Positions 1 through 64,000 of a DNA stretch of 64,000 nt are shown one piece after another (the first letter of the stretch is position 1; every line of letters starts with the position of its first letter). A model generated the notes under the pieces. The model made no database searches. It worked only from the letters and a program-made list of their open reading frames with translations, and was not told where the DNA came from. This stretch comes from Alphaproteobacteria bacterium (lineage in GTDB: Bacteria > Pseudomonadota > Alphaproteobacteria > Rhodobacterales > Rhodobacteraceae), in the NCBI GenBank assembly GCA_030425185.1, contig JAUIAU010000005.1:1-64000 (forward strand), given 5' to 3'. The position numbers and the translations under genes are program-made.

Positions 1-76
1 GACACACGTCACCGGTGGCGATGCAACGCCGCTCCGGTCCGGCATCCCGGTCCTTGTCCTGTCCGCCGCGGCTCAC
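1..76 (-). CDS. ylxR: YlxR/DUF448 RNA-binding protein, 5' part only
   Basis: This is the first 25 codons of a gene that runs off the left edge. It opens with GTG at 76 and reads MSRGGQDKDRDAGPE, followed by RRCIATGDVC, the N-terminal pattern of DUF448/YlxR proteins, which begin with a short charged stretch and then an R-(K/R)-C-I-x-(T/S)-G motif. It lies 21 bases downstream of the nusA stop on the same strand, the normal place for ylxR in the rimP-nusA-ylxR-infB operon. The family binds RNA and is linked to ribosome or transcription functions. The call rests on motif and context because most of the gene is outside the window. Confidence 0.75.
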   Translation of the reverse strand, partial: MSRGGQDKDRDAGPERRCIATGDVC

Positions 77-97
77 GGCGCCGTCTCCGGGGCCCGA

Positions 98-1720
98 TCA
101 GGCCCCGGCCTCCTCGTCTTCGGCCGCAGCTTGCGCCCGGGCCGCCTCGGCCTCCGCCTCGGCCTCGGGATCGACCCAGCCCAGCATGACGCGGGCCGTC
201 ATCACCAGCATCTGCGCCTCTTCCAGCGAGACCTCGAAAGGCTCCAGCAGGCCGTCGTCCTTGACACGCTGGCCGTCGACGGTCGTCCAGCCACCGGCCA
301 GTTCCCAATCGGCACAGGTCGCGAAGTCTTCCAGCGTCTTCACGCCATCCTTTGCCAGCGCCTCCAGCATCTGCGGAGTCAGCCCCTCGAAGTTGGCGAG
401 GCTGTCCTCGAGGCCCAGCGCACGTGCGTTCTCGAGCGCCTTGCGGTTCTGCTCCTCGATGAACTCGCGGGCGCGGGCCTGGAGCTCTTCGACAGTGTCC
501 TCGTCGAAGCCCTCGATGACGAGCAGTTCGTCGGCATCGACATAGGCGACCTCTTCCAGGCTGGTGAACCCTTCGGTCACCAGCAGCTGGGCGATCACCT
601 CCTCGACGTCGAGGGTGTCCATGAACATCTGGGTCCGCTCGGCGAACTCGGCCTGGCGGCGGCGGCTCTCTTCTTCCTCGGTCATGATGTCGATATCGAG
701 ACCGGTAAGCTGCGAGGCGAGGCGGACGTTCTGACCGCGGCGACCGATGGCGAGGCTGAGTTGCTCGTCCGGCACCACCACCTCGATTCGCTCGGCCTCT
801 TCGTCGATCACGACTTTAGAGACCTCGGCAGGCTGCAGCGCGTTCACGAGGAACGTCGCCTGATCCTCGTTCCACGGGATGATGTCGATCTTCTCGCCCT
901 GAAGCTCGTTCACGACGGCCTGCACGCGGCTGCCCCGCATGCCGACACAGGCCCCGACCGGATCGATCGAGTTGTCATAGGAAATCACGGCGATCTTGGC
1001 GCGGCTGCCCGGGTCGCGGGCGACGGCCTTGATCTCGATGATGCCGTCGTAGATCTCCGGCACTTCCATCTTGAACAGCTCGGCCATGAACTCGGGCGCG
1101 GTGCGGCTGAGGAAGATCTGCGGACCGCGCTGTTCGCGGCGCACGTCCTTGACGTAGCAGCGGATCCGGTCGTTCGGGCGATAGCTCTCGCGGCCGATCT
1201 TCTCGTTGCGGCGCAGCACGGCTTCGCCGGCCCCGACGTCCACGATGATGTTGCCGTATTCCTCGCGCTTGACCTGGCCGTTGATGATCGTGCCGACGCG
1301 GTCCTTGAATTCCTCGTACTGGCGGTCACGCTCGGCCTCGCGCACCTTCTGCAGGATCACCTGCTTGGCCGACTGCGCGGCAATCCGGCCCATCTCGACC
1401 GGGGGGACCTCGTCGACGATGGTGTCACCGACCTTCGGGTCCGCGAGGTACTGCTTCGCCTGCGCGACGGTCAGCTCGGCCTGGTAATTCTCGAGCAGGT
1501 CGTCCTCGACCACGGTCCGGACGCGGGTAAAGGTCGCGCGCCCGGTCTTGCGGTCGATCGACACGCGAATGTCCATCTCCGAGCCGTAGCGGGACTTTGC
1601 CGCGCGCGCGAGGCTCTCTTCCATCGCCTCGATGACGAGGCCGGGATCGATCATCTTCTCGCGCGCGACCGCCTCGGCGGTCTGAAGAAGCTCAAGCTGG
1701 TTGGCAGAGGTGATTGCCAT
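98..1720 (-). CDS. nusA: transcription termination/antitermination factor NusA
   Basis: NusA binds RNA polymerase and nascent RNA and modulates pausing, termination and rRNA antitermination in the cytoplasm. The 540-residue product has the N-terminal polymerase-binding domain (about 1-130), an S1 domain (about 141-205), two KH domains (first with [11 protein letters not shown] near 258, second with [11 protein letters not shown] near 324) and an acidic C-terminal part with two helix-hairpin-helix-like repeats (about 365-520), the usual alphaproteobacterial layout. It starts 3 bases after the rimP stop, so the two genes are cotranscribed. No key element is missing. Confidence 0.97.
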
Positions 1721-1723
1721 GGT

Positions 1724-2308
1724 TCAGTCCTCCTCCGACGCCTCGTCGGTTTCAATCTCGTCGAACTCGTCCACATCGATGCCTGCGGCCTTTTTCTGGC
1801 GCAGGATTTCGCGGATCAGGTCATCCGTCAGGATCAGCTTCGCGTCGCTCAGCCAGTCGAATTTCAGCCCGATGGTCACGTCGCCGTCCGGCGTGTCCTC
1901 GAGCGTGATCAGGATCTCGTCGCCCTCGGTGCCGTTGAGGATGCCCTTGAAGCGGCGGCGGCCCTCGATCAGCTCCGTGGTCTCGACGCGGGCCTCGTAG
2001 CCTTCCCACATGTCGAAGTCCTTGAGCCGGGTCAGCGGCCGGTCGATGCCGGGCGAGGACACCTCCAGCGTGTAGTTGTCCTCGATCGGATCCTCGACGT
2101 CGAGAACGGCCGAGAGCGCGGTGGAAATCTTCGCGCAATCGTCGACCTCGATGCCGCCTTCGGGCTTCTCGGCCATGATCTGCAGGGTGGGCGTCTTGCC
2201 CCCCATCAGGCGCAGGCGGACGAGCTCGTAGCCCAGGTCCTCGATCACGGGACGGACGATCCCGGCGAGACGCTGGTCGATGGGGCTCTTGGCAATCAGA
2301 TCGTTCAT
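1724..2308 (-). CDS. rimP: ribosome maturation factor RimP
   Basis: RimP assists 30S subunit maturation. The 194-residue protein starts at the ATG at 2308 ([14 protein letters not shown]). Longer in-frame extensions run into the terminator hairpin upstream and are low-complexity, so I reject them. The central segment with [13 protein letters not shown] is the family signature, followed by the C-terminal SH3-like domain and a very acidic tail. It is the first gene of rimP-nusA-ylxR. The space before the start holds an intrinsic terminator, suggesting leader attenuation (separate entry). Confidence 0.95.
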
Positions 2309-2320
2309 GGGGCCTGACAA

Positions 2321-2346
2321 CAAAAAAACGGGCTCAGCGGCCCGTT
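2321..2346 (-). terminator. intrinsic terminator just upstream of rimP (possible leader attenuator)
   Basis: A perfect 7-bp stem (aacgggc at 2327-2333, gcccgtt at 2340-2346) has a 6-base loop. On the minus strand it is followed directly by seven T residues (2328-2322). It can end transcription from the exonuclease gene upstream. It sits only 12 bases before the rimP ATG, too close for a rimP promoter to lie downstream of it, so transcripts of the rimP operon probably pass through it. Confidence 0.85.
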
Positions 2347-2434
2347 GTCGTGTTCCGGTCGGGCCTCGGGTGTGGACCCCGACGCGCCGCTGTTGCAAAG
2401 GCACATAGGCTCGGGGCCGCGGAAATGCAAGCGC

Positions 2435-3871
2435 TCAGTTCAGGTCCTTCAGCAGCCGCCCATGGGCCTTCATGCCGTCGACCGCCTGCCCGAAGGTCTC
2501 GACGCCGCGGGCCTTGAGCATCGGCAGCATCTTGAGAAACACGTCCGTCGTGGCCACCGCGTCGCCGAGGGCCGTATGCCGGTCCTCGTCCGCGATCCGC
2601 ACGCCCAGCCGGTCGGCGATGGCATCCAGCGAATGCTCGCCGTTGGTGCCGTAGAGCACCGCCGACAGCAGGACCGTGTCGAGGACCGGATGGTCGAAGC
2701 GCGCGCCGATCTCGTTCTGGCGGCGATAGAAGAACGCCATGTCGAAGGGCGCATTGTGCGCGACCAGGACCGCACCCGCACAGAAGTCGTGGAACCGGCG
2801 ACCGGCCGCCACCATGTCCGGCGCGTCGGCCACCATGTCGTTGGTGATCCCATGGACGTTGGTGGCACTCAGCGGGATCGACCGGCCCGGGTTCACCAGC
2901 GTGTCGAAGACCTCGCCCGCGACCCGTTTGCCGTTGACGACCCGCGTGGCGGCGATCTGGCAGACCTCGTCGCCCCGGTCGGGCAGCAGGCCCGTGGTTT
3001 CGGTATCGAAGATCACGTAGGTCAGCCGGTCCAGCGGTGTCTCTCGCAGCGCCTCCGAGGGCCGGGCATGCAGCAGGTCGAAATCGTAGACCGCTTCCCG
3101 CGGCGGCGCGGCCCCGTCCCGCGCGGCGCGCAGGGTCAGAACATAGCCCGGCGCCGTCTCGGACCCGGCCACCGGCTCCATCAGCCGAAGGGCAGCGCAG
3201 AGCGGCTGCGCGTCCTGCCGGGCATCGAGGGCCACCTCGGTGGTGGTCGCGAAGTCCCGTCTTGTGGCGAGATCCTCGTGCGCCGCCGCCAGCGGCGCGA
3301 TCTCCACCAGGTCGGCCAGCGACCGGTCGAGCCGGACCTGCCCCGGCGCGCCGAGGAGAGCCCGCGCGGCACCGTTGTAGAACGCGATCCGGTGGCCGGC
3401 GGTGCACAGCAGGACGCCGTCCGAAAGATCCCGCAGGACCGTTTCCAGCGCGGTGCGATCCGCTGCAATGCGCGCGGTCTCGCGCCCGACCGCTTCGGCC
3501 ATCGCGTTCTTCATGTCGGTCAGGTTCGCGGTGACCGCCGCCGCCGCCGGGGCCAAATCGCCAAGGTAGCGCGCCGCCTGCGCGTCCACCTCGTGGGTCA
3601 CGTCGGCATGGGCCCGGGCGCGCATCTCGTTGGCAAGCCGGTCCACCGCCTTGGCGACATTCTCGTCAAACAGCAGCCAGACCCAGGTGACCAGCCCAAG
3701 GATCACGAAGCCCGAGGTCGTGCCGGCAAAGACGAAGGCCGAGCGCGCATCCCCGCTGTCCAGCCGCCCGTAGCCGAGCCAGAGCCCGCCGCCGACCGCC
3801 ACCAGCGCGCCCAGCGCGACGAGCGCGAAGAACAGGAAAACCCTCAGGCGCAGACTCAGTGTGTGCAGCAT
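2435..3871 (-). CDS. membrane-anchored PAS-like/DnaQ-type 3'-5' exonuclease
   Basis: The 478-residue protein has two N-terminal hydrophobic segments (about 8-32 and 43-68), a linker that may be HAMP-like (about 70-110), a PAS-like region (about 135-245) and a C-terminal DEDDh exonuclease domain. The exonuclease motifs are complete: FDTETTGLLPDRG (motif I), NVHGITNDMV, HNAPFDMAF (motif II) and HTALGDAVAT (motif III). The family resembles the epsilon subunit of DNA polymerase III, but a membrane-tethered form with a sensor-like N-terminus is unlikely to be the replicative proofreader, which is soluble and shorter. It sits with a CNMP-CBS-DUF294 protein and a VC_2705-type symporter. That association recurs in bacteria that use acetate, so a signalling role is an inference. 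Confidence 0.85.
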   Translation of the reverse strand: MLHTLSLRLRVFLFFALVALGALVAVGGGLWLGYGRLDSGDARSAFVFAGTTSGFVILGLVTWVWLLFDENVAKAVDRLANEMRARAHADVTHEVDAQAARYLGDLAPAAAAVTANLTDMKNAMAEAVGRETARIAADRTALETVLRDLSDGVLLCTAGHRIAFYNGAARALLGAPGQVRLDRSLADLVEIAPLAAAHEDLATRRDFATTTEVALDARQDAQPLCAALRLMEPVAGSETAPGYVLTLRAARDGAAPPREAVYDFDLLHARPSEALRETPLDRLTYVIFDTETTGLLPDRGDEVCQIAATRVVNGKRVAGEVFDTLVNPGRSIPLSATNVHGITNDMVADAPDMVAAGRRFHDFCAGAVLVAHNAPFDMAFFYRRQNEIGARFDHPVLDTVLLSAVLYGTNGEHSLDAIADRLGVRIADEDRHTALGDAVATTDVFLKMLPMLKARGVETFGQAVDGMKAHGRLLKDLN

Positions 3872-3901
3872 GCCTCCCCCTCCCCCGGGTCGGCGCGGGC
3901 C

Positions 3902-4429
3902 CTATCCCGCGTCGGCGTCACAAACGGCCCGGAGCAGGGGATCGGTGTCGTCCAGCGCGATCCACTCCGCCCCCTCGATGGTGCCATCCGCGGCGAACTC
4001 GGTGCCATCGATCAGGTCGGCGCGCCTTGATTCAGCGCAATCCAGCAGGACCGGCACCCGCGCGAGGGGGGCCCAGCGCCCGAAGACGAAAACCTCGACC
4101 AGCCGCTCGTCCGGCCGGTCCGGATGCGTCAGGGCTGCGGACGGCTGGACACTGACGAACCGGTCCACGAACGGCGCCGCGAAGGTCCACGGGCGCAGGA
4201 CCGACCGGCTCTCATTGGTGCGGACGACCACATGTCCCTCCGGCAGGTTGGCCACGTTCCGCGGGAACCAGTTGTACTCGCTCCAGATCGCGAAGCCGAT
4301 CATCGCGAGGCCTGCCCCGATAGGGATCAGCGCGCGCGGCAGACGGTTCCCGGTCAGCTTGACCAGTCCCAGCACGATACCGCCCGCGGCAACACCGGCG
4401 ACGAAGGTGGCGATCAGTTCGAGAAACAT
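3902..4429 (-). CDS. small membrane protein of unknown function
   Basis: I do not recognise this 175-residue protein. It has two N-terminal membrane-spanning segments (about 4-25 and 32-52), a short loop, and an extracytoplasmic-looking remainder with no obvious catalytic motif. It lies between the exonuclease (30 bases) and the DUF294 gene (10 bases upstream), all on the minus strand, so it is probably in the same transcript. The GC-rich codon pattern matches its neighbours and there are no internal stops. It is real by coding signal and context, but no function can be assigned. Confidence 0.7.
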   Translation of the reverse strand: MFLELIATFVAGVAAGGIVLGLVKLTGNRLPRALIPIGAGLAMIGFAIWSEYNWFPRNVANLPEGHVVVRTNESRSVLRPWTFAAPFVDRFVSVQPSAALTHPDRPDERLVEVFVFGRWAPLARVPVLLDCAESRRADLIDGTEFAADGTIEGAEWIALDDTDPLLRAVCDADAG

Positions 4430-4439
4430 GGCGATCCTT

Positions 4440-6266
4440 TCAACTCAGCACGCCGCGGCCTTGCCCCACGGCGGACTGCATCGTGCGCACGACGACAAAG
4501 GCGTCGCGCAGGTGGGACCGCTCGAACTCGCTCAGCGAGCTCGGGGCCATGAAATTGTCCGGCGGCGACCCGGCCCGGATCTGCCGGGTCTGGTGGACGA
4601 GGCGGGTCTCGGCGATCAGGTCGTAGGCGTCGAGCAGGTCATGCGCCCCGGAGGACGAGATGACGCCCGCGGCTTCGGCCGCTTCCAGCCGGGCCCGGGT
4701 GTTCACCTCGGTCAGTTCCGCCATCAGCGCATAGACCCGGCCCAGGTCGACCACCGGCACCACGCCGTTGTGCTTCAGGTCGACGGTGTTCTTGTGCTCG
4801 CCGGAGCGGATGGTGGCGAAGCCCCGGATCAGGCCCAGCGGCGGCCGATGCTTGAGCGAGTTCGACACCATGTGCGCGACGAAGATCGAGTTCTTCCGGG
4901 CCCGTGCCAGCGTGTCGTGCTGGAGCGCGTCGAGCAACCCGCCCGCGCCGCCGATCGTACGCAGGTCGAACATGACGCTCGCCAGCATCTGCGCGGTCGG
5001 ATCGGGCTTGGCGATCCAGCCATCGAAATAGCCGCGCCAGACCCGGAGCGGCTGACGCCAGCGCGGATTGGTCGCCATCATGTCGCCGGGGCAGTAAACG
5101 TAGCCCGCGTCGTTCAGGCCGTCCGAGACGAACCGGGCGAGCGCGTCGAAGTAGGGGACCATGTCCTCGGTAAAGGCGTCGTCCAGGATCAGGGCATTGT
5201 CCTGGTCGCTGACACCGGTCTGTTCCTGCCGTCCCTGGCTGCCGCAGGCGACCCAGGCATAGGGCACGGGCGGCGCGCCCAGCGCGGCCTCGGCCAGCGC
5301 CAGCAGGCGGCGGGTGGCGGCATCCGCAACGTCCGTGATCAGGCGCGTCACAACCTCGTGCGGGGTACCGGCCCCGACCAGATGCGCCAGCAGCTTCGGC
5401 AGACCCCGGGTCGCGGCGGCAATGCCGGTGGCGTCCTTCGCCGCGACGATGCTGGCGATGATCTGCGCGCTGGAGGTGGCCTGGAACCGGGTCAGGTCCG
5501 TCTGGGTGAGGATGCCGACCAGCTGGCCCGCCTCGGTGATCGGAAGATGACCGATCCGGCGCTCCAGCATGGTGTGCAGGACATCCGAGCCAAGCGCACC
5601 CGGCGACAGGCTGTAGGGTGCGCGGGTCATCACCTCGGCGACCGGACGGTCGCCCGGCACGCCTTCGGCCAGGGCGCGGCCCGTCAGATCGCCGGTGGTC
5701 ACGATCCCGGTCAGCACGCCCTTCTCGGTAACGGCGACGCAACTGACATGCCGGTCCCGCATCAGGCGCGCGACCTCGGCGATCGGGGTCGTCGGAGCGG
5801 TGGCGATCGGATCGGGCGTCATCAGGTCGCGGACCCGCGCGGTGCTCAGGTCCTTGCCCCGGGCCGCCGCGGGCGGACGGCCACGGTCGAAGAACCGCGC
5901 CACCGTGGGATGGTCGGCGACCAGCCGCGCGTAGACCGGCGCGGGAAGAAGATAGAGCAGGCAGTCGGACTGCGCGACGGCCCGGGTGACGGCCTTGCCG
6001 CCGTGGGCGAGCCCGCGTTCCCCGAAGCTGTTGCGGGGTCCGAGGTGCGAAATCACCTCGCCGTTCCGGTCCGAGACTTCCACCGCGCCGTCCGCGATCA
6101 GGTAAAGCCCCGGCATCTGGTCCCCGAGGTCATAGACCGGGGTTCCGGCCGCCAGGCGCACCGCCTTGACCTGCGCGGCCAGCGCCTCCAGATCGGCGGC
6201 ACCGAGCGTGTCGTAGGGATGGCTGTGGGACAGGAACCGGGCGATTCCGGCAGGCGTGTCGCTCAT
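4440..6266 (-). CDS. cyclic-nucleotide-binding-like / CBS / DUF294 nucleotidyltransferase protein
   Basis: The 608-residue protein has an N-terminal CNMP-binding-like domain (about 10-130), a pair of CBS domains (about 145-265), a DUF294 putative nucleotidyltransferase domain with GSQGRQEQTGVSDQDNA (near 343-359, the G-S and D-x-D metal-site pattern) and a C-terminal DUF294 substrate-binding domain. The order matches the GlnD-like regulatory proteins often encoded beside acetate/sodium symporters. The substrate is unknown. It starts 153 bases downstream of the symporter stop on the same strand. The domain call is firm; a regulatory role in acetate transport is inferred from position. Confidence 0.9.
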   Translation of the reverse strand: MSDTPAGIARFLSHSHPYDTLGAADLEALAAQVKAVRLAAGTPVYDLGDQMPGLYLIADGAVEVSDRNGEVISHLGPRNSFGERGLAHGGKAVTRAVAQSDCLLYLLPAPVYARLVADHPTVARFFDRGRPPAAARGKDLSTARVRDLMTPDPIATAPTTPIAEVARLMRDRHVSCVAVTEKGVLTGIVTTGDLTGRALAEGVPGDRPVAEVMTRAPYSLSPGALGSDVLHTMLERRIGHLPITEAGQLVGILTQTDLTRFQATSSAQIIASIVAAKDATGIAAATRGLPKLLAHLVGAGTPHEVVTRLITDVADAATRRLLALAEAALGAPPVPYAWVACGSQGRQEQTGVSDQDNALILDDAFTEDMVPYFDALARFVSDGLNDAGYVYCPGDMMATNPRWRQPLRVWRGYFDGWIAKPDPTAQMLASVMFDLRTIGGAGGLLDALQHDTLARARKNSIFVAHMVSNSLKHRPPLGLIRGFATIRSGEHKNTVDLKHNGVVPVVDLGRVYALMAELTEVNTRARLEAAEAAGVISSSGAHDLLDAYDLIAETRLVHQTRQIRAGSPPDNFMAPSSLSEFERSHLRDAFVVVRTMQSAVGQGRGVLS

Positions 6267-6340
6267 CGGGGACTCCGTGAAATCAAGGTGTTGTCCGATG
6301 CGCTATCAGTCCGCACGGCGCGCCACGTTGATCCAGGGCA

Positions 6341-6375
6341 AACGCGCGCCCCCGGGGACGGAGGCGCGCGCGTCG
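6341..6375 (-). terminator. GC-rich hairpin, possible weak terminator after the symporter gene
   Basis: Inverted repeats of acgcgcgcc type around 6342-6350 and 6363-6373 can form a strong stem in the gap between the symporter stop and the DUF294 start. The T-run on the minus strand is only three bases, so termination would be inefficient. The rest of the 153-base gap shows nothing distinctive. Confidence 0.35.
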
Positions 6376-6419
6376 TTCAGGGGAAGGGGGCCGGCCACCA
6401 GACCGGCGCCCTCCGATCC

Positions 6420-8192
6420 TCAGTGGTCGGCCGCGGCAGCACCGGCCCCTTTCGGGATACGGATGCTCTCGACCAGGTCCTGGATCTCGCGCGGCGGGGC
6501 CTGGGTCACGCGGCTGACACCGATCGCGACCGCGAAGTTCAGCACCGCACCGACGGTCCCGATGGCCGTGGACGAAATCCCCAGCAGCGAGCCCTCGATG
6601 GTATCCGGGAAGCTGTTGGTGCCCGGCACGAAGAACCAGCCCTTGTGCAGGAAGATGTAGACCAGCGTGAACACGAGGCCCGTCAGCATCCCCGCAACCG
6701 CGCCAACGTTGTTCACGCGCTTCGAGAAGATGCCCATCATCAGCACCGGGAAGATCGACGCCGCCGCCAGACCGAAGGCGAGCGCCACCGTCTGTGCCGC
6801 GAAGCCGGGCGGGTTGAGGCCGAGGTAGGTCGCCACCGCAATCGCCACCGCCATCGCGATCCGGGCGGACAGCAGTTCACCCTTTTCGCTGATGTTCGGG
6901 TTCAGCTGGCCCTTGATCAGGTCGTGGCTGACCGCGCCGGAGATGGCGAGCAGCAGGCCCGCAGCGGTCGAGAGCGCGGCGGCGAGACCACCGGCAGCGA
7001 CCAGGGCGATCACCCAGCCGGGAAGCTGTGCGATTTCCGGGTTGGCCAGAACGAGGATGTCGTTGTTGACGGTCAGTTCCGAACCCTGCCAGCCGCGCGC
7101 CGCAGCCGCTTCGGTGAACGAGGCGTTCTTATCGTTGTACCACTGGATCAGGCCGTCGCCGTTCTTGTCCTCGAACTTGAGCAGGCCGGTAACCTCCCAG
7201 TTCTTCATCCAGTCGGGACGCTCGTCATAGGCCAGGGCCTCGGCTTGCGGACCGTTCGGATAGACGGTGTCGATCAGGTTCAGGCGCGCCATGGCCCCGA
7301 CGGCCGGAGCGGTCAGGTAGAGCAGCGCGATGAACACCAGCGCCCAGCCGGCCGACCAGCGCGCATCGGCGACCTTCGGCACGGTGAAGAAGCGGATGAT
7401 GACGTGCGGCAGACCCGCGGTACCGATCATCAGCGACAGGGTAAAGAGCACCATGTTGAAGGTGTTGGTGTGGTGCTCCGTGTAGGCAGCGAAGCCGAGG
7501 TCGGTCACCAGGCCGTCGAGCTTGGCCAGCAGCGGCTCGCCCGACGCGACGTGGTCGCCGAACAGGCCCAGGCCCGGGATCGGGTTGCCGGTCAGTTGCA
7601 GCGAGATGAAGATCGCCGGGATGGTGTAGGCGATGATCAGCACGACGTACTGGGCCACCTGCGTGTAGGTCACGCCCTTCATGCCGCCGAGAACGGCATA
7701 CATGAACACGACGGCGGCACCGATGTAGAGGCCGGTCGAGACGTCGACTTCGAGGAAGCGCGAGAACGCGACGCCGACGCCGGTCATCTGGCCGATCACG
7801 TAGGTCACCGACGCCACGATCAGGCAGACCACGGCCACGAGGCGCGCGGTCGGCGAGTAGAAGCGGTCGCCGATGAATTCCGGCACGGTGAACTTGCCGA
7901 ACTTGCGCAGGTAGGGCGCCAGCAGGAGCGCGAGCAGCACGTAGCCGCCGGTCCAGCCCATCAGGTAGGTCGAGTTGTCATAGCCGGTGAAGGCGATGAG
8001 GCCCGCCATCGAGATGAAGGACGCCGCAGACATCCAGTCCGCTGCGGTCGCCATCCCGTTGGTGACCGGGTGCACGCCGCGGCCCGCGGCGTAGAATTCC
8101 GACGTGGTGCCCGCCCGGGCCCAGATCGCGATGCCGATGTAGAGCGCGAAGGTCGCGCCCACCACCAGCAGGTTGAGAGTATACTGATCCAT
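6420..8192 (-). CDS. sodium:solute symporter, VC_2705 (ActP-like acetate) family
   Basis: The 590-residue inner-membrane protein has 12-14 hydrophobic segments of the sodium:solute symporter family. The N-terminus has YAAGRGVHPVTNGMATAADW followed by MSAASFISMAGLIAFTGYD, characteristic of the ActP/VC_2705 branch, and a hydrophilic insert near 300-350 is typical of VC_2705-type large subunits. It would import acetate or a related monocarboxylate with sodium. The DUF4212 small subunit gene is 23 bases upstream and acs is two genes further upstream, all on the same strand, supporting acetate as the substrate. Substrate remains inferred. Confidence 0.9.
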   Translation of the reverse strand: MDQYTLNLLVVGATFALYIGIAIWARAGTTSEFYAAGRGVHPVTNGMATAADWMSAASFISMAGLIAFTGYDNSTYLMGWTGGYVLLALLLAPYLRKFGKFTVPEFIGDRFYSPTARLVAVVCLIVASVTYVIGQMTGVGVAFSRFLEVDVSTGLYIGAAVVFMYAVLGGMKGVTYTQVAQYVVLIIAYTIPAIFISLQLTGNPIPGLGLFGDHVASGEPLLAKLDGLVTDLGFAAYTEHHTNTFNMVLFTLSLMIGTAGLPHVIIRFFTVPKVADARWSAGWALVFIALLYLTAPAVGAMARLNLIDTVYPNGPQAEALAYDERPDWMKNWEVTGLLKFEDKNGDGLIQWYNDKNASFTEAAAARGWQGSELTVNNDILVLANPEIAQLPGWVIALVAAGGLAAALSTAAGLLLAISGAVSHDLIKGQLNPNISEKGELLSARIAMAVAIAVATYLGLNPPGFAAQTVALAFGLAAASIFPVLMMGIFSKRVNNVGAVAGMLTGLVFTLVYIFLHKGWFFVPGTNSFPDTIEGSLLGISSTAIGTVGAVLNFAVAIGVSRVTQAPPREIQDLVESIRIPKGAGAAAADH

Positions 8193-8215
8193 CGTTCCGT
8201 CCCTTGTCCCCTAAG

Positions 8216-8476
8216 TCAGTCTTCTTCGACGCCGAACTGGCGATCGAGGCTGTTCATCCGCCACGCGTAGAAGAAGATCAGCGCGAGGAAGACCAGGATG
8301 GACCCCTGCTGCGCGAACCAGAACCCGAGGTCGGTGCCGCCGACGGCGATCCCCGACAGCATCGGACGCAAGAGGATCCCGAAGCCGAACGACACCACCG
8401 CCCAGATCACCAGACACACGGTGACCAGACGGATGTTCGCCGACCAGTACTCGTTATTCGATGGCTGCTCCGCCAT
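8216..8476 (-). CDS. DUF4212 small subunit of the sodium:solute symporter
   Basis: The 86-residue protein starts at the ATG at 8476 (MAEQPSNNEYWSAN), preceded by a GGGAGAGAG ribosome site. An upstream in-frame ATG at 8587 would add an arginine-rich stretch and is rejected. The hallmark YWxxNIRL motif is followed by two membrane segments (about 17-38 and 50-72) and the conserved FFYAWRMNSLDRQFGV end. Proteins of this family are the partner subunit encoded next to VC_2705-type symporters, as here. Confidence 0.92.
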   Translation of the reverse strand: MAEQPSNNEYWSANIRLVTVCLVIWAVVSFGFGILLRPMLSGIAVGGTDLGFWFAQQGSILVFLALIFFYAWRMNSLDRQFGVEED

Positions 8477-8519
8477 GACTCTCTCCCTTTCCCAAAAGCG
8501 GGCCGGACGGCACCGCGAT

Positions 8520-9214
8520 TCAACCCGCCACGCGCTTGACGATTGTCTCGAGCGCAGCTTCCACGTCGGTGATCGATGCCATCGCATCCACCGTGACCAG
8601 AGAGTCCCGGCCCGCGTAGTACGCGATCAGGGGAGCCGTCTGGGCATGATAGGCCTGAAGCCGCGTACGCACGGTTTCGGCATTGTCGTCGGCACGGCGC
8701 TTCATCTCTGTCCCGCCGCACTTGTCGCAGACCCCGTCCTTGGCCGGGGTCTTGAAGCTGTCGTGATAGCCTTCGCCGCAGGCGGCGCAGGTGAAGCGCC
8801 CCGAGACCCGCTCGACCATCGCGTCGTCCTCGACCTCGAGCGAGATCGCGGCGTCGATGGTTTGCCCGCTGGCCTTCAGCAGCGCGTCCAGCGCGGCGGC
8901 CTGGGCCTCGGTCCGGGGGAAGCCGTCGAGGATGATGCCGCGGGCAACATCGTCGTCGGCCATCCGGTCCTTCAGGATCGCCAGAACGATCTCGTCGGAC
9001 ACGAGATCGCCTGCCTCCATCACGGCCTTCGCCGCCTTGCCGGCCTCGGTGCCCGCCGCAACGGCGGCGCGCAGGAGATCCCCGGTCGACAGCTGCACGA
9101 GCCCGAACTTCTCTTCGAGGATCCGGGCCTGCGTGCCTTTCCCGGCCCCGGGGGGGCCGAGCAGGATCAGGTTGACCGGGCGGGTCCGTGTGGCGCTGGC
9201 TCCGTCCATGTCGC

Positions 9215-9218
<4 letters not shown>
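8520..9218 (-). CDS. adk: adenylate kinase
   Basis: Adk interconverts ATP, AMP and ADP. The 232-residue protein has the P-loop [10 protein letters not shown] (near 21-30), the AMP-binding region with [16 protein letters not shown] (near 119) and a LID domain with [10 protein letters not shown] and CDKCGG, a possible four-cysteine zinc site. The gene overlaps the acs stop by 4 bases, so translation is coupled to acs. This fits, because Acs makes AMP that Adk recycles. The start could be the first ATG (9218) or the one at 9209; the N-terminal extension is a few residues longer than usual. Confidence 0.96.
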
Positions 9219-11182
<1,964 letters not shown>

Positions 11183-11263
11183 CCGTCTCTTCCCCTCCTG
11201 ACAGAAACTGAGTCGAAAGCTTCCGGGTCTGACCTACCATGTCCTGTGAAGGGCGGAATAACC

Positions 11264-11278
11264 CATTGTGACGCAATG
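11264..11278. promoter_or_regulatory. palindrome upstream of acs, CATTG-N5-CAATG
   Basis: A perfect 5-bp inverted repeat with a 5-base spacer (cattgtgacgcaatg) lies 82 bases before the acs start in the ~290-base acs-pip gap. It may be an operator. No known regulator is assigned. Confidence 0.35.
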
Positions 11279-11302
11279 TTTTTTCTGTGAAGGAATTGCC
11301 GC

Positions 11303-11323
11303 CTTTACAGGGTTTCTGTAAAG
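11303..11323. promoter_or_regulatory. palindrome upstream of acs, CTTTACAG-N5-CTGTAAAG
   Basis: A perfect 8-bp inverted repeat with a 5-base spacer lies about 120 bases before the acs start. The spacer equals that of the neighbouring palindrome at 11264. The surroundings are locally AT-rich in a GC-rich genome, as expected for a promoter region. It is a likely transcription factor site controlling acs, factor unknown. Nothing else is visible in the rest of this gap (11324-11476). Confidence 0.45.
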
Positions 11324-11476
11324 AAATGCAACGGTATACAAATTTCCGTGAGAATTAAGGCACTTGCTGCAGGCGCATCCGCGAGTCTCGGCGCCGCCGG
11401 TACGCCCCAAATCCGGCAGGGTGTCGCAGATGCAGGGCAGGGTTTGCGCGAATAAGCCGCAGGGCGCGCGGGCGGC

Positions 11477-12466
11477 TCAGAGGCCGTGCCGCTCGCAGGT
11501 CTCGCGGAAGCGATCCATCACGCGGACCAGCTCGGCGCTGATGCGCGGCTCGGACAGGGCGTGACCGGACAGCGGCATCATCCGCAGGTCCGACCGCCTC
11601 CACGCCTCGGACAGCCGGAACGCCGAAACCGGCGGGCAGATCATGTCGTAGCGCCCCTGCACGATGGTGCCCGGCACCTCGGCCAGCCGCCCGGCGTGGT
11701 CGATGATATGGTCCGCGCCGTCGAGGAACCCGCCGTGGATGAAGTAGTGGTTCTCGAGCCGCGCAAAGGCGCGGGCATAGTCCGCCGGGCTTTCGCCGAT
11801 GATCCCTTCCGACTGGATCGAGGCCAGCGCGTTCTCCCAGCCCGCCCAGGCACGGGCGAACCGGGTTTCCTCCAGCACGTTGCCGGAGAACAGGCGGCGG
11901 TTGTAGGCGCCGATCATGTCGTCGCGCTCGTCCGGCGGGATCATGGCGACGAAGCGCTTCCAGACGTCCGGCCAGAACTTGCCCGCGCCGCCGCCATAGA
12001 ACCAGTCGAGCTCGGGCTTCGTCATCAGGAACACGCCCCGAAGGACGAGGTAGGCGACGCGGTCCGGGTGCGCCTCGGCGTAGACGAGGCCCAGCGTCGC
12101 GCCCCAGCTTCCCCCGAAGACGGCCCAGCGCTCGATCCCCAGCCGCACGCGGATCGTCTCGATATCCTGCACAAGATGCCAGGTCGTGTTCGCCTCGACG
12201 CTGGCGTGGGGGCGCGAGCGCCCGCAGCCGCGCTGGTCGAACAGGATCACGCGGTAGACTGCCGGATCGAAGTAGCGGCGCATCGCCGGGCTGCACCCGC
12301 CGCCGGGACCGCCATGCAGGACCACAACCGGGATGCCGTCGGCATTGCCGCACTGCTCGACATAGACCCGATGTCCGTCGCCGACGTCCATCATCCGCTG
12401 ATCGAACGGATCGATCGGCGGATAGAGGTAATCGGTCGCGCGTTTTTCGCTCGTGGTCCGTGTCAT
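11477..12466 (-). CDS. pip: proline iminopeptidase (alpha/beta hydrolase)
   Basis: The 329-residue protein matches the prolyl aminopeptidase family, which removes N-terminal proline from peptides. Visible features are HGGPGGGCSP (oxyanion region, near 51-60), the nucleophile elbow GGSWGATLGL (near 118), FDQRGCGRSRPH, and the conserved DWFYGGGAG and WAGWEN segments. The length is close to the family norm (310-330). It is monocistronic and diverges from ubiG across a 70-base gap. Confidence 0.93.
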   Translation of the reverse strand: MTRTTSEKRATDYLYPPIDPFDQRMMDVGDGHRVYVEQCGNADGIPVVVLHGGPGGGCSPAMRRYFDPAVYRVILFDQRGCGRSRPHASVEANTTWHLVQDIETIRVRLGIERWAVFGGSWGATLGLVYAEAHPDRVAYLVLRGVFLMTKPELDWFYGGGAGKFWPDVWKRFVAMIPPDERDDMIGAYNRRLFSGNVLEETRFARAWAGWENALASIQSEGIIGESPADYARAFARLENHYFIHGGFLDGADHIIDHAGRLAEVPGTIVQGRYDMICPPVSAFRLSEAWRRSDLRMMPLSGHALSEPRISAELVRVMDRFRETCERHGL

Positions 12467-12536
12467 GCGCGGCCTATATACCCCCTGACAAAATGGGCCG
12501 CGGCCCGTTGATCATCCTTCGCAATTTGGAAACGTC

Positions 12537-13289
12537 ATGTCCATGCACTCCACGCAAACGACCGTCGATCCGGGCGAAATCGCGAAGTTCGAGGCGATGG
12601 CCGCCGAATGGTGGGACCCGAACGGCAAGTTCAAACCGCTGCACATGCTGAACCCCTGCCGGCTCGACTACATCACGCAGCAGATCGCCGCGGAGTTCGG
12701 GCGCGACCTGAAGGCCCCGCAGCCCTTCGCCGGTTTGCGCCTGCTCGACATCGGGTGCGGCGGCGGCCTGCTCTGCGAGCCCATGGCGCGTCTGGGGGCC
12801 ACCGTGGTCGGGGCCGATGCCGCCGAGCGCAACATTCCCGTCGCCCGCCTCCACGCCGAGCAGTCGGGCCTCGAGATCGACTACCGCCACACCACCGCCG
12901 AGGCGATGGCCGCCGATGGCGAGCAGTTCGACGTGGTGCTGAACATGGAGGTGGTCGAGCACGTCGCCGACCCGCTCGCCTATCTCACCGCCTGCCGGGA
13001 ACTGCTCAAGCCGGGCGGCCTGATGGTCTGCTCGACCCTCAACCGCAATCCCAAGAGCTACATGATGGCGATCATCGGGGCGGAGCATGTCATGCGCTGG
13101 CTGCCGAAGGGCACGCATGACTGGTCGAAGTTCATCACCCCGGACGAGCTGTTCGCCCTGATCACCGAGGCCGGGCTGAAACCGGTCGACCGCAAGGGCT
13201 TCAAGTTCAACCCGGTGCTGTGGACCTGGTCGATCTCGGACCGTGACCTGTCGGTCAACTACGTCACCGCCAGCGTGAAGCCCCGGTAA
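12537..13289 (+). CDS. ubiG: ubiquinone biosynthesis O-methyltransferase UbiG
   Basis: UbiG carries out both O-methylations of ubiquinone synthesis. The 250-residue protein has the typical start region with [20 protein letters not shown], motif [15 protein letters not shown] (near 64-77), [11 protein letters not shown], and the later LNRNPKSY and HDWSKF motifs of the family. Quinone is the electron acceptor of the reaction centre, but ubiG also serves respiration. A hairpin terminator lies 5 bases after the stop. Confidence 0.96.
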
Positions 13290-13293
13290 AGGA

Positions 13294-13321
13294 AAAGCGC
13301 GCACCCGGGGGTGCGCGCTTT
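13294..13321. terminator. bidirectional intrinsic terminator between ubiG and cycA
   Basis: A perfect 12-bp stem (aaagcgcgcacc at 13294-13305 with ggtgcgcgcttt at 13310-13321) has a 4-base loop and A/T ends on both sides. It separates the convergent ubiG and cycA genes and marks the left edge of the photosynthesis cluster. Confidence 0.85.
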
Positions 13322-13349
13322 CCGATTTCATCACGCAAGCAGGCGGGTC

Positions 13350-13775
13350 TTACATCTCGCCGCCGAACTGGGCGAGATACGCCGCGACATCCTCACCGCC
13401 ACGCGGCAGCTTGAAGGTCATGTTCGACCGTGCCGAGCTGTCGCCCGAATGGTCGCGCAGGTAGGCGGTCGGGTCGGCCACGTAGGTTGCGAGCTCTTCC
13501 TCGGTCCACACGAGGCCAGCCTCGCCCGATGCAACCATCGCATCGCTGTAGCCGCTGAAGCCCTCGGCGGTCCCGGCCTGACGGCCGATGACACCGTACA
13601 GGTTCGGACCGGTGTTGACGGCCGCGCGGCCGGCAATCACTTCGCCTGCCGGGTCCACGATGTGGTGGCAGGCGATACACTTGCGGAATTCGCGCTCGCC
13701 CTTGGCAGCGTCGCCCTCTGCAAGAGCCGGGGTCGCGACAACTGCGGCGGCCAGAATTGCGTAAGTCAGTTTCAT
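13350..13775 (-). CDS. cycA: cytochrome c2
   Basis: Soluble periplasmic cytochrome c2 carries electrons from the bc1 complex to the reaction centre or oxidase. The 141-residue precursor starts at the ATG at 13775, giving a signal peptide (about 1-19, MKLTYAILAAAVVATPALA). It is followed by the heme site CIACHH (33-38), the NTGPNLYGVIGR segment and the methionine ligand in SNMTFKLP, the order seen in Rhodobacter cytochrome c2. It is the last gene of the long minus-strand photosynthetic block, 79 bases after hemA. That gap includes TTGACG/TTGACT elements that could give cycA its own promoter. Confidence 0.9.
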   Translation of the reverse strand: MKLTYAILAAAVVATPALAEGDAAKGEREFRKCIACHHIVDPAGEVIAGRAAVNTGPNLYGVIGRQAGTAEGFSGYSDAMVASGEAGLVWTEEELATYVADPTAYLRDHSGDSSARSNMTFKLPRGGEDVAAYLAQFGGEM

Positions 13776-13854
13776 GGATTCCACTCCTCCGGATTTACTC
13801 CGTTGCGCTATGTAATCCGTCAGTCTGACAGTCAAACGTCAAGGCCAAACAACC

Positions 13855-15072
13855 TCATGCGACGGCATGCGACAGCGCACATTGCTTCCACAGGACCGTC
13901 AGGGCGTTCACAAGGTGGTGAAGGTCCGCGTCGGTGTGGTTCGGGCCCGGGGTGAAGCGCAGACGCTCGGTTCCCTTCGGCACGGTCGGATAGTTGATCG
14001 GCTGCACGTAGATGCCGAAGTCCTGCATCAGGATGTCGGCGATCTGCCGGCACTTGACCGGATCCTTGATCATCACCGGGATGATGTGGCTCGGGTTGTC
14101 GAGATGCGGGATCCCGGCCCGGTCGAGCAGCTTGCGCAGCAGGGCGACCTGGCGCTGCTGGCGCGCGCGCTCCTCGCCGGAGACCTTGAGATGGGCGATC
14201 GAGGTCTGGGCCGCCGCCGCGATGGCGGGCGGCAGGGCGGTTGTGAAGATGAAGCCCGACGCGAAGGAGCGGATGAAGTCGCACAGCGCCCGGCTGCCCG
14301 CGATGTAGCCACCGACAACGCCATAGGCCTTGCCCAGCGTGCCCTCGATCAGGGTGATGCGGTCCATCAGGCCCTCGCGCTCGGCCACGCCGCCGCCGCG
14401 CGGCCCGTACATGCCGACCGCGTGCACCTCGTCGATGTAGCTCATGGCACCGTGCTTCTCGCAGACCTCGACGATCTCGCGAATCGGCGCGATGTCCCCG
14501 TCCATCGAGTAGACGCTCTCGAAGGCGACGATCTTGGTCGCGTTGGCGGGCAGCGCGGCCAGCTTGCGGTCCAGATCCTCCGGATCGTTATGACGCCAGA
14601 TCACCTTCTGGGCCCGGCTGTGGCGGATCCCCTCGATCATGCTGGCATGGTTCAGCGCGTCGGACAGGATGACGGCATTCGGCAGGCGGCTGCCCAGCGT
14701 GCTGAGCGCGGCCCAGTTCGAGACATAGCCCGACGTGAACAGCAGCGCGGCCTCCTTGTTGTGCAGGTCGGCCAGCTCGGCCTCCAGCGCGACATGGTGC
14801 GAGTTGGTGCCGGAGATGTTCCGCGTCCCGCCTGCGCCCGCGCCGCATTGCCCGACGACCTCCTGCATCCGCGCGACCACGTCCGGGTGCTGCCCCATGC
14901 CGAGGTAGTCGTTCGAGCACCACACGGTGATGTCGCGCTTCTCGCCCGCGTCGCAGATGTTCTGCGCCCTGGGATGCGCGCCGCACTGGCGCTCCAGTTC
15001 TGCAAAGATCCGGTAGTTGCCTTCGGATTTCAACTGGTCGAGCTGTGCCTGGAACAGGGCGTCGAATGTCAT
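13855..15072 (-). CDS. hemA: 5-aminolevulinate synthase
   Basis: This PLP enzyme condenses glycine and succinyl-CoA, the first step of tetrapyrrole synthesis in alphaproteobacteria. The 405-residue protein is full length and shows [10 protein letters not shown], the SGTNSHH motif, [16 protein letters not shown] (cofactor Asp) and [14 protein letters not shown] with the PLP lysine. It follows puhE by 7 bases, in the arrangement puhE-hemA-cycA common in phototrophic Rhodobacterales. It is therefore probably the photosynthesis-linked copy. A second copy elsewhere (hemT) cannot be excluded. Confidence 0.97.
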
Positions 15073-15079
15073 GGCGTCC

Positions 15080-15886
15080 TCACTTCGCGTAGTCGGTCTG
15101 ATCGTTGGTATCGGTCTTCGGCGCGGGCAGCATCCAGCGCCAGAGTTTCTCGTCCGGCAGCTTCGCCACCATGAACCAGTGCTCGAGCAGCGCGAGCCCG
15201 GTCAGCGCCGCAAGCAGCGCGAAGCCGGTCACCGCGCCGGGCGTCGTGGCGGCGTAGAGCCGCTCGATCCAGCAAGTGACCGCAAAGGTCAGGGCTGTCA
15301 CCGAGTAGGGAAACAGCCAGTTCATGTTCGCCGTGTGGAAATGGCTGGGCAGGTGCGCCAGTCCGCTGGGAAGGAACTCGGTGTTGATCTTGGGAACGCC
15401 CAGGAACAGGTTCAGCTTGGCGCTGATCCGGGCGAAGAACAGCACCGCGAAGGTCCAGATGCCGAAGGCGTTCTCGGACCCCGCCCCCGCCAGCCCCATC
15501 ACGATCAGGGCCCCGACAAGGGCCATCTCGTGATAGGCGATCGTCCCCCAGGCGCGGATGAACCGCTCCCACTCCGCGATGCGCGGCGGGCAGACATGGC
15601 GGTTCGGGCCGGTCACGACCCCGCCGAGGAAGGCAAGCTCGATCCAGCCCCAGACGGCCAAGGCCGACAGGAACGCCAGCACGACACCCTGGGTCGAGGG
15701 GTCGTCGAAGGTCCGGAACAGGCCCAGCCAGCCCAGCGCCAGCACCGGCAGCCCCAGCACGACCGCCCGGCGCATCGCCGCCGGACCCGCCGCATCGGCG
15801 CGGCGGACCACCAGCAGGATCGCCCCGGTGGAAAACCACCAGACGAACAGCGCCCCGAGGGCGGCGATCCAGGGCGAACCGGCCAT
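15080..15886 (-). CDS. puhE: PuhE, photosynthetic complex assembly membrane protein
   Basis: The 268-residue protein has about seven hydrophobic segments and matches the PuhE (DUF3623) family, including the conserved [20 protein letters not shown] and [18 protein letters not shown] regions. PuhE modulates reaction centre/LH1 assembly or bacteriochlorophyll production. Its ATG overlaps the acsF stop by one base, so it is translationally coupled. hemA follows directly. Confidence 0.93.
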
Positions 15887-17016
15887 CAGTAGGCCGGTTG
15901 CAGGCGGGTGACGGCCGGAACCGCATTCCGCTTGGCAGGGATCGTATAGAGCGACACGAAGGCCAGCGCCGCGCGCGTTCCGGCCGACGCCTTGCCGACC
16001 AGCTTGGCCAGGCCGGACTTGCGGTCCGCTGCGGCCATGTCGGCACTCGCCCGCTGCAGTCGTTTCAGCGAAGGCATCCAGCGCGGATGATCGATGTCGA
16101 GCGTGATCGGGAAGATCTGCTTCGAGATGTCCGAGGTCTTGCGGAACACCTCCTGACCGTACCAGTCGGTATCGACACCGAGCGCTTCATGGAAGGCCGG
16201 GCGCTGGTGGTCGCGGACATACATCGTCGAGAAGACGGCGGTCAGGAAGAACTTGATCCACAGGACGTTGATCCCGGAGGTCAGCTTCGGATCGGTCTTC
16301 ATCAGCATGGCGAACGCCTCGCCGTGCCGGAACTCGTCGTTGCACCACTCCTCGAACCACTTGAAGATCGGGTGGAACCGCTTCTCCGGGTGCGCTTCGA
16401 GGTGCCGGAAGATGGTGATGTAGCGGGCGTAGCCGATCTTCTCGGACAGGTAGGTGGCGTAGTAGATGAACTTCGGCTGGAAGTAGGTGTACTTCTTTTT
16501 CTGGGTCAGGAACCCGAGGTTCACCGCGATCCCGGCCTCGCGCAGGGCGTCGTTGATGAAGCCGGCATGCCGTGCCTCGTCCCGCGCCATCAGCTGGAAC
16601 AGCGTGGTGATCTCGTGGTTCGAGCCGCGCCGCTTCATCTCCTTGTAGAGCACGCAGCCCGAGAACTCGGCGGTGCAGGACGAGATCAGGAAGTCGATGA
16701 ACTCCTTCTTCAGCTCCGGCTCCATCCCGTCCCAGTCGACGTGGTCCCAGTCGGCGGTCTTGCGGAAGTGGCCCTTGTTGGGGTCGGCCTGCATCTCGGC
16801 GATCAGCGGGTCCCACTCGTCGCGGACCGGCTCGACGTTGATGGCGTCCATCTCGTCGAAATCGGTGGTGTAGAAGCGCGGCGTCAGAAGGGTGTTCTGC
16901 ATCGCGACGGCGGTGGCGGCCTCGCTGTCGAAGGTCGTGGCCTGCGCCTGCTGCAGCTTCAGGCTCTCTTCCGCGTCGGTTGCATCGGCGGTGTGAAGGG
17001 GGGTCTGGGCGTTCAC
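15886..17016 (-). CDS. acsF: aerobic Mg-protoporphyrin IX monomethyl ester cyclase
   Basis: AcsF is the oxygen-dependent di-iron cyclase forming ring E of protochlorophyllide. I place the start at GTG 17016 (376 residues): it overlaps the upstream stop by 4 bases and has GAGGAGG upstream. A longer reading from an ATG at 17088 would run deep into the preceding gene. The ligand motifs DEARHAGF and EEWCNDEFRHGEAF are intact. No anaerobic bchE is present in the window, so within this cluster the cyclase step depends on oxygen. Confidence 0.95.
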   Translation of the reverse strand: MNAQTPLHTADATDAEESLKLQQAQATTFDSEAATAVAMQNTLLTPRFYTTDFDEMDAINVEPVRDEWDPLIAEMQADPNKGHFRKTADWDHVDWDGMEPELKKEFIDFLISSCTAEFSGCVLYKEMKRRGSNHEITTLFQLMARDEARHAGFINDALREAGIAVNLGFLTQKKKYTYFQPKFIYYATYLSEKIGYARYITIFRHLEAHPEKRFHPIFKWFEEWCNDEFRHGEAFAMLMKTDPKLTSGINVLWIKFFLTAVFSTMYVRDHQRPAFHEALGVDTDWYGQEVFRKTSDISKQIFPITLDIDHPRWMPSLKRLQRASADMAAADRKSGLAKLVGKASAGTRAALAFVSLYTIPAKRNAVPAVTRLQPAY

Positions 17017-17309
17017 AGCGTGGCCTCCTCGGAAAATGAAAACTCGCACAGCTCCATGAACTCGAAATCGCCGGTCAGGCGGGTCCACAGGCGTTCGAGC
17101 CCGCTGGCGCGGGTGATCGTGGCGATGCGGTCCTCACAGACGATCTCGCCGTAGGGGGCCATGATCTCGGGGCCTTCGACCTGCACCTCGTCGCCCGGCC
17201 AGACGACCGCGCCGTTGTTGAAGCGCACATGCGCATGCAGGCTTTCGAACTTGTGGCTGATCTCGACCGTGCATGGCGCGGTTTCGCGGGTGCGGGTGAA
17301 CCATCCCAT
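17013..17309 (-). CDS. conserved 98-residue protein of the puh-acsF block, function unknown
   Basis: This small soluble protein (MGWFTRTRETAPCTVEISHK start) lies between puhC (3 bases upstream) and acsF (4-base overlap), the position where phototrophic Rhodobacterales usually carry a short unnamed ORF. It has no membrane segment or cofactor motif. A beta-rich central stretch (VVWPGDEVQVEGPEI) resembles a small barrel and a basic patch (TRASGLERLWTRL) follows. Tight coupling to acsF suggests help for the cyclase, which in other lineages needs accessory subunits, but this is only an inference. Confidence 0.8.
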   Translation of the reverse strand: MGWFTRTRETAPCTVEISHKFESLHAHVRFNNGAVVWPGDEVQVEGPEIMAPYGEIVCEDRIATITRASGLERLWTRLTGDFEFMELCEFSFSEEATL

Positions 17310-17312
17310 CGC

Positions 17313-17786
17313 TCAGTCCTCCATCAGGGCGGCAAAGGCCGCCTTGTTGTCGGCGCCGAAGCCCGCGATCTGCATCGACCAGCCGGTCTGGTCGTCGAAG
17401 AGGCTCAGGTGACCGTCGGCATATTGCACCAGCCGGATCGGGGCATCCGCGGGCGCGCCGATCTTGCCGCGCTCGCGCGCCACCGCCCGGCCGACACCGG
17501 AGATGAACCCGCCCTGTTCCGGGGCGAGGTCGGCGACCACAGTGCCGGTGGTGTCGAGCACACGAACGGCTCCCGACATGTCGGCGAAGAGGATCAGGTT
17601 GCGCTCGGCCACCACGGGCACGTCGGTCGGCCGGGTGGCCTCCAGCGGGCGATCGGTCAGGCGGGCGAAGCCCACGATGACGAGGCAGGCAAGCACGAGG
17701 AAGAGCATGGCCCGCAGAAGCACGGTCGGGATCATCTCCCGGTCGCGCTCGCGCAGTTGCTCGTGGGCAAAGGATCGGTCGTTCAT
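17313..17786 (-). CDS. puhC: PuhC, photosynthetic complex assembly protein
   Basis: The 157-residue protein has one N-terminal membrane segment (about 21-45, PTVLLRAMLFLVLACLVIVGFA) followed by a periplasmic beta-rich domain with SVxxxx-type repeats (DMSGAVRVLDTTGTVV, EQGGFISGVGRAVARER). This matches PuhC, a reaction centre/LH1 assembly factor. It is the third gene of the puhA-puhB-puhC order, 15 bases after puhB. Family sequence conservation is low, so position carries much of the weight. Confidence 0.88.
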   Translation of the reverse strand: MNDRSFAHEQLRERDREMIPTVLLRAMLFLVLACLVIVGFARLTDRPLEATRPTDVPVVAERNLILFADMSGAVRVLDTTGTVVADLAPEQGGFISGVGRAVARERGKIGAPADAPIRLVQYADGHLSLFDDQTGWSMQIAGFGADNKAAFAALMED

Positions 17787-17801
17787 GGCCGTCTGGCCTC
17801 C

Positions 17802-18452
17802 CTATTCGGCGGGCATGGCCGCCAGATCGGACGGGGTCTGGCCGTCCCTGGCGGTTGCGCCGCGTGTGGCGGTGATCTGCGTCCGCGCCGCCTCGGCGAC
17901 GATGCGGGCCACCCGCTCGGCGTCCGGAATGCAGCGCAGGGCGGGCTGCGGCTCGCGCAGGTGCCAGGGGCGGACATGCGGCCAGAGCATCAGGTAGCTC
18001 AGCTTGGTGTCGCCCTTGAGTTTCAGCGCGATGGTGCCGGTGCCCTTGCGCTTGAGATCGAGGTCAGCGCTCTCGATCCAGGTGTAGGGCAGGTTGTAGG
18101 TGACGTTCAGCGCCGCACCGATCCGCATGGCGATGCGCCGGTTGGTGACGGTGTAGACCGTGGTCAGCGCCTGCGAGACGGCGATCAGGGTCAGAAGCCC
18201 CACGACGATCAGGCCGAGGATCAGGAACGGCACCGCTCCCTTGAGGCTGGTCAGCACGTCCCGTTCGGCCATCAGCGCCACCGAGCGCCACGCTCCGAGG
18301 AAGATGAAATAGATCATCACCCCCCGGATCGCGAGGCTCTCGCGGGCCAGCGTCCACCAGTCCGGCTTGCCTTGCCAGAGGATGGTTTCACCCTCCGGCG
18401 GGAGTTCCGGGAGACCCGGAACCGGTTCGATCTCGAAATCGTCATGGGGCAT
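17802..18452 (-). CDS. puhB: PuhB, reaction centre assembly protein
   Basis: The 216-residue protein has three hydrophobic segments (about 38-60, 70-95 and a weaker one after it) and the PuhB signature near the N-terminus, GETILWQGKPDWWTLARESL. It ends in a PH-like domain with YTVTNRRIAMRIGAALN. PuhB dimerises in the membrane and aids reaction centre assembly. It starts 10 bases after the puhA stop. Confidence 0.93.
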   Translation of the reverse strand: MPHDDFEIEPVPGLPELPPEGETILWQGKPDWWTLARESLAIRGVMIYFIFLGAWRSVALMAERDVLTSLKGAVPFLILGLIVVGLLTLIAVSQALTTVYTVTNRRIAMRIGAALNVTYNLPYTWIESADLDLKRKGTGTIALKLKGDTKLSYLMLWPHVRPWHLREPQPALRCIPDAERVARIVAEAARTQITATRGATARDGQTPSDLAAMPAE

Positions 18453-18462
18453 GGTCGTCGCC

Positions 18463-19233
18463 TCAGATCTGCGGTTCGAGACGCGCCGGATCGGCGTAGA
18501 GCTTGCCGCCCGCGTAGTAGGCGCAGATCTTGTCCTCTTCGAGGAGCGTCACCTGCGAGGCCGACTTGGTCACCGGCACGTTGGCGAAGTGGTGGCCGTA
18601 GATCGAATGGATCTTCACACGGTCCGACTTGATCTTCGCCAGCTGGATCGGAACCAGCCGCTTGCCGCCGCCATGGGCCGCATCGAGCTCGATCTCGAGG
18701 TAGCGCACCAGCTGCTCCGGCTCGTCCACCCACATGTCCGAGATGGTGCCGACAATGGCATCGTCACCGGCCTGCACCGGCAGACCGCGCGGGTCGCGTC
18801 CGGCCGAGACCATGAACTTGTCGGTGCCGTTCATCGGAACGATCTTCGGATGGCCGTGGCCGTCCAGCTCGGGCACGTCACGCCGCGCCGCCCAGGACGC
18901 CGGACCGACACCGTCGAGCATCGGATCGCCGGTCGGTTCCATCGGGAAGCCATTGGCGGCGTTGGTGCGCGCGAGCGCCAGATCGGTGCGCGCCTGGCGA
19001 TCCGGACCGGGGACGGTCACCTCGCCGCGGCCGTGCGGCAGGAGGAAGGTCTTTTCCTTCGGAACCGGGAACGGGCCCTGGTTGGCGGCGGGGTTCCCGT
19101 CGTCATCCTCAAGCGGGTAGCCTTCCCGCATGTTCTCGGTCTGCAGATAGTAGATCAGCAGCGCGAAAAAGCCCCAGAACAGCCAGATCGACAGGCTGGC
19201 GAGGTCGAAGTTGCCGAAGAATGTCTCTTCCAT
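18463..19233 (-). CDS. puhA: photosynthetic reaction centre subunit H
   Basis: The H subunit caps the cytoplasmic face of the L/M core and shapes proton delivery to QB. The 256-residue protein starts at ATG 19233 ([20 protein letters not shown]); the in-frame extension upstream is rejected. There is one transmembrane helix (about 10-32), then the cytoplasmic barrel with [27 protein letters not shown] and the conserved [15 protein letters not shown] strand. Length is typical. Confidence 0.97.
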
Positions 19234-19258
19234 GGGAGTATCCTTTCCTGTTCGGCGA

Positions 19259-20695
19259 TTAGGTGGGGAAGTCGGCGAGCCCGATCGGACCGGCCTCCCC
19301 GCTGTCTTGCCGGCTCCGGGTCCGCACCAGCGGGCCAAGCGCCACGAGGGTCACGAAGATCAGCCCGATCTCCATGTGGTAGACGACCGAGTAACCGAGA
19401 CTCGGGTCGGTGAAGTCGCTGCCCCAGCCACCGCTGAGGACCTGGGCATTGATCACGTCGCGGACGGTGCCGCCGATGGCGACCGCGAGACCCGCAGCCG
19501 TGGCCTGCGCCGCACCCCAGGCACCCAGGGCCAGCCCGCGCCCGGCAATGCCCTCGACGGGCATCGTCATCGCGGCGGTCAGGGTCGCGACGGAGAACAG
19601 CCCGCCACCGAAGCCGATCAGCCCGGCACCCGCGAAGAAGATCACGTTCGACGACAGCGGCGCCGCGAAGATCACCGCCGAGAAGGCCGCGATACCCGCC
19701 AGCAGCCCGCGCGCGGCCATGCGGTACGGGTTGATCCCGTTGCCCAGCCAGCGCGCCGCGAGGGCGAAGCCGGTCAGCGCGCCGCAGGCCCACATCGCGG
19801 TCAGGAAGGTGGTGGACGAGACGCTCAGCCCGAGGATCTCGCCGCCGTAGGGCTCCAGCAGAACGTCCTGCATGTTGAAGCCGAGCGTTCCGAGGAACAC
19901 AACGACCAGCAGCCGTCCGGCGGTGCCGCCGGCCGCGAAATCGGTCCAGGCATCGCGGAACGACGGGCGGGGTGCCTCGCGCTCTTCCTTGGTCAGCGGG
20001 CGCACCTGCTCCTGTTTCCAGAGCGCGATCAGGTTCAGCACCACGGTGGCCGCGGCCGTGCCCTGCACCACCTGGATCAGCTTGATCGAGGTGAAGTCGC
20101 GCAGGAGCCAGCCGATCACGATGGCCGAGAGGCCCATGCCGATCAGGAACATCACGTAAAGCAGCGCCACGACCCGCGGACGGGTCTCGTCCGACGCCCG
20201 GTCGCTGGCCAGCGCGAGGCCCGCGGTCTGCGTCATGTGCATCCCGAGACCGGTCATCAGGAAGGCGAGCGCCGCCAGGACCTCGCCCGCGAAGGGCACG
20301 TCGTGGACGACATCGCCGCCCAGCACCAGCAGGCAGAAGGGCATGATCGCGAGACCGCCGAACTGCCACAGCGTGCCGAACCACATGTAGGGGACGCGCT
20401 TCCAGCCGATCGCCGACTTGTGGGTGTCCGAGCGGAACCCGAGCAGCGCCCGGAACGGTGCGACCAGAACCGGGATGGCGATCATGAACGCCACCAGCAT
20501 CGCAGGCACCGACAGCTCGACGATCATCACGCGGTTCAGCGTGCCCAGCAGCATCACCGTGGCCATGCCGACCGACACCTGGAACAGGCTCAGCCGCAGC
20601 AACTGGTCCAGCGGCAGGCCCTCGCTCGCGGCATCCGCGAACGGCAGGAAGCGCCGGGCGATCTGTGCAACAAGGGGACGGCGCTTCGCACTCAT
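19259..20695 (-). CDS. lhaA: LhaA, PucC-family LH1 assembly factor
   Basis: This 478-residue membrane protein of the BCD/PucC branch of the major facilitator fold helps insert LH1 polypeptides with their pigments. It starts at ATG 20695, overlapping bchM by 4 bases. Visible family segments are [35 protein letters not shown] and [15 protein letters not shown], with about 12 hydrophobic helices. It precedes puhA by 25 bases. In related bacteria puhA promoters lie inside lhaA. Confidence 0.94.
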
Positions 20696-21374
20696 GCGCG
20701 ATACTCCAGGCAGGTCGAAATGTAGAAGCCGCTGGTCACCCGCTCGACTTCGGTCAGGCGGCCCGGGGCGCCGGCCTCGGCGGTGGCGCGGGCCAGCCGC
20801 TCGGGCGCGTGCGGGATCATCACCGGCGACCGGTCCGAGCGCGGGAACAGTTTGCCCATGCCCCAGAAGGTCATCAGGAAGGCGGTGCGCGGCGCGACGG
20901 TGAATACCACCGAGCCGTCGACGCGCGGGCACAGGGTGGCCAGCGCCCGGCCGATGTCGGCGGCCTCGTAGTAGATCAGGCTGTCCATCGCGAGGACATG
21001 GTCGAAGCGCCCGTGCGCCGGGTCGAGCATGTCGCCCGCCGCGAAGGTCACGCGGTCCCGCAGCCCCGGATCGAGACGCTTCTCGGCGATCTCGACCAGC
21101 GAGGGCGAGATATCGACCGCGACCACCTCGGCCCCGCGCCGCGCCATCTCGGCGGTCGCGAGACCCGTGCCGCAGCCCGCGTCGAGGACGCGCTTTCCGG
21201 TCAGGTCGGCGGGCATCCGGTCGAGCATGATCGCCCGCATCCGGTCCCGGCCCTTGCGCACGGTCTCGCGCACCCGGCTGACGGGCGCGTCCGAGGTCAG
21301 CCGCTCCCAGACCTGGGTCGCGGTGCGGTCGAAGTAATCCTCGACCCGCGCGCGGGTGGCGTCATAGGCCGGCA

Positions 21375-21375
<1 letters not shown>
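20692..21375 (-). CDS. bchM: Mg-protoporphyrin IX O-methyltransferase
   Basis: BchM methylates Mg-protoporphyrin IX using S-adenosylmethionine. The 227-residue protein has the SAM-binding motif VLDAGCGTGLATAEM, then VVAVDISPSLVEIAEKR and the family segment FTVAPRTAFLMTFWGMGKLFPRS (in part). The ATG at 21375 shares one base with the bchL stop. An apparent 412-codon ORF extending upstream is the bchL region read in another frame and is not used. Confidence 0.96.
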
Positions 21376-29381
<8,006 letters not shown>

Positions 29382-29426
29382 CACTCCAACTTGACAGTCA
29401 GGAGCACTGCGCCGGGAGGAGGCATC

Positions 29427-30416
29427 ATGCAAATTCAACAAAAAAAGACGCTTTCCGCGTCTCGGGTGCCTCCGAATCGCGGTGAACCGCCGACAGGGGC
29501 GGATATGTCAATTCGCTTTGACAACCAGAGCGTGACGCGCGATGATCCGGTTGACAGTTCGGGGCCGACAGCCACCGACTCACGTGATACGGGGCGCAAC
29601 GCAACGCGCGTCCAGGACCCCATGACCAGCAGCGATCAGACACACACCGGGCGCTCCAACACGCATCTTGGAGACATCGAGGTCGAGCGGCTTGCCGCAC
29701 GGGCCCTCCGCATCCTGGTCGACCGGGCCGAAGTGTCCGATGCCGCGACGCCCTTCGCCCAGCTCTTCGCGCTGACCGACGCCTACCTCGATGCCGACAG
29801 CCGCGCGCGGCACGACCTGCTCGCCGGGTTGCTGCGGCGGGGCGTGTCGCCGACGCAGGTGGTCGAGGAGATCGTCCCGGCGACCGCCCGCTACATGGGC
29901 AAGCTCTGGGTGCACGACAAACTCAGCTTCGCCGAGGTCACCATCGGCGCCGCCCGTCTCCAGGAGACAGTGCGCGCGATGACGGTGCGCCGTCCGCGCA
30001 AGACCCACCATGACGCGGCACCGCGCATCCTTCTGATCGTTCCGCGGACCGAGCATCACACGCTGGGCATCTTCGTGCTGGCCGAACAGTTCCGCCGCCG
30101 CGGCTGCCTCGTGCACGTGATCGTCGGCAGCCACCCGCAGGAAATCCTCGACACGATCCGCGCGAAGCGGTTCGACCTGATCGGGATTTCGGCCGGCGGT
30201 CGACGCAGTCTGGCGGCCGTCCGGGACCTGATTCGAGTGATCCGGATCGGGGTACCGCGCAACCATACGATCGTCGTGGGCGGGGCCGCTCTGGCCCTCG
30301 GTCTGGATGTCGCATCCGTCACGGGTGCCGATTTCGCAACATGTGATGTCGGCGATGCCCTTGATCGTGCAGGTATTCAATTGCCCTTGACACAACCCCG
30401 AGTTACAGATTCTTGA
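29427..30416 (+). CDS. ppaA: PpaA/AerR-family cobalamin-binding antirepressor
   Basis: PpaA/AerR proteins bind cobalamin and counter PpsR/CrtJ. I choose ATG 29427 (329 residues) because it follows a strong GGGAGGAGG site. The first ~75 residues are polar and look disordered. A four-helix cap follows (about 85-175), then the B12-binding Rossmann domain with the EHHTLGIFVLAEQFRRRG, VIVGSHPQEILD and VVGGAALALGLDV segments. The classic DxHxxG is represented by TEHHTLG, as in this family. Internal ATGs at 29504 and 29622 could give shorter forms, as known for long and short AerR in Rhodobacter capsulatus. ppsR follows by 37 bases. Confidence 0.92.
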   Translation: MQIQQKKTLSASRVPPNRGEPPTGADMSIRFDNQSVTRDDPVDSSGPTATDSRDTGRNATRVQDPMTSSDQTHTGRSNTHLGDIEVERLAARALRILVDRAEVSDAATPFAQLFALTDAYLDADSRARHDLLAGLLRRGVSPTQVVEEIVPATARYMGKLWVHDKLSFAEVTIGAARLQETVRAMTVRRPRKTHHDAAPRILLIVPRTEHHTLGIFVLAEQFRRRGCLVHVIVGSHPQEILDTIRAKRFDLIGISAGGRRSLAAVRDLIRVIRIGVPRNHTIVVGGAALALGLDVASVTGADFATCDVGDALDRAGIQLPLTQPRVTDS

Positions 30417-30453
30417 CACTCTTCAACCGGGCCCGCAGGGTTAGGCGTAAAGG

Positions 30454-31887
30454 ATGAACACGAGAGAGCGCGATTTCTGGAGTGAGCGGTCCGCGCCGCG
30501 GATCTCTCCCGAGCATTTCAACGAGATCGTCGCGACAGCGGCCGATCTCGCGATCGTGCTCGACCTGAAGGGAATCGTTCAGTCCCTCGTCGTCAACCCG
30601 CTGAACCCGGGTCTCGGCCGTCTCGACCACTGGGAAAAGCGCGACATCCGCGAATTCGTGGCCGAGGACTCGCTGCCGAAGGTCGAGCGCCAGCTCAAGG
30701 CCTACCAGGACGGCGATGCCGACAGCATCGACTCGATCGAGGTCAACCACTTCGACAATGCCAACTGGGAGTTCCCGATCCGGTACACGATGCACCGGAC
30801 CGGCGACAAGGAACTGATCCTGATGCTCGGGCGCGACATGCGCCCGATCGCCGAGCTTCAGACCCGCCTCGTGAAGGCGCAGCTGGCGCTGGAGAAGGAC
30901 TACGAGGCCCATCGCGACTTCGAGACCCGGTATCGCGTGGTGCTCGAGTCCGCCCGCGATCCCTTCGTGCTCGTCGATGCCGGCACCGGCCGGATCGTCG
31001 ACGCCAACGGGGCCGCCGGTCTGGTCCTCGGGGCCGATGTGGAAGCGCTCGTGGGGGCCGACTTCAGCCAGGAATTCGACGGCAAGCGCAACGCGGGCTT
31101 CATCGACGCGCTGATCAACGCCACCGCGCAGGACCGTTCCACCGGCCTCGAACTGAATACCCGCCGAACCAAGCGCGCGGTGACGGTCACCGGCATCCTG
31201 TTCCGCTCGTCGGGCGAGAAGTTCCTGCTCTGCCGCCTCGAAGGCGTCGGCAGCGCCGAGACCGTGGCCGAGGACCTCGCCACCATTCTCTCCGCGCTCT
31301 ACCGCGACGGGGCCGACGGCGTGGTGATCACCGACCGCAACGGCACCGTGCGCTATGCGAACGACGCATTCCTGTCGCTCTGCGAGGTGGCGCAACTGTC
31401 CGACATCAAGGGCAACTCGCTGTCGGATTACCTGATCCGCGGCAGCGTCGACGTGAAGGTGATGATCGACAACGCCGGGCACGCCGGCAAGATGTCGGTC
31501 TATTCCACCCGGCTGGAAGGCGCCTTCGGCTCGGTCATCCCGGTCGAGATCTCGGTGACCCACCTGACCGCCCGCGCCGACCCGAACTTCGGCTTCGTGG
31601 TGCGCGACGCCTCGCGCATGGAACTGGTCCGCGACACCGCGGGCGGCTCCGACCTGCCGCCCGGCATCGGCGAAGGGACCATGCAGAACGTCATGGACCT
31701 CGTCGGCTCGGCGCCGCTGAAGGACATCGTCGCGGCCACCACCGACGTCGTCGAAAAGATGTGCATCGAGACCGCGGTCGAACTGACGCGCAACAACCGC
31801 GTCGCCGCCGCCGAGATGCTCGGCCTGTCACGCCAGAGCCTCTACGTGAAGCTCCGCAAGTACGGCCTGCTCAGCAAGAACGACTGA
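30454..31887 (+). CDS. ppsR: photosynthesis repressor PpsR/CrtJ
   Basis: PpsR is the redox- and light-responsive repressor that binds TGT-N12-ACA. The 477-residue protein has an N-terminal PAS-like domain, a glutamine/coiled linker (about 130-155), two further PAS domains (about 160-265 and 280-395) and a C-terminal Fis-type helix-turn-helix (NNRVAAAEMLGLSRQSLYVKL, 447-467). Cysteines at 260 and 437 correspond to the two redox cysteines reported for R. sphaeroides PpsR. Eight matching boxes occur in this window. Confidence 0.96.
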   Translation: MNTRERDFWSERSAPRISPEHFNEIVATAADLAIVLDLKGIVQSLVVNPLNPGLGRLDHWEKRDIREFVAEDSLPKVERQLKAYQDGDADSIDSIEVNHFDNANWEFPIRYTMHRTGDKELILMLGRDMRPIAELQTRLVKAQLALEKDYEAHRDFETRYRVVLESARDPFVLVDAGTGRIVDANGAAGLVLGADVEALVGADFSQEFDGKRNAGFIDALINATAQDRSTGLELNTRRTKRAVTVTGILFRSSGEKFLLCRLEGVGSAETVAEDLATILSALYRDGADGVVITDRNGTVRYANDAFLSLCEVAQLSDIKGNSLSDYLIRGSVDVKVMIDNAGHAGKMSVYSTRLEGAFGSVIPVEISVTHLTARADPNFGFVVRDASRMELVRDTAGGSDLPPGIGEGTMQNVMDLVGSAPLKDIVAATTDVVEKMCIETAVELTRNNRVAAAEMLGLSRQSLYVKLRKYGLLSKND

Positions 31888-31910
31888 TCCGGTCCCTGAC
31901 CTGACACAAG

Positions 31911-31937
31911 CGCCGCGTGCCACGGGCCGCGGCGTTT
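31911..31937 (+). terminator. hairpin terminator after ppsR
   Basis: A 7-bp stem (cgccgcg at 31911-31917 with cgcggcg at 31928-31934) is followed by TTT. The T-run is short, so strength is uncertain. It separates ppsR from the bchG promoter. Confidence 0.5.
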
Positions 31938-31960
31938 CGCGTCTGCGCGTGTGGTTTCGC

Positions 31961-31996
31961 TTGCGCCGACTCACACTGTCAGGTTTAATTTACACA
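31961..31996 (+). promoter_or_regulatory. bchG promoter with PpsR box (31977-31994); predicted leaderless
   Basis: TTGCGC (31961-31966), a 17-base spacer and TTTAAT (31984-31989) form a sigma70-like promoter. The expected start of transcription, seven bases on, is 31996, the A of the bchG ATG. A perfect PpsR box, tgtcaggtttaatttaca (31977-31994), covers the -10 element and ends one base before the start codon. Confidence 0.7.
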
Positions 31997-32898
31997 TGAC
32001 TGTAACGACCGACATACAGGTGCCGCGGCAGTACCCAGACCCTGCCGCCGCCCTCCAGCTTATCAAGCCCGTGACGTGGTTCCCCCCGATGTGGGCCTAC
32101 GCCTGCGGCGTCATCTCATCGGGCGTGCCCCTGTCCGAGCATTGGGGCAAGCTCACCCTCGGCGTGATCCTCGCGGGTCCGATCGTCTGCGGCATGAGCC
32201 AGGCCGCGAACGACTGGTGCGACCGGCACGTCGACGCGATCAACGAACCCGACCGCCCGATCCCCTCGGGCCGGGTGCCGGGCCGCTGGGGCCTGTGGAT
32301 CGCGCTCGCCATGTCCGCCCTGGCGCTGGTCGTGGGGGCCTTCCTCGGCCTCTGGGGCTTCATCGCCACAGTGGTCGCGGTGATCTGCGCCTGGGCCTAT
32401 TCCGCCGAACCCGTCCGCCTGAAGAAATCGGGCTGGTGGGGACCGGGCCTCGTCGGCCTCTGCTACGAGGGCCTGCCGTGGTTCACCGGGGCTGCCGTGA
32501 TGATGGCGATGTTCCCGAGCGCCGAGATCGTGATGATCGCCACGCTCTACGCCCTGGGCGCACATGGCATCATGACCCTCAACGACTTCAAGGCGCTGGA
32601 AGGCGACCGGGTGATGGGCGTCAACTCGCTGCCCGTCACGCTGGGTCCGGAGCGCGCGGCGCGGCTGGCCTGCTGGGTCATGGCGCTGCCGCAGGTCGCG
32701 GTGATCGCGCTGCTGTTCCAGTGGGGTCTTCAGGACCGCGCCCTGATCGTGACCGGCCTGCTGGTCCTGCAGTTCTGGGCGATGCGCGAAATGATGGAAG
32801 ACCCGAAGGGCCGCGCGCCCTGGTACAACGGCACCGGCGTGCTCTTCTACGTCTCGGGCATGATGGTCACCGCCTTCGCGCTGCGGGGGATCGGCTGA
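31996..32898 (+). CDS. bchG: bacteriochlorophyll synthase (geranylgeranyl transferase)
   Basis: BchG esterifies bacteriochlorophyllide a with a geranylgeranyl group. The 300-residue UbiA-family membrane protein has the prenyl-diphosphate motif NDWCDRHVDAINEPDRPIPS and the second Asp motif LNDFKALEGDRVMG, with about eight helices. The start at ATG 31996 matches the length of homologues, but no ribosome-binding site precedes it. A GTG at 31951 would place the PpsR box inside the gene and also lacks such a site. It overlaps the next gene (TGATG). Confidence 0.95.
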   Translation: MTVTTDIQVPRQYPDPAAALQLIKPVTWFPPMWAYACGVISSGVPLSEHWGKLTLGVILAGPIVCGMSQAANDWCDRHVDAINEPDRPIPSGRVPGRWGLWIALAMSALALVVGAFLGLWGFIATVVAVICAWAYSAEPVRLKKSGWWGPGLVGLCYEGLPWFTGAAVMMAMFPSAEIVMIATLYALGAHGIMTLNDFKALEGDRVMGVNSLPVTLGPERAARLACWVMALPQVAVIALLFQWGLQDRALIVTGLLVLQFWAMREMMEDPKGRAPWYNGTGVLFYVSGMMVTAFALRGIG

Positions 32899-34190
32899 TG
32901 CTGTCCTGGCTGTCCATTGTCCGCATGGGTCTCGTCCAGATGTGTCTGGGCGCGATCGTCGTTCTGACGACCTCGACGCTGAACCGCCTGATGGTGGTGG
33001 AACTGGCCCTGCCCGCGGTGCTGCCCGGCCTGCTGGTCGCGCTGCACTACGGCATCCAGATCACCCGCCCGCAATGGGGCTACCGGTCCGACACCGGCGG
33101 CCACCGCACCCGCTGGATCATCGGCGGCATGGCGATCCTGGCGGCGGGAGGCTTCTCCGCCGCGCTGGGTGTCGTGCTGCTGCCGGGCAGCTTCGCGCTG
33201 GGACTGACGGTGTCGATCCTCGCCTATGCCCTGATCGGGGTCGGCGTCGGGGCCTCCGGCACCTCGCTGCTGGCACTTCTGGCCACCGCCACCCATCCGC
33301 GCCGCCGCGCCGCCGCCGCCACCATCACCTGGCTGATGATGATCCTCGGCATCGCGGTCACCGCGGGCGTCGTCGGCAGCCTGCTCGACCCCTACTCGCC
33401 CGCGCTCCTGCTGAAGATCGTCGGCGTCGTGACACTGGGCGCGGTCGCCCTCACCGCCGTCGCCGTGCAGGGCATCGAGGCGCGCCTGACGATCACCGCC
33501 CCAACCGAGGCGCCGGTGCCCTTCCTCGACGGCCTGCGCGAGGTCTGGGCCGAGCGCAAGGCGCGCAACTTCACCCTCTTCGTGTTCCTCAGCATGACCG
33601 CCTACTTCATGCAGGAACTGATCCTCGAACCCTACGCCGGCCTCGTCTTCGCCTTCACGCCGGGCCAGTCCACCTCGCTGTCCGGGGCGCAGAACGGCGG
33701 CGTGTTCCTCGGGATGGTGACCGTCGGTCTCTGCGCCACGGGTCTCAAGCTGGGCGCGCTGCGCTCCTGGGTCATCGCCGGGTGCCTCGGCTCCGCGGCC
33801 GCGCTCATCGCCATCGCGATGCTGGGGCAGGCGGGACCCGGCGCGCCGCTGCTGCCCGCCGTCATCACGCTCGGCTACATGAACGGCGTCTTCGCCGTCG
33901 CGGCCATCGGGTCGATGATGCAGCTGGCCGGCGAGGGGCGTGACAGCCGCGAAGGCACCCGCATGGGCCTCTGGGGCGCGGCGCAGGCCATCGCCGCGGG
34001 CTTCGGCGGCCTGCTCGGCGCGGCCGCGGCCGACCTGCTGCGCCACCTCGTGGACAGCGACGCCACCGCGTTCGGCACCGTGTTCCTGTTTGAAGCGGCC
34101 CTGTTCCTCGTCTCGGGGGCCATTGCGCTCCGGGTCGTGGACGGTCCGCGTCCCGCGTCGGCAGACCCGGCGCTCGTTCCGGGGGAGTGA
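32898..34190 (+). CDS. PucC-family membrane protein between bchG and bchP
   Basis: This 430-residue BCD/PucC-family major facilitator protein is a paralogue of lhaA in this window. Shared landmarks are TSTLNRLMVVELALPAVLPG, YRSDTGGHRTRW and ELILEPYAGLVF. It matches the unnamed PucC-like gene that sits between bchG and bchP in Rhodobacter. Its role is thought to be delivery or handling of bacteriochlorophyll or light-harvesting subunits, but the substrate is unproven. Its ATG overlaps the bchG stop and bchP follows 4 bases later. Confidence 0.9.
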   Translation: MLSWLSIVRMGLVQMCLGAIVVLTTSTLNRLMVVELALPAVLPGLLVALHYGIQITRPQWGYRSDTGGHRTRWIIGGMAILAAGGFSAALGVVLLPGSFALGLTVSILAYALIGVGVGASGTSLLALLATATHPRRRAAAATITWLMMILGIAVTAGVVGSLLDPYSPALLLKIVGVVTLGAVALTAVAVQGIEARLTITAPTEAPVPFLDGLREVWAERKARNFTLFVFLSMTAYFMQELILEPYAGLVFAFTPGQSTSLSGAQNGGVFLGMVTVGLCATGLKLGALRSWVIAGCLGSAAALIAIAMLGQAGPGAPLLPAVITLGYMNGVFAVAAIGSMMQLAGEGRDSREGTRMGLWGAAQAIAAGFGGLLGAAAADLLRHLVDSDATAFGTVFLFEAALFLVSGAIALRVVDGPRPASADPALVPGE

Positions 34191-34194
34191 ACCC

Positions 34195-35388
34195 ATGATC
34201 TATGACGTAGTGGTGGTTGGAGGCGGACCCTCGGGCGCAACGGCAGCCAGCGACCTCGCCCGCAAGGGACACAAGGTGGCGATGATCGACCGTGCCGGGC
34301 GCATCAAGCCCTGTGGCGGCGCGATCCCGCCCCGCCTGATCGAGGATTTCGACATCCCCGACAGCCAGATCGTCGCCAAGATCACCACCGCCCGGATGGT
34401 CTCGCCCACCGCGCGCGCCGTGGACATCCCGATCGAGAACGGCTTTGTCGGCATGGTCGACCGCGAGTTCTACGACGAGTTCCTGCGCAAGCGCGCCGTC
34501 ACCGCCGGGGCCGACCGTCATACCGGCACCTTCCTGCGGATCGAACGCGACGAGGCCGGAACCCACGTCGTCTACCGCGACAAGGCCAGCCGCAACGAGG
34601 TCCGTCTGACCACGAAGCTGATCATCGGGGCCGACGGGGCCCGCTCGGACGTCGCGCGCGCCGAGGTGCCCGGCGGCGACAAGATCCCCTACGTCATCGC
34701 CTATCACGAGATCATCAAGACACCGGAGGCGGGCAGCAAGGGCGCCGAGAAGTACGACGCAACCCGCTGCGACGTGATCTATGACGGCGTGATCTCGCCC
34801 GACTTCTACGGCTGGGTCTTCCCGCACGGGGCGCATTGCTCGGTCGGCATGGGCACCGGCGTCGACGGCACCGACCTGAAGGAAGCCACCCGCCTGCTGC
34901 GCGAAAGCTCCGGCCTGACCGAGTGCGAGACCCTGCGCAAGGAGGGCGCGCCGATCCCGCTGAAACCGCTCGACCGCTGGGACAACGGCCGCGACGTGGT
35001 GCTGGCCGGCGATGCCGCCGGGGTGGTCGCGCCGTCCTCGGGCGAAGGCATCTACTACGCCATGCAGGGCGGGCGCGAAGCCGCATTCGCGGCGGCCGCC
35101 TGCCTGAAGTCGGGCCGCGTCGCGGATCTGAAGCTCGCCCGCAAGCGCTTCCTCAAGGAGCATGGGTCAGTTTTCCGCATCCTCGGCGCGATGCAGGATG
35201 CCTATTATCGCTCAGACGAACGCCGCGAACGGTTCGTCAGCCTCTGCCATGACGTGGACGTGCAGCGCCTCACCTTCGAGGCCTACATGAACAAGCGTCT
35301 GGTCAAGGCGCGCCCGCTCGCGCATCTCAAGATCGGCGTGAAGAACGTCGCCCATCTCTGGGGACTGGTGTCCCCGCTTTCGGTCTGA
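34195..35388 (+). CDS. bchP: geranylgeranyl reductase
   Basis: BchP reduces the geranylgeranyl tail of bacteriochlorophyll to phytyl. The 397-residue FAD protein starts MIYDVVVVGGGPSGATAASD (dinucleotide-binding fold). It has the CGGAIPP motif near 40, IIGADGARSDVAR and the FAD site VLAGDAAGVVAPSSGEGIYY. The start at 34195 follows a GGGGGAG site. idi follows 2 bases after the stop. Confidence 0.96.
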   Translation: MIYDVVVVGGGPSGATAASDLARKGHKVAMIDRAGRIKPCGGAIPPRLIEDFDIPDSQIVAKITTARMVSPTARAVDIPIENGFVGMVDREFYDEFLRKRAVTAGADRHTGTFLRIERDEAGTHVVYRDKASRNEVRLTTKLIIGADGARSDVARAEVPGGDKIPYVIAYHEIIKTPEAGSKGAEKYDATRCDVIYDGVISPDFYGWVFPHGAHCSVGMGTGVDGTDLKEATRLLRESSGLTECETLRKEGAPIPLKPLDRWDNGRDVVLAGDAAGVVAPSSGEGIYYAMQGGREAAFAAAACLKSGRVADLKLARKRFLKEHGSVFRILGAMQDAYYRSDERRERFVSLCHDVDVQRLTFEAYMNKRLVKARPLAHLKIGVKNVAHLWGLVSPLSV

Positions 35389-35390
35389 TC

Positions 35391-35957
35391 ATGCCTGATA
35401 CGCTTGCCACCCTTGCCGCCGACAGCCGGACCGAGATGGTCCCGGCCTGGGTCGATGGCCACCTGACCCCGGTCGAGAAGCTGGAGGTTCACCAGCGCGG
35501 CCTGCGCCACAAGGCGGTCTCGGTCTTCGTCCTGCACGGCACGCAGGTCCTGCTGCAGCGCCGGGCGCTGACCAAGTACCACACCCCCGGTTTCTGGGCG
35601 AATACCTGCTGCACCCACCCGCTGTGGAACGAGGACCCCGCCGCCTGCGCCGTCCGGCGGCTGGACGAGGAGCTGGGGATCACCGGGCTCTGTCCGGTCC
35701 ACCGCGACCGCGTCGAGTACCGCGCCGACGTGGGCAACGGGCTGACCGAACATGAGGTGGTCGACATCTTCGTCGCCGAGGCCGGGCCGGACCTGCGCCT
35801 TGCGCCGAACCCCGACGAGGTGGCCGAGACGAAGTGGATCGATCTCTACGATCTCTGCGCCGAGGTGGCCCGCCACCCCGAACCCTACACGCCCTGGCTG
35901 CGCATCTACCTGGCCGAGCACCGCGACCGCATCTTCGCGTCCCTGCTGCGCGCCTGA
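35391..35957 (+). CDS. idi: isopentenyl-diphosphate delta-isomerase, type I
   Basis: Idi balances IPP and DMAPP for carotenoid and tail synthesis. The 188-residue Nudix-fold protein has the catalytic cysteine in NTCCTHPLWNE, a Nudix-like box with AVRRLDEELGI, the metal-binding histidines and the NGLTEHEVVDIF segment with the catalytic glutamate. It ends the ppaA-side plus-strand group and is followed by a strong terminator. Confidence 0.95.
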   Translation: MPDTLATLAADSRTEMVPAWVDGHLTPVEKLEVHQRGLRHKAVSVFVLHGTQVLLQRRALTKYHTPGFWANTCCTHPLWNEDPAACAVRRLDEELGITGLCPVHRDRVEYRADVGNGLTEHEVVDIFVAEAGPDLRLAPNPDEVAETKWIDLYDLCAEVARHPEPYTPWLRIYLAEHRDRIFASLLRA

Positions 35958-35977
35958 CCCCGGCTTCGCGGACACGC

Positions 35978-36014
35978 AAAAGGCCCGGACCTTCGCAGGT
36001 CCGGGCCCTTTTTT
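35978..36014. terminator. bidirectional terminator between idi and dxs
   Basis: A perfect 10-bp stem (ggcccggacc at 35982-35991 and ggtccgggcc at 35998-36007) has a 6-base loop. It is followed by cTTTTTT on plus and an A-run on the left that gives T residues on minus, so it serves both convergent genes. Confidence 0.9.
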
Positions 36015-36030
36015 CCTGTCGTACCGGCCG

Positions 36031-37971
36031 TCAGGCCCGGGCACGGCCCTTCAGGCTGTCCACCCCCAGCGCCTGTAGCGCGACACGGGCGATGTCCTGC
36101 GCCGTCAGCGCGGCATCGGCATACATGTCCGCCGGGCTCGCCTGGTCGATGAACCGGTCCGGCAGCGTCATCGTGCGCACCTTCAGCCGCCCGTCGAGAC
36201 GCCCGGTATTCGCCAGCCAGTGCAGCACGAAGGCCCCGAAACCGCCCTCGGCCCCCTGCTCGACGGTGATCAGCACCTCGTGCTCGGCCGCCAGCCGCGC
36301 GACGAGGTCCCGGTCGAACGGCTTGGCGAAGCGCGCGTCGGCAATCGTCGGCACGATCCCCAGCGCCGCAAGGTCCTCGGCCGCAGCCCGGCACTCGGAC
36401 AGGTGCGCCCCCAGCGACAGCAGCGCGACCCGCGCGCCCTCCTGCACGACGCGGCCCTTGCCGATCTCCAGCACCCGGCCCTGTTCGGGCATCTCGATCC
36501 CGACGCCCTCGCCCCGCGGATAGCGGAACGCGATCGGCCCCTCGTCATAGGCCGCCGCCGTGGTGACCATGTGCACCAGCTCGGCCTCGTCCGCCGCCGC
36601 CATCACCACCATGTTCGGCAGCGCGCCCATGAACCCGATGTCGAAAGCCCCGGCATGGGTCGCGCCATCCGCGCCCACCAGCCCGGCGCGGTCGATCGCG
36701 AAGCGCACCGGCAGGTTCTGCAGCGCCACGTCATGCACGACCTGGTCGTACCCGCGTTGCAGGAAGCTGGAGTAGATCGCGCAGAACGGTTTCATCCCGC
36801 CCGCCGCCAGCGCGGCCGAGAAGGTGACCGCGTGCTGTTCGGCGATCCCCACGTCGAACACGCGGCCCGGGAAACGCTTGCCCATGATCGACACGCCGGT
36901 GCCGCCCGGCATCGCCGCCGAGACCGCGCAGATCCGGCCGTCGCTCTCGGCCAGCGTCGTCAGCGTCTCGCCGAAGACCTTGGTATAGGCCGGGGCGTTG
37001 GCCGCGCTCTTCTTCTGCTTGCCGGTCGCCACGTCGAAGGCGGCCACGCCGTGATAGCAGTCGTCCGACAGCTCGGCGGGCGAGTATCCCTTGCCCTTGA
37101 CCGTGCAGACATGGATCAGCACCGGCCCGGTGGCCTTGGCCCGGGTGGCGCGCAGCACCTGCAGGAGCTGGCCCATGTCATGCCCGTCGATCGGGCCGAC
37201 ATAGGTGAAGCCCAGTTCCTCGAACAGGGTCGCGCTGCCGTGCGGGGCTTCGCCCAGCGGGGCCTCGACCAGCGCACGCGCCCGGCGGGCGCCTTCGCGC
37301 AGCGGCGCGGGCAGCACGGCCTCGACGCCCTCCGCGAGGTCCTTCAGCGCATGCAGCGGACCGCTGGCGGACAGGGCCGACAGGTACTTCGACATCGCGC
37401 CGACAGGCGGGTCGATGCTCATCTCGTTATCGTTCAGGATCACGAACAGCCGCCGGCCCTCCGAGCCCGCGTTGTTCATCGCCTCGTAGGCCATCCCGGC
37501 GCTGATCGACCCGTCGCCGATCACCGCGATCGCGTCGCCGGTCGCGCCGCCGAGGTCGCGCGCGGTGGCAAAGCCCAGCGCGGCCGAGATCGAGGTCGAG
37601 GAATGCGCCGCGCCGAACGGGTCGTACTCGCTCTCCGCGCGTTTGGTGAATCCGGACAGGCCGTCCTTCTGGCGCAGGGTGCGGATGCGGTCGCGTCGGC
37701 CGGTCAGGATCTTGTGCGGGTAGCACTGGTGCCCGACGTCCCAGACCAGCTTGTCGAAGGGCGTGTTGAAGACCGCGTGCAGCGCAACGGTCAGTTCGAC
37801 GACCCCCAGGCTGGACCCGAGGTGACCGCCGGTGACCGACACCGCGCTGATCGTCTCGGCGCGCAATTCATGCGCCAGCGTGGCAAGTTCCGCATCGGTC
37901 AGCCGCTTCAGGTCGGCCGGCACCGCGACGCGGTCGAGGGTCGGGGTCATCGGTCGGTCGTTCTGGGTCAT
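36031..37971 (-). CDS. dxs: 1-deoxy-D-xylulose-5-phosphate synthase
   Basis: Dxs starts the MEP isoprenoid pathway from pyruvate and glyceraldehyde 3-phosphate. The 646-residue protein starts at ATG 37971, after GGAGGAG. It has the thiamine diphosphate motif [20 protein letters not shown], the [11 protein letters not shown] segment and the pyrimidine-domain [18 protein letters not shown]. It lies directly downstream of the puf operon, as in Rhodobacter, but a terminator separates them, so expression is probably at least partly independent. Confidence 0.97.
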
Positions 37972-38013
37972 CGTCGGGTCTCCTCCGCGCCTTCCCCGGT
38001 CTGACGGGGGAAG

Positions 38014-38049
38014 CAAAAAGCGCCGTGACGGTGTCCCCATCACGGCGCC
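38014..38049 (-). terminator. intrinsic terminator of the puf operon
   Basis: The 9-bp stem (gcgccgtga at 38020-38028 with tcacggcgc at 38040-38048) is followed on the minus strand by five T residues (38019-38015). It ends the crtE-to-pufC superoperon 78 bases after pufC. Confidence 0.85.
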
Positions 38050-38053
38050 AGTG

Positions 38054-38128
38054 TCCTGAGGTGTCTCAGGAAGGGGACGGAGGACCGGACGCTGTGGGAC
38101 GTCCGGTCCGGGCCAGGGGCGAGCCCCT
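38054..38128 (-). ncRNA. stacked hairpins in the puf 3' UTR (possible processed sRNA)
   Basis: On the minus strand three stem-loops precede the terminator. The first is aggggc/gcccct (38115-38128), overlapping the pufC stop. The second is a perfect 10-bp stem ggaccggacg/cgtccggtcc (38082-38109). The third is tcctgag/ctcagga (38054-38071). Such stacks protect mRNA from 3' exonucleases. In R. sphaeroides the sRNA PcrX is processed from the puf 3' UTR, so an analogous RNA is possible here. I see structure only; expression is unknown. Confidence 0.45.
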
Positions 38129-39215
38129 AGTTCGTGGCCGCGGTGAAGTCGGGCTCCACCAGCGCGAGTTCCGGCCAGTCCGAGACCATGTCCATCCCGC
38201 CGAGAGGCTTCTGATAGCCCTTGTGGCAGGTGGCGCAGGCGGCCTTCGGCGCGTCCGCGTAGACCGGGCCAAGGCGGTTCTCGGGCAGGATGCCCTCTTC
38301 CGCCAGCGGCACCAGGTGCAGGGTGTTCAGGTCCTGGACCATGATGATGCCGAGGCTCGCGGTGGACCACTGCGGCGTCACCTGTGCGGGGTCGTAGAAG
38401 GCCCGCGTGTTGTGACAGAAGACGCAGTTCACCCCGAGCGAGTTGGCGAAGTAGTTCATCAGACTGAACGTCCGCTCGGCGTTCTGCCAGGTCGGGTCAC
38501 CCGGCTGGGTGTCGACCCGGCTGTCGAGGTCGTGGACCTTGATCGACTGCGTGTCGAGCAGGTAGCTCTCCAGCGCATCCGACGGCAGCGAGGTGTACTG
38601 GCTCTGCGGGGTGACCCGGTTCTGGACCGAGGCCCAGCCGGCGGTGTTCTCGTTCACCGGAGCGATGCGGAACCAGATGTTGTTCGGCACCGCCTGCCCG
38701 CGATGGCAGGTGTAGCAGTTCACACCGGCCTCGCCCGACACGTTGGTGTGTCCGCCCCACTCGTCGTTCAGGCTCTGGACCATCGCGACCATCCGGTAGG
38801 CGACCTGGGTCTGGTAGTTCTCCGGGTCTTCCATCAGGTCGGGAATGCCGGTCCAGGACCGCATGGCGACGATCATCTCGGCATAGGCCTCGGGCGAGAT
38901 GCCCTCCAGCGCGGGCGGCACGTTGGCAAGCGCCGCCTCGCTGACCGCGGCGGTGTCCGCCTCGGTGATGCCGGAGCGGGCGAGGTAGCCCGCGGCGGTG
39001 GGATCACCGGCCGCGAGATCGCTCTTGAACTCCGGCACGGACATGCCGGTGCCCCGGGGTCCGGTCTGCAGGCTGGTGGTGGCGAACGGCTGCCCCCACG
39101 TCACCAGCAGCGCCACCACGAAGACCGCCGCGCCGATCGCGCCGATCAGGATTGCCGGCCCGTAGATGTTGGTCGGGTTGTCGGCATTCCACTTGTCAAA
39201 CCACTTGGGCAACAT
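38127..39215 (-). CDS. pufC: reaction-centre-bound cytochrome c subunit, tri-heme
   Basis: PufC reduces the photo-oxidised special pair from the periplasm. The 362-residue protein starts at ATG 39215 (MLPKWFDKW). It has an N-terminal membrane anchor (about 20-41) with no lipobox cysteine. Only three heme motifs are present: CYTCH (167-171), CVFCH (264-268) and CATCH (327-331). The first site of tetraheme homologues would fall near 117-130 ([14 protein letters not shown]), where no CxxCH exists. A tri-heme form lacking the lipid anchor is known from Rhodovulum sulfidophilum. It follows pufM by one base; no pufX is present. Confidence 0.95.
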
Positions 39216-39216
39216 C

Positions 39217-40185
39217 TCAGTTTCCTCCCGGCAGATAGGCTTCGTAGCCATAGGGCAGGGTATAGTCGGGCGCGAAGTTGTGCTCGACGGCCCACAGGAA
39301 CCAGTTGTCCACCACGGTGCCGGTCAGCAGGATGCCGATACCGCCCGTGATCGGGGTCAGAACGGCGAACCACCAGGCCCAGCGGTGAATCCCCTCCATC
39401 GTGGCGTTGAAGCCCATGGTCCAGCGCCAGAACAGCGCCGCCCGCTCGGAGGCCGTGCCGCGGTCGACGATCTGCTCCAGCTCCCGGTCGCCGCCGAAAC
39501 GGGTCACCGCGAGGATGGTGGCGCCGTGCATCGCGAAGAGAAGCACCGAGCCGTACAGGAACACGATCGAAAGCGCGTGGAACGGGTTGTAGTAGAGGTT
39601 GCCGTAGCGGATCGAGAAGGCCGCGGTCCAGTCGAGGTGCGGGAAGATCCCGTAGGGCACCGCCTCCGACCACGATCCCATCAGGATCGGACGGAAGAGA
39701 CCCAGCACGAGGAACAGCCAGATCGCCGAGGCGAACGCCCAGGCCACGTGCTTGCCCATCTTGTGCTGTTCGGCCAGCAGGTAGGTCCGCAGCCACCAGG
39801 CCGACACCGACACGAGCAGGAAGAAGCTCGCGATGATGAACCAGCCCCCGTCGCTGAGCGGCGGCATCCGCAGCCCGTACTCGGGGCTCGGCGGCTCGAG
39901 CGCCAGCCAGAACAGCTGCCGGATGAACTCCGGGATCGAGTAACCGACCTGGCTCAGCATGTTGAAGCCGACGATGTTGAACCAGATCAGGCCCGTCGCA
40001 AGGCTGACGACGCCGGCCCAGCCGAGGTAGATCGGTCCGAGCTGGGCGTTGCCGATCCAGCCGATGAGGGTCGAGAAGCCGGGATTGCCCGCCCGCTCGG
40101 CCATCATGTTGTTTTCGTTGTCCATGCCCCATTCGGGGGTGCCCTGGACCTGCACTTGGGTAAAGATGTTCTGATACTCAGGCAT
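39217..40185 (-). CDS. pufM: photosynthetic reaction centre subunit M
   Basis: PufM forms the core with PufL and binds bacteriochlorophyll, QA and the non-heme iron. The 322-residue protein has five membrane helices, the special-pair histidine region with [19 protein letters not shown], and the iron/quinone histidines in FALHGATIL-like ([11 protein letters not shown]) and [13 protein letters not shown] segments. Start [10 protein letters not shown] matches the family. It lies 3 bases after pufL and ends 1 base before pufC. Confidence 0.97.
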
Positions 40186-40188
40186 TTG

Positions 40189-41028
40189 TCACATCCCCAC
40201 TTGGCTCGGCCAGATCGGCAGTTCGAGCCACCAGTTCCACCATTCCGGCCAGCCCTTGGTCCAGACCGGGCCCGAGATGATGATGCAGACAGCACTCCAG
40301 AAGCCCGCGTTCAGGGCCAGCAGCAGGCCGACGCGGTGGATGCCGAGGGTGCCGACGGAGTAGCCGATGAAGTCGCGGAAGAACGTGTCTTCGTGATCCG
40401 GCGTCTTCATTTCCTCGCCTTTCGGCGGGTTGGCGGCCGACAGGATCAGCGCCCCGTGCAACGCCAGCGCCAGCGTCGTGGTGAAGAAGAACGTCACCGC
40501 GATCATGTGGGCCGGGTTGTAGTGGAAGTGCAGGTAGGCGTAGCCGGTGTTCGACACCCAGTCGAGGTGGCTCCAGATCCCGTAGGGGAAGCCATAGCCC
40601 CAGGCCCCCATCAGAAGCGGGCGGAACACCACCAGCGTCGTGTAGGCGAGGATGGCGAAGCTGAACGCGACGGGCACGTGGTACCCCATGCCCAGCTTTC
40701 GGCAGATCTCCACTTCGCGCAGCGCCCAGCTTGAGAAGGCACCGAGTGCACAGATCGTGATGATCTGCCACAGACCCCCTTCGGCAAGCGGCGCGAGGCC
40801 GAGACCGTATTTCAGATCAGGCGGGGCGATATTGATCAGCCAGGGATTGAACTCGCCCTGCAGGGCGGCCCCCCAGAAGATCAGGATCGTCCCCAAGGCG
40901 GCGAAAAACGCTGTCGTGACTCCGAAGAAGCCCACATAGAAGGGGCCCACCCAGAAGTCGAACAGGTCGCCGCCGATGAGCGTCCCTCCACGGACGCGGT
41001 ACTTTCTCTCGAAGCTGAGCAAAGCCAT
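40189..41028 (-). CDS. pufL: photosynthetic reaction centre subunit L
   Basis: PufL pairs with PufM. The 279-residue protein starts at ATG 41028 ([20 protein letters not shown]), the invariant family N-terminus, after a GGAGAGAG site. It has five helices, the special-pair/accessory histidines in [16 protein letters not shown], and iron/QB ligands in [13 protein letters not shown] and [14 protein letters not shown]. The 157-base gap to pufA holds strong hairpins. Confidence 0.97.
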
Positions 41029-41097
41029 CGTCTCTCTCCGCAATTGGCGGCCGGGCCGGAAGCGCAGGGCCGTCACTTGTCTTGGGTTCAGTTTGGC

Positions 41098-41177
41098 GCG
41101 GGCGAGCGGTCAGCCCGCCCGGCGCCGATCATGTTGGCTGCAACCGGCAGCGGCCCGCGCCCCCGGGGGAGGCGCGG
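41098..41177 (-). promoter_or_regulatory. pufA-pufL intercistronic mRNA-stabilising hairpins
   Basis: Nine bases after the pufA stop (minus strand) a 7-bp GC stem extends into a 10-bp hairpin (ccgcgcc at 41155-41161 with ggcgcgg at 41171-41177, ccc/ggg inside). A second hairpin has the stem gcgggc/gcccgc (41098-41103 and 41113-41118). In Rhodobacter, hairpins in this gap block 3' exonucleases and raise LH1 mRNA over reaction centre mRNA. The same role is inferred here. No gene lies in this gap. Confidence 0.65.
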
Positions 41178-41185
41178 ACGCGCGA

Positions 41186-41347
41186 TCACATGGCGGCCTT
41201 TTGGGCAGCCAGTTCGAGCCAGTTGAAGTGCTCGGTGCTGAGCAGGACGAGGTGAATCATCGCTGCCAGCAGGAACAGGAACACACCCTGGGCCACGAAC
41301 ACGCGGCGGGGATCGAAGATCAGCCAGATCTTGTAGAACTTGGACAT
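41186..41347 (-). CDS. pufA: light-harvesting 1 alpha polypeptide
   Basis: This 53-residue protein begins [20 protein letters not shown], the standard LH1 alpha start. It has one membrane helix whose bacteriochlorophyll-binding histidine is in [11 protein letters not shown] and a C-terminus with [11 protein letters not shown]. It forms the LH1 ring with PufB around the reaction centre. It lies 13 bases after pufB. Confidence 0.96.
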
Positions 41348-41360
41348 GATTCAGTGCTCC

Positions 41361-41636
<276 letters not shown>

Positions 41637-41858
41637 TCAGGCCGCGAAGATCATGGGCGTGATGATCCGCGCCTGGCTCCAGGCGCGGGCCACGGGGCCC
41701 TTGGTCTTGATCGTGCCCGAGCGGACCGAGGCGAGGGCCCAGCTCAGGAACGCCAGCGGCAGGGCCGCCAGGAAAATGATCGCGAAGTAGGTGTAGAACT
41801 CCGCCTTCGGCGCCCTGCGGCCCCGGTGCAGAGGGGCGTCGATGTTGTGATCGGTCAT
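41637..41858 (-). CDS. pufQ: PufQ, tetrapyrrole/complex assembly regulator
   Basis: The 73-residue protein has one membrane helix (about 22-42) with the family segments [16 protein letters not shown] and [15 protein letters not shown]. PufQ is linked to bacteriochlorophyll synthesis and carrier functions. It overlaps bchZ by 4 bases, linking pigment and puf genes in one transcript. Confidence 0.93.
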
Positions 41859-43348
41859 GCCCGTTCTCCTGTCGCTTCGATGTCTGCTGTCTCGAGGTCC
41901 GCACCGGGACGAAGGGCCCGGACGGTCTCGATCACGACCCGCTCGGCACCGCTTTCCAGCGCGGCCTTCTCGGCGGCGTCGCGCAATGTCTTGGCGGCCG
42001 AGATGCGGGTCAGGATGGGATGCTCGGCCACGATGCGGTCGAGCAGGCGTTGTGCGTCGTCATCCCACGGGAAGTCGCGGCGCAGCGTGGTCGGTGTGGC
42101 GGCGGCACTGTCCATCTCGCTGCCCAGCGGCAGGATGTGGAACAGCGCGTCGAAGAGCGCGTTGCAGACCTCCTGGATCAGGTAGGTCGCGCCGGCATAG
42201 CCCATCATCGGCGTGCCGGTGGCGCGGCGGATCGCGGCGCCCGGGAAGCTGGCGGGGATGAAGGCCGGCTTCGGCCCGAACCCGCCCGACATCTCGGCGA
42301 GGTACATCTTCTCGTTGATCGACCCCATCACGACCAGCGGCCGCTTGGTGTGCATCAGCTTGCGCACTTCGTCGTTGTCGGTCTTCTTGCCCCGTTGCCG
42401 GGCGACGGCAAAGGCGCAGGGCAGGCCCATGTCGGCCTCGAGGAAGTTGCGGATGCCGCGGGCGTAGGTCTCGTTCGCCACGATGGCGAAGCTCGCCGTC
42501 GCGAAGAAGTCCTGCGTCACCGACCGCCACAGGTCCCAGACCGGCTTGATGGTCGAATGCTTTTCGCGCGCGATGAACGGCTCGGGGTCCAGCCCGGTCA
42601 GCTCGCCCAGCTTGCGCAGGAAGGCGGTGGTCGACTCGATCCCGATCGGCGCCTGCAGGTAGGGCTTGCCCAGCACCTCGGCGAGGCCGCGCCCGAACTC
42701 GCGGTACATCACGACGTTCACGTCGGCGTTCACGAGGTTGCGCATCTCGGCCAGGTGGCTGCCCAGCGGCATCACCATGTTGACCTCGGCGCCGATCCCC
42801 TCGACCAGCCGCCGGATCTCGGCGAGATCGGAGGGCATGTTGAACGTGCCGTACATCGGCCCGAGGATGTTGACGCGGGGCTTGGCCCCCTCCTCGCGCT
42901 TCTTCTCCGGCGGCATCCGGCCCTTGGTCATGCCGAACTCGGTGAAGATCCAGGTCATCGCGCGGTCGGCGCTCTCCCACTGGTCCTCGTCGATGGTGCG
43001 CGGCAGGAACCGCTGAATCGAGGTGCCCTGCGGCGTCACGCCCCCGCCGATCATCTCGGCGATCGAGCCGGTGACGACGACGGACGGCAGCGCCGGGTCG
43101 AGCGTGTCCCAGGCGCGCTTCATCGCGCCCTCGGTCCCGTCGCGGCCCAGCTCTTCCTCGCCGAGACCGGTGGTCACGATCGGCAGCTCGTGCGGCGGCA
43201 GCGCATCGGTGTAGTGCAGCACCGACGTCACCGGCAGGTTCTCGCATCCCACCGGGCCGTCGATGACGACCTGCAGGCCCTTCACCGCGGTGAAGGCATA
43301 GACGGCACCCCAGTAGCCGCCGGCACGGTCATGGTCCTGAATCAGCAT
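41855..43348 (-). CDS. bchZ: chlorophyllide a reductase subunit Z
   Basis: BchZ and BchY form the NifDK-like component that reduces ring B. The 497-residue protein starts at ATG 43348 ([15 protein letters not shown]), after GGGAGG. Landmarks are [20 protein letters not shown] with a cluster cysteine, [14 protein letters not shown], and [20 protein letters not shown]. An ORF extension upstream enters the tandem repeat and is rejected. Confidence 0.96.
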
Positions 43349-43361
43349 GCGGGAACCTCCC

Positions 43362-43416
43362 GCACCGACGCCGCACCGACGTGGGACCGACACGATACCG
43401 ACGTGATACCGACGTT
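43362..43416. repeat. five tandem 11-bp repeats in the bchY-bchZ gap
   Basis: Five units of 11 bases share accgac at 43364, 43375, 43386, 43397 and 43408, exactly 11 apart. The units are gcaccgacgcc, gcaccgacgtg, ggaccgacacg, ataccgacgtg, ataccgacgtt. The array ends 13 bases before the bchZ start, next to its ribosome site. The rest of the 97-base gap is featureless. Unit length is not a multiple of three, so it does not encode a peptide repeat. Confidence 0.9.
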
Positions 43417-43445
43417 GATTTTCGCTTGGATAATGCTCCGGCGCA

Positions 43446-45032
43446 TCAGATCATCTCCTGCGCCTTGGCGGCTTTCTCGGCCTTGTCGAGCTTCTTCTGA
43501 TGCTGCGCGCGGAAGTCCGGCCGCAGGTTCGGCTCGCCCTCCCAGATACCCGCCGTATCGCCCTCGCCGACCCCCTCGAAGAAGGCCCTCATGTGGTCCA
43601 TCCGGTCCTTATTGCCGATCGCCGCGTTGACGACCTGCTGCAGGGACCCGGCGCCCATCGGGCCCATCAGGGGCCGCGCGGAGATCAGGTTGGTGAAGTA
43701 AAGGCTTGGAATTCCAAGCTCCTTGCCCTTCTGGACGACCGGCGTGGTGCCGATGGCCAGGTCGGGGCGGATGGCCTCCATCGCGGCGCAGTCGTCCTCG
43801 AGGCTGGCGCGGTACTTGACCGTGACGCCCCGCGCTTCCAGCCACTGGCGGTCCGGCTCGGACCACCTGGTTTTCGGGCAGGCGGTGCCGACATAGGGCA
43901 CGTTCGCCCCCGATTCGATCAGGAGACGCGCCACCAGAAGTTCGGATCCTTCGTATCCGGACAGGGTGATGGTGCCCTTCACCGGCGTCGCTGCCAGCGC
44001 GCCCCTGATCGCGGGGAGGAACCTGTTCTGGGCGTCTGCCACCTTTTCAGCAGGCAAACCAAAGGCTTCGCCGACGGCGGCCAGCCAGGCGGCGGTGCCG
44101 TCATGGCCCACGGGCGCGCTGCCGATCACCGCGCGACCGGCGGCTTCGAACTCGCGGATCGCGGCGGTGTAGAACGGATGGATGGCGGCAACGGCACCGC
44201 AAGCCAGCGCGGAATAAAGCTCGCGCCACTCACGGCAGGGAACGACCGGACCTGCCGCCAGACCGAGTGGCGCGAGCATCTGCCCGATCCCGATAGGATC
44301 AGCAGGGAACATCTCTCCGAGGAGAGAAACTGTGGGACGGTCTGATTTCCCCGATGCGGGCGCCTGAACCGGGCCTGCCTCGATTTCCGCACGGGCGTAG
44401 TTCAGCATCGCCCCCGCGAGAATGTCTTTCGCCTCGGCGTGGGTCGGCACGCCGAAACCGGGCACGTCGATCCCGACGATCCGCACCCCGTTGATTTCGC
44501 TCGGCAACAGCCGCAGCGGCACACCCGAGGCCGTGGGCACGCAGAGATTGGTGACCACGATCGCGTCATAGCGCTCGGGATCGGCCATCTTGTGCACCGC
44601 CTCGCGGATGTCCTCGAAGAGCTTGCCGGTGACCAGCGTCTCCGAGTTGAACGGAACGTAGCCGACCGACCGGCGCGCCCCGTAGAAATGGCTGACGAAG
44701 GTCAGGCCGTAGACGCAGCAGGCCGAGCCCGACAGCATCGTGCCGACCCGGCGCATCCGCAGGCCGACGCGCAGCGACCCGAAGGCCGGGCACATGCTCT
44801 GCGGCTTGTCATGCGGTCCCTGCGGGTAGTCCTTCGCATACTGGTCGAGGATCTCGCCCATGCCCGCTGCGCGGGCGGCGGCTTCCATCTGTTCGCCCGG
44901 CGCATGGCAGCCCATGCCGTCCGGCTTCACCGCGCCCTCGGGCGCGCTCTCGTCGCGGATCGAGGTCCCCTCGATCACTTCGGCCTGGTCGGCCGCGTCG
45001 TAACGGACTTCTCCGTCGGGTTTATCCAGCAT
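43446..45032 (-). CDS. bchY: chlorophyllide a reductase subunit Y
   Basis: BchY is the NifD-like partner of BchZ. The 528-residue protein starts at ATG 45032, preceded by GGGAGG. Cluster cysteines lie in [32 protein letters not shown] and [19 protein letters not shown]. The length is at the upper end of the family because of an N-terminal stretch of about 50 residues. Its start overlaps the small ORF upstream by 11 bases. Confidence 0.95.
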
Positions 45033-45225
45033 GGATCGTCCTCCCCTCGGTGCGGGTTGGCAGGTCGTGACCGAACGGGCAGCGCCCCACGGTCCGCATT
45101 GGCCCGGCCGCGGGCGCCGCGCGCGGCGGCGTCCGCCCTCCGGTCTCCGGGGTCTGGACCGGAGCTTCGGAGGACAGCGAGGCAAGCGCCTCGTCCCAGC
45201 GGTCGAGTTCGGCGAGGTCAAACAT
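45022..45225 (-). CDS. candidate 67-residue small protein between bchX and bchY
   Basis: An ORF starts at ATG 45225, overlapping the bchX stop by 8 bases, and ends with TAA at 45022, overlapping the bchY start by 11 bases, so it exactly bridges the two genes. The product has an acidic amphipathic start ([20 protein letters not shown]), a Pro/Ala-rich middle and a GRCPFGHDLPTR segment. Codons are G/C-ended like the neighbours, and the other two frames of the gap are arginine-rich junk. I do not recognise it and know of no named gene at this place. It could be a real coupling peptide or a chance ORF. Confidence 0.5.
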   Translation of the reverse strand: MFDLAELDRWDEALASLSSEAPVQTPETGGRTPPRAAPAAGPMRTVGRCPFGHDLPTRTEGRTIHAG

Positions 45226-46222
45226 CGTCGTAGATGACCTCGAGAGACTTCTTCGGTTTGGCGTCCTTGCCGCGCATGTCGGCATCGGTCGCAGGCTCGA
45301 GCACCACGTCGCCGCCGGTGTCCTTGCTGTCGAACAGGGCGAGGAGCTCGTCCTGGTTCAGCGCGGTCGGACGCATCGGCGGGGCAGAGGCGACGTTCTC
45401 GCCCAGTTCGGCGAACAGCGCGCCCCACTGGCTCTCGTTGGTGCCGACGATCTGGTAATTCGCGGATTTCTTGCGCAGGTCGTCGTTCTGCGGGATCGCG
45501 GCGAGGATCGGGATGTCGACCGCCTTGGCGAAAGCCTGCGCCTCGCCGGTGCCGTCGTCCTTGTTGATCACGAGACCCGCGACGCCCACGTTGCCGCCCA
45601 GCTTGCGGAAGTATTCCACGGCCGAGCAGACGTTGTTGGCGACATAGAGCGACTGCAGGTCGTTCGACGCGACGAGGATCACCTTCTGGGCCATGTCACG
45701 CGCGATCGGCAGGCCGAAGCCGCCGCAGACCACGTCGCCGAGGAAATCGAGCAGGACATAGTCGAAGTCCCAGTCGTGGAAGCCCAGCTTCTCCAGCAGC
45801 TCGAAGCCGTGGATGATGCCGCGCCCGCCGCAGCCGCGACCGACCTCGGGCCCGCCGAGCTCCATGGCGAAGACGCCGCCGCGCTTGAAGCAGACATCGC
45901 CGATCTGAACCTCTTCCCCGGCCAGCTTCTTCTTGGTCGAGGTCTCGATGATCGTCGGGCAGGCCTTGCCGCCGAACAGCAGCGAGGTGGTGTCCGATTT
46001 CGGGTCGCAGCCGATCAGCAGCACGCGCTTGCCCTGTTCGGCCATCATGTGGCTGAGGTTGGCCAGCGTGAACGACTTGCCGATGCCGCCCTTGCCGTAG
46101 ATCGCGATGATCTGCGTCTTCTTGGTGGGTGCGCCCTGCGGCACTTCCAGCGTCGGCTCCTCGTGGGCTTCGTCGCGAAGCCGCTGATCGAAGTCCTTCA
46201 GGTTCGGTACGTCCAGGCTCAT
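45218..46222 (-). CDS. bchX: chlorophyllide a reductase iron protein
   Basis: BchX is the NifH-like ATPase of chlorophyllide reductase. The 334-residue protein has [18 protein letters not shown] (the Phe after Ser is normal for BchX), [15 protein letters not shown], and cluster cysteines in [13 protein letters not shown] and [14 protein letters not shown]. It overlaps bchC by 4 bases. The C-terminus ([13 protein letters not shown]) is longer than the nucleotide-binding core, as usual. Confidence 0.97.
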
Positions 46223-47160
46223 GCGTGGCCCTCCCAGGTCAGGATCATTTTCAGACAGGCAGGGTCTTCGAACGCGGTCTGATACGCCTCGGCTGCACTG
46301 CTGGCGGGTCGGGTGTGGGTGATCAGCCCGTCGAGCGAGAGCGCCCCCGCATCGAGCAGGGCATTCGTCGCGATCAGGTCCTCACGCTGCCATTCGGCGG
46401 CGATCCGGAACCGGGCCTCCTTCATGAAGGCCGGCGGAAAGGCAAAGCTGAGCGGCTCCGGGTAGAACCCGGCGAGGACGATCTCGCCGCCCTTCTTCAG
46501 CCGCATGATCAGGCTGTTCAGCAGGCCCCCGTTCCCGGAGGCGTCGTAGATGTTGCCGTAGTCGCGGCGCGGGTCGGCATCGGGATGCACGACCTCGTAG
46601 CCGTCCGCGCCGGACATCCGGTCCGGATTGACCTCCCACACCGTGGGGGCAGGTCCGCCGGCGGCGAGGGTCAGGCGGGCAAGCAGGCGTCCGAAGACCC
46701 CGTGGCCCACGATCAGGTCGGGCAGCTCGGCGCGCTCGGTCGCCAGCGCATGGCGGGCGGTGGCGGCCAGCGCCAGCAGCGCGCCTTCGGCCCCGAGGGC
46801 AGGATCGAGTTTCACGGCCCGCGCGCCCGCACTGACAAGGCGACGCGACGCGCCGCCGAACAGTCCGCGCGTGTCGCCGTAGCAGGACGCGCCAGGCACG
46901 AAGACCCGGTCGCCGACGCGGAACCCGCTGTCGGGTCCGGCCTCGACCACTTCGCCCGCGGCCTCGTAGCCCGGAACCAGCGGATAGCCGAAACCGGGAA
47001 AGGCGGGCATCTTGCCCGACCAGATCAGCTTCTCGGTGCCGGTGGAAATGCCGGAGTGGTCGATGTCGACGACGATGTCGGCCGCACCCGGGCTGGTCAG
47101 CGCGAGGTCCTGCACCTGAATGGCTTCCGGGCCGGTCAAGACGATCGCGGTCGTATGCAT
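46219..47160 (-). CDS. bchC: bacteriochlorophyllide a dehydrogenase
   Basis: BchC oxidises the 3-hydroxyethyl group to 3-acetyl. The 313-residue protein is of the medium-chain dehydrogenase type with [22 protein letters not shown] (in part), [16 protein letters not shown], a [16 protein letters not shown] nucleotide fold, and a C-terminal [21 protein letters not shown]. It has its own PpsR-controlled promoter in the 128-base gap after crtF, but read-through from crtEF is also likely. Confidence 0.95.
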
Positions 47161-47213
47161 TCCAATCTCCGCTGCTGCCGTGTCCCGTGTAGGGATTCTC
47201 TGACAGGTGTTGT

Positions 47214-47257
47214 TGTAATCCTACCCTGACATACTTAGGTGTCAACTAAATTGGACA
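47214..47257 (-). promoter_or_regulatory. bchC promoter with two PpsR boxes
   Basis: Two perfect TGT-N12-ACA boxes lie at 47214-47231 and 47240-47257, 8 bases apart. On the minus strand TTGACA (47245-47240) and TAGGAT (47223-47218), spaced 16 bases, form a sigma70 promoter, so one box covers the -35 and the other the -10. The same two-site, 8-base geometry is described for the Rhodobacter capsulatus bchC promoter. Confidence 0.85.
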
Positions 47258-47288
47258 CCTTGACCGACAACAATCGTCGGGCAGCGGG

Positions 47289-48425
47289 TCAGGACGGCTT
47301 TCTTGCGGTCACCACGCTGGTGACGAAGGGCCGGTGCGTGCGGGGAATCGCGATATCCTCGAACCCGGCGGCCTTCAGAAGCGCCGCGATCCGCGACGGG
47401 CTCCGGGTCTGGCCGGTCTGCATCGCCAGGGTGTAAAGCGCGAAGTACACATCCCCCGCCCGGTTCGGACGGTCGTCGCCGAGCATTGGCTCGGACACGA
47501 TCAGCTGCCCGCCCGGCGGCAGCGCGGCAAAGACGCGGGCCAGCAGGGCGGTCACCGTCGCGTCGGAATGATCGTAGAGCACCCGGACAAGGCTGATCGC
47601 GTCATGTCCCTCCGGCAGCACGTCATCCCGGAACGATCCCGGGACAATCGCCGTCCCCTCCGGCACCTCCGCCTTGGCCACGACGGCCGGCAGGTCGAAC
47701 AGGGTCAGGTCCAGGCCCGGGGCGACGCCATGCACCGCGCGCAGGAACGCGCCGGTGCCGCCACCCACGTCCATCAGCCGCCGGACACCGTCCAGCGAAA
47801 CGGTCCGCAGCGTTTCCTCGGCCACAAGGCCCTGGGTGTCGGACATCAGCCGGGAATAGGTCGCGGCCGTTTCCGGGTCCCGGGCCCCCTGGGCACCGAA
47901 GACATAGGGCCAGAAGTTCGCGAGTTCAGTCTCGGCCCCGGCGCGGAACACCGCTTCCGGATCGGCCAGGTCCCGGTAGAGCACCTCGTGGTGCCGGATC
48001 ATCTGCGCGAGGCCGGGAACCCCGGGCAGCGCGGCACCGAGCCGTCCCAGCCCGTAGCGCCCGTCGCGATGACGGCGCAGAAGCCCCAGCGCGGCGGCGG
48101 CGCGGCACAGGACCTCGGCCTTGTCCACGTCGAGGCCGCTGCGGACGGCGATCTTCCAGACCGGCAGCGGGGCGTGGGCCAGCATGTCGGCGAGGTCGAA
48201 CCGCACGAAGGCGGCCAGCACCTGGCTGTGCACGAACCCGGCAACCAGATCGAACAGGCGTTCGCCGTCGCTGCGGGCAAGGCCGCGCGTCAGACGGCTG
48301 GCGCTGGCGCGGCTCTGGAACCGGGGCGACCCGGCGAGGCGCACCCACCAGCGATAGAAACTGTCGCGTTCGGGCAGGAACCCGAAACGCCGCCAGGGCC
48401 GGAAGGCGGGGGCGCTGTCGCTCAT
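47289..48425 (-). CDS. crtF: demethylspheroidene O-methyltransferase
   Basis: CrtF methylates the C-1 hydroxyl of carotenoids. The 378-residue protein starts at ATG 48425, sharing one base with the crtE stop. It has an N-terminal winged-helix-like region and a SAM domain with RLMDVGGGTGAFLRAVH, DLTLFDLPAVVAKAE and the LVRVLYDHSD motif. The ORF continues upstream through crtE in another frame; that part is not coding. Confidence 0.95.
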   Translation of the reverse strand: MSDSAPAFRPWRRFGFLPERDSFYRWWVRLAGSPRFQSRASASRLTRGLARSDGERLFDLVAGFVHSQVLAAFVRFDLADMLAHAPLPVWKIAVRSGLDVDKAEVLCRAAAALGLLRRHRDGRYGLGRLGAALPGVPGLAQMIRHHEVLYRDLADPEAVFRAGAETELANFWPYVFGAQGARDPETAATYSRLMSDTQGLVAEETLRTVSLDGVRRLMDVGGGTGAFLRAVHGVAPGLDLTLFDLPAVVAKAEVPEGTAIVPGSFRDDVLPEGHDAISLVRVLYDHSDATVTALLARVFAALPPGGQLIVSEPMLGDDRPNRAGDVYFALYTLAMQTGQTRSPSRIAALLKAAGFEDIAIPRTHRPFVTSVVTARKPS

Positions 48426-49297
48426 CAGGCCGACCGTGCCACGACGGGGGCGACGGGCGTCAGGCGCTCGGCCTGCTTGCGCACCATCTCGCACAGGCTG
48501 GCCTCGCCCGGACAGGACGGGATCGAGGCGATGGCCCCGCCCAGAATATCGTTGAGCCGCTTGATCGCGCCCTGCACGCCATAGGCCTGCACCGCGTTCG
48601 GGCGGGCGTGGATCTCGTCCTGCCCGGCGGGCTTGCCCAGAGTCTCGGCATCGTAGAGCGCGTCGCGCAGATCGTCCGCGACCTGGAAGGCCTCGCCGAT
48701 GCGGGCCCCGAGCTCGGTCCAGGCGTCCGGCTCCTCGCCCGCGGCGATGGCGCCCATCCGGGTCGCCGCGGTGAAGAGGGCGCCGGTCTTGGCGCGGTGA
48801 TAGGCCGACAGGTCGACGTGTGCCTCGCTTTCCCAGCCCTGCCCGGCACAGATGCCGCCCGGCATGCCGGTGAACCACGCCAGTTCCCGCACCAGCTTCA
48901 GGCCGCGGACCGGGTCGCTCTCGGCCGCCTTGGCGACAACGTCGAAGGCCATGACGATCAGTGAGTCGCCGGTCAGCAGCGCCAACGGCTCGGAATAGGC
49001 GACATGCACCGTCGGCTTGCCGCGCCGCATGTCGGCGTCGTCGAAGCAGGGCATGTCATCGTGGACGAGGCTCGCGCAGTGAATCAGTTCGATGGCGGCC
49101 GCCGCGGCATTCGACAGCGCGGGACGGTCGTCCCCGCAGGCCACCGCGACGTTGAGACAGATGGTCGGACGGATCCGGGCCCCGCCCGGCGTCACCGCAT
49201 ACCCGAGCGCACTGGCCAGTTTCGGGGGAACGCTGCCTGACTGCCCGGCCGCAATCGCGGCCTCGAGCGTGGTCTCGATCCGGCTCTTCAGTCCCAT
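48425..49297 (-). CDS. crtE: geranylgeranyl diphosphate synthase
   Basis: CrtE makes GGPP for carotenoids and the pigment tail. The 290-residue protein starts at ATG 49297 (MGLKSRIETTL), with TAGGAGAC upstream; a TTG at 49330 is a weaker option. The first Asp-rich motif is SLVHDDMPCFDDADMRRG and the second is QVADDLRDALYD. It is the first gene of the superoperon that runs to pufC and diverges from crtD across two PpsR boxes. Confidence 0.95.
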   Translation of the reverse strand: MGLKSRIETTLEAAIAAGQSGSVPPKLASALGYAVTPGGARIRPTICLNVAVACGDDRPALSNAAAAAIELIHCASLVHDDMPCFDDADMRRGKPTVHVAYSEPLALLTGDSLIVMAFDVVAKAAESDPVRGLKLVRELAWFTGMPGGICAGQGWESEAHVDLSAYHRAKTGALFTAATRMGAIAAGEEPDAWTELGARIGEAFQVADDLRDALYDAETLGKPAGQDEIHARPNAVQAYGVQGAIKRLNDILGGAIASIPSCPGEASLCEMVRKQAERLTPVAPVVARSA

Positions 49298-49345
49298 GCG
49301 GTCTCCTACGTCTGCCGATTTGCCCTGCAATTCTGACAGGACATG

Positions 49346-49363
49346 TGTAAATTACACTGGACA
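49346..49363. promoter_or_regulatory. PpsR box 1 between crtE and crtD
   Basis: The sequence tgtaaattacactggaca is a perfect TGT-N12-ACA site 48 bases before the crtE start. Confidence 0.85.
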
Positions 49364-49376
49364 CATGGCGTGAGTC

Positions 49377-49394
49377 TGTCAACAGTCTTGGACA
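49377..49394. promoter_or_regulatory. PpsR box 2 between crtE and crtD
   Basis: The sequence tgtcaacagtcttggaca is a perfect TGT-N12-ACA site 15 bases before the crtD start. With box 1 it leaves a 13-base gap, allowing joint control of the divergent crtE and crtD. Confidence 0.85.
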
Positions 49395-49409
49395 GGGGGT
49401 TGAGCCATC

Positions 49410-50981
49410 ATGCAGACATCGTCCGATCGGATCGTGGTGATCGGGGCCGGTATTGCCGGTCTCTCTGCCGCGCTGCGCCTCGCCGGGGCAGGGCGCGAGG
49501 TGATGGTGCTCGAGCGGGCCGCGACCCCCGGCGGCAAGATGCGCACCGTGCCCAGCGCCGCCGGACCGGTGGACGCGGGACCGACCGTGATGACCCTGCG
49601 CCCGGTCTTCGAGGCCTTGTTCGAGAGTGTCGGCGCCCGGCTGTCCGACCATGTTACCCTGCACCCCGAGACGGTGCTTGCCCGGCACTGGTGGTCGGAT
49701 GGCAGCCGCCTCGACCTGCATGCCGACCCGGAGGCCAGCGCCGAGGCCGTGCGCGACTTGGCAGGGCCGAAGGCGGAGACCGAGTTCCGCGCCTTCTCGG
49801 CCGAGGCCGCCCGCCTGTTCCAGACCTTCGACGCCCCGATCATGCGCAGCGCCAGTCCCGGCATCGCGGGGCTGATCCCCCGCGTGCTGGCGGCGCCGGG
49901 CCTGCTGGCCGCGTTGCTGCCGACGGCGACGCTCGCCGGGCGGCTGCGCCACCACTTCGCCGACCCGCGCCTGCGCCAGCTCTTCGGGCGTTACGCCACC
50001 TATGTCGGCGGCTCGCCCTACCGGTCCCCCGCCGTGCTGGGCTTGATCTGGCAGGCCGAGGCGCAGGGCGTCTGGCGGATCGAAGGCGGGATGCATCGCC
50101 TCGCCCGCGCGGTCGCGGACCTGGCCGAGGCGAAGGGCGCCACCTTGCGCTACGGCACCGAGGTCGCCCGGATCGAGATCCAGGGCGGGCGCGTGGCAGC
50201 CGTCCAGACCGCCTCCGGGCAACGCATCCCCTGCGGGCACGTCGTCTTCAACGGCGATCCCCGCGCACTGCATGTCGGGCTGCTGGGCGATCCGGCGCGC
50301 CGGGCGGTGCCGGCCCCCGGTGTCGCGGCGCGGTCGTTGTCGGCCTACGTCTGGACCTTCGCCGCAGCCCCCGAAGGGCAGGACCTCGTGCATCACAACG
50401 TGTTCTTCGGCGATGACCCGCGCGACGAGTTCACGCCCCTGATGCGCGGGCAGATGCCCGTCGATCCCACCCTCTACATCTGCGCCGAGGACCGGGGTGC
50501 GGGCCGCGCGCCCGCCGGGCCCGAGCGCTTCGAGATCATCATGAACGGGCCGCCGGTCGCCGGTCCCGCCCCCGACCGGGAGTTCGAGACATGCCGGACA
50601 CGTACCTTCGCCCGACTGGCGCAGATGGGATTGCGCTTCACCCCGACGCCCGGACGCGACGCCCTGACGACCCCGCACGATTTCGCGCGGCTGTTCCCGG
50701 CGTCGAACGGATCGCTCTACGGGCGCAGCCCGCACGGGATGATGGCGACCTTCCAGCGTCCGCGCGTGCGGACCAGCCTGCCGGGACTCTACCTGGCGGG
50801 GGGCGGCGTGCATCCGGGGGCCGGGATTCCCATGGCGACGCTCTCCGGACAGCACGCGGCCGAGGCGATCTTGAGCGCCCGAACTTCGCGCTCGATGTCC
50901 CGCCCGACGGTTATGCGTGGTGGTATGTCGACGGTATCTCGGACTGCGGCACGCGGGCCATCTCGATCATCGCCTTCATAG
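49410..50981 (+). CDS. crtD: hydroxyneurosporene/methoxyneurosporene desaturase CrtD
   Basis: CrtD introduces the C-3,4 double bond in the spheroidene pathway. The 523-residue FAD protein starts with VVIGAGIAGLSAALRLAGAG and has ATPGGKMRT, VDAGPTVMT and, near its normal end, GLYLAGGGVHPGAGIPMATL and AAEAIL. After residue about 487 the reading frame continues for about 35 residues of Ser/Arg-rich sequence (ARTSRSMSRPT...) that overlaps the conserved CrtC coding frame. Homologues stop near AAEAIL, so the tail is probably an artefact or the result of a frameshift at the crtC junction. Confidence 0.93.
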   Translation: MQTSSDRIVVIGAGIAGLSAALRLAGAGREVMVLERAATPGGKMRTVPSAAGPVDAGPTVMTLRPVFEALFESVGARLSDHVTLHPETVLARHWWSDGSRLDLHADPEASAEAVRDLAGPKAETEFRAFSAEAARLFQTFDAPIMRSASPGIAGLIPRVLAAPGLLAALLPTATLAGRLRHHFADPRLRQLFGRYATYVGGSPYRSPAVLGLIWQAEAQGVWRIEGGMHRLARAVADLAEAKGATLRYGTEVARIEIQGGRVAAVQTASGQRIPCGHVVFNGDPRALHVGLLGDPARRAVPAPGVAARSLSAYVWTFAAAPEGQDLVHHNVFFGDDPRDEFTPLMRGQMPVDPTLYICAEDRGAGRAPAGPERFEIIMNGPPVAGPAPDREFETCRTRTFARLAQMGLRFTPTPGRDALTTPHDFARLFPASNGSLYGRSPHGMMATFQRPRVRTSLPGLYLAGGGVHPGAGIPMATLSGQHAAEAILSARTSRSMSRPTVMRGGMSTVSRTAARGPSRSSPS

Positions 50982-51802
50982 GCTCGGTCTTCTCGCCCTG
51001 GTACCGCTGGTCGGGGCGGCGCGATCCGCACAACCATGTCTGCATCAACGTCGCGACCTACGGGCCGGGCGGGCGCTTCACGATGACCGACCGGGGCCGC
51101 ACCGCGCTGCGCCAGACCGAGGACAGCTTCACCGTCGGCCCGAGCCATCTCAGCTGGGAAGGCGACCGGCTGGTGATCGAGGTGAACGAGATCAGCAATC
51201 CCGTCATCTCGCGCGTGAAGGGCCGCATCGTGCTGCACCCGACCGGCCTGACCGGGGTCGAGCTGCCGCTGACCCCGGACGGTGCCCATGTCTGGCGGCC
51301 CTTCGCGCCCAGCGCCGAGATCGAAGTCGACCTCGGCCAGGACGGCTGGAAATGGCGCGGACACGGGTACTTCGACGCCAACTTCGGTACCCGCGCGCTC
51401 GAGGCCGACTTCAGCCACTGGTGCTGGGGACGGTTCCCGCTGCCCGATGGCGCGGCCTGCTTCTACGACGCGCAGTTCCGCGACGGCTCGGCGCTCGATT
51501 TCGCGGTGAAGTTCGGCCACGACGGCAGCGTGCAACAGATGGAACCGCCCCCGGTCACCCGCTTCGCCCGGTCGATCTGGGGTGTGCGGCGCGAAACCCG
51601 CTGCGACCCCGGGGACACGCCGAAGCAGGTGCAGTTCATGCTGGAGGCGCCGTTCTACTCGCGCGCGGGGGTCGAGACGACGATCAACGGGTACCGGTCA
51701 CGCGGCGTGCACGAGGCGCTCGACCTCGACCGCTTCCGGGGGCCATGGCTGATGCCGATGCTGGCGGTGCGGGTCCCGCGGCGTCCGGGCTGGCGGTTCT
51801 AG
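50873..51802 (+). CDS. crtC: carotenoid 1,2-hydratase CrtC, 5' end unresolved
   Basis: CrtC adds water to the terminal double bond of neurosporene/lycopene derivatives. Conserved coding starts at about ERPNFALDVPPDGYAWWYVD and includes IIAFIGSVFSPWYRW, CINVATYGPGGRFTMTDRG and the lipocalin-like core to the stop at 51802. No ATG, GTG or TTG occurs in this frame between the crtD body and the conserved region. The nearest in-frame ATG upstream (50591) would add about 94 residues of crtD-shadow sequence. I therefore give the extent of the conserved frame (309 residues) rather than a true start. A one-base indel is likely. The stop overlaps the convergent tspO stop. Confidence 0.85.
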   Translation, partial: ERPNFALDVPPDGYAWWYVDGISDCGTRAISIIAFIGSVFSPWYRWSGRRDPHNHVCINVATYGPGGRFTMTDRGRTALRQTEDSFTVGPSHLSWEGDRLVIEVNEISNPVISRVKGRIVLHPTGLTGVELPLTPDGAHVWRPFAPSAEIEVDLGQDGWKWRGHGYFDANFGTRALEADFSHWCWGRFPLPDGAACFYDAQFRDGSALDFAVKFGHDGSVQQMEPPPVTRFARSIWGVRRETRCDPGDTPKQVQFMLEAPFYSRAGVETTINGYRSRGVHEALDLDRFRGPWLMPMLAVRVPRRPGWRF

Positions 51803-52281
51803 GCTTCCGCGCTGCGGGGCGCGTTGGCCTCGTCCGGGTTCAGCCACCAGACCGCCGCGTTCAGCGACGCCGCCACCGTCACCCAGACTAGGTAGGGCAC
51901 CATCAACCAGCCTGCGAAGGGCTCGACGAGGAAGGTGTTGATCGTCGCACCCAGTACCGCGACCCAGAGCGCCGCGATCACGACCATGCCCGCCTTGATG
52001 CGGTGCAGGCCGAAGAAGACCGGGGTCCAGAGGGTGTTCAGCGCGATCTGCAGCGCCCAGAATGCCATCGCCATGGCGCTGCCCGGTGCCCCGGCCACGC
52101 GGGACGCGGCGACCGCGATGACGATGTAGAGCACGGTCCAGACCACCGGGAACGCCCATTTGGGCGGGTTCCAGGCGGGTTTCTTCAGGCTTTCGTACCA
52201 GCTTCCGGGCGGAAACATCGATCCTGTCGCCGCCGCCGTGCAGCACGCGCCAAGGAAAATGATGAAGAGAGACCAATCCAT
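51799..52281 (-). CDS. tspO: TspO/CrtK tryptophan-rich sensory protein
   Basis: This outer-membrane-associated TspO/MBR protein binds porphyrins and modulates photosynthesis gene expression in Rhodobacter. The 160-residue protein (ATG 52281; a GTG at 52287 would add two residues) has five helices and the signature PPGSWYESLKKPAWNPPKWA, WTVLYIVIAVAASRV, LQIALNTLWTPVFFGLH. It lies in the usual place between crtB and crtC, and its TAG overlaps the crtC stop by 3 bases. Confidence 0.95.
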   Translation of the reverse strand: MDWSLFIIFLGACCTAAATGSMFPPGSWYESLKKPAWNPPKWAFPVVWTVLYIVIAVAASRVAGAPGSAMAMAFWALQIALNTLWTPVFFGLHRIKAGMVVIAALWVAVLGATINTFLVEPFAGWLMVPYLVWVTVAASLNAAVWWLNPDEANAPRSAEA

Positions 52282-52324
52282 GCCCACTCAGGTAGGCAGG
52301 GTTTGCAAAAAGGGAAGGGCGCGC

Positions 52325-53335
52325 TCAGGCGCCGTGCATCTCGCGGTCTTTCGCTTCCAGTTGCGCGAACAGGGCGACGACGCTGTCACTCCAGCTTTCG
52401 CGCGGCCTGCGGTCGGCAGCGGCATCGACGAGGAACGCGGTTTCCGGCAGCGGCCGCGCATGCAGGACGGCGCTGGTCGGCGTCAGCATCCCGGTCGCGG
52501 TGCGAACTCCGGCCTGCACCGCCCCTGCCAGCTTGTCCCGGCGGGTCGTGTGGGCCCGGTAGCCGATGTTGTCATAGCGCTTCGCCACCAGGTCCGCCCC
52601 GATCCCGGCATAGATCAGCCGCGCGGCCCAGATCGCGGGCCGGGCGCGGCGCGGCAGGGCATCGATCCCGGCCTCGGACCGGGTGTACAGGCGGTCGGCC
52701 TCGGCCAAGAGCGCGCGCGTGATCCGGGTCAGCGCCTCGGACCGGCGCGGCGCTGTCAGGAAGGCCTCCGGGTCGAGTCCCTCGGCGCGCATCCGGTCCA
52801 TCGGCAAGTAGAGCCGCCCTTCCCGCGCATCCTCGCCCACGTCGCGGGCGATGTTCGTCAACTGCATCGCCACGCCCAGGTCGCAGGCGCGCGCCAGTGC
52901 ATCGGCGTCGCGCACGCCCATCAGCACCGCCATCATCGCCCCGACGGTCGACGCGACGCGGGCCGAGTAGGCGCGCACCTCGGACAGGGTCTCGTAGCGG
53001 CGTCCCATCGCGTCCCAGGCGAAGCCCTCCAGCAGGGCCTCGGGCAGGGCACGCGGCATCCGGTGCGTTTCGACCATGTGGGCGAAGGCGCGGTCGGCGG
53101 GCTGGTTCAGCGGACGCCCCTGGTAGGCGAGGTCGAGACGGTCCCGGAGCGACAGCACCGCCGCCGCCTTTTCCTCGTTCAGGTCGACGGCGTCGTCGGC
53201 GCAGCGGCAGAAGGCATAGAGCGCCAGTGCCGGATCCCGCACCCGGCGCGGCAGTAGGCGCGAGGCGGCATGGAACGACAACGACCCGTGCCGGATCGCC
53301 TCGCGGCAATGATCGAGGTCGGCTTCGTGCGTCAT
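52325..53335 (-). CDS. crtB: phytoene synthase
   Basis: CrtB condenses two GGPP to phytoene. The 336-residue protein starts at ATG 53335 (4-base overlap with crtI). It has YAFCRCADDAVD (first Asp motif), QLTNIARDVGEDAREGRLYLP (in part; second motif) and AARLIYAGIG. Length is typical. It is transcribed with crtI from the crtI PpsR-controlled promoter. Confidence 0.96.
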   Translation of the reverse strand: MTHEADLDHCREAIRHGSLSFHAASRLLPRRVRDPALALYAFCRCADDAVDLNEEKAAAVLSLRDRLDLAYQGRPLNQPADRAFAHMVETHRMPRALPEALLEGFAWDAMGRRYETLSEVRAYSARVASTVGAMMAVLMGVRDADALARACDLGVAMQLTNIARDVGEDAREGRLYLPMDRMRAEGLDPEAFLTAPRRSEALTRITRALLAEADRLYTRSEAGIDALPRRARPAIWAARLIYAGIGADLVAKRYDNIGYRAHTTRRDKLAGAVQAGVRTATGMLTPTSAVLHARPLPETAFLVDAAADRRPRESWSDSVVALFAQLEAKDREMHGA

Positions 53336-54906
53336 TCGGCAGCCATCGGCAGCGGCATCCCTTCGGTGACGGTCGCGGCATCCGGGACCAGCTTCGACAG
53401 GACCTCGGCCGACGACACCACGCCGGGCACGCCCGCGCCCGGATGCGTCCCGGCCCCCACGAGGTAGAGCCCGCGCGCCTCTTCCGAGATGTTGTGCGGC
53501 CGGAACCATGCCGATTGCAGGATGCGCGGCTCAAGCGAGAAGCCCGCCCCGAGCGGCGACAGGTAGCGGTCGCGGAAGGTTTCCGGCGTGAACACGACCT
53601 CGGTCGTCAGGTGATCGCGGAACCCGGGGATCAGCTTCTCCAGCACCGCGGCAACCTTCGCCTTGTAGCGCTCGGCCTCCTGCGCCCAGTCGGTGCCGCC
53701 CGCAAAGCCGAGATGCGGCACGGGCGAGAGGGCATAGAAGGTGTCGCCGTCTTCGGGCGCGACGCCGGGATCGGTCACCGAGGGCCGGTGAACGTAGAGG
53801 CTCATGTCGTCGGAGAGTCGCCCGTTGTGGAAGATGTCGCGCAACAGCCCCTCGTAGCGCGGTCCGCTGACGATGGTGTGGTGCCCGACATCGGCCCATT
53901 TGCCCTTGGTGCCCCGGGTCCCGAAGTACCACACGAAGAGGCCCATGGACCATTTCGCGCGCTTCAGTTTGGCGTCGGACCAGCGCTTGCGGGGCGCCTT
54001 GCGCAGAAGGCGGCTGTAAGTGTGACCCGCGTCGGCATTCGACACGACGAGGGGCGCGCGCAGCACCTCACCGCCCGCCAGCCTGACGCCTTCGGCCGCG
54101 TTGTCGCGGATCAGGATTTCGTCGACGGTCTGGCCCAGTCGGATCATGCCGCCCTGCGCGCGCACGACTTTCGCCATCGCGTCGGCAATCGCCTGCACGC
54201 CGCCCATCGCGTAATGCACCCCGAATTCCTTCTCGAGATGGCTGACCAGCGCATACATCGACGTCACGTTGCGCGGGTCGCCCCCGATGAAGAGGGGGTG
54301 GAACGACAGCGCCATGCGCAGGTAGGGGTTCTTCACCCGCTTCTTCGCCAGCGTGAGGATGGACTGGTCGGCGCGCAGGACACCGAAGGTCGGCAGGACC
54401 TTCACGGTATCCCAGATCCGGTGCATCGGCTCGGCGACCATGCCCTCGAAGCCGACGAGGTAGCGCCGCTCGGCATCCTTCAGGAACTGCCGGTATCCCC
54501 GCACGTCCGCGGGTGACAGGCGGGCCACCTCGGCCTCCATCGCCTTGGTGGACTGGCGCGCGGTGAAGACCGTGCCGTCCGGCCAGCGGATCTCGTAGAA
54601 CGGGTCGAGCGGACGCAGGTCCACGTCCTGGTGGAAGTCGCGGCCGCAAGCCGCCCAGAGCTTCTCGTAGACCTGCGGCACCGTCACGATGGTCGGGCCG
54701 AGGTCAAAGCGGTGTCCGTCCTGCGTGATCGAGGAGCCCCGTCCGCCATGCCGGTCGAGCCGGTCGATGACGGTGACCGCGTAGCCCTTCGCCCCGAGGC
54801 GCATGGCCGAAGCGAGACCGCCCAGACCTGCGCCGATGACGATGGCCTCGGGTCGGCCGGGAGTGACGGGCGCGCCCGCGCGAATGGGATCGACTCGTGT
54901 CATCAT
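53332..54906 (-). CDS. crtI: phytoene desaturase
   Basis: CrtI desaturates phytoene to neurosporene or lycopene. The 524-residue protein starts at ATG 54906 (a second ATG follows at 54903). It has the FAD fold AIVIGAGLGGLASAMRLGAK, FDLGPTIVTVP, ALSFHPLFIGGDP and the C-terminal GLYLVGAGTHPGAGVPGV. A PpsR box lies 17 bases before the start. Unlike Rhodobacter, crtA is not divergent from it; glutaredoxin is. Confidence 0.96.
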   Translation of the reverse strand: MMTRVDPIRAGAPVTPGRPEAIVIGAGLGGLASAMRLGAKGYAVTVIDRLDRHGGRGSSITQDGHRFDLGPTIVTVPQVYEKLWAACGRDFHQDVDLRPLDPFYEIRWPDGTVFTARQSTKAMEAEVARLSPADVRGYRQFLKDAERRYLVGFEGMVAEPMHRIWDTVKVLPTFGVLRADQSILTLAKKRVKNPYLRMALSFHPLFIGGDPRNVTSMYALVSHLEKEFGVHYAMGGVQAIADAMAKVVRAQGGMIRLGQTVDEILIRDNAAEGVRLAGGEVLRAPLVVSNADAGHTYSRLLRKAPRKRWSDAKLKRAKWSMGLFVWYFGTRGTKGKWADVGHHTIVSGPRYEGLLRDIFHNGRLSDDMSLYVHRPSVTDPGVAPEDGDTFYALSPVPHLGFAGGTDWAQEAERYKAKVAAVLEKLIPGFRDHLTTEVVFTPETFRDRYLSPLGAGFSLEPRILQSAWFRPHNISEEARGLYLVGAGTHPGAGVPGVVSSAEVLSKLVPDAATVTEGMPLPMAAE

Positions 54907-54922
54907 GCTCTCACGGTAGGAC

Positions 54923-54940
54923 TGTCTAGTTTGATTTACA
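54923..54940. promoter_or_regulatory. PpsR box upstream of crtI
   Basis: The sequence tgtctagtttgatttaca is a perfect TGT-N12-ACA site. On the minus strand TTGGAC lies 18 bases upstream of AACTAG-like -10 sequence, so the box probably sits in the crtI promoter. Confidence 0.8.
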
Positions 54941-55070
54941 ATACGGCTGTCCAACCGGATCACTCTTTCCGGTCCGAACGCGCGGTTTTCGTCCTGTCGC
55001 GGCGCTGCGCCGGGGGTGACAGGCAGGCCCTCAGCGCCTAAATCCCCAAGGACTGACACGCGGAGGCACC

Positions 55071-55328
55071 ATGGCGACCGTCGAGATCTACACCACGCCC
55101 ACCTGCGGCTTCTGCATGATGGCCAAGCGCCTGCTCAGCCAGAAGGGTGTCGCCTTCTCGGAGACCGACGTCTCGCGCGATCCGGCCCTGCGGCAGGCGA
55201 TGATCCAGCGCGCCAACGGTGGCTACACGGTCCCGCAGATCTTCATCGACGGCACCCATGTCGGCGGCTGCGACGATCTCTATGCCCTCGAACGGGCGGG
55301 CAAGCTCGACCCGATGCTCGCCGCCTGA
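55071..55328 (+). CDS. grxC: glutaredoxin 3
   Basis: The 85-residue thiol-disulfide oxidoreductase has the active site TPTCGFCMMAKRLL (CxxC form), the cis-proline segment TVPQIFIDGTHVGG and CDDLYALERAGKL. It is preceded by an AGGCACC-type site. It overlaps the next gene (TGATG). In Rhodobacterales this gene usually follows comF, but here comF is 6 kb away in the opposite orientation. Confidence 0.95.
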   Translation: MATVEIYTTPTCGFCMMAKRLLSQKGVAFSETDVSRDPALRQAMIQRANGGYTVPQIFIDGTHVGGCDDLYALERAGKLDPMLAA

Positions 55329-56161
55329 TGCGCGCCGCGCTGATCCAGATGACCTCGTCCGACCAGCCGGACGAGAACCTCGCGCAGGCCACCGCGCTGA
55401 TCGAAGCTGCCGCCGCCGAGGGCGCCGGCTTCGTCCTGACCCCGGAAGTGACCAATTGCGTCTCCGGCAGCCGCGCGCACCAGCACGAGGTGCTGCGGAC
55501 CGAGGACGCGGACCCGGTGCTGGCCGGTCTGCGCGACCTCTCGGCCAAGCACGGGCTCTGGACGCTGATCGGCTCGCTCGCGCTGAAGACGGACGATCCC
55601 GACGGGCGCTTCGCCAACAGGTCCTTCCTCGTCGGGCCGGACGGCGGCATCGTGGCGCGCTACGACAAGATCCACATGTTCGACGTCCAGATCACCGAGA
55701 CCGAGACCTACCGCGAATCCGCCGGGTTCCGGCCGGGCGACCGCGCCGTTCTGGCCGAAACGCCCTTCGGCACGGTCGGCCTGACGGTCTGTTACGACGT
55801 GCGGTTCCCGCATCTCTACCGCGCGCTGGCGCAGGCCGGGGCCGAGATCCTGACCGTGCCCGCCGCCTTTTCCACCGCCACCGGGCCCGGGCACTGGCAG
55901 ACTCTGCTGCAGGCCCGCGCGATCGAGTGCGGCGCCTACGTCCTGGCGCCCGCGCAGACCGGCGTGCATCCGACGTCGACCGACAAGCGGCGCGCCACGC
56001 ACGGGCATTCGCTGGCCATCGACCCCTGGGGGACCGTGCTGGCCGACGGCGGCACCGCGCCCGGCGTGACTCTGGTCGAGATCGACCGCGCGACCGTCGC
56101 CGGGGTGCGGCAGAAACTGCCTTCCCTTTCGGGCGACCGTGCCTATGCTGCACCGTCATGA
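55328..56161 (+). CDS. nitrilase-superfamily amidohydrolase (Nit-like)
   Basis: The 277-residue protein starts at ATG 55328. The catalytic triad is visible: Glu in VLTPEVTNC, Lys in RYDKIHMFDV and Cys in LTVCYDVRFPHLYR. This matches the Nit1/Nit2-like branch, whose members repair deaminated glutathione. That substrate would fit its coupling to glutaredoxin but is inferred. The next gene overlaps it by 4 bases. Confidence 0.92.
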   Translation: MRAALIQMTSSDQPDENLAQATALIEAAAAEGAGFVLTPEVTNCVSGSRAHQHEVLRTEDADPVLAGLRDLSAKHGLWTLIGSLALKTDDPDGRFANRSFLVGPDGGIVARYDKIHMFDVQITETETYRESAGFRPGDRAVLAETPFGTVGLTVCYDVRFPHLYRALAQAGAEILTVPAAFSTATGPGHWQTLLQARAIECGAYVLAPAQTGVHPTSTDKRRATHGHSLAIDPWGTVLADGGTAPGVTLVEIDRATVAGVRQKLPSLSGDRAYAAPS

Positions 56162-56607
56162 ACGACGGGCCCGTGGCTGACCCTCTCGCGGTCGCGCTCT
56201 TCAGCGAACTTCTGACCGCCGAGCAGCTTGCACGCAACCGCCTCTCCAAGGCGTTGCCCAAAGGCATGGAAATCAGCCATTTCGCCGTGCTGAACCATCT
56301 CGCCAACCTCGGGGACGAGCGCACGCCCGCGCAACTGGCGCGCACGTTTCACGTCACCAAAGGCGCGATGACCAATACGCTGGGCAAGCTCGAGTGGGCC
56401 GGCCATGTCCACATCCGGCCCGACTGGGACGACGCGCGCCGCAAGATGGTGGCGATCAGCCCCTCGGGGCGCCGGGCCCGAGATGCGGCAATCCAGTCGA
56501 TGACCCCTATGCTGGCGGACGTGGTGCGCGATGTCGGCCCCGAGAAGGTCCGCGCCGCCCTGCCCGTCCTACACGAGCTGCGTCGACGGCTGGGCGAAGA
56601 GACCTAG
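56158..56607 (+). CDS. MarR-family transcriptional regulator
   Basis: The 149-residue protein has a winged helix-turn-helix with MEISHFAVLNHLANLGDERT, PAQLARTFHVTKGAMTNTLGKLE and the wing RPDWDDARRKMVAISPSG. The ligand and target are unknown. Its 3' end overlaps the convergent bchO 3' end by 39 bases, so the two mRNAs are antisense there. Confidence 0.92.
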   Translation: MNDGPVADPLAVALFSELLTAEQLARNRLSKALPKGMEISHFAVLNHLANLGDERTPAQLARTFHVTKGAMTNTLGKLEWAGHVHIRPDWDDARRKMVAISPSGRRARDAAIQSMTPMLADVVRDVGPEKVRAALPVLHELRRRLGEET

Positions 56608-57459
56608 CTCCGCCAGCCACGGCTCGATCTCGGCCAGGACCGCGTCCGGGTCTTCCTCGTGCATCAGGTGGCCCAGCGCGGGCAGGTCGCGGTGCGTGGC
56701 CTGCGGCAGCCGGGTCGCGGCGCGGGCACTCGTGTCGGGGGCGACCGCCTTGTCGCGCGCGCCGGTCAGCGACAGCACCGGCACCCGGATCTGCGGCAGC
56801 CGCGCGATCAGCGGGCGCAGGTCCCAGACCGACATCATGGTCAGCGCCCCGTCCACGTGCGCCCGGTCCCGCACTAGCCGGAAATAGGGCCGCAACTGCG
56901 CCGGGCTCAGGCGGCTGCCGGTCGCGGCGATCATCTGGCCCACGTTGCGCGGCGTCGCGGTGCGGGCAAAGAAGAGCGCGGTGAAGGGATTGACCGCCAG
57001 CACCTTGGCGAGGAACGGGAACAGCCACCCGGCGACGCCCTGGAACTCGGCCAGCGCCCCGTTCAGCGTGACGATCCCCTTCAGCGGAAGCCGGTCCGCC
57101 AGCTCCAGCGCGACAGCCCCCCCGGCGGAATGCCCGATCACCGCCACCGGGGACAGGCGCTCGGCCGCCATCAGCGCGGCGATGTCCTCGGCCACCTGCG
57201 GAAGCCGGGCCCGAGACAGCCCCGCGCGCCGGGTAAACCCGTGACCGGGCAGGTCGAGGGCCATGACCCGCCAGCGCCGCGCCAGCCTGGGCATTAGGTC
57301 CGCAAAGGAATGAGACGACGCGCCGGCCCCGTGCAGCAGCAACAGAAGCGGGGCCTGCTTCGGCCCCATCTCCTGCAGATGCCAGGTCGTGCCGTTGACC
57401 GTCCGGAACCGGCTGACCCCGGCCAGCGGCCAGTCGGCCTTTTCCGCCTCCCAGTTCAC
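56569..57459 (-). CDS. bchO: BchO, alpha/beta hydrolase of the bchIDO operon
   Basis: The 296-residue protein has LLLLHGAGASSHSFADLMP, the nucleophile elbow VIGHSAGGAVALELAD, an acid residue in TGARDKAVAP and a late histidine in ALGHLMHEEDPD. It matches BchO, encoded with magnesium chelatase subunits and of uncertain function. It overlaps bchD by 4 bases. Confidence 0.94.
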   Translation of the reverse strand: MNWEAEKADWPLAGVSRFRTVNGTTWHLQEMGPKQAPLLLLLHGAGASSHSFADLMPRLARRWRVMALDLPGHGFTRRAGLSRARLPQVAEDIAALMAAERLSPVAVIGHSAGGAVALELADRLPLKGIVTLNGALAEFQGVAGWLFPFLAKVLAVNPFTALFFARTATPRNVGQMIAATGSRLSPAQLRPYFRLVRDRAHVDGALTMMSVWDLRPLIARLPQIRVPVLSLTGARDKAVAPDTSARAATRLPQATHRDLPALGHLMHEEDPDAVLAEIEPWLAELGLFAQPSTQLV

Positions 57460-59198
57460 GGCACCAGGGCCCCGGCGACGGCAGCGGACAGCCGCCCGGC
57501 ATCGGCGCGGGGCAGCGGCAGGTAGGTCGCGTTCATCTCGCCCGCAAGGTCGCGCAACTGCGGCTGCGGGCGCGGGCTCATGTCGATCACCAGCGCGGGC
57601 GTGGCGGTGGCCCGCACCGCCAGCGCCATGCGCCTGGCATCCTCGGCGGCGGCAGGCCGGTCGGCACGGCCGTCGAGCGCGATGTTCGCCCGCCCGTCCG
57701 TCAGCAGCGCGATCGAGGGCGTCAGCCCCCGCCCGCGCGACAGGTCCGCGAGGTCAAGCGCGCTGCGCAACCCGGCGGCCAGCGGTGTCCCGCCACCCCC
57801 CGGCAACCCGGCCAGCCGCCGCTTCGTCTGCACGAGCGAGCGGGTGGGCGGCAACAGCACCTCGGCATGATCCCCCCGGAACGCCACCAGGGCGACATGG
57901 TCGCGCCGGGCATAGGCTTCGCCCAGCAGCAGCTCGACCGCGCCCTTCGCCTCGGCCAGCCGGGTGAAGGCGGCCGACCCGCTGGCATCGACCGCAAAGA
58001 TCAGCAGGCGGTCGGACTTCTCCTCGAACCGGCGCAGGCGGATGTCCTCGGCCCGGATCAGCACCTTCTGCGGGGCATCCGGCGTCAGGCGGCGGCGGAT
58101 CACCTGCCAGGGCGCCGCGGCCCGCAGGGTGGCCACGAGGTCGATACGACTCTGCCCGTCCAGCCGCCCGGGGCGCGACGGCAGCGGACGTCCGCGCCGG
58201 TTGCCTTTCTTCGCTGCCCCCGTCCCGGCACTTGCGCCGGTCACGCGCGGGGCCTTCCCGGCCGCCAGCTTCGCCAGCAGATCGGCGGGCAGGATCGCGC
58301 GGGCTGCCTCCAGCAGCACCTCTTCCGGCAGCATGTCGGGGACGTCGTCCTCGTCCACATCGGACTCGGGGGTGTCGTCGCCGGTCTTAGGCTCGGGCGG
58401 CGGCGGCTCTTCGGCCTCCGGCTCGGGCGTCTCCTCCGGCTCGGCGGGGAGCATCGTGGCGCGCGGGGCCAGCACCAGTTCGACCGCGCAGATCAGGTCG
58501 TCCTCGGTCACCACCGGCTCGCCGTCCAGCGCGGCACTCGCCCGCCCGGCGGCCAGCGCCAGCAGGGGCGCCCGCAGCGAGGCGATGCCCAGCCGGTGCG
58601 CCACCCGCACGACCGTCTCGACCGCATCGGCAGGCAGGCGCACCGCGGGCAGCCGCGCCCGGGCCGCGGCAATCAGGTCCGGATCGATTTCCAGGTCCGG
58701 GCAATCCGCCAGCGCCAGTCCTGACAGGTCGACATGCAGCGCCAGCCGGTCCGCAACGGTCTGCGGCAGGCGCTCGTCCGCCTCCGCCCCTTCGTCGAGC
58801 GCGACCACGCAATGCCCCTGCCCCGCATCCAGCACCTGCGCGAGGCGCGCCGCGAGGCCCCCGGTCAGCCGCTCGGCCATCGGCACCACCAGCGCGCGGG
58901 GACCGTTGCCCAGCACGCCGCGCGACCGCACGACGGTCCCGGCAGCCAGCGTGGCGGCCAGGTCGACGCCGCCGAACAATTGCTCGTCCGTCAGGGTCAG
59001 CGGAAGGCGGGCGGCGGGCATCGGGGCCAGAAGCCCCGGCAGTACCGCCATCAGCCGCTCGCGCGCGGGGCCGACCCGGGCTTTCAGCCAGAGCCCGCCG
59101 AGCCCGCCGGGATCGACCGCCAGCAGCGCCACGGCGGTCGCGGCGCGACCCCAGACCTCGACCGGGTCACGTTCGGGGGGAGGGGCGGGCGCCAGCAT
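57456..59198 (-). CDS. bchD: magnesium chelatase subunit D
   Basis: BchD is the platform subunit that links BchI to BchH. The 580-residue protein starts at ATG 59198 (MLAPAPPPERDPVEVWG). It has a degenerate AAA+ domain (about 1-270), an acidic/proline-rich linker (about 285-330) and a VWA domain with the metal site FAVDASGSAAFTRLAEAKGA and LTDGRANIALDG. It starts 4 bases after bchI. Length is typical. Confidence 0.95.
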   Translation of the reverse strand: MLAPAPPPERDPVEVWGRAATAVALLAVDPGGLGGLWLKARVGPARERLMAVLPGLLAPMPAARLPLTLTDEQLFGGVDLAATLAAGTVVRSRGVLGNGPRALVVPMAERLTGGLAARLAQVLDAGQGHCVVALDEGAEADERLPQTVADRLALHVDLSGLALADCPDLEIDPDLIAAARARLPAVRLPADAVETVVRVAHRLGIASLRAPLLALAAGRASAALDGEPVVTEDDLICAVELVLAPRATMLPAEPEETPEPEAEEPPPPEPKTGDDTPESDVDEDDVPDMLPEEVLLEAARAILPADLLAKLAAGKAPRVTGASAGTGAAKKGNRRGRPLPSRPGRLDGQSRIDLVATLRAAAPWQVIRRRLTPDAPQKVLIRAEDIRLRRFEEKSDRLLIFAVDASGSAAFTRLAEAKGAVELLLGEAYARRDHVALVAFRGDHAEVLLPPTRSLVQTKRRLAGLPGGGGTPLAAGLRSALDLADLSRGRGLTPSIALLTDGRANIALDGRADRPAAAEDARRMALAVRATATPALVIDMSPRPQPQLRDLAGEMNATYLPLPRADAGRLSAAVAGALVP

Positions 59199-59202
59199 GG
59201 GA

Positions 59203-60207
59203 TCAGGCCAGAACCTCGGCCACGGCGCGCTCGACACGGGTGCCCGACCCGGCCTCGTCCAGCGGATCGCGGCGCAGCCGGTGGCGCAGGGCGGAAGGCG
59301 CGATGGCACGCAGATGCTCGCGCGTGACCTCGTTCGCCCCGGCGAAGGCCGCGTAGGCCCGCGCCGCGCGCAAGAGCGTCAGTTCCCCGCGCAGGCCGTC
59401 GGCGCCAAGCGCGACGCAGAGCCGCGCGCAGTCGCGCAACGCGTCGTCCGAGGCTTTCACCTCGCGCAGCAGCGCCCGGGCCGCGAGGATGCGGGTCCGC
59501 AACGCGGCGTCCTCGCCGGTCCAGTGCGCCATGAACCCGTCATGGTCGGTCTCGTAGGCGTCGCGGCGGCGAATGACCTCGATCCGCTGGTCGATGTCCT
59601 TCGGGCTGGCGACCTCGACCGACAGGCCGAACCGGTCCAGAAGCTGCGGGCGCAACTCGCCCTCCTCCGGGTTGCCCGAGCCGACCAGCACGAACCGCGC
59701 CTTGTGGCGGATCGACAGGCCCTCGCGCTCGATCACGTTCTCACCGGAAACCGCCACGTCGAGCAGCAAGTCGACGATGTGGTCTTCCAGCAGGTTGACC
59801 TCGTCGATGTAGAGATACCCCCGGTTGGCGCGCGCCAGCAGGCCCGGCTCGAACGCCTTTTCGCCGCGTGTCAGCGCCCGCTCGATGTCAAGCGCGCCGA
59901 CCACCCGGTCCTCGGTCGCGCCCAGCGGCAGGTCGACCACCGGCGTCGGCTTCTCGACCAGCGTCTCGTCGCGGATCTCGGCCCAGTCCGGACAGTCCGC
60001 CCGGCTGGCCGAGTTGCAGGGGCACCCGGCGACCGCCGTGATCGGCGGCAGCAGCGCGGCAAGGGCCCGCACGCTGGTCGACTTGCCCGTGCCCCGGTCC
60101 CCGAACACCAGCACCCCGCCGATGCCCGGATCGATCGCGGTCAGGATCATCGCGCGCTTCATTTCGTCCTGGCCGACGATGGCGGAGAACGGGAAAGGAT
60201 GGGTCAT
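59203..60207 (-). CDS. bchI: magnesium chelatase subunit I (AAA+ ATPase)
   Basis: BchI is the motor ATPase of magnesium insertion. The 334-residue protein has the Walker [17 protein letters not shown] (35-50), a Walker B region in [17 protein letters not shown], the [18 protein letters not shown] sensor segment and a C-terminal helical bundle. It overlaps crtA by 4 bases. Confidence 0.97.
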
Positions 60208-60935
60208 GCTGTTGTGTCCTTCGTCAGGCGCGCCAGGGGGCTGACGCCGTTCCAGCTTCCGGCGTCGCCGAGGACGCGGAAGCGGGCATAAAGTTCTTCA
60301 CGGAACCAGTTTCCGTCCCGCACCGCGCGGATCGCCCGCGCATGCGGCCCGTCCGGGCGGCGGGCAAAATCGGCCATGCTGGCGGTGTCGGGCCAGATCG
60401 AGAAGGTGACCTGCTGCAGCAGCGGCACCTCGCCGATCCCGATCTTGAAGACCACGTTCGGGTCCGCGCCGATCACGTCCTCGATCCGCGGCACGCGCCG
60501 CCAGAACCGGGTTGCGACGGCGGGCTTGACCGTGGCCCGCGTCAACGCCGCCAGCGGGCCGGGGGTTTCGTCCTCTCCGGCGGCGAAAGGCGTCGCGCCG
60601 GACCAGTGCCCGCGCACGGAGGTGGGCGTCAGGAAGACGGTCCAGCTTTCCTCGGCATGGCGCGCCCAGCGCCGGAAAGTTGCGCCGCTCGCGGTCTGCG
60701 CCTGCGCGGTCCCAAGATCGTCCCAGGTCGCGAGGATCGCATAAACGGCTGTATTGGGGATGGGTGTGAACCCCTCGCCGGTGCCGGACCCGCAGAGCTT
60801 CCAGAACCCGATACCGGGGGTGCGCGGCAGGGTCAGACGGGCGGCACCCATCTGCGCCAGCACCCAGAGGCGCTGTCGCAGGGGCCCGAACCGGTAGAAA
60901 GAGAGGCTGACGGTCTGAATCGGACCCACTCCCAC
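60204..60935 (-). CDS. crtA: spheroidene monooxygenase
   Basis: CrtA adds the C-2 keto group, turning spheroidene into spheroidenone under oxygen. The 243-residue protein starts at GTG 60935 (another GTG lies at 60929; no ATG is available before a stop). It has [51 protein letters not shown] and [12 protein letters not shown], all family landmarks. No clear ribosome site precedes it. It heads crtA-bchI-bchD-bchO, but is not next to crtI as in Rhodobacter. Confidence 0.93.
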
Positions 60936-60952
60936 GGATTCGTCACATGATG

Positions 60953-60970
60953 TGTCAACTTAGTCTGACA
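60953..60970. promoter_or_regulatory. PpsR box upstream of crtA
   Basis: The sequence tgtcaacttagtctgaca is a perfect TGT-N12-ACA site 18 bases before the crtA GTG, in the 56-base gap after comF. Confidence 0.85.
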
Positions 60971-60991
60971 GTTTTGTTGTCAGATGGAAAG

Positions 60992-61768
60992 TCAAATCGC
61001 GTCGGCGATCCGGGGCGCCGGGTTGCGATGTCCCGTCGCCTCCGGCTCGTCCTTGGTGACACGGGCGCAGACCAGGACATCGACGCCCGCCGCCCCCGCC
61101 GCCAGGCAGGCCTCGGTCGCGGCGGCCAGCGTCGCGCCGGTGGTCATCACGTCATCGACCAGCAGGATGTCCCGGCCCCGCAGGACCGCGAGCCGGTCGG
61201 GCGCGGGGGCGATCACCCCGTCAAGCAGCGCGAACCGCTCGTCCCGCCCGCGATGATCGAGCGCCGGCGTCGCCCGCAGGCGGCGCAGCGCATCGACCGC
61301 CACCGTCCCCGGCCCACCCATCGCGCGCGCCAGCAGCGCCGCCTGGTTGTACCGCCGCCGGAACAGCCGTCGCGGATGCAGCGGCACCGGCACCATCAGC
61401 GTGTCGGGCGCCAGCAGCGGTCCCGCCGCGCGCCGCAGCCACGGACCCAGCGTCCGGGCCAGGTCCGTCCGGTCGGCATGTTTCAGAAGCAGCATGATCC
61501 GCCTTCCGCTGGCGGCATAACGGAACACCGCCCGCCCGCGCCGCCATGGCCGTGCCAGCACGAGGCAGTCGTCGCAGGTCAGGGGCCCGTCCCCGACCGC
61601 ACCGTCCGGCATCAGGACCGGGGCCGCGCAGGTCGCACAAAGCGGCCCGGTCAGCATCGGCGTGTCGCGCAGGCAGTCCGGGCACAGGTGAAAGGCAACG
61701 CCCGTCTCGGCCCGGCATAGCGGGCACTCGGGCGGAAACAGCCTGTCAACGATGGTTCCCAAGGGCAT
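60992..61768 (-). CDS. comF: ComF-family phosphoribosyltransferase-like protein
   Basis: The 258-residue protein has an N-terminal double zinc ribbon (PPECPLCRAETG, LCPDCLRD, CATCAAP, CDDCL) and a phosphoribosyltransferase fold with RRYNQAALLARA and the PRPP motif ILLVDDVMTTGATLAA. ComF acts in DNA uptake in competent species; in most bacteria its role is unclear. It reads toward crtA, 56 bases away, and is divergent from the methyltransferase (23-base gap). Confidence 0.93.
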   Translation of the reverse strand: MPLGTIVDRLFPPECPLCRAETGVAFHLCPDCLRDTPMLTGPLCATCAAPVLMPDGAVGDGPLTCDDCLVLARPWRRGRAVFRYAASGRRIMLLLKHADRTDLARTLGPWLRRAAGPLLAPDTLMVPVPLHPRRLFRRRYNQAALLARAMGGPGTVAVDALRRLRATPALDHRGRDERFALLDGVIAPAPDRLAVLRGRDILLVDDVMTTGATLAAATEACLAAGAAGVDVLVCARVTKDEPEATGHRNPAPRIADAI

Positions 61769-61791
61769 GACGATCCTCTAAGACGCCTCCG

Positions 61792-62658
61792 ATGACGACG
61801 CCCGCACCCCCTCGCCCCCGCCTGACCGACCGGGAGACGCTGCTGCGGCACCGCGCCCGCGGGCGCGTGCTGCGCGGGACCGAGCGGCCGTTCCTGCATG
61901 ACGAGGCCAGAGCCGAGCTGCAGGAGAGACTGCTCGAGGTTAACAGAACCTTTACCTCGCCCGCCGTCGTGACCGGACATCCGGAGCTGTGGTCGGACCT
62001 CGTGCCCGGGGCGACCGTGGTCCCGGATGACGAGGTGCTGGCCCTTCAGCCCGGGGCGCATGACCTGGTGATCCACGCGCTCTGCCTGCACTGGGCCGAC
62101 GACCCGGTGGGCCAGCTGATCCAGTCGCGCCGCGCGCTGCGTCCCAATGGGCTGTTCCTGGGCGTCTGTTTCGGCGGCGAGACCCTGACCGAACTGCGCT
62201 CCGCGCTCGCCGCGGCCGAAGCGCAGGTTCGCGGCGGCCTGTCGCCGCGCGTGCTGCCGTTGGGCGACCTGCGGGACCTCGGCGCGCTACTGCAACGCGC
62301 CGGTCTCGCCCTTCCGGTTGCCGATCAGTCGCGCCTGACGGTCCATTACGCGGAGTTTTCCCGCCTGGTTTCGGACCTGCGCGCGATGGGCGAGACGAAT
62401 GCCCTCGCCGCGCGTGATCCAAAGCCGGTTCCCCGCCGTATGCTCAAAGACGCGGTGGAACGCTACGCCGCACACCATCCGGGGCCGAACGGCACATTGC
62501 GCGCCACCTTCGACCTCGTCTACCTCACCGGCTGGTCGCCCTCCCCCGACCAGCCGAAATCGCTGCGTCCGGGCTCGGCCACGGTGCGGCTCGCCGACGC
62601 GCTCGGAACGGTGGAACGCGATCCCGCCGCGACCGACGACGAGGGCGGTGCCGCATGA
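61792..62658 (+). CDS. NDUFAF5/BioC-like methyltransferase-fold protein
   Basis: The 288-residue protein has a SAM-methyltransferase fold with HDLVIHALCLHWADDPVGQL and SRRALRPNGLFLGVCFGGETLTELR (in part). The glycine-rich motif I is degenerate (SPAVVTGHPEL), as is common in this branch related to NDUFAF5/C20orf7, a complex I assembly factor that hydroxylates an arginine. Function here is unproven. hemH starts within its stop (4-base overlap). Confidence 0.85.
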   Translation: MTTPAPPRPRLTDRETLLRHRARGRVLRGTERPFLHDEARAELQERLLEVNRTFTSPAVVTGHPELWSDLVPGATVVPDDEVLALQPGAHDLVIHALCLHWADDPVGQLIQSRRALRPNGLFLGVCFGGETLTELRSALAAAEAQVRGGLSPRVLPLGDLRDLGALLQRAGLALPVADQSRLTVHYAEFSRLVSDLRAMGETNALAARDPKPVPRRMLKDAVERYAAHHPGPNGTLRATFDLVYLTGWSPSPDQPKSLRPGSATVRLADALGTVERDPAATDDEGGAA

Positions 62659-63749
62659 CCACCCCGGCATCGAAAGGCAACGGCATGAACATGATGTCCG
62701 CGACCCCGCTGGCCCACGCTCCCGCGGATCACCCGAAAGTCCGGTTCGGCAAGGTCGGGGTCCTGCTGGCCAACCTCGGCACGCCGGACAACTACGACTA
62801 CTGGTCGATGCGCCGGTACCTGAACGAGTTCCTCTCGGACCGTCGTGTCATCGACTATTCGCCATGGCTCTGGCAGCCGCTGCTGCAGGCGATCATCCTG
62901 ACCAAGCGGCCGTTCTCGTCGGGCGAGGCCTACAAGTCGATCTGGAATCACGACAAGGGCGAAAGCCCGCTGATGACGATCACCAAGGAGCAGACCGCCA
63001 GGATCACCGAGCAGATGAAGGCCCGGTTCGGCGAGGACGTGGTGGTCGATTTCTGCATGCGGTACGGCAACCCCTCGACCAAGTCGAAGGTGGACGCGCT
63101 GGTGGCCCAGGGCTGCCAGAAGATCCTGTTCTTCCCGCTCTACCCGCAATACGCGGGCGCCACGAGCGGCACCGCCTGCGACCAGTTCTTCCGCTCGCTC
63201 ATGCAGATCAAGTGGCAGCCGATCGTCCGCACGGTCGAGCCCTACTACGAGCACCCGCTCTACATCGAGGCGCTGGCCCAGTCGGTCGAGCGCGCCTACG
63301 CCGATCTCGGCGAGCGCCCCGACGTGCTGGTGGCCAGCTATCACGGAGTCCCGAAACGGTACCTGATGGAAGGTGACCCCTACCATTGCCAGTGCCAGAA
63401 GACGACCCGCCTGCTGCGCGAACGGCTCGGCTGGCCGGAGACCGAGATCGTCACGACCTTCCAGTCCCGCTTCGGGCCGGAGGAGTGGCTGAAGCCCTAC
63501 ACCGTGGAAGAGGTCGCGCGCCTCGCCGAGGCCGGCAAGAAGAAGATCGCCGTGATCGCGCCGGCCTTCTCGGCCGACTGCATCGAGACGCTGGAAGAGA
63601 TCAACGAGGAAATCCGCGAGAGCTTCGAGCACGCCGGGGGCGAGCAGTTCACCTACATCCCCTGCCTGAACGCGGATGCGGCCCACATCGCCGCGCTGAG
63701 CGCCGTGATAGAGGAAAACCTCCAGGGCTGGATCGCGCCGCGCGCCTGA
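62655..63749 (+). CDS. hemH: ferrochelatase
   Basis: HemH inserts iron into protoporphyrin IX, the branch competing with magnesium chelatase. The 364-residue protein has GVLLANLGTPDNYDYWSMRRY, FFPLYPQYAGATSG, the catalytic histidine in LVASYHGVPKRYL and the acidic SADCIETLEEINEE segment. It starts 4 bases inside the methyltransferase gene and ends before a strong terminator. Confidence 0.96.
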   Translation: MTTPASKGNGMNMMSATPLAHAPADHPKVRFGKVGVLLANLGTPDNYDYWSMRRYLNEFLSDRRVIDYSPWLWQPLLQAIILTKRPFSSGEAYKSIWNHDKGESPLMTITKEQTARITEQMKARFGEDVVVDFCMRYGNPSTKSKVDALVAQGCQKILFFPLYPQYAGATSGTACDQFFRSLMQIKWQPIVRTVEPYYEHPLYIEALAQSVERAYADLGERPDVLVASYHGVPKRYLMEGDPYHCQCQKTTRLLRERLGWPETEIVTTFQSRFGPEEWLKPYTVEEVARLAEAGKKKIAVIAPAFSADCIETLEEINEEIRESFEHAGGEQFTYIPCLNADAAHIAALSAVIEENLQGWIAPRA

Positions 63750-63796
63750 TCGCGCGGCGTCACGCCGCCCGATCTCCCCTGAAACGCAAAAAGAAA

Positions 63797-63828
63797 AAGG
63801 CGGCTGCCATCGGCAACCGCCTTTTCCT
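63797..63828. terminator. bidirectional terminator after hemH
   Basis: The stem aaggcggctgcc (63797-63808) pairs with ggcaaccgcctt (63812-63823) with one C-A mismatch and a 3-base loop. It is followed by TTcc on plus and an A-rich run on the left for the minus strand. Confidence 0.85.
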
Positions 63829-63848
63829 TGTCAATCCGTATCCGCGGA

Positions 63849-64000
63849 TTAGCGGTTTGCAGCAGCCAGAACGGCCAGCAGCAGCAGCGGAACGACGATC
63901 ATCGGCGACGAGGACGAGGTGTCCTCAACGATGACCGGAGCTTCGATGACCGGAACTTCCAAGCCGCCGGCGAAGACCGAGGTTGCGGTCAGCGACAGAG
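63849..64000 (-). CDS. 3' part of a small exported/membrane protein
   Basis: The last 49 codons of a minus-strand gene whose start lies beyond the window. The visible product reads LSLTATSVFAGG (end of a signal peptide), an acidic linker with EVPVIEAPVIVEDTSSSS, then a hydrophobic segment MIVVPLLLLAVLAAANR and the stop at 63849. It looks like a small secreted protein with a C-terminal membrane anchor. Function unknown; similar short ORFs near hemH exist in Rhodobacterales as I recall. Confidence 0.7.
   Translation of the reverse strand, partial: LSLTATSVFAGGLEVPVIEAPVIVEDTSSSSPMIVVPLLLLAVLAAANR

Follow-up and report, generated by a model that had tools for sequence, protein, structure and literature searches.

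A derived placement of crtI and crtA in Dinoroseobacter, probably completed by a 6-kb inversion that split their shared control region

The window, by which we mean the whole stretch of 64,000 nucleotides analysed here, carries a photosynthesis gene cluster whose bulk sits between ubiG (12537) and grxC. Annotation with Pfam and NCBIfam gives the order crtI (minus strand), grxC-nit-marR (plus), bchO-bchD-bchI-crtA (minus) and comF (minus), the same genes and strands as in an earlier note made from the sequence of this DNA. The features discussed below are the following.

12537..13289, plus strand: ubiG (NCBIfam TIGR01983), left neighbour of the photosynthesis cluster here
13350..13835, minus strand: putative cycA (cytochrome c2), flanked by ubiG and hemA; the name follows from its position, which is that of Dshi_3547 in Table 1 of PMC6052148; no match in the Pfam search
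53332..54906, minus strand: crtI, phytoene desaturase family (TIGR02734)
54923..54940, unstranded: PpsR box of the crtI type beside crtI (+11.9 bits, crtI type versus crtA type)
54941..55070, unstranded: left junction, apparently a remnant of the old crtI-crtA gap fused to the old comF-grxC gap
55036..55047, plus strand: GCCTAAATCCCC, probably what is left of the former comF stop context (TAA at 55039-55041); weight-matrix match, 35 bases before grxC
55071..55328, plus strand: grxC, glutaredoxin 3 (TIGR02181)
55328..56161, plus strand: nit, CN hydrolase of the deaminated glutathione amidase kind (PF00795; NF043013 below cut-off)
56158..56607, plus strand: marR, MarR-type regulator (PF12802)
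56569..57459, minus strand: bchO (TIGR03056)
57456..59198, minus strand: bchD, Mg-chelatase subunit D (NF009943)
59203..60207, minus strand: bchI, Mg-chelatase subunit I (TIGR02030)
60204..60935, minus strand: crtA, spheroidene monooxygenase (NF045923)
60936..60991, unstranded: right junction behind comF, apparently a remnant of the old crtI-crtA gap
60953..60970, unstranded: PpsR box of the crtA type beside crtA (-10.8 bits on the same scale)
60992..61768, minus strand: comF, with its C-terminal tail apparently replaced after ARVTKD (match to the comF model below its cut-off)
61792..62658, plus strand: methyltransferase (PF08241), the old comF neighbour to judge from the order in relatives
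62655..63749, plus strand: hemH, named by position as in Table 1 of PMC6052148, with homologues at the equivalent place in relatives

The 3′ end of marR overlaps bchO by 39 bases. The function given for nit is to be read with the models for deaminated glutathione amidase scoring below their curated cut-offs.

This layout is already known, since the window order is the one published for the photosynthesis gene cluster of Dinoroseobacter shibae DFL 12 (Dshi_3498-3547; PMC6052148, Table 1), in which hemH-methyltransferase-comF-crtA-bchI-bchD-bchO-marR-hyp-grxC-crtI-crtB likewise runs onward to hemA-cycA, and which includes Dshi_3500, 3501, 3505, 3506 and 3507 as entries of a gene table. The full order from hemH to crtB, with nit between marR and grxC, is found in the window and in the genomes G001 and G003 of the same genus, and on two contigs in G002; G001, probably D. 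shibae, is 77% identical to the window in crtI and 50% in comF. The accessible text of PMC6052148 lists the order without describing a split promoter, a comF tail or an inversion, a word that is absent from it. The separation of crtA from crtIBK in D. shibae was pointed out by Zheng et al. (2011; PMC3176799), whose accessible sections treat re-arrangement of crt genes in general, giving neither cause nor polarity and making no use of the word inversion. A literature search together with the accessible parts of these two papers yielded no published account of the inversion itself. Functional PpsR sites have been reported in the bchF promoter of D. shibae, according to the accessible part of PMC10890935; of the five loci named above only Dshi_3501 appears in that paper, and grxC is absent. 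PMC4373377 mentions neither glutaredoxin nor grxC.

No adjacent divergent crtI-crtA unit exists in the window, although this is the prevailing state elsewhere. The partner of crtA is a divergent crtI in 76 of 80 named loci, comF in two (both from this genus) and unresolved in two. A second count, whose genomes are partly shared with the first, covered 44 loci with crtA (a 45th lacks the gene) and gave crtI in 38, comF in four (G000-G003) and hemA in two. In the 134 phototrophs for which comF was matched (61 + 73), the gene lies less than 1 kb from crtA only in G000-G003, as judged from coordinates compared by eye, with contig ends possibly hiding further cases. The other old neighbourhood is just as widespread. 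In the class as a whole, 27 of 29 loci have grxC at most 150 bases before nit, and 19 of these 27 have comF at most 400 bases before grxC. The order comF-grxC-nit-marR is present in 16 of 18 relatives from outside the genus examined in detail, the exceptions being G392, which lacks nit, and G020, in which the block is flipped; in most relatives examined ubiG is convergent with marR. The earlier note had ascribed this arrangement to non-phototrophs, and comF and nit are co-directional and about 1 kb apart in 14 of 17 such genomes (64 of 79 overall). Flipping the segment from crtA to grxC, as that note proposed, restores a divergent crtI beside crtA-bchI-bchD-bchO together with comF-grxC-nit-marR, and both restored orders, each prevalent in relatives, are supported as the ancestral ones.

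Since divergent crtI-crtA pairs and grxC before nit predominate so strongly, we conclude that the crtA-comF and crtI-grxC adjacencies are almost certainly derived, and the published gene order is thereby polarised. In a tree of housekeeping genes the six Dinoroseobacter genomes, window included, form one clade (100/100), and the window order is common to G000-G003. The four rearranged clusters likewise form one clade (SH-aLRT 99) amid canonical ones, with one change counted. The rearrangement most likely arose once, in the ancestor of Dinoroseobacter, a genus of marine bacteria that use light.

The window contains 19 PpsR-type boxes (TGT-N12-ACA) where 4.2 are expected and where the maximum in 100 shuffles was nine. 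The canonical divergent crtI-crtA control region of Rhodobacteraceae likewise has two PpsR boxes, one per gene and of the same two types (at least two boxes in 92 of 118 distinct canonical gaps), whereas in the window 6 kb separates the two halves, each of which has a foreign neighbour. The earlier note suggested that the glutathione-related genes may have come under light or redox control; the box at 54923-54940 is close to crtI and about 130 bases from the start of grxC. The box at 60953-60970 matches 15 of 88 canonical boxes from the crtA side letter for letter. By a typing that was correct in just 148 of 176 leave-one-out cases, the crtI type goes with crtI and the crtA type with crtA in the window, G001 and G003 alike. 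The suggestion that the two boxes are halves of one former shared region is supported by this match of types, and the locus would then represent a natural experiment, in which a repressor region once common to two genes was divided and its halves each acquired a new partner.

A second trace concerns comF. In 15 of 16 relatives with the intact order, the protein stops two residues beyond an ARVxK/R motif; in the six members of the genus its end is different. What looks like the old comF stop context precedes grxC by 35-37 bases in the window and in G001 and G003. A weight matrix of 15 bases built from 16 relatives gives a chance expectation of 0.0013 in the gap of the window, and with 20 bases the expectations for the three genomes are 0.0013, 0.0009 and 0.22, respectively. 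The background included the window itself, and the strength of the relic depends on the matrix used: with 42 bases, including comF codons that should be gone, the expectations are 0.34, 0 and 0.93. The same search gave little or nothing in G004 (0.022) and G005 (0.53), two further members of the genus. A -10-like element selected before grxC could mimic such a relic. A simple scan found no consensus sigma-70 promoters or terminators in either junction. To judge from sequence, the comF tail and the stop relic appear to show the direction of change. They speak against the reading that the D. shibae order is ancestral and the others derived, which draws on a suggestion in PMC6052148 that the ancestral structure is that of Rhodovulum sulfidophilum and the group from Roseibacterium to D. 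shibae; the accessible text does not single out crtA-comF. The sampled genomes contradict this reading, since both old adjacencies prevail among relatives and comF-grxC-nit extends beyond the family, and we regard it as highly improbable.

A history with one cut-and-rejoin event is supported because the boxes stayed with their own genes, a comF stop relic persists and the comF tail was replaced. We consider that the last step was probably a 6-kb inversion. In the simplest course, the photosynthesis cluster would first have entered between ubiG and marR. One cut would then have fallen within the shared crtI-crtA promoter region, in the spacer that separates its two PpsR boxes, and another in the last comF codons, just upstream of grxC, the ends being rejoined crosswise; these cut points can, it seems, still be read in the DNA of the window. 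By this event crtI would have kept its own PpsR box, now facing grxC-nit-marR, and crtA-bchI-bchD-bchO would have kept theirs, with a start on the comF strand 56 bases behind that gene, which may allow read-through from comF. Translation of comF would run into former promoter DNA, giving the new tail, and grxC, deprived of comF as operon leader, would depend on a promoter within the new gap. The earlier note had also expected short homologous inverted sequences at 54941-55070 and 60936-60991, but inverted repeats at the breakpoints do not rise above chance (best match score 7, a value that 170 of 300 shuffles attained).

The central proposal of the earlier note, a single 6-kb inversion, holds in so far as one cut-and-rejoin restores both old neighbourhoods; two histories are equally short, and among the genomes compared none is un-inverted or half-way. 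In the second history, a circle or moving segment opened in the crtI-crtA promoter would have carried the cluster in between comF and grxC, and about 43 kb, from marR to hemA, would later have been inverted. Both histories break and create an identical set of four adjacencies, and gene order by itself cannot separate them. Reasoning on gene orders, the breakpoints form two independent pairs, so that the two steps are possible in either order, and plasmid-borne transfer with reintegration has been proposed in PMC6052148, as far as its accessible text goes. In G265 (Thalassobacter) and G317 the cluster lies beside nusA and is circularly permuted, an arrangement in keeping with a circular intermediate in either history. 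The cluster of G265 is sister to that of this genus (the AU test in this check covered 22 of 79 clusters), and the PpsR proteins of G317 are nearest to those of this genus. Insertion between comF and grxC nevertheless requires the larger inversion, its intermediate was not seen either, and no sequence evidence favours it over the 6-kb inversion; we hold it to be possible but rather unlikely.

Alternatively, grxC-nit-marR could have been flipped before the cluster arrived, as marR and comF stand tail to tail without crtA-bchIDO in G004, G005 and the distant G020. The genus of G020 comprises one genome only. Yet G020 is far off in the tree and looks independent, and G004 and G005 branch next to the window within the genus clade (100/100) and retain cluster genes between ubiG and grxC. 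This path also takes more steps, by our reasoning, and no non-phototrophic outgroup of the genus with a flipped block and free of cluster relics was seen. We consider it quite unlikely, and retain the entry of the cluster followed by the 6-kb inversion.

For the same two reasons, their nested position and the retained cluster genes, G004 and G005 look like secondary losses of the photosynthesis cluster from the rearranged site. The two are sisters at 88/87; a grouping of the window with G004 is not rejected (p 0.21), and that with G005 has p 0.011; the two may share one loss or have undergone separate losses. At the rearranged site G004 (Dinoroseobacter HXMU1420-12) has relics resembling cycA and ppaA, together with ppsR and idi, and a second photosynthesis cluster, from another lineage, lies about 35 kb further along. 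In the open-access literature searched, we found no published account of photosynthesis loss and regain inside a genus. The relics of both genomes bear on whether phototrophy in Rhodobacteraceae was mostly lost or mostly gained. For the lineage of G004, the evidence leans towards loss of the native cluster in place, with relics kept, and later uptake, at a distance of about 35 kb, of a foreign cluster of the Roseovarius/Lutimaribacter kind. This foreign cluster may now be a target of the native PpaA-PpsR pair, left behind as an orphan.

The layout of the window is already known from Dinoroseobacter shibae. The published order is hemH, a methyltransferase gene, comF, crtA, bchI, bchD, bchO, a MarR gene, a hypothetical gene, grxC, crtI and crtB (PMC6052148, Table 1), and crtA is described as lying apart from crtIBK (PMC3176799); the order in G001, probably this species, matches that of Table 1. 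The window and five other genomes belong to one genus in the genome collection's placement, and four members (G000-G003) have the rearranged order in common, split over two contigs in G002. In the window, the photosynthesis cluster, with its hemA, puh, bch, puf and crt genes, extends from ubiG (12537) to crtI. Three plus-strand housekeeping genes, grxC-nit-marR, come next, and beyond them, on the minus strand, bchO-bchD-bchI-crtA and comF. Pfam and NCBIfam profile matches support the gene names of the earlier note, with nit and comF scoring under the curated cut-offs and marR being a general MarR match. PpsR-type boxes (TGT-N12-ACA) number 19 in the window, versus 4.2 expected. The tails of marR and bchO overlap by 39 bases (56569-56607); the edges of their tblastn matches are 48 bases apart in G001 and 55 in G003.

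In a phylogeny built from six cluster proteins, the rearranged state corresponds to one change: the four rearranged clusters form a single clade, nested among canonical ones and beside Thalassobacter. Among 80 named loci, the neighbour of crtA is a divergent crtI in 76, comF in two (both from the window's genus) and unresolved in two; in a second, partly overlapping set of 44 loci with crtA, it is crtI in 38, comF in four (G000-G003) and hemA in two. comF was detected in 78/79 and 73/80 genomes, including 134 phototrophs (61 + 73), among which only G000-G003 have crtA within 1 kb of comF when coordinates are compared by eye; the next-shortest distance is 10.5 kb, in the relative G392. The two genes are only 70-320 kb apart in the few-contig genomes G201, G327, G073, G151, G063, G397, G331 and G414, a proximity suggestive of a shared neighbourhood in the past, and about 1 Mb or more apart in G203, G306, G132 and G079.

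On the other side, comF and nit lie about 1 kb apart in the same direction in 64/79 genomes, including 14 of the 17 non-phototrophs. The 15 exceptions are:

G000-G003: comF and nit divided by cluster genes
G004, G005, G020: tail to tail
G016, G028, G317, G331, G374, G397: apart, or distant match only
G022: without nit
G292: without comF and nit

Among 29 nit loci (one from the same family, 28 from further families of its class), 27 have grxC immediately upstream of nit, and comF lies ahead of grxC in 19 of these. A detailed reading found comF-grxC-nit-marR in 16/18 relatives outside the genus. Of these 16, 13 have a convergent ubiG behind marR; in G170, G091 and G132 ubiG was not detected in the examined stretch. 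The two deviants are G392, without nit, and G020, where the order is flipped. G392 carries a canonical cluster (C1:262001-300000) whose crtB lies some 5 kb away from pip-ubiG-marR-grxC-comF; no nit stands between marR and grxC there. In the distant genome G020 (C1), grxC-nit-marR is flipped relative to comF and the comF tail is also changed, a flip that looks independent of the event in the genus; part of a photosynthesis cluster (hemA to at least bchB) lies about 14 kb away, and a canonical crtA-crtI on another contig.

The breakpoints carry scars of both former neighbourhoods. At least two boxes occur in canonical crtI-crtA gaps at 94/121 loci (92/118 distinct gaps), and in a selection of loci the crtI-near box is often TGTCTAGTTTAGTTTACA and the crtA-near box often TGTCAGACTAAGTTGACA. 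The proposal that the boxes beside the two breakpoints are halves of a shared crtI-crtA region is supported, as their types match the expected sides: the box at 54923 is assigned to the crtI type with +11.9 bits, and that at 60953 to the crtA type with 10.8 bits. The second box is identical to 15/88 canonical crtA-side boxes and to no crtI-side box. Typing in G001 and G003 agrees. The classifier was correct in 148/176 held-out cases, an accuracy flattered by related loci in its set, from which two G004 duplicates and every locus lacking at least two usable boxes had been removed beforehand. In 15/16 relatives with intact order, ComF ends two residues past an ARVxK or ARVxR motif; the tails differ from this pattern in all six genus members and in G020. 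Scanning with a 15-base weight matrix for the stop context of comF picks out GCCTAAATCCCCAAG at 55036-55050, 35 bases upstream of grxC (0.0013 expected per such gap); in G001 and G003, the best match of this matrix lies 37 bases upstream of grxC (0.0028 and 0.0099 expected). Expected numbers for the window, G001 and G003 are 0.0013, 0.0009 and 0.22 with a 20-base matrix, and 0.34, 0 and 0.93 with a 42-base matrix; the signal is weak or negative in G004 and G005. From the box types, the comF tails and this probable stop-context relic, we conclude that the left cut fell between the two boxes and the right cut within the final comF codons.

The adjacencies lost (ubiG|marR, grxC|comF, crtI|crtA and bchO|hemA, the last present in Thalassobacter) and gained (ubiG|cycA-hemA, crtI|grxC, marR|bchO and crtA|comF) form two independent pairs, and therefore two two-step histories exist, an argument made by reasoning on gene orders rather than by computation. 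The cluster would have been inserted at ubiG|marR, followed by the 6-kb inversion of the earlier note; alternatively, by the same reasoning, it would have been inserted at comF|grxC, followed by an inversion of about 43 kb. Inverted repeats, which the earlier note had suggested seeking at the breakpoints, yielded nothing of use for choosing between these histories. The cluster order of Thalassobacter (G265) and the relative G317 is circularly permuted relative to the window. In both, the cluster adjoins rimP-nusA and starts with tspO-crtB-crtI-crtA; crtD-crtC are at its far end in G317.

In the rearranged order, crtA starts 56 bases downstream of comF on the same strand, and the crtI box is about 130 bases upstream of grxC. 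All cluster genes are reported to rise in D. shibae ppsR::Tn (PMC10890935). As the text of that study makes no mention of grxC, the light control suggested for this gene is putative, a testable guess.

A housekeeping tree (eight proteins, 22 genomes) gives ((G001,G003),(G004,G005,(window,G002))), in which G004, G005 and the window's pair are written as a trichotomy. Support is 100/100 for the genus as well as for every group in this notation. In G004 (MAG HXMU1420-12) and G005, the flipped grxC-nit-marR adjoins comF, and crtA-bchIDO is absent from this place. Between ubiG and grxC, G004 (C25:115766-122945) retains a cytochrome (cycA)-like gene encoding a CAACH motif, a PpaA-like gene of the B12-binding type, ppsR and idi, which are relics of a lost photosynthesis cluster; G005 has the cytochrome-like gene and idi. 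Both cytochrome-like genes are without a Pfam match and were named from motif and position. The relic ppsR is sister to that of the window (100/96), the ppsR of G004's other cluster falls elsewhere, and a single clade for both copies is rejected (p 1.8e-5). The end branch of the relic PpsR is longer than that of the window (0.49 vs 0.18).

The second, foreign cluster of G004, which has another layout with bchO adjoining idi, belongs to a clade with types of Lutimaribacter and Roseovarius (SH-aLRT 95; nearer grouping weaker, 87/89). Constraining it to the genus lowers the log-likelihood by 180 and is rejected (p 7e-52, a nominal value only; 22-row subset of 79). In G004, loss of the native cluster likely preceded this gain, although the two clusters may have coexisted for a time and G005 is only 83% complete. 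Colinearity between G004 and G001 extends from ubiG to 156,946 (G001 3,779,006), and the second cluster follows (C25:157215 to about 201600). The gene at 203,663 corresponds to G001 3,779,992 and another three to positions 128 to 2,427 of G001, with no further matches beyond these over the G001 stretch compared. Since G001-matching genes flank the second cluster, a chimeric contig is unlikely. The cluster ends about 4 kb ahead of the gene matching base 128 in the chromosome record of G001.
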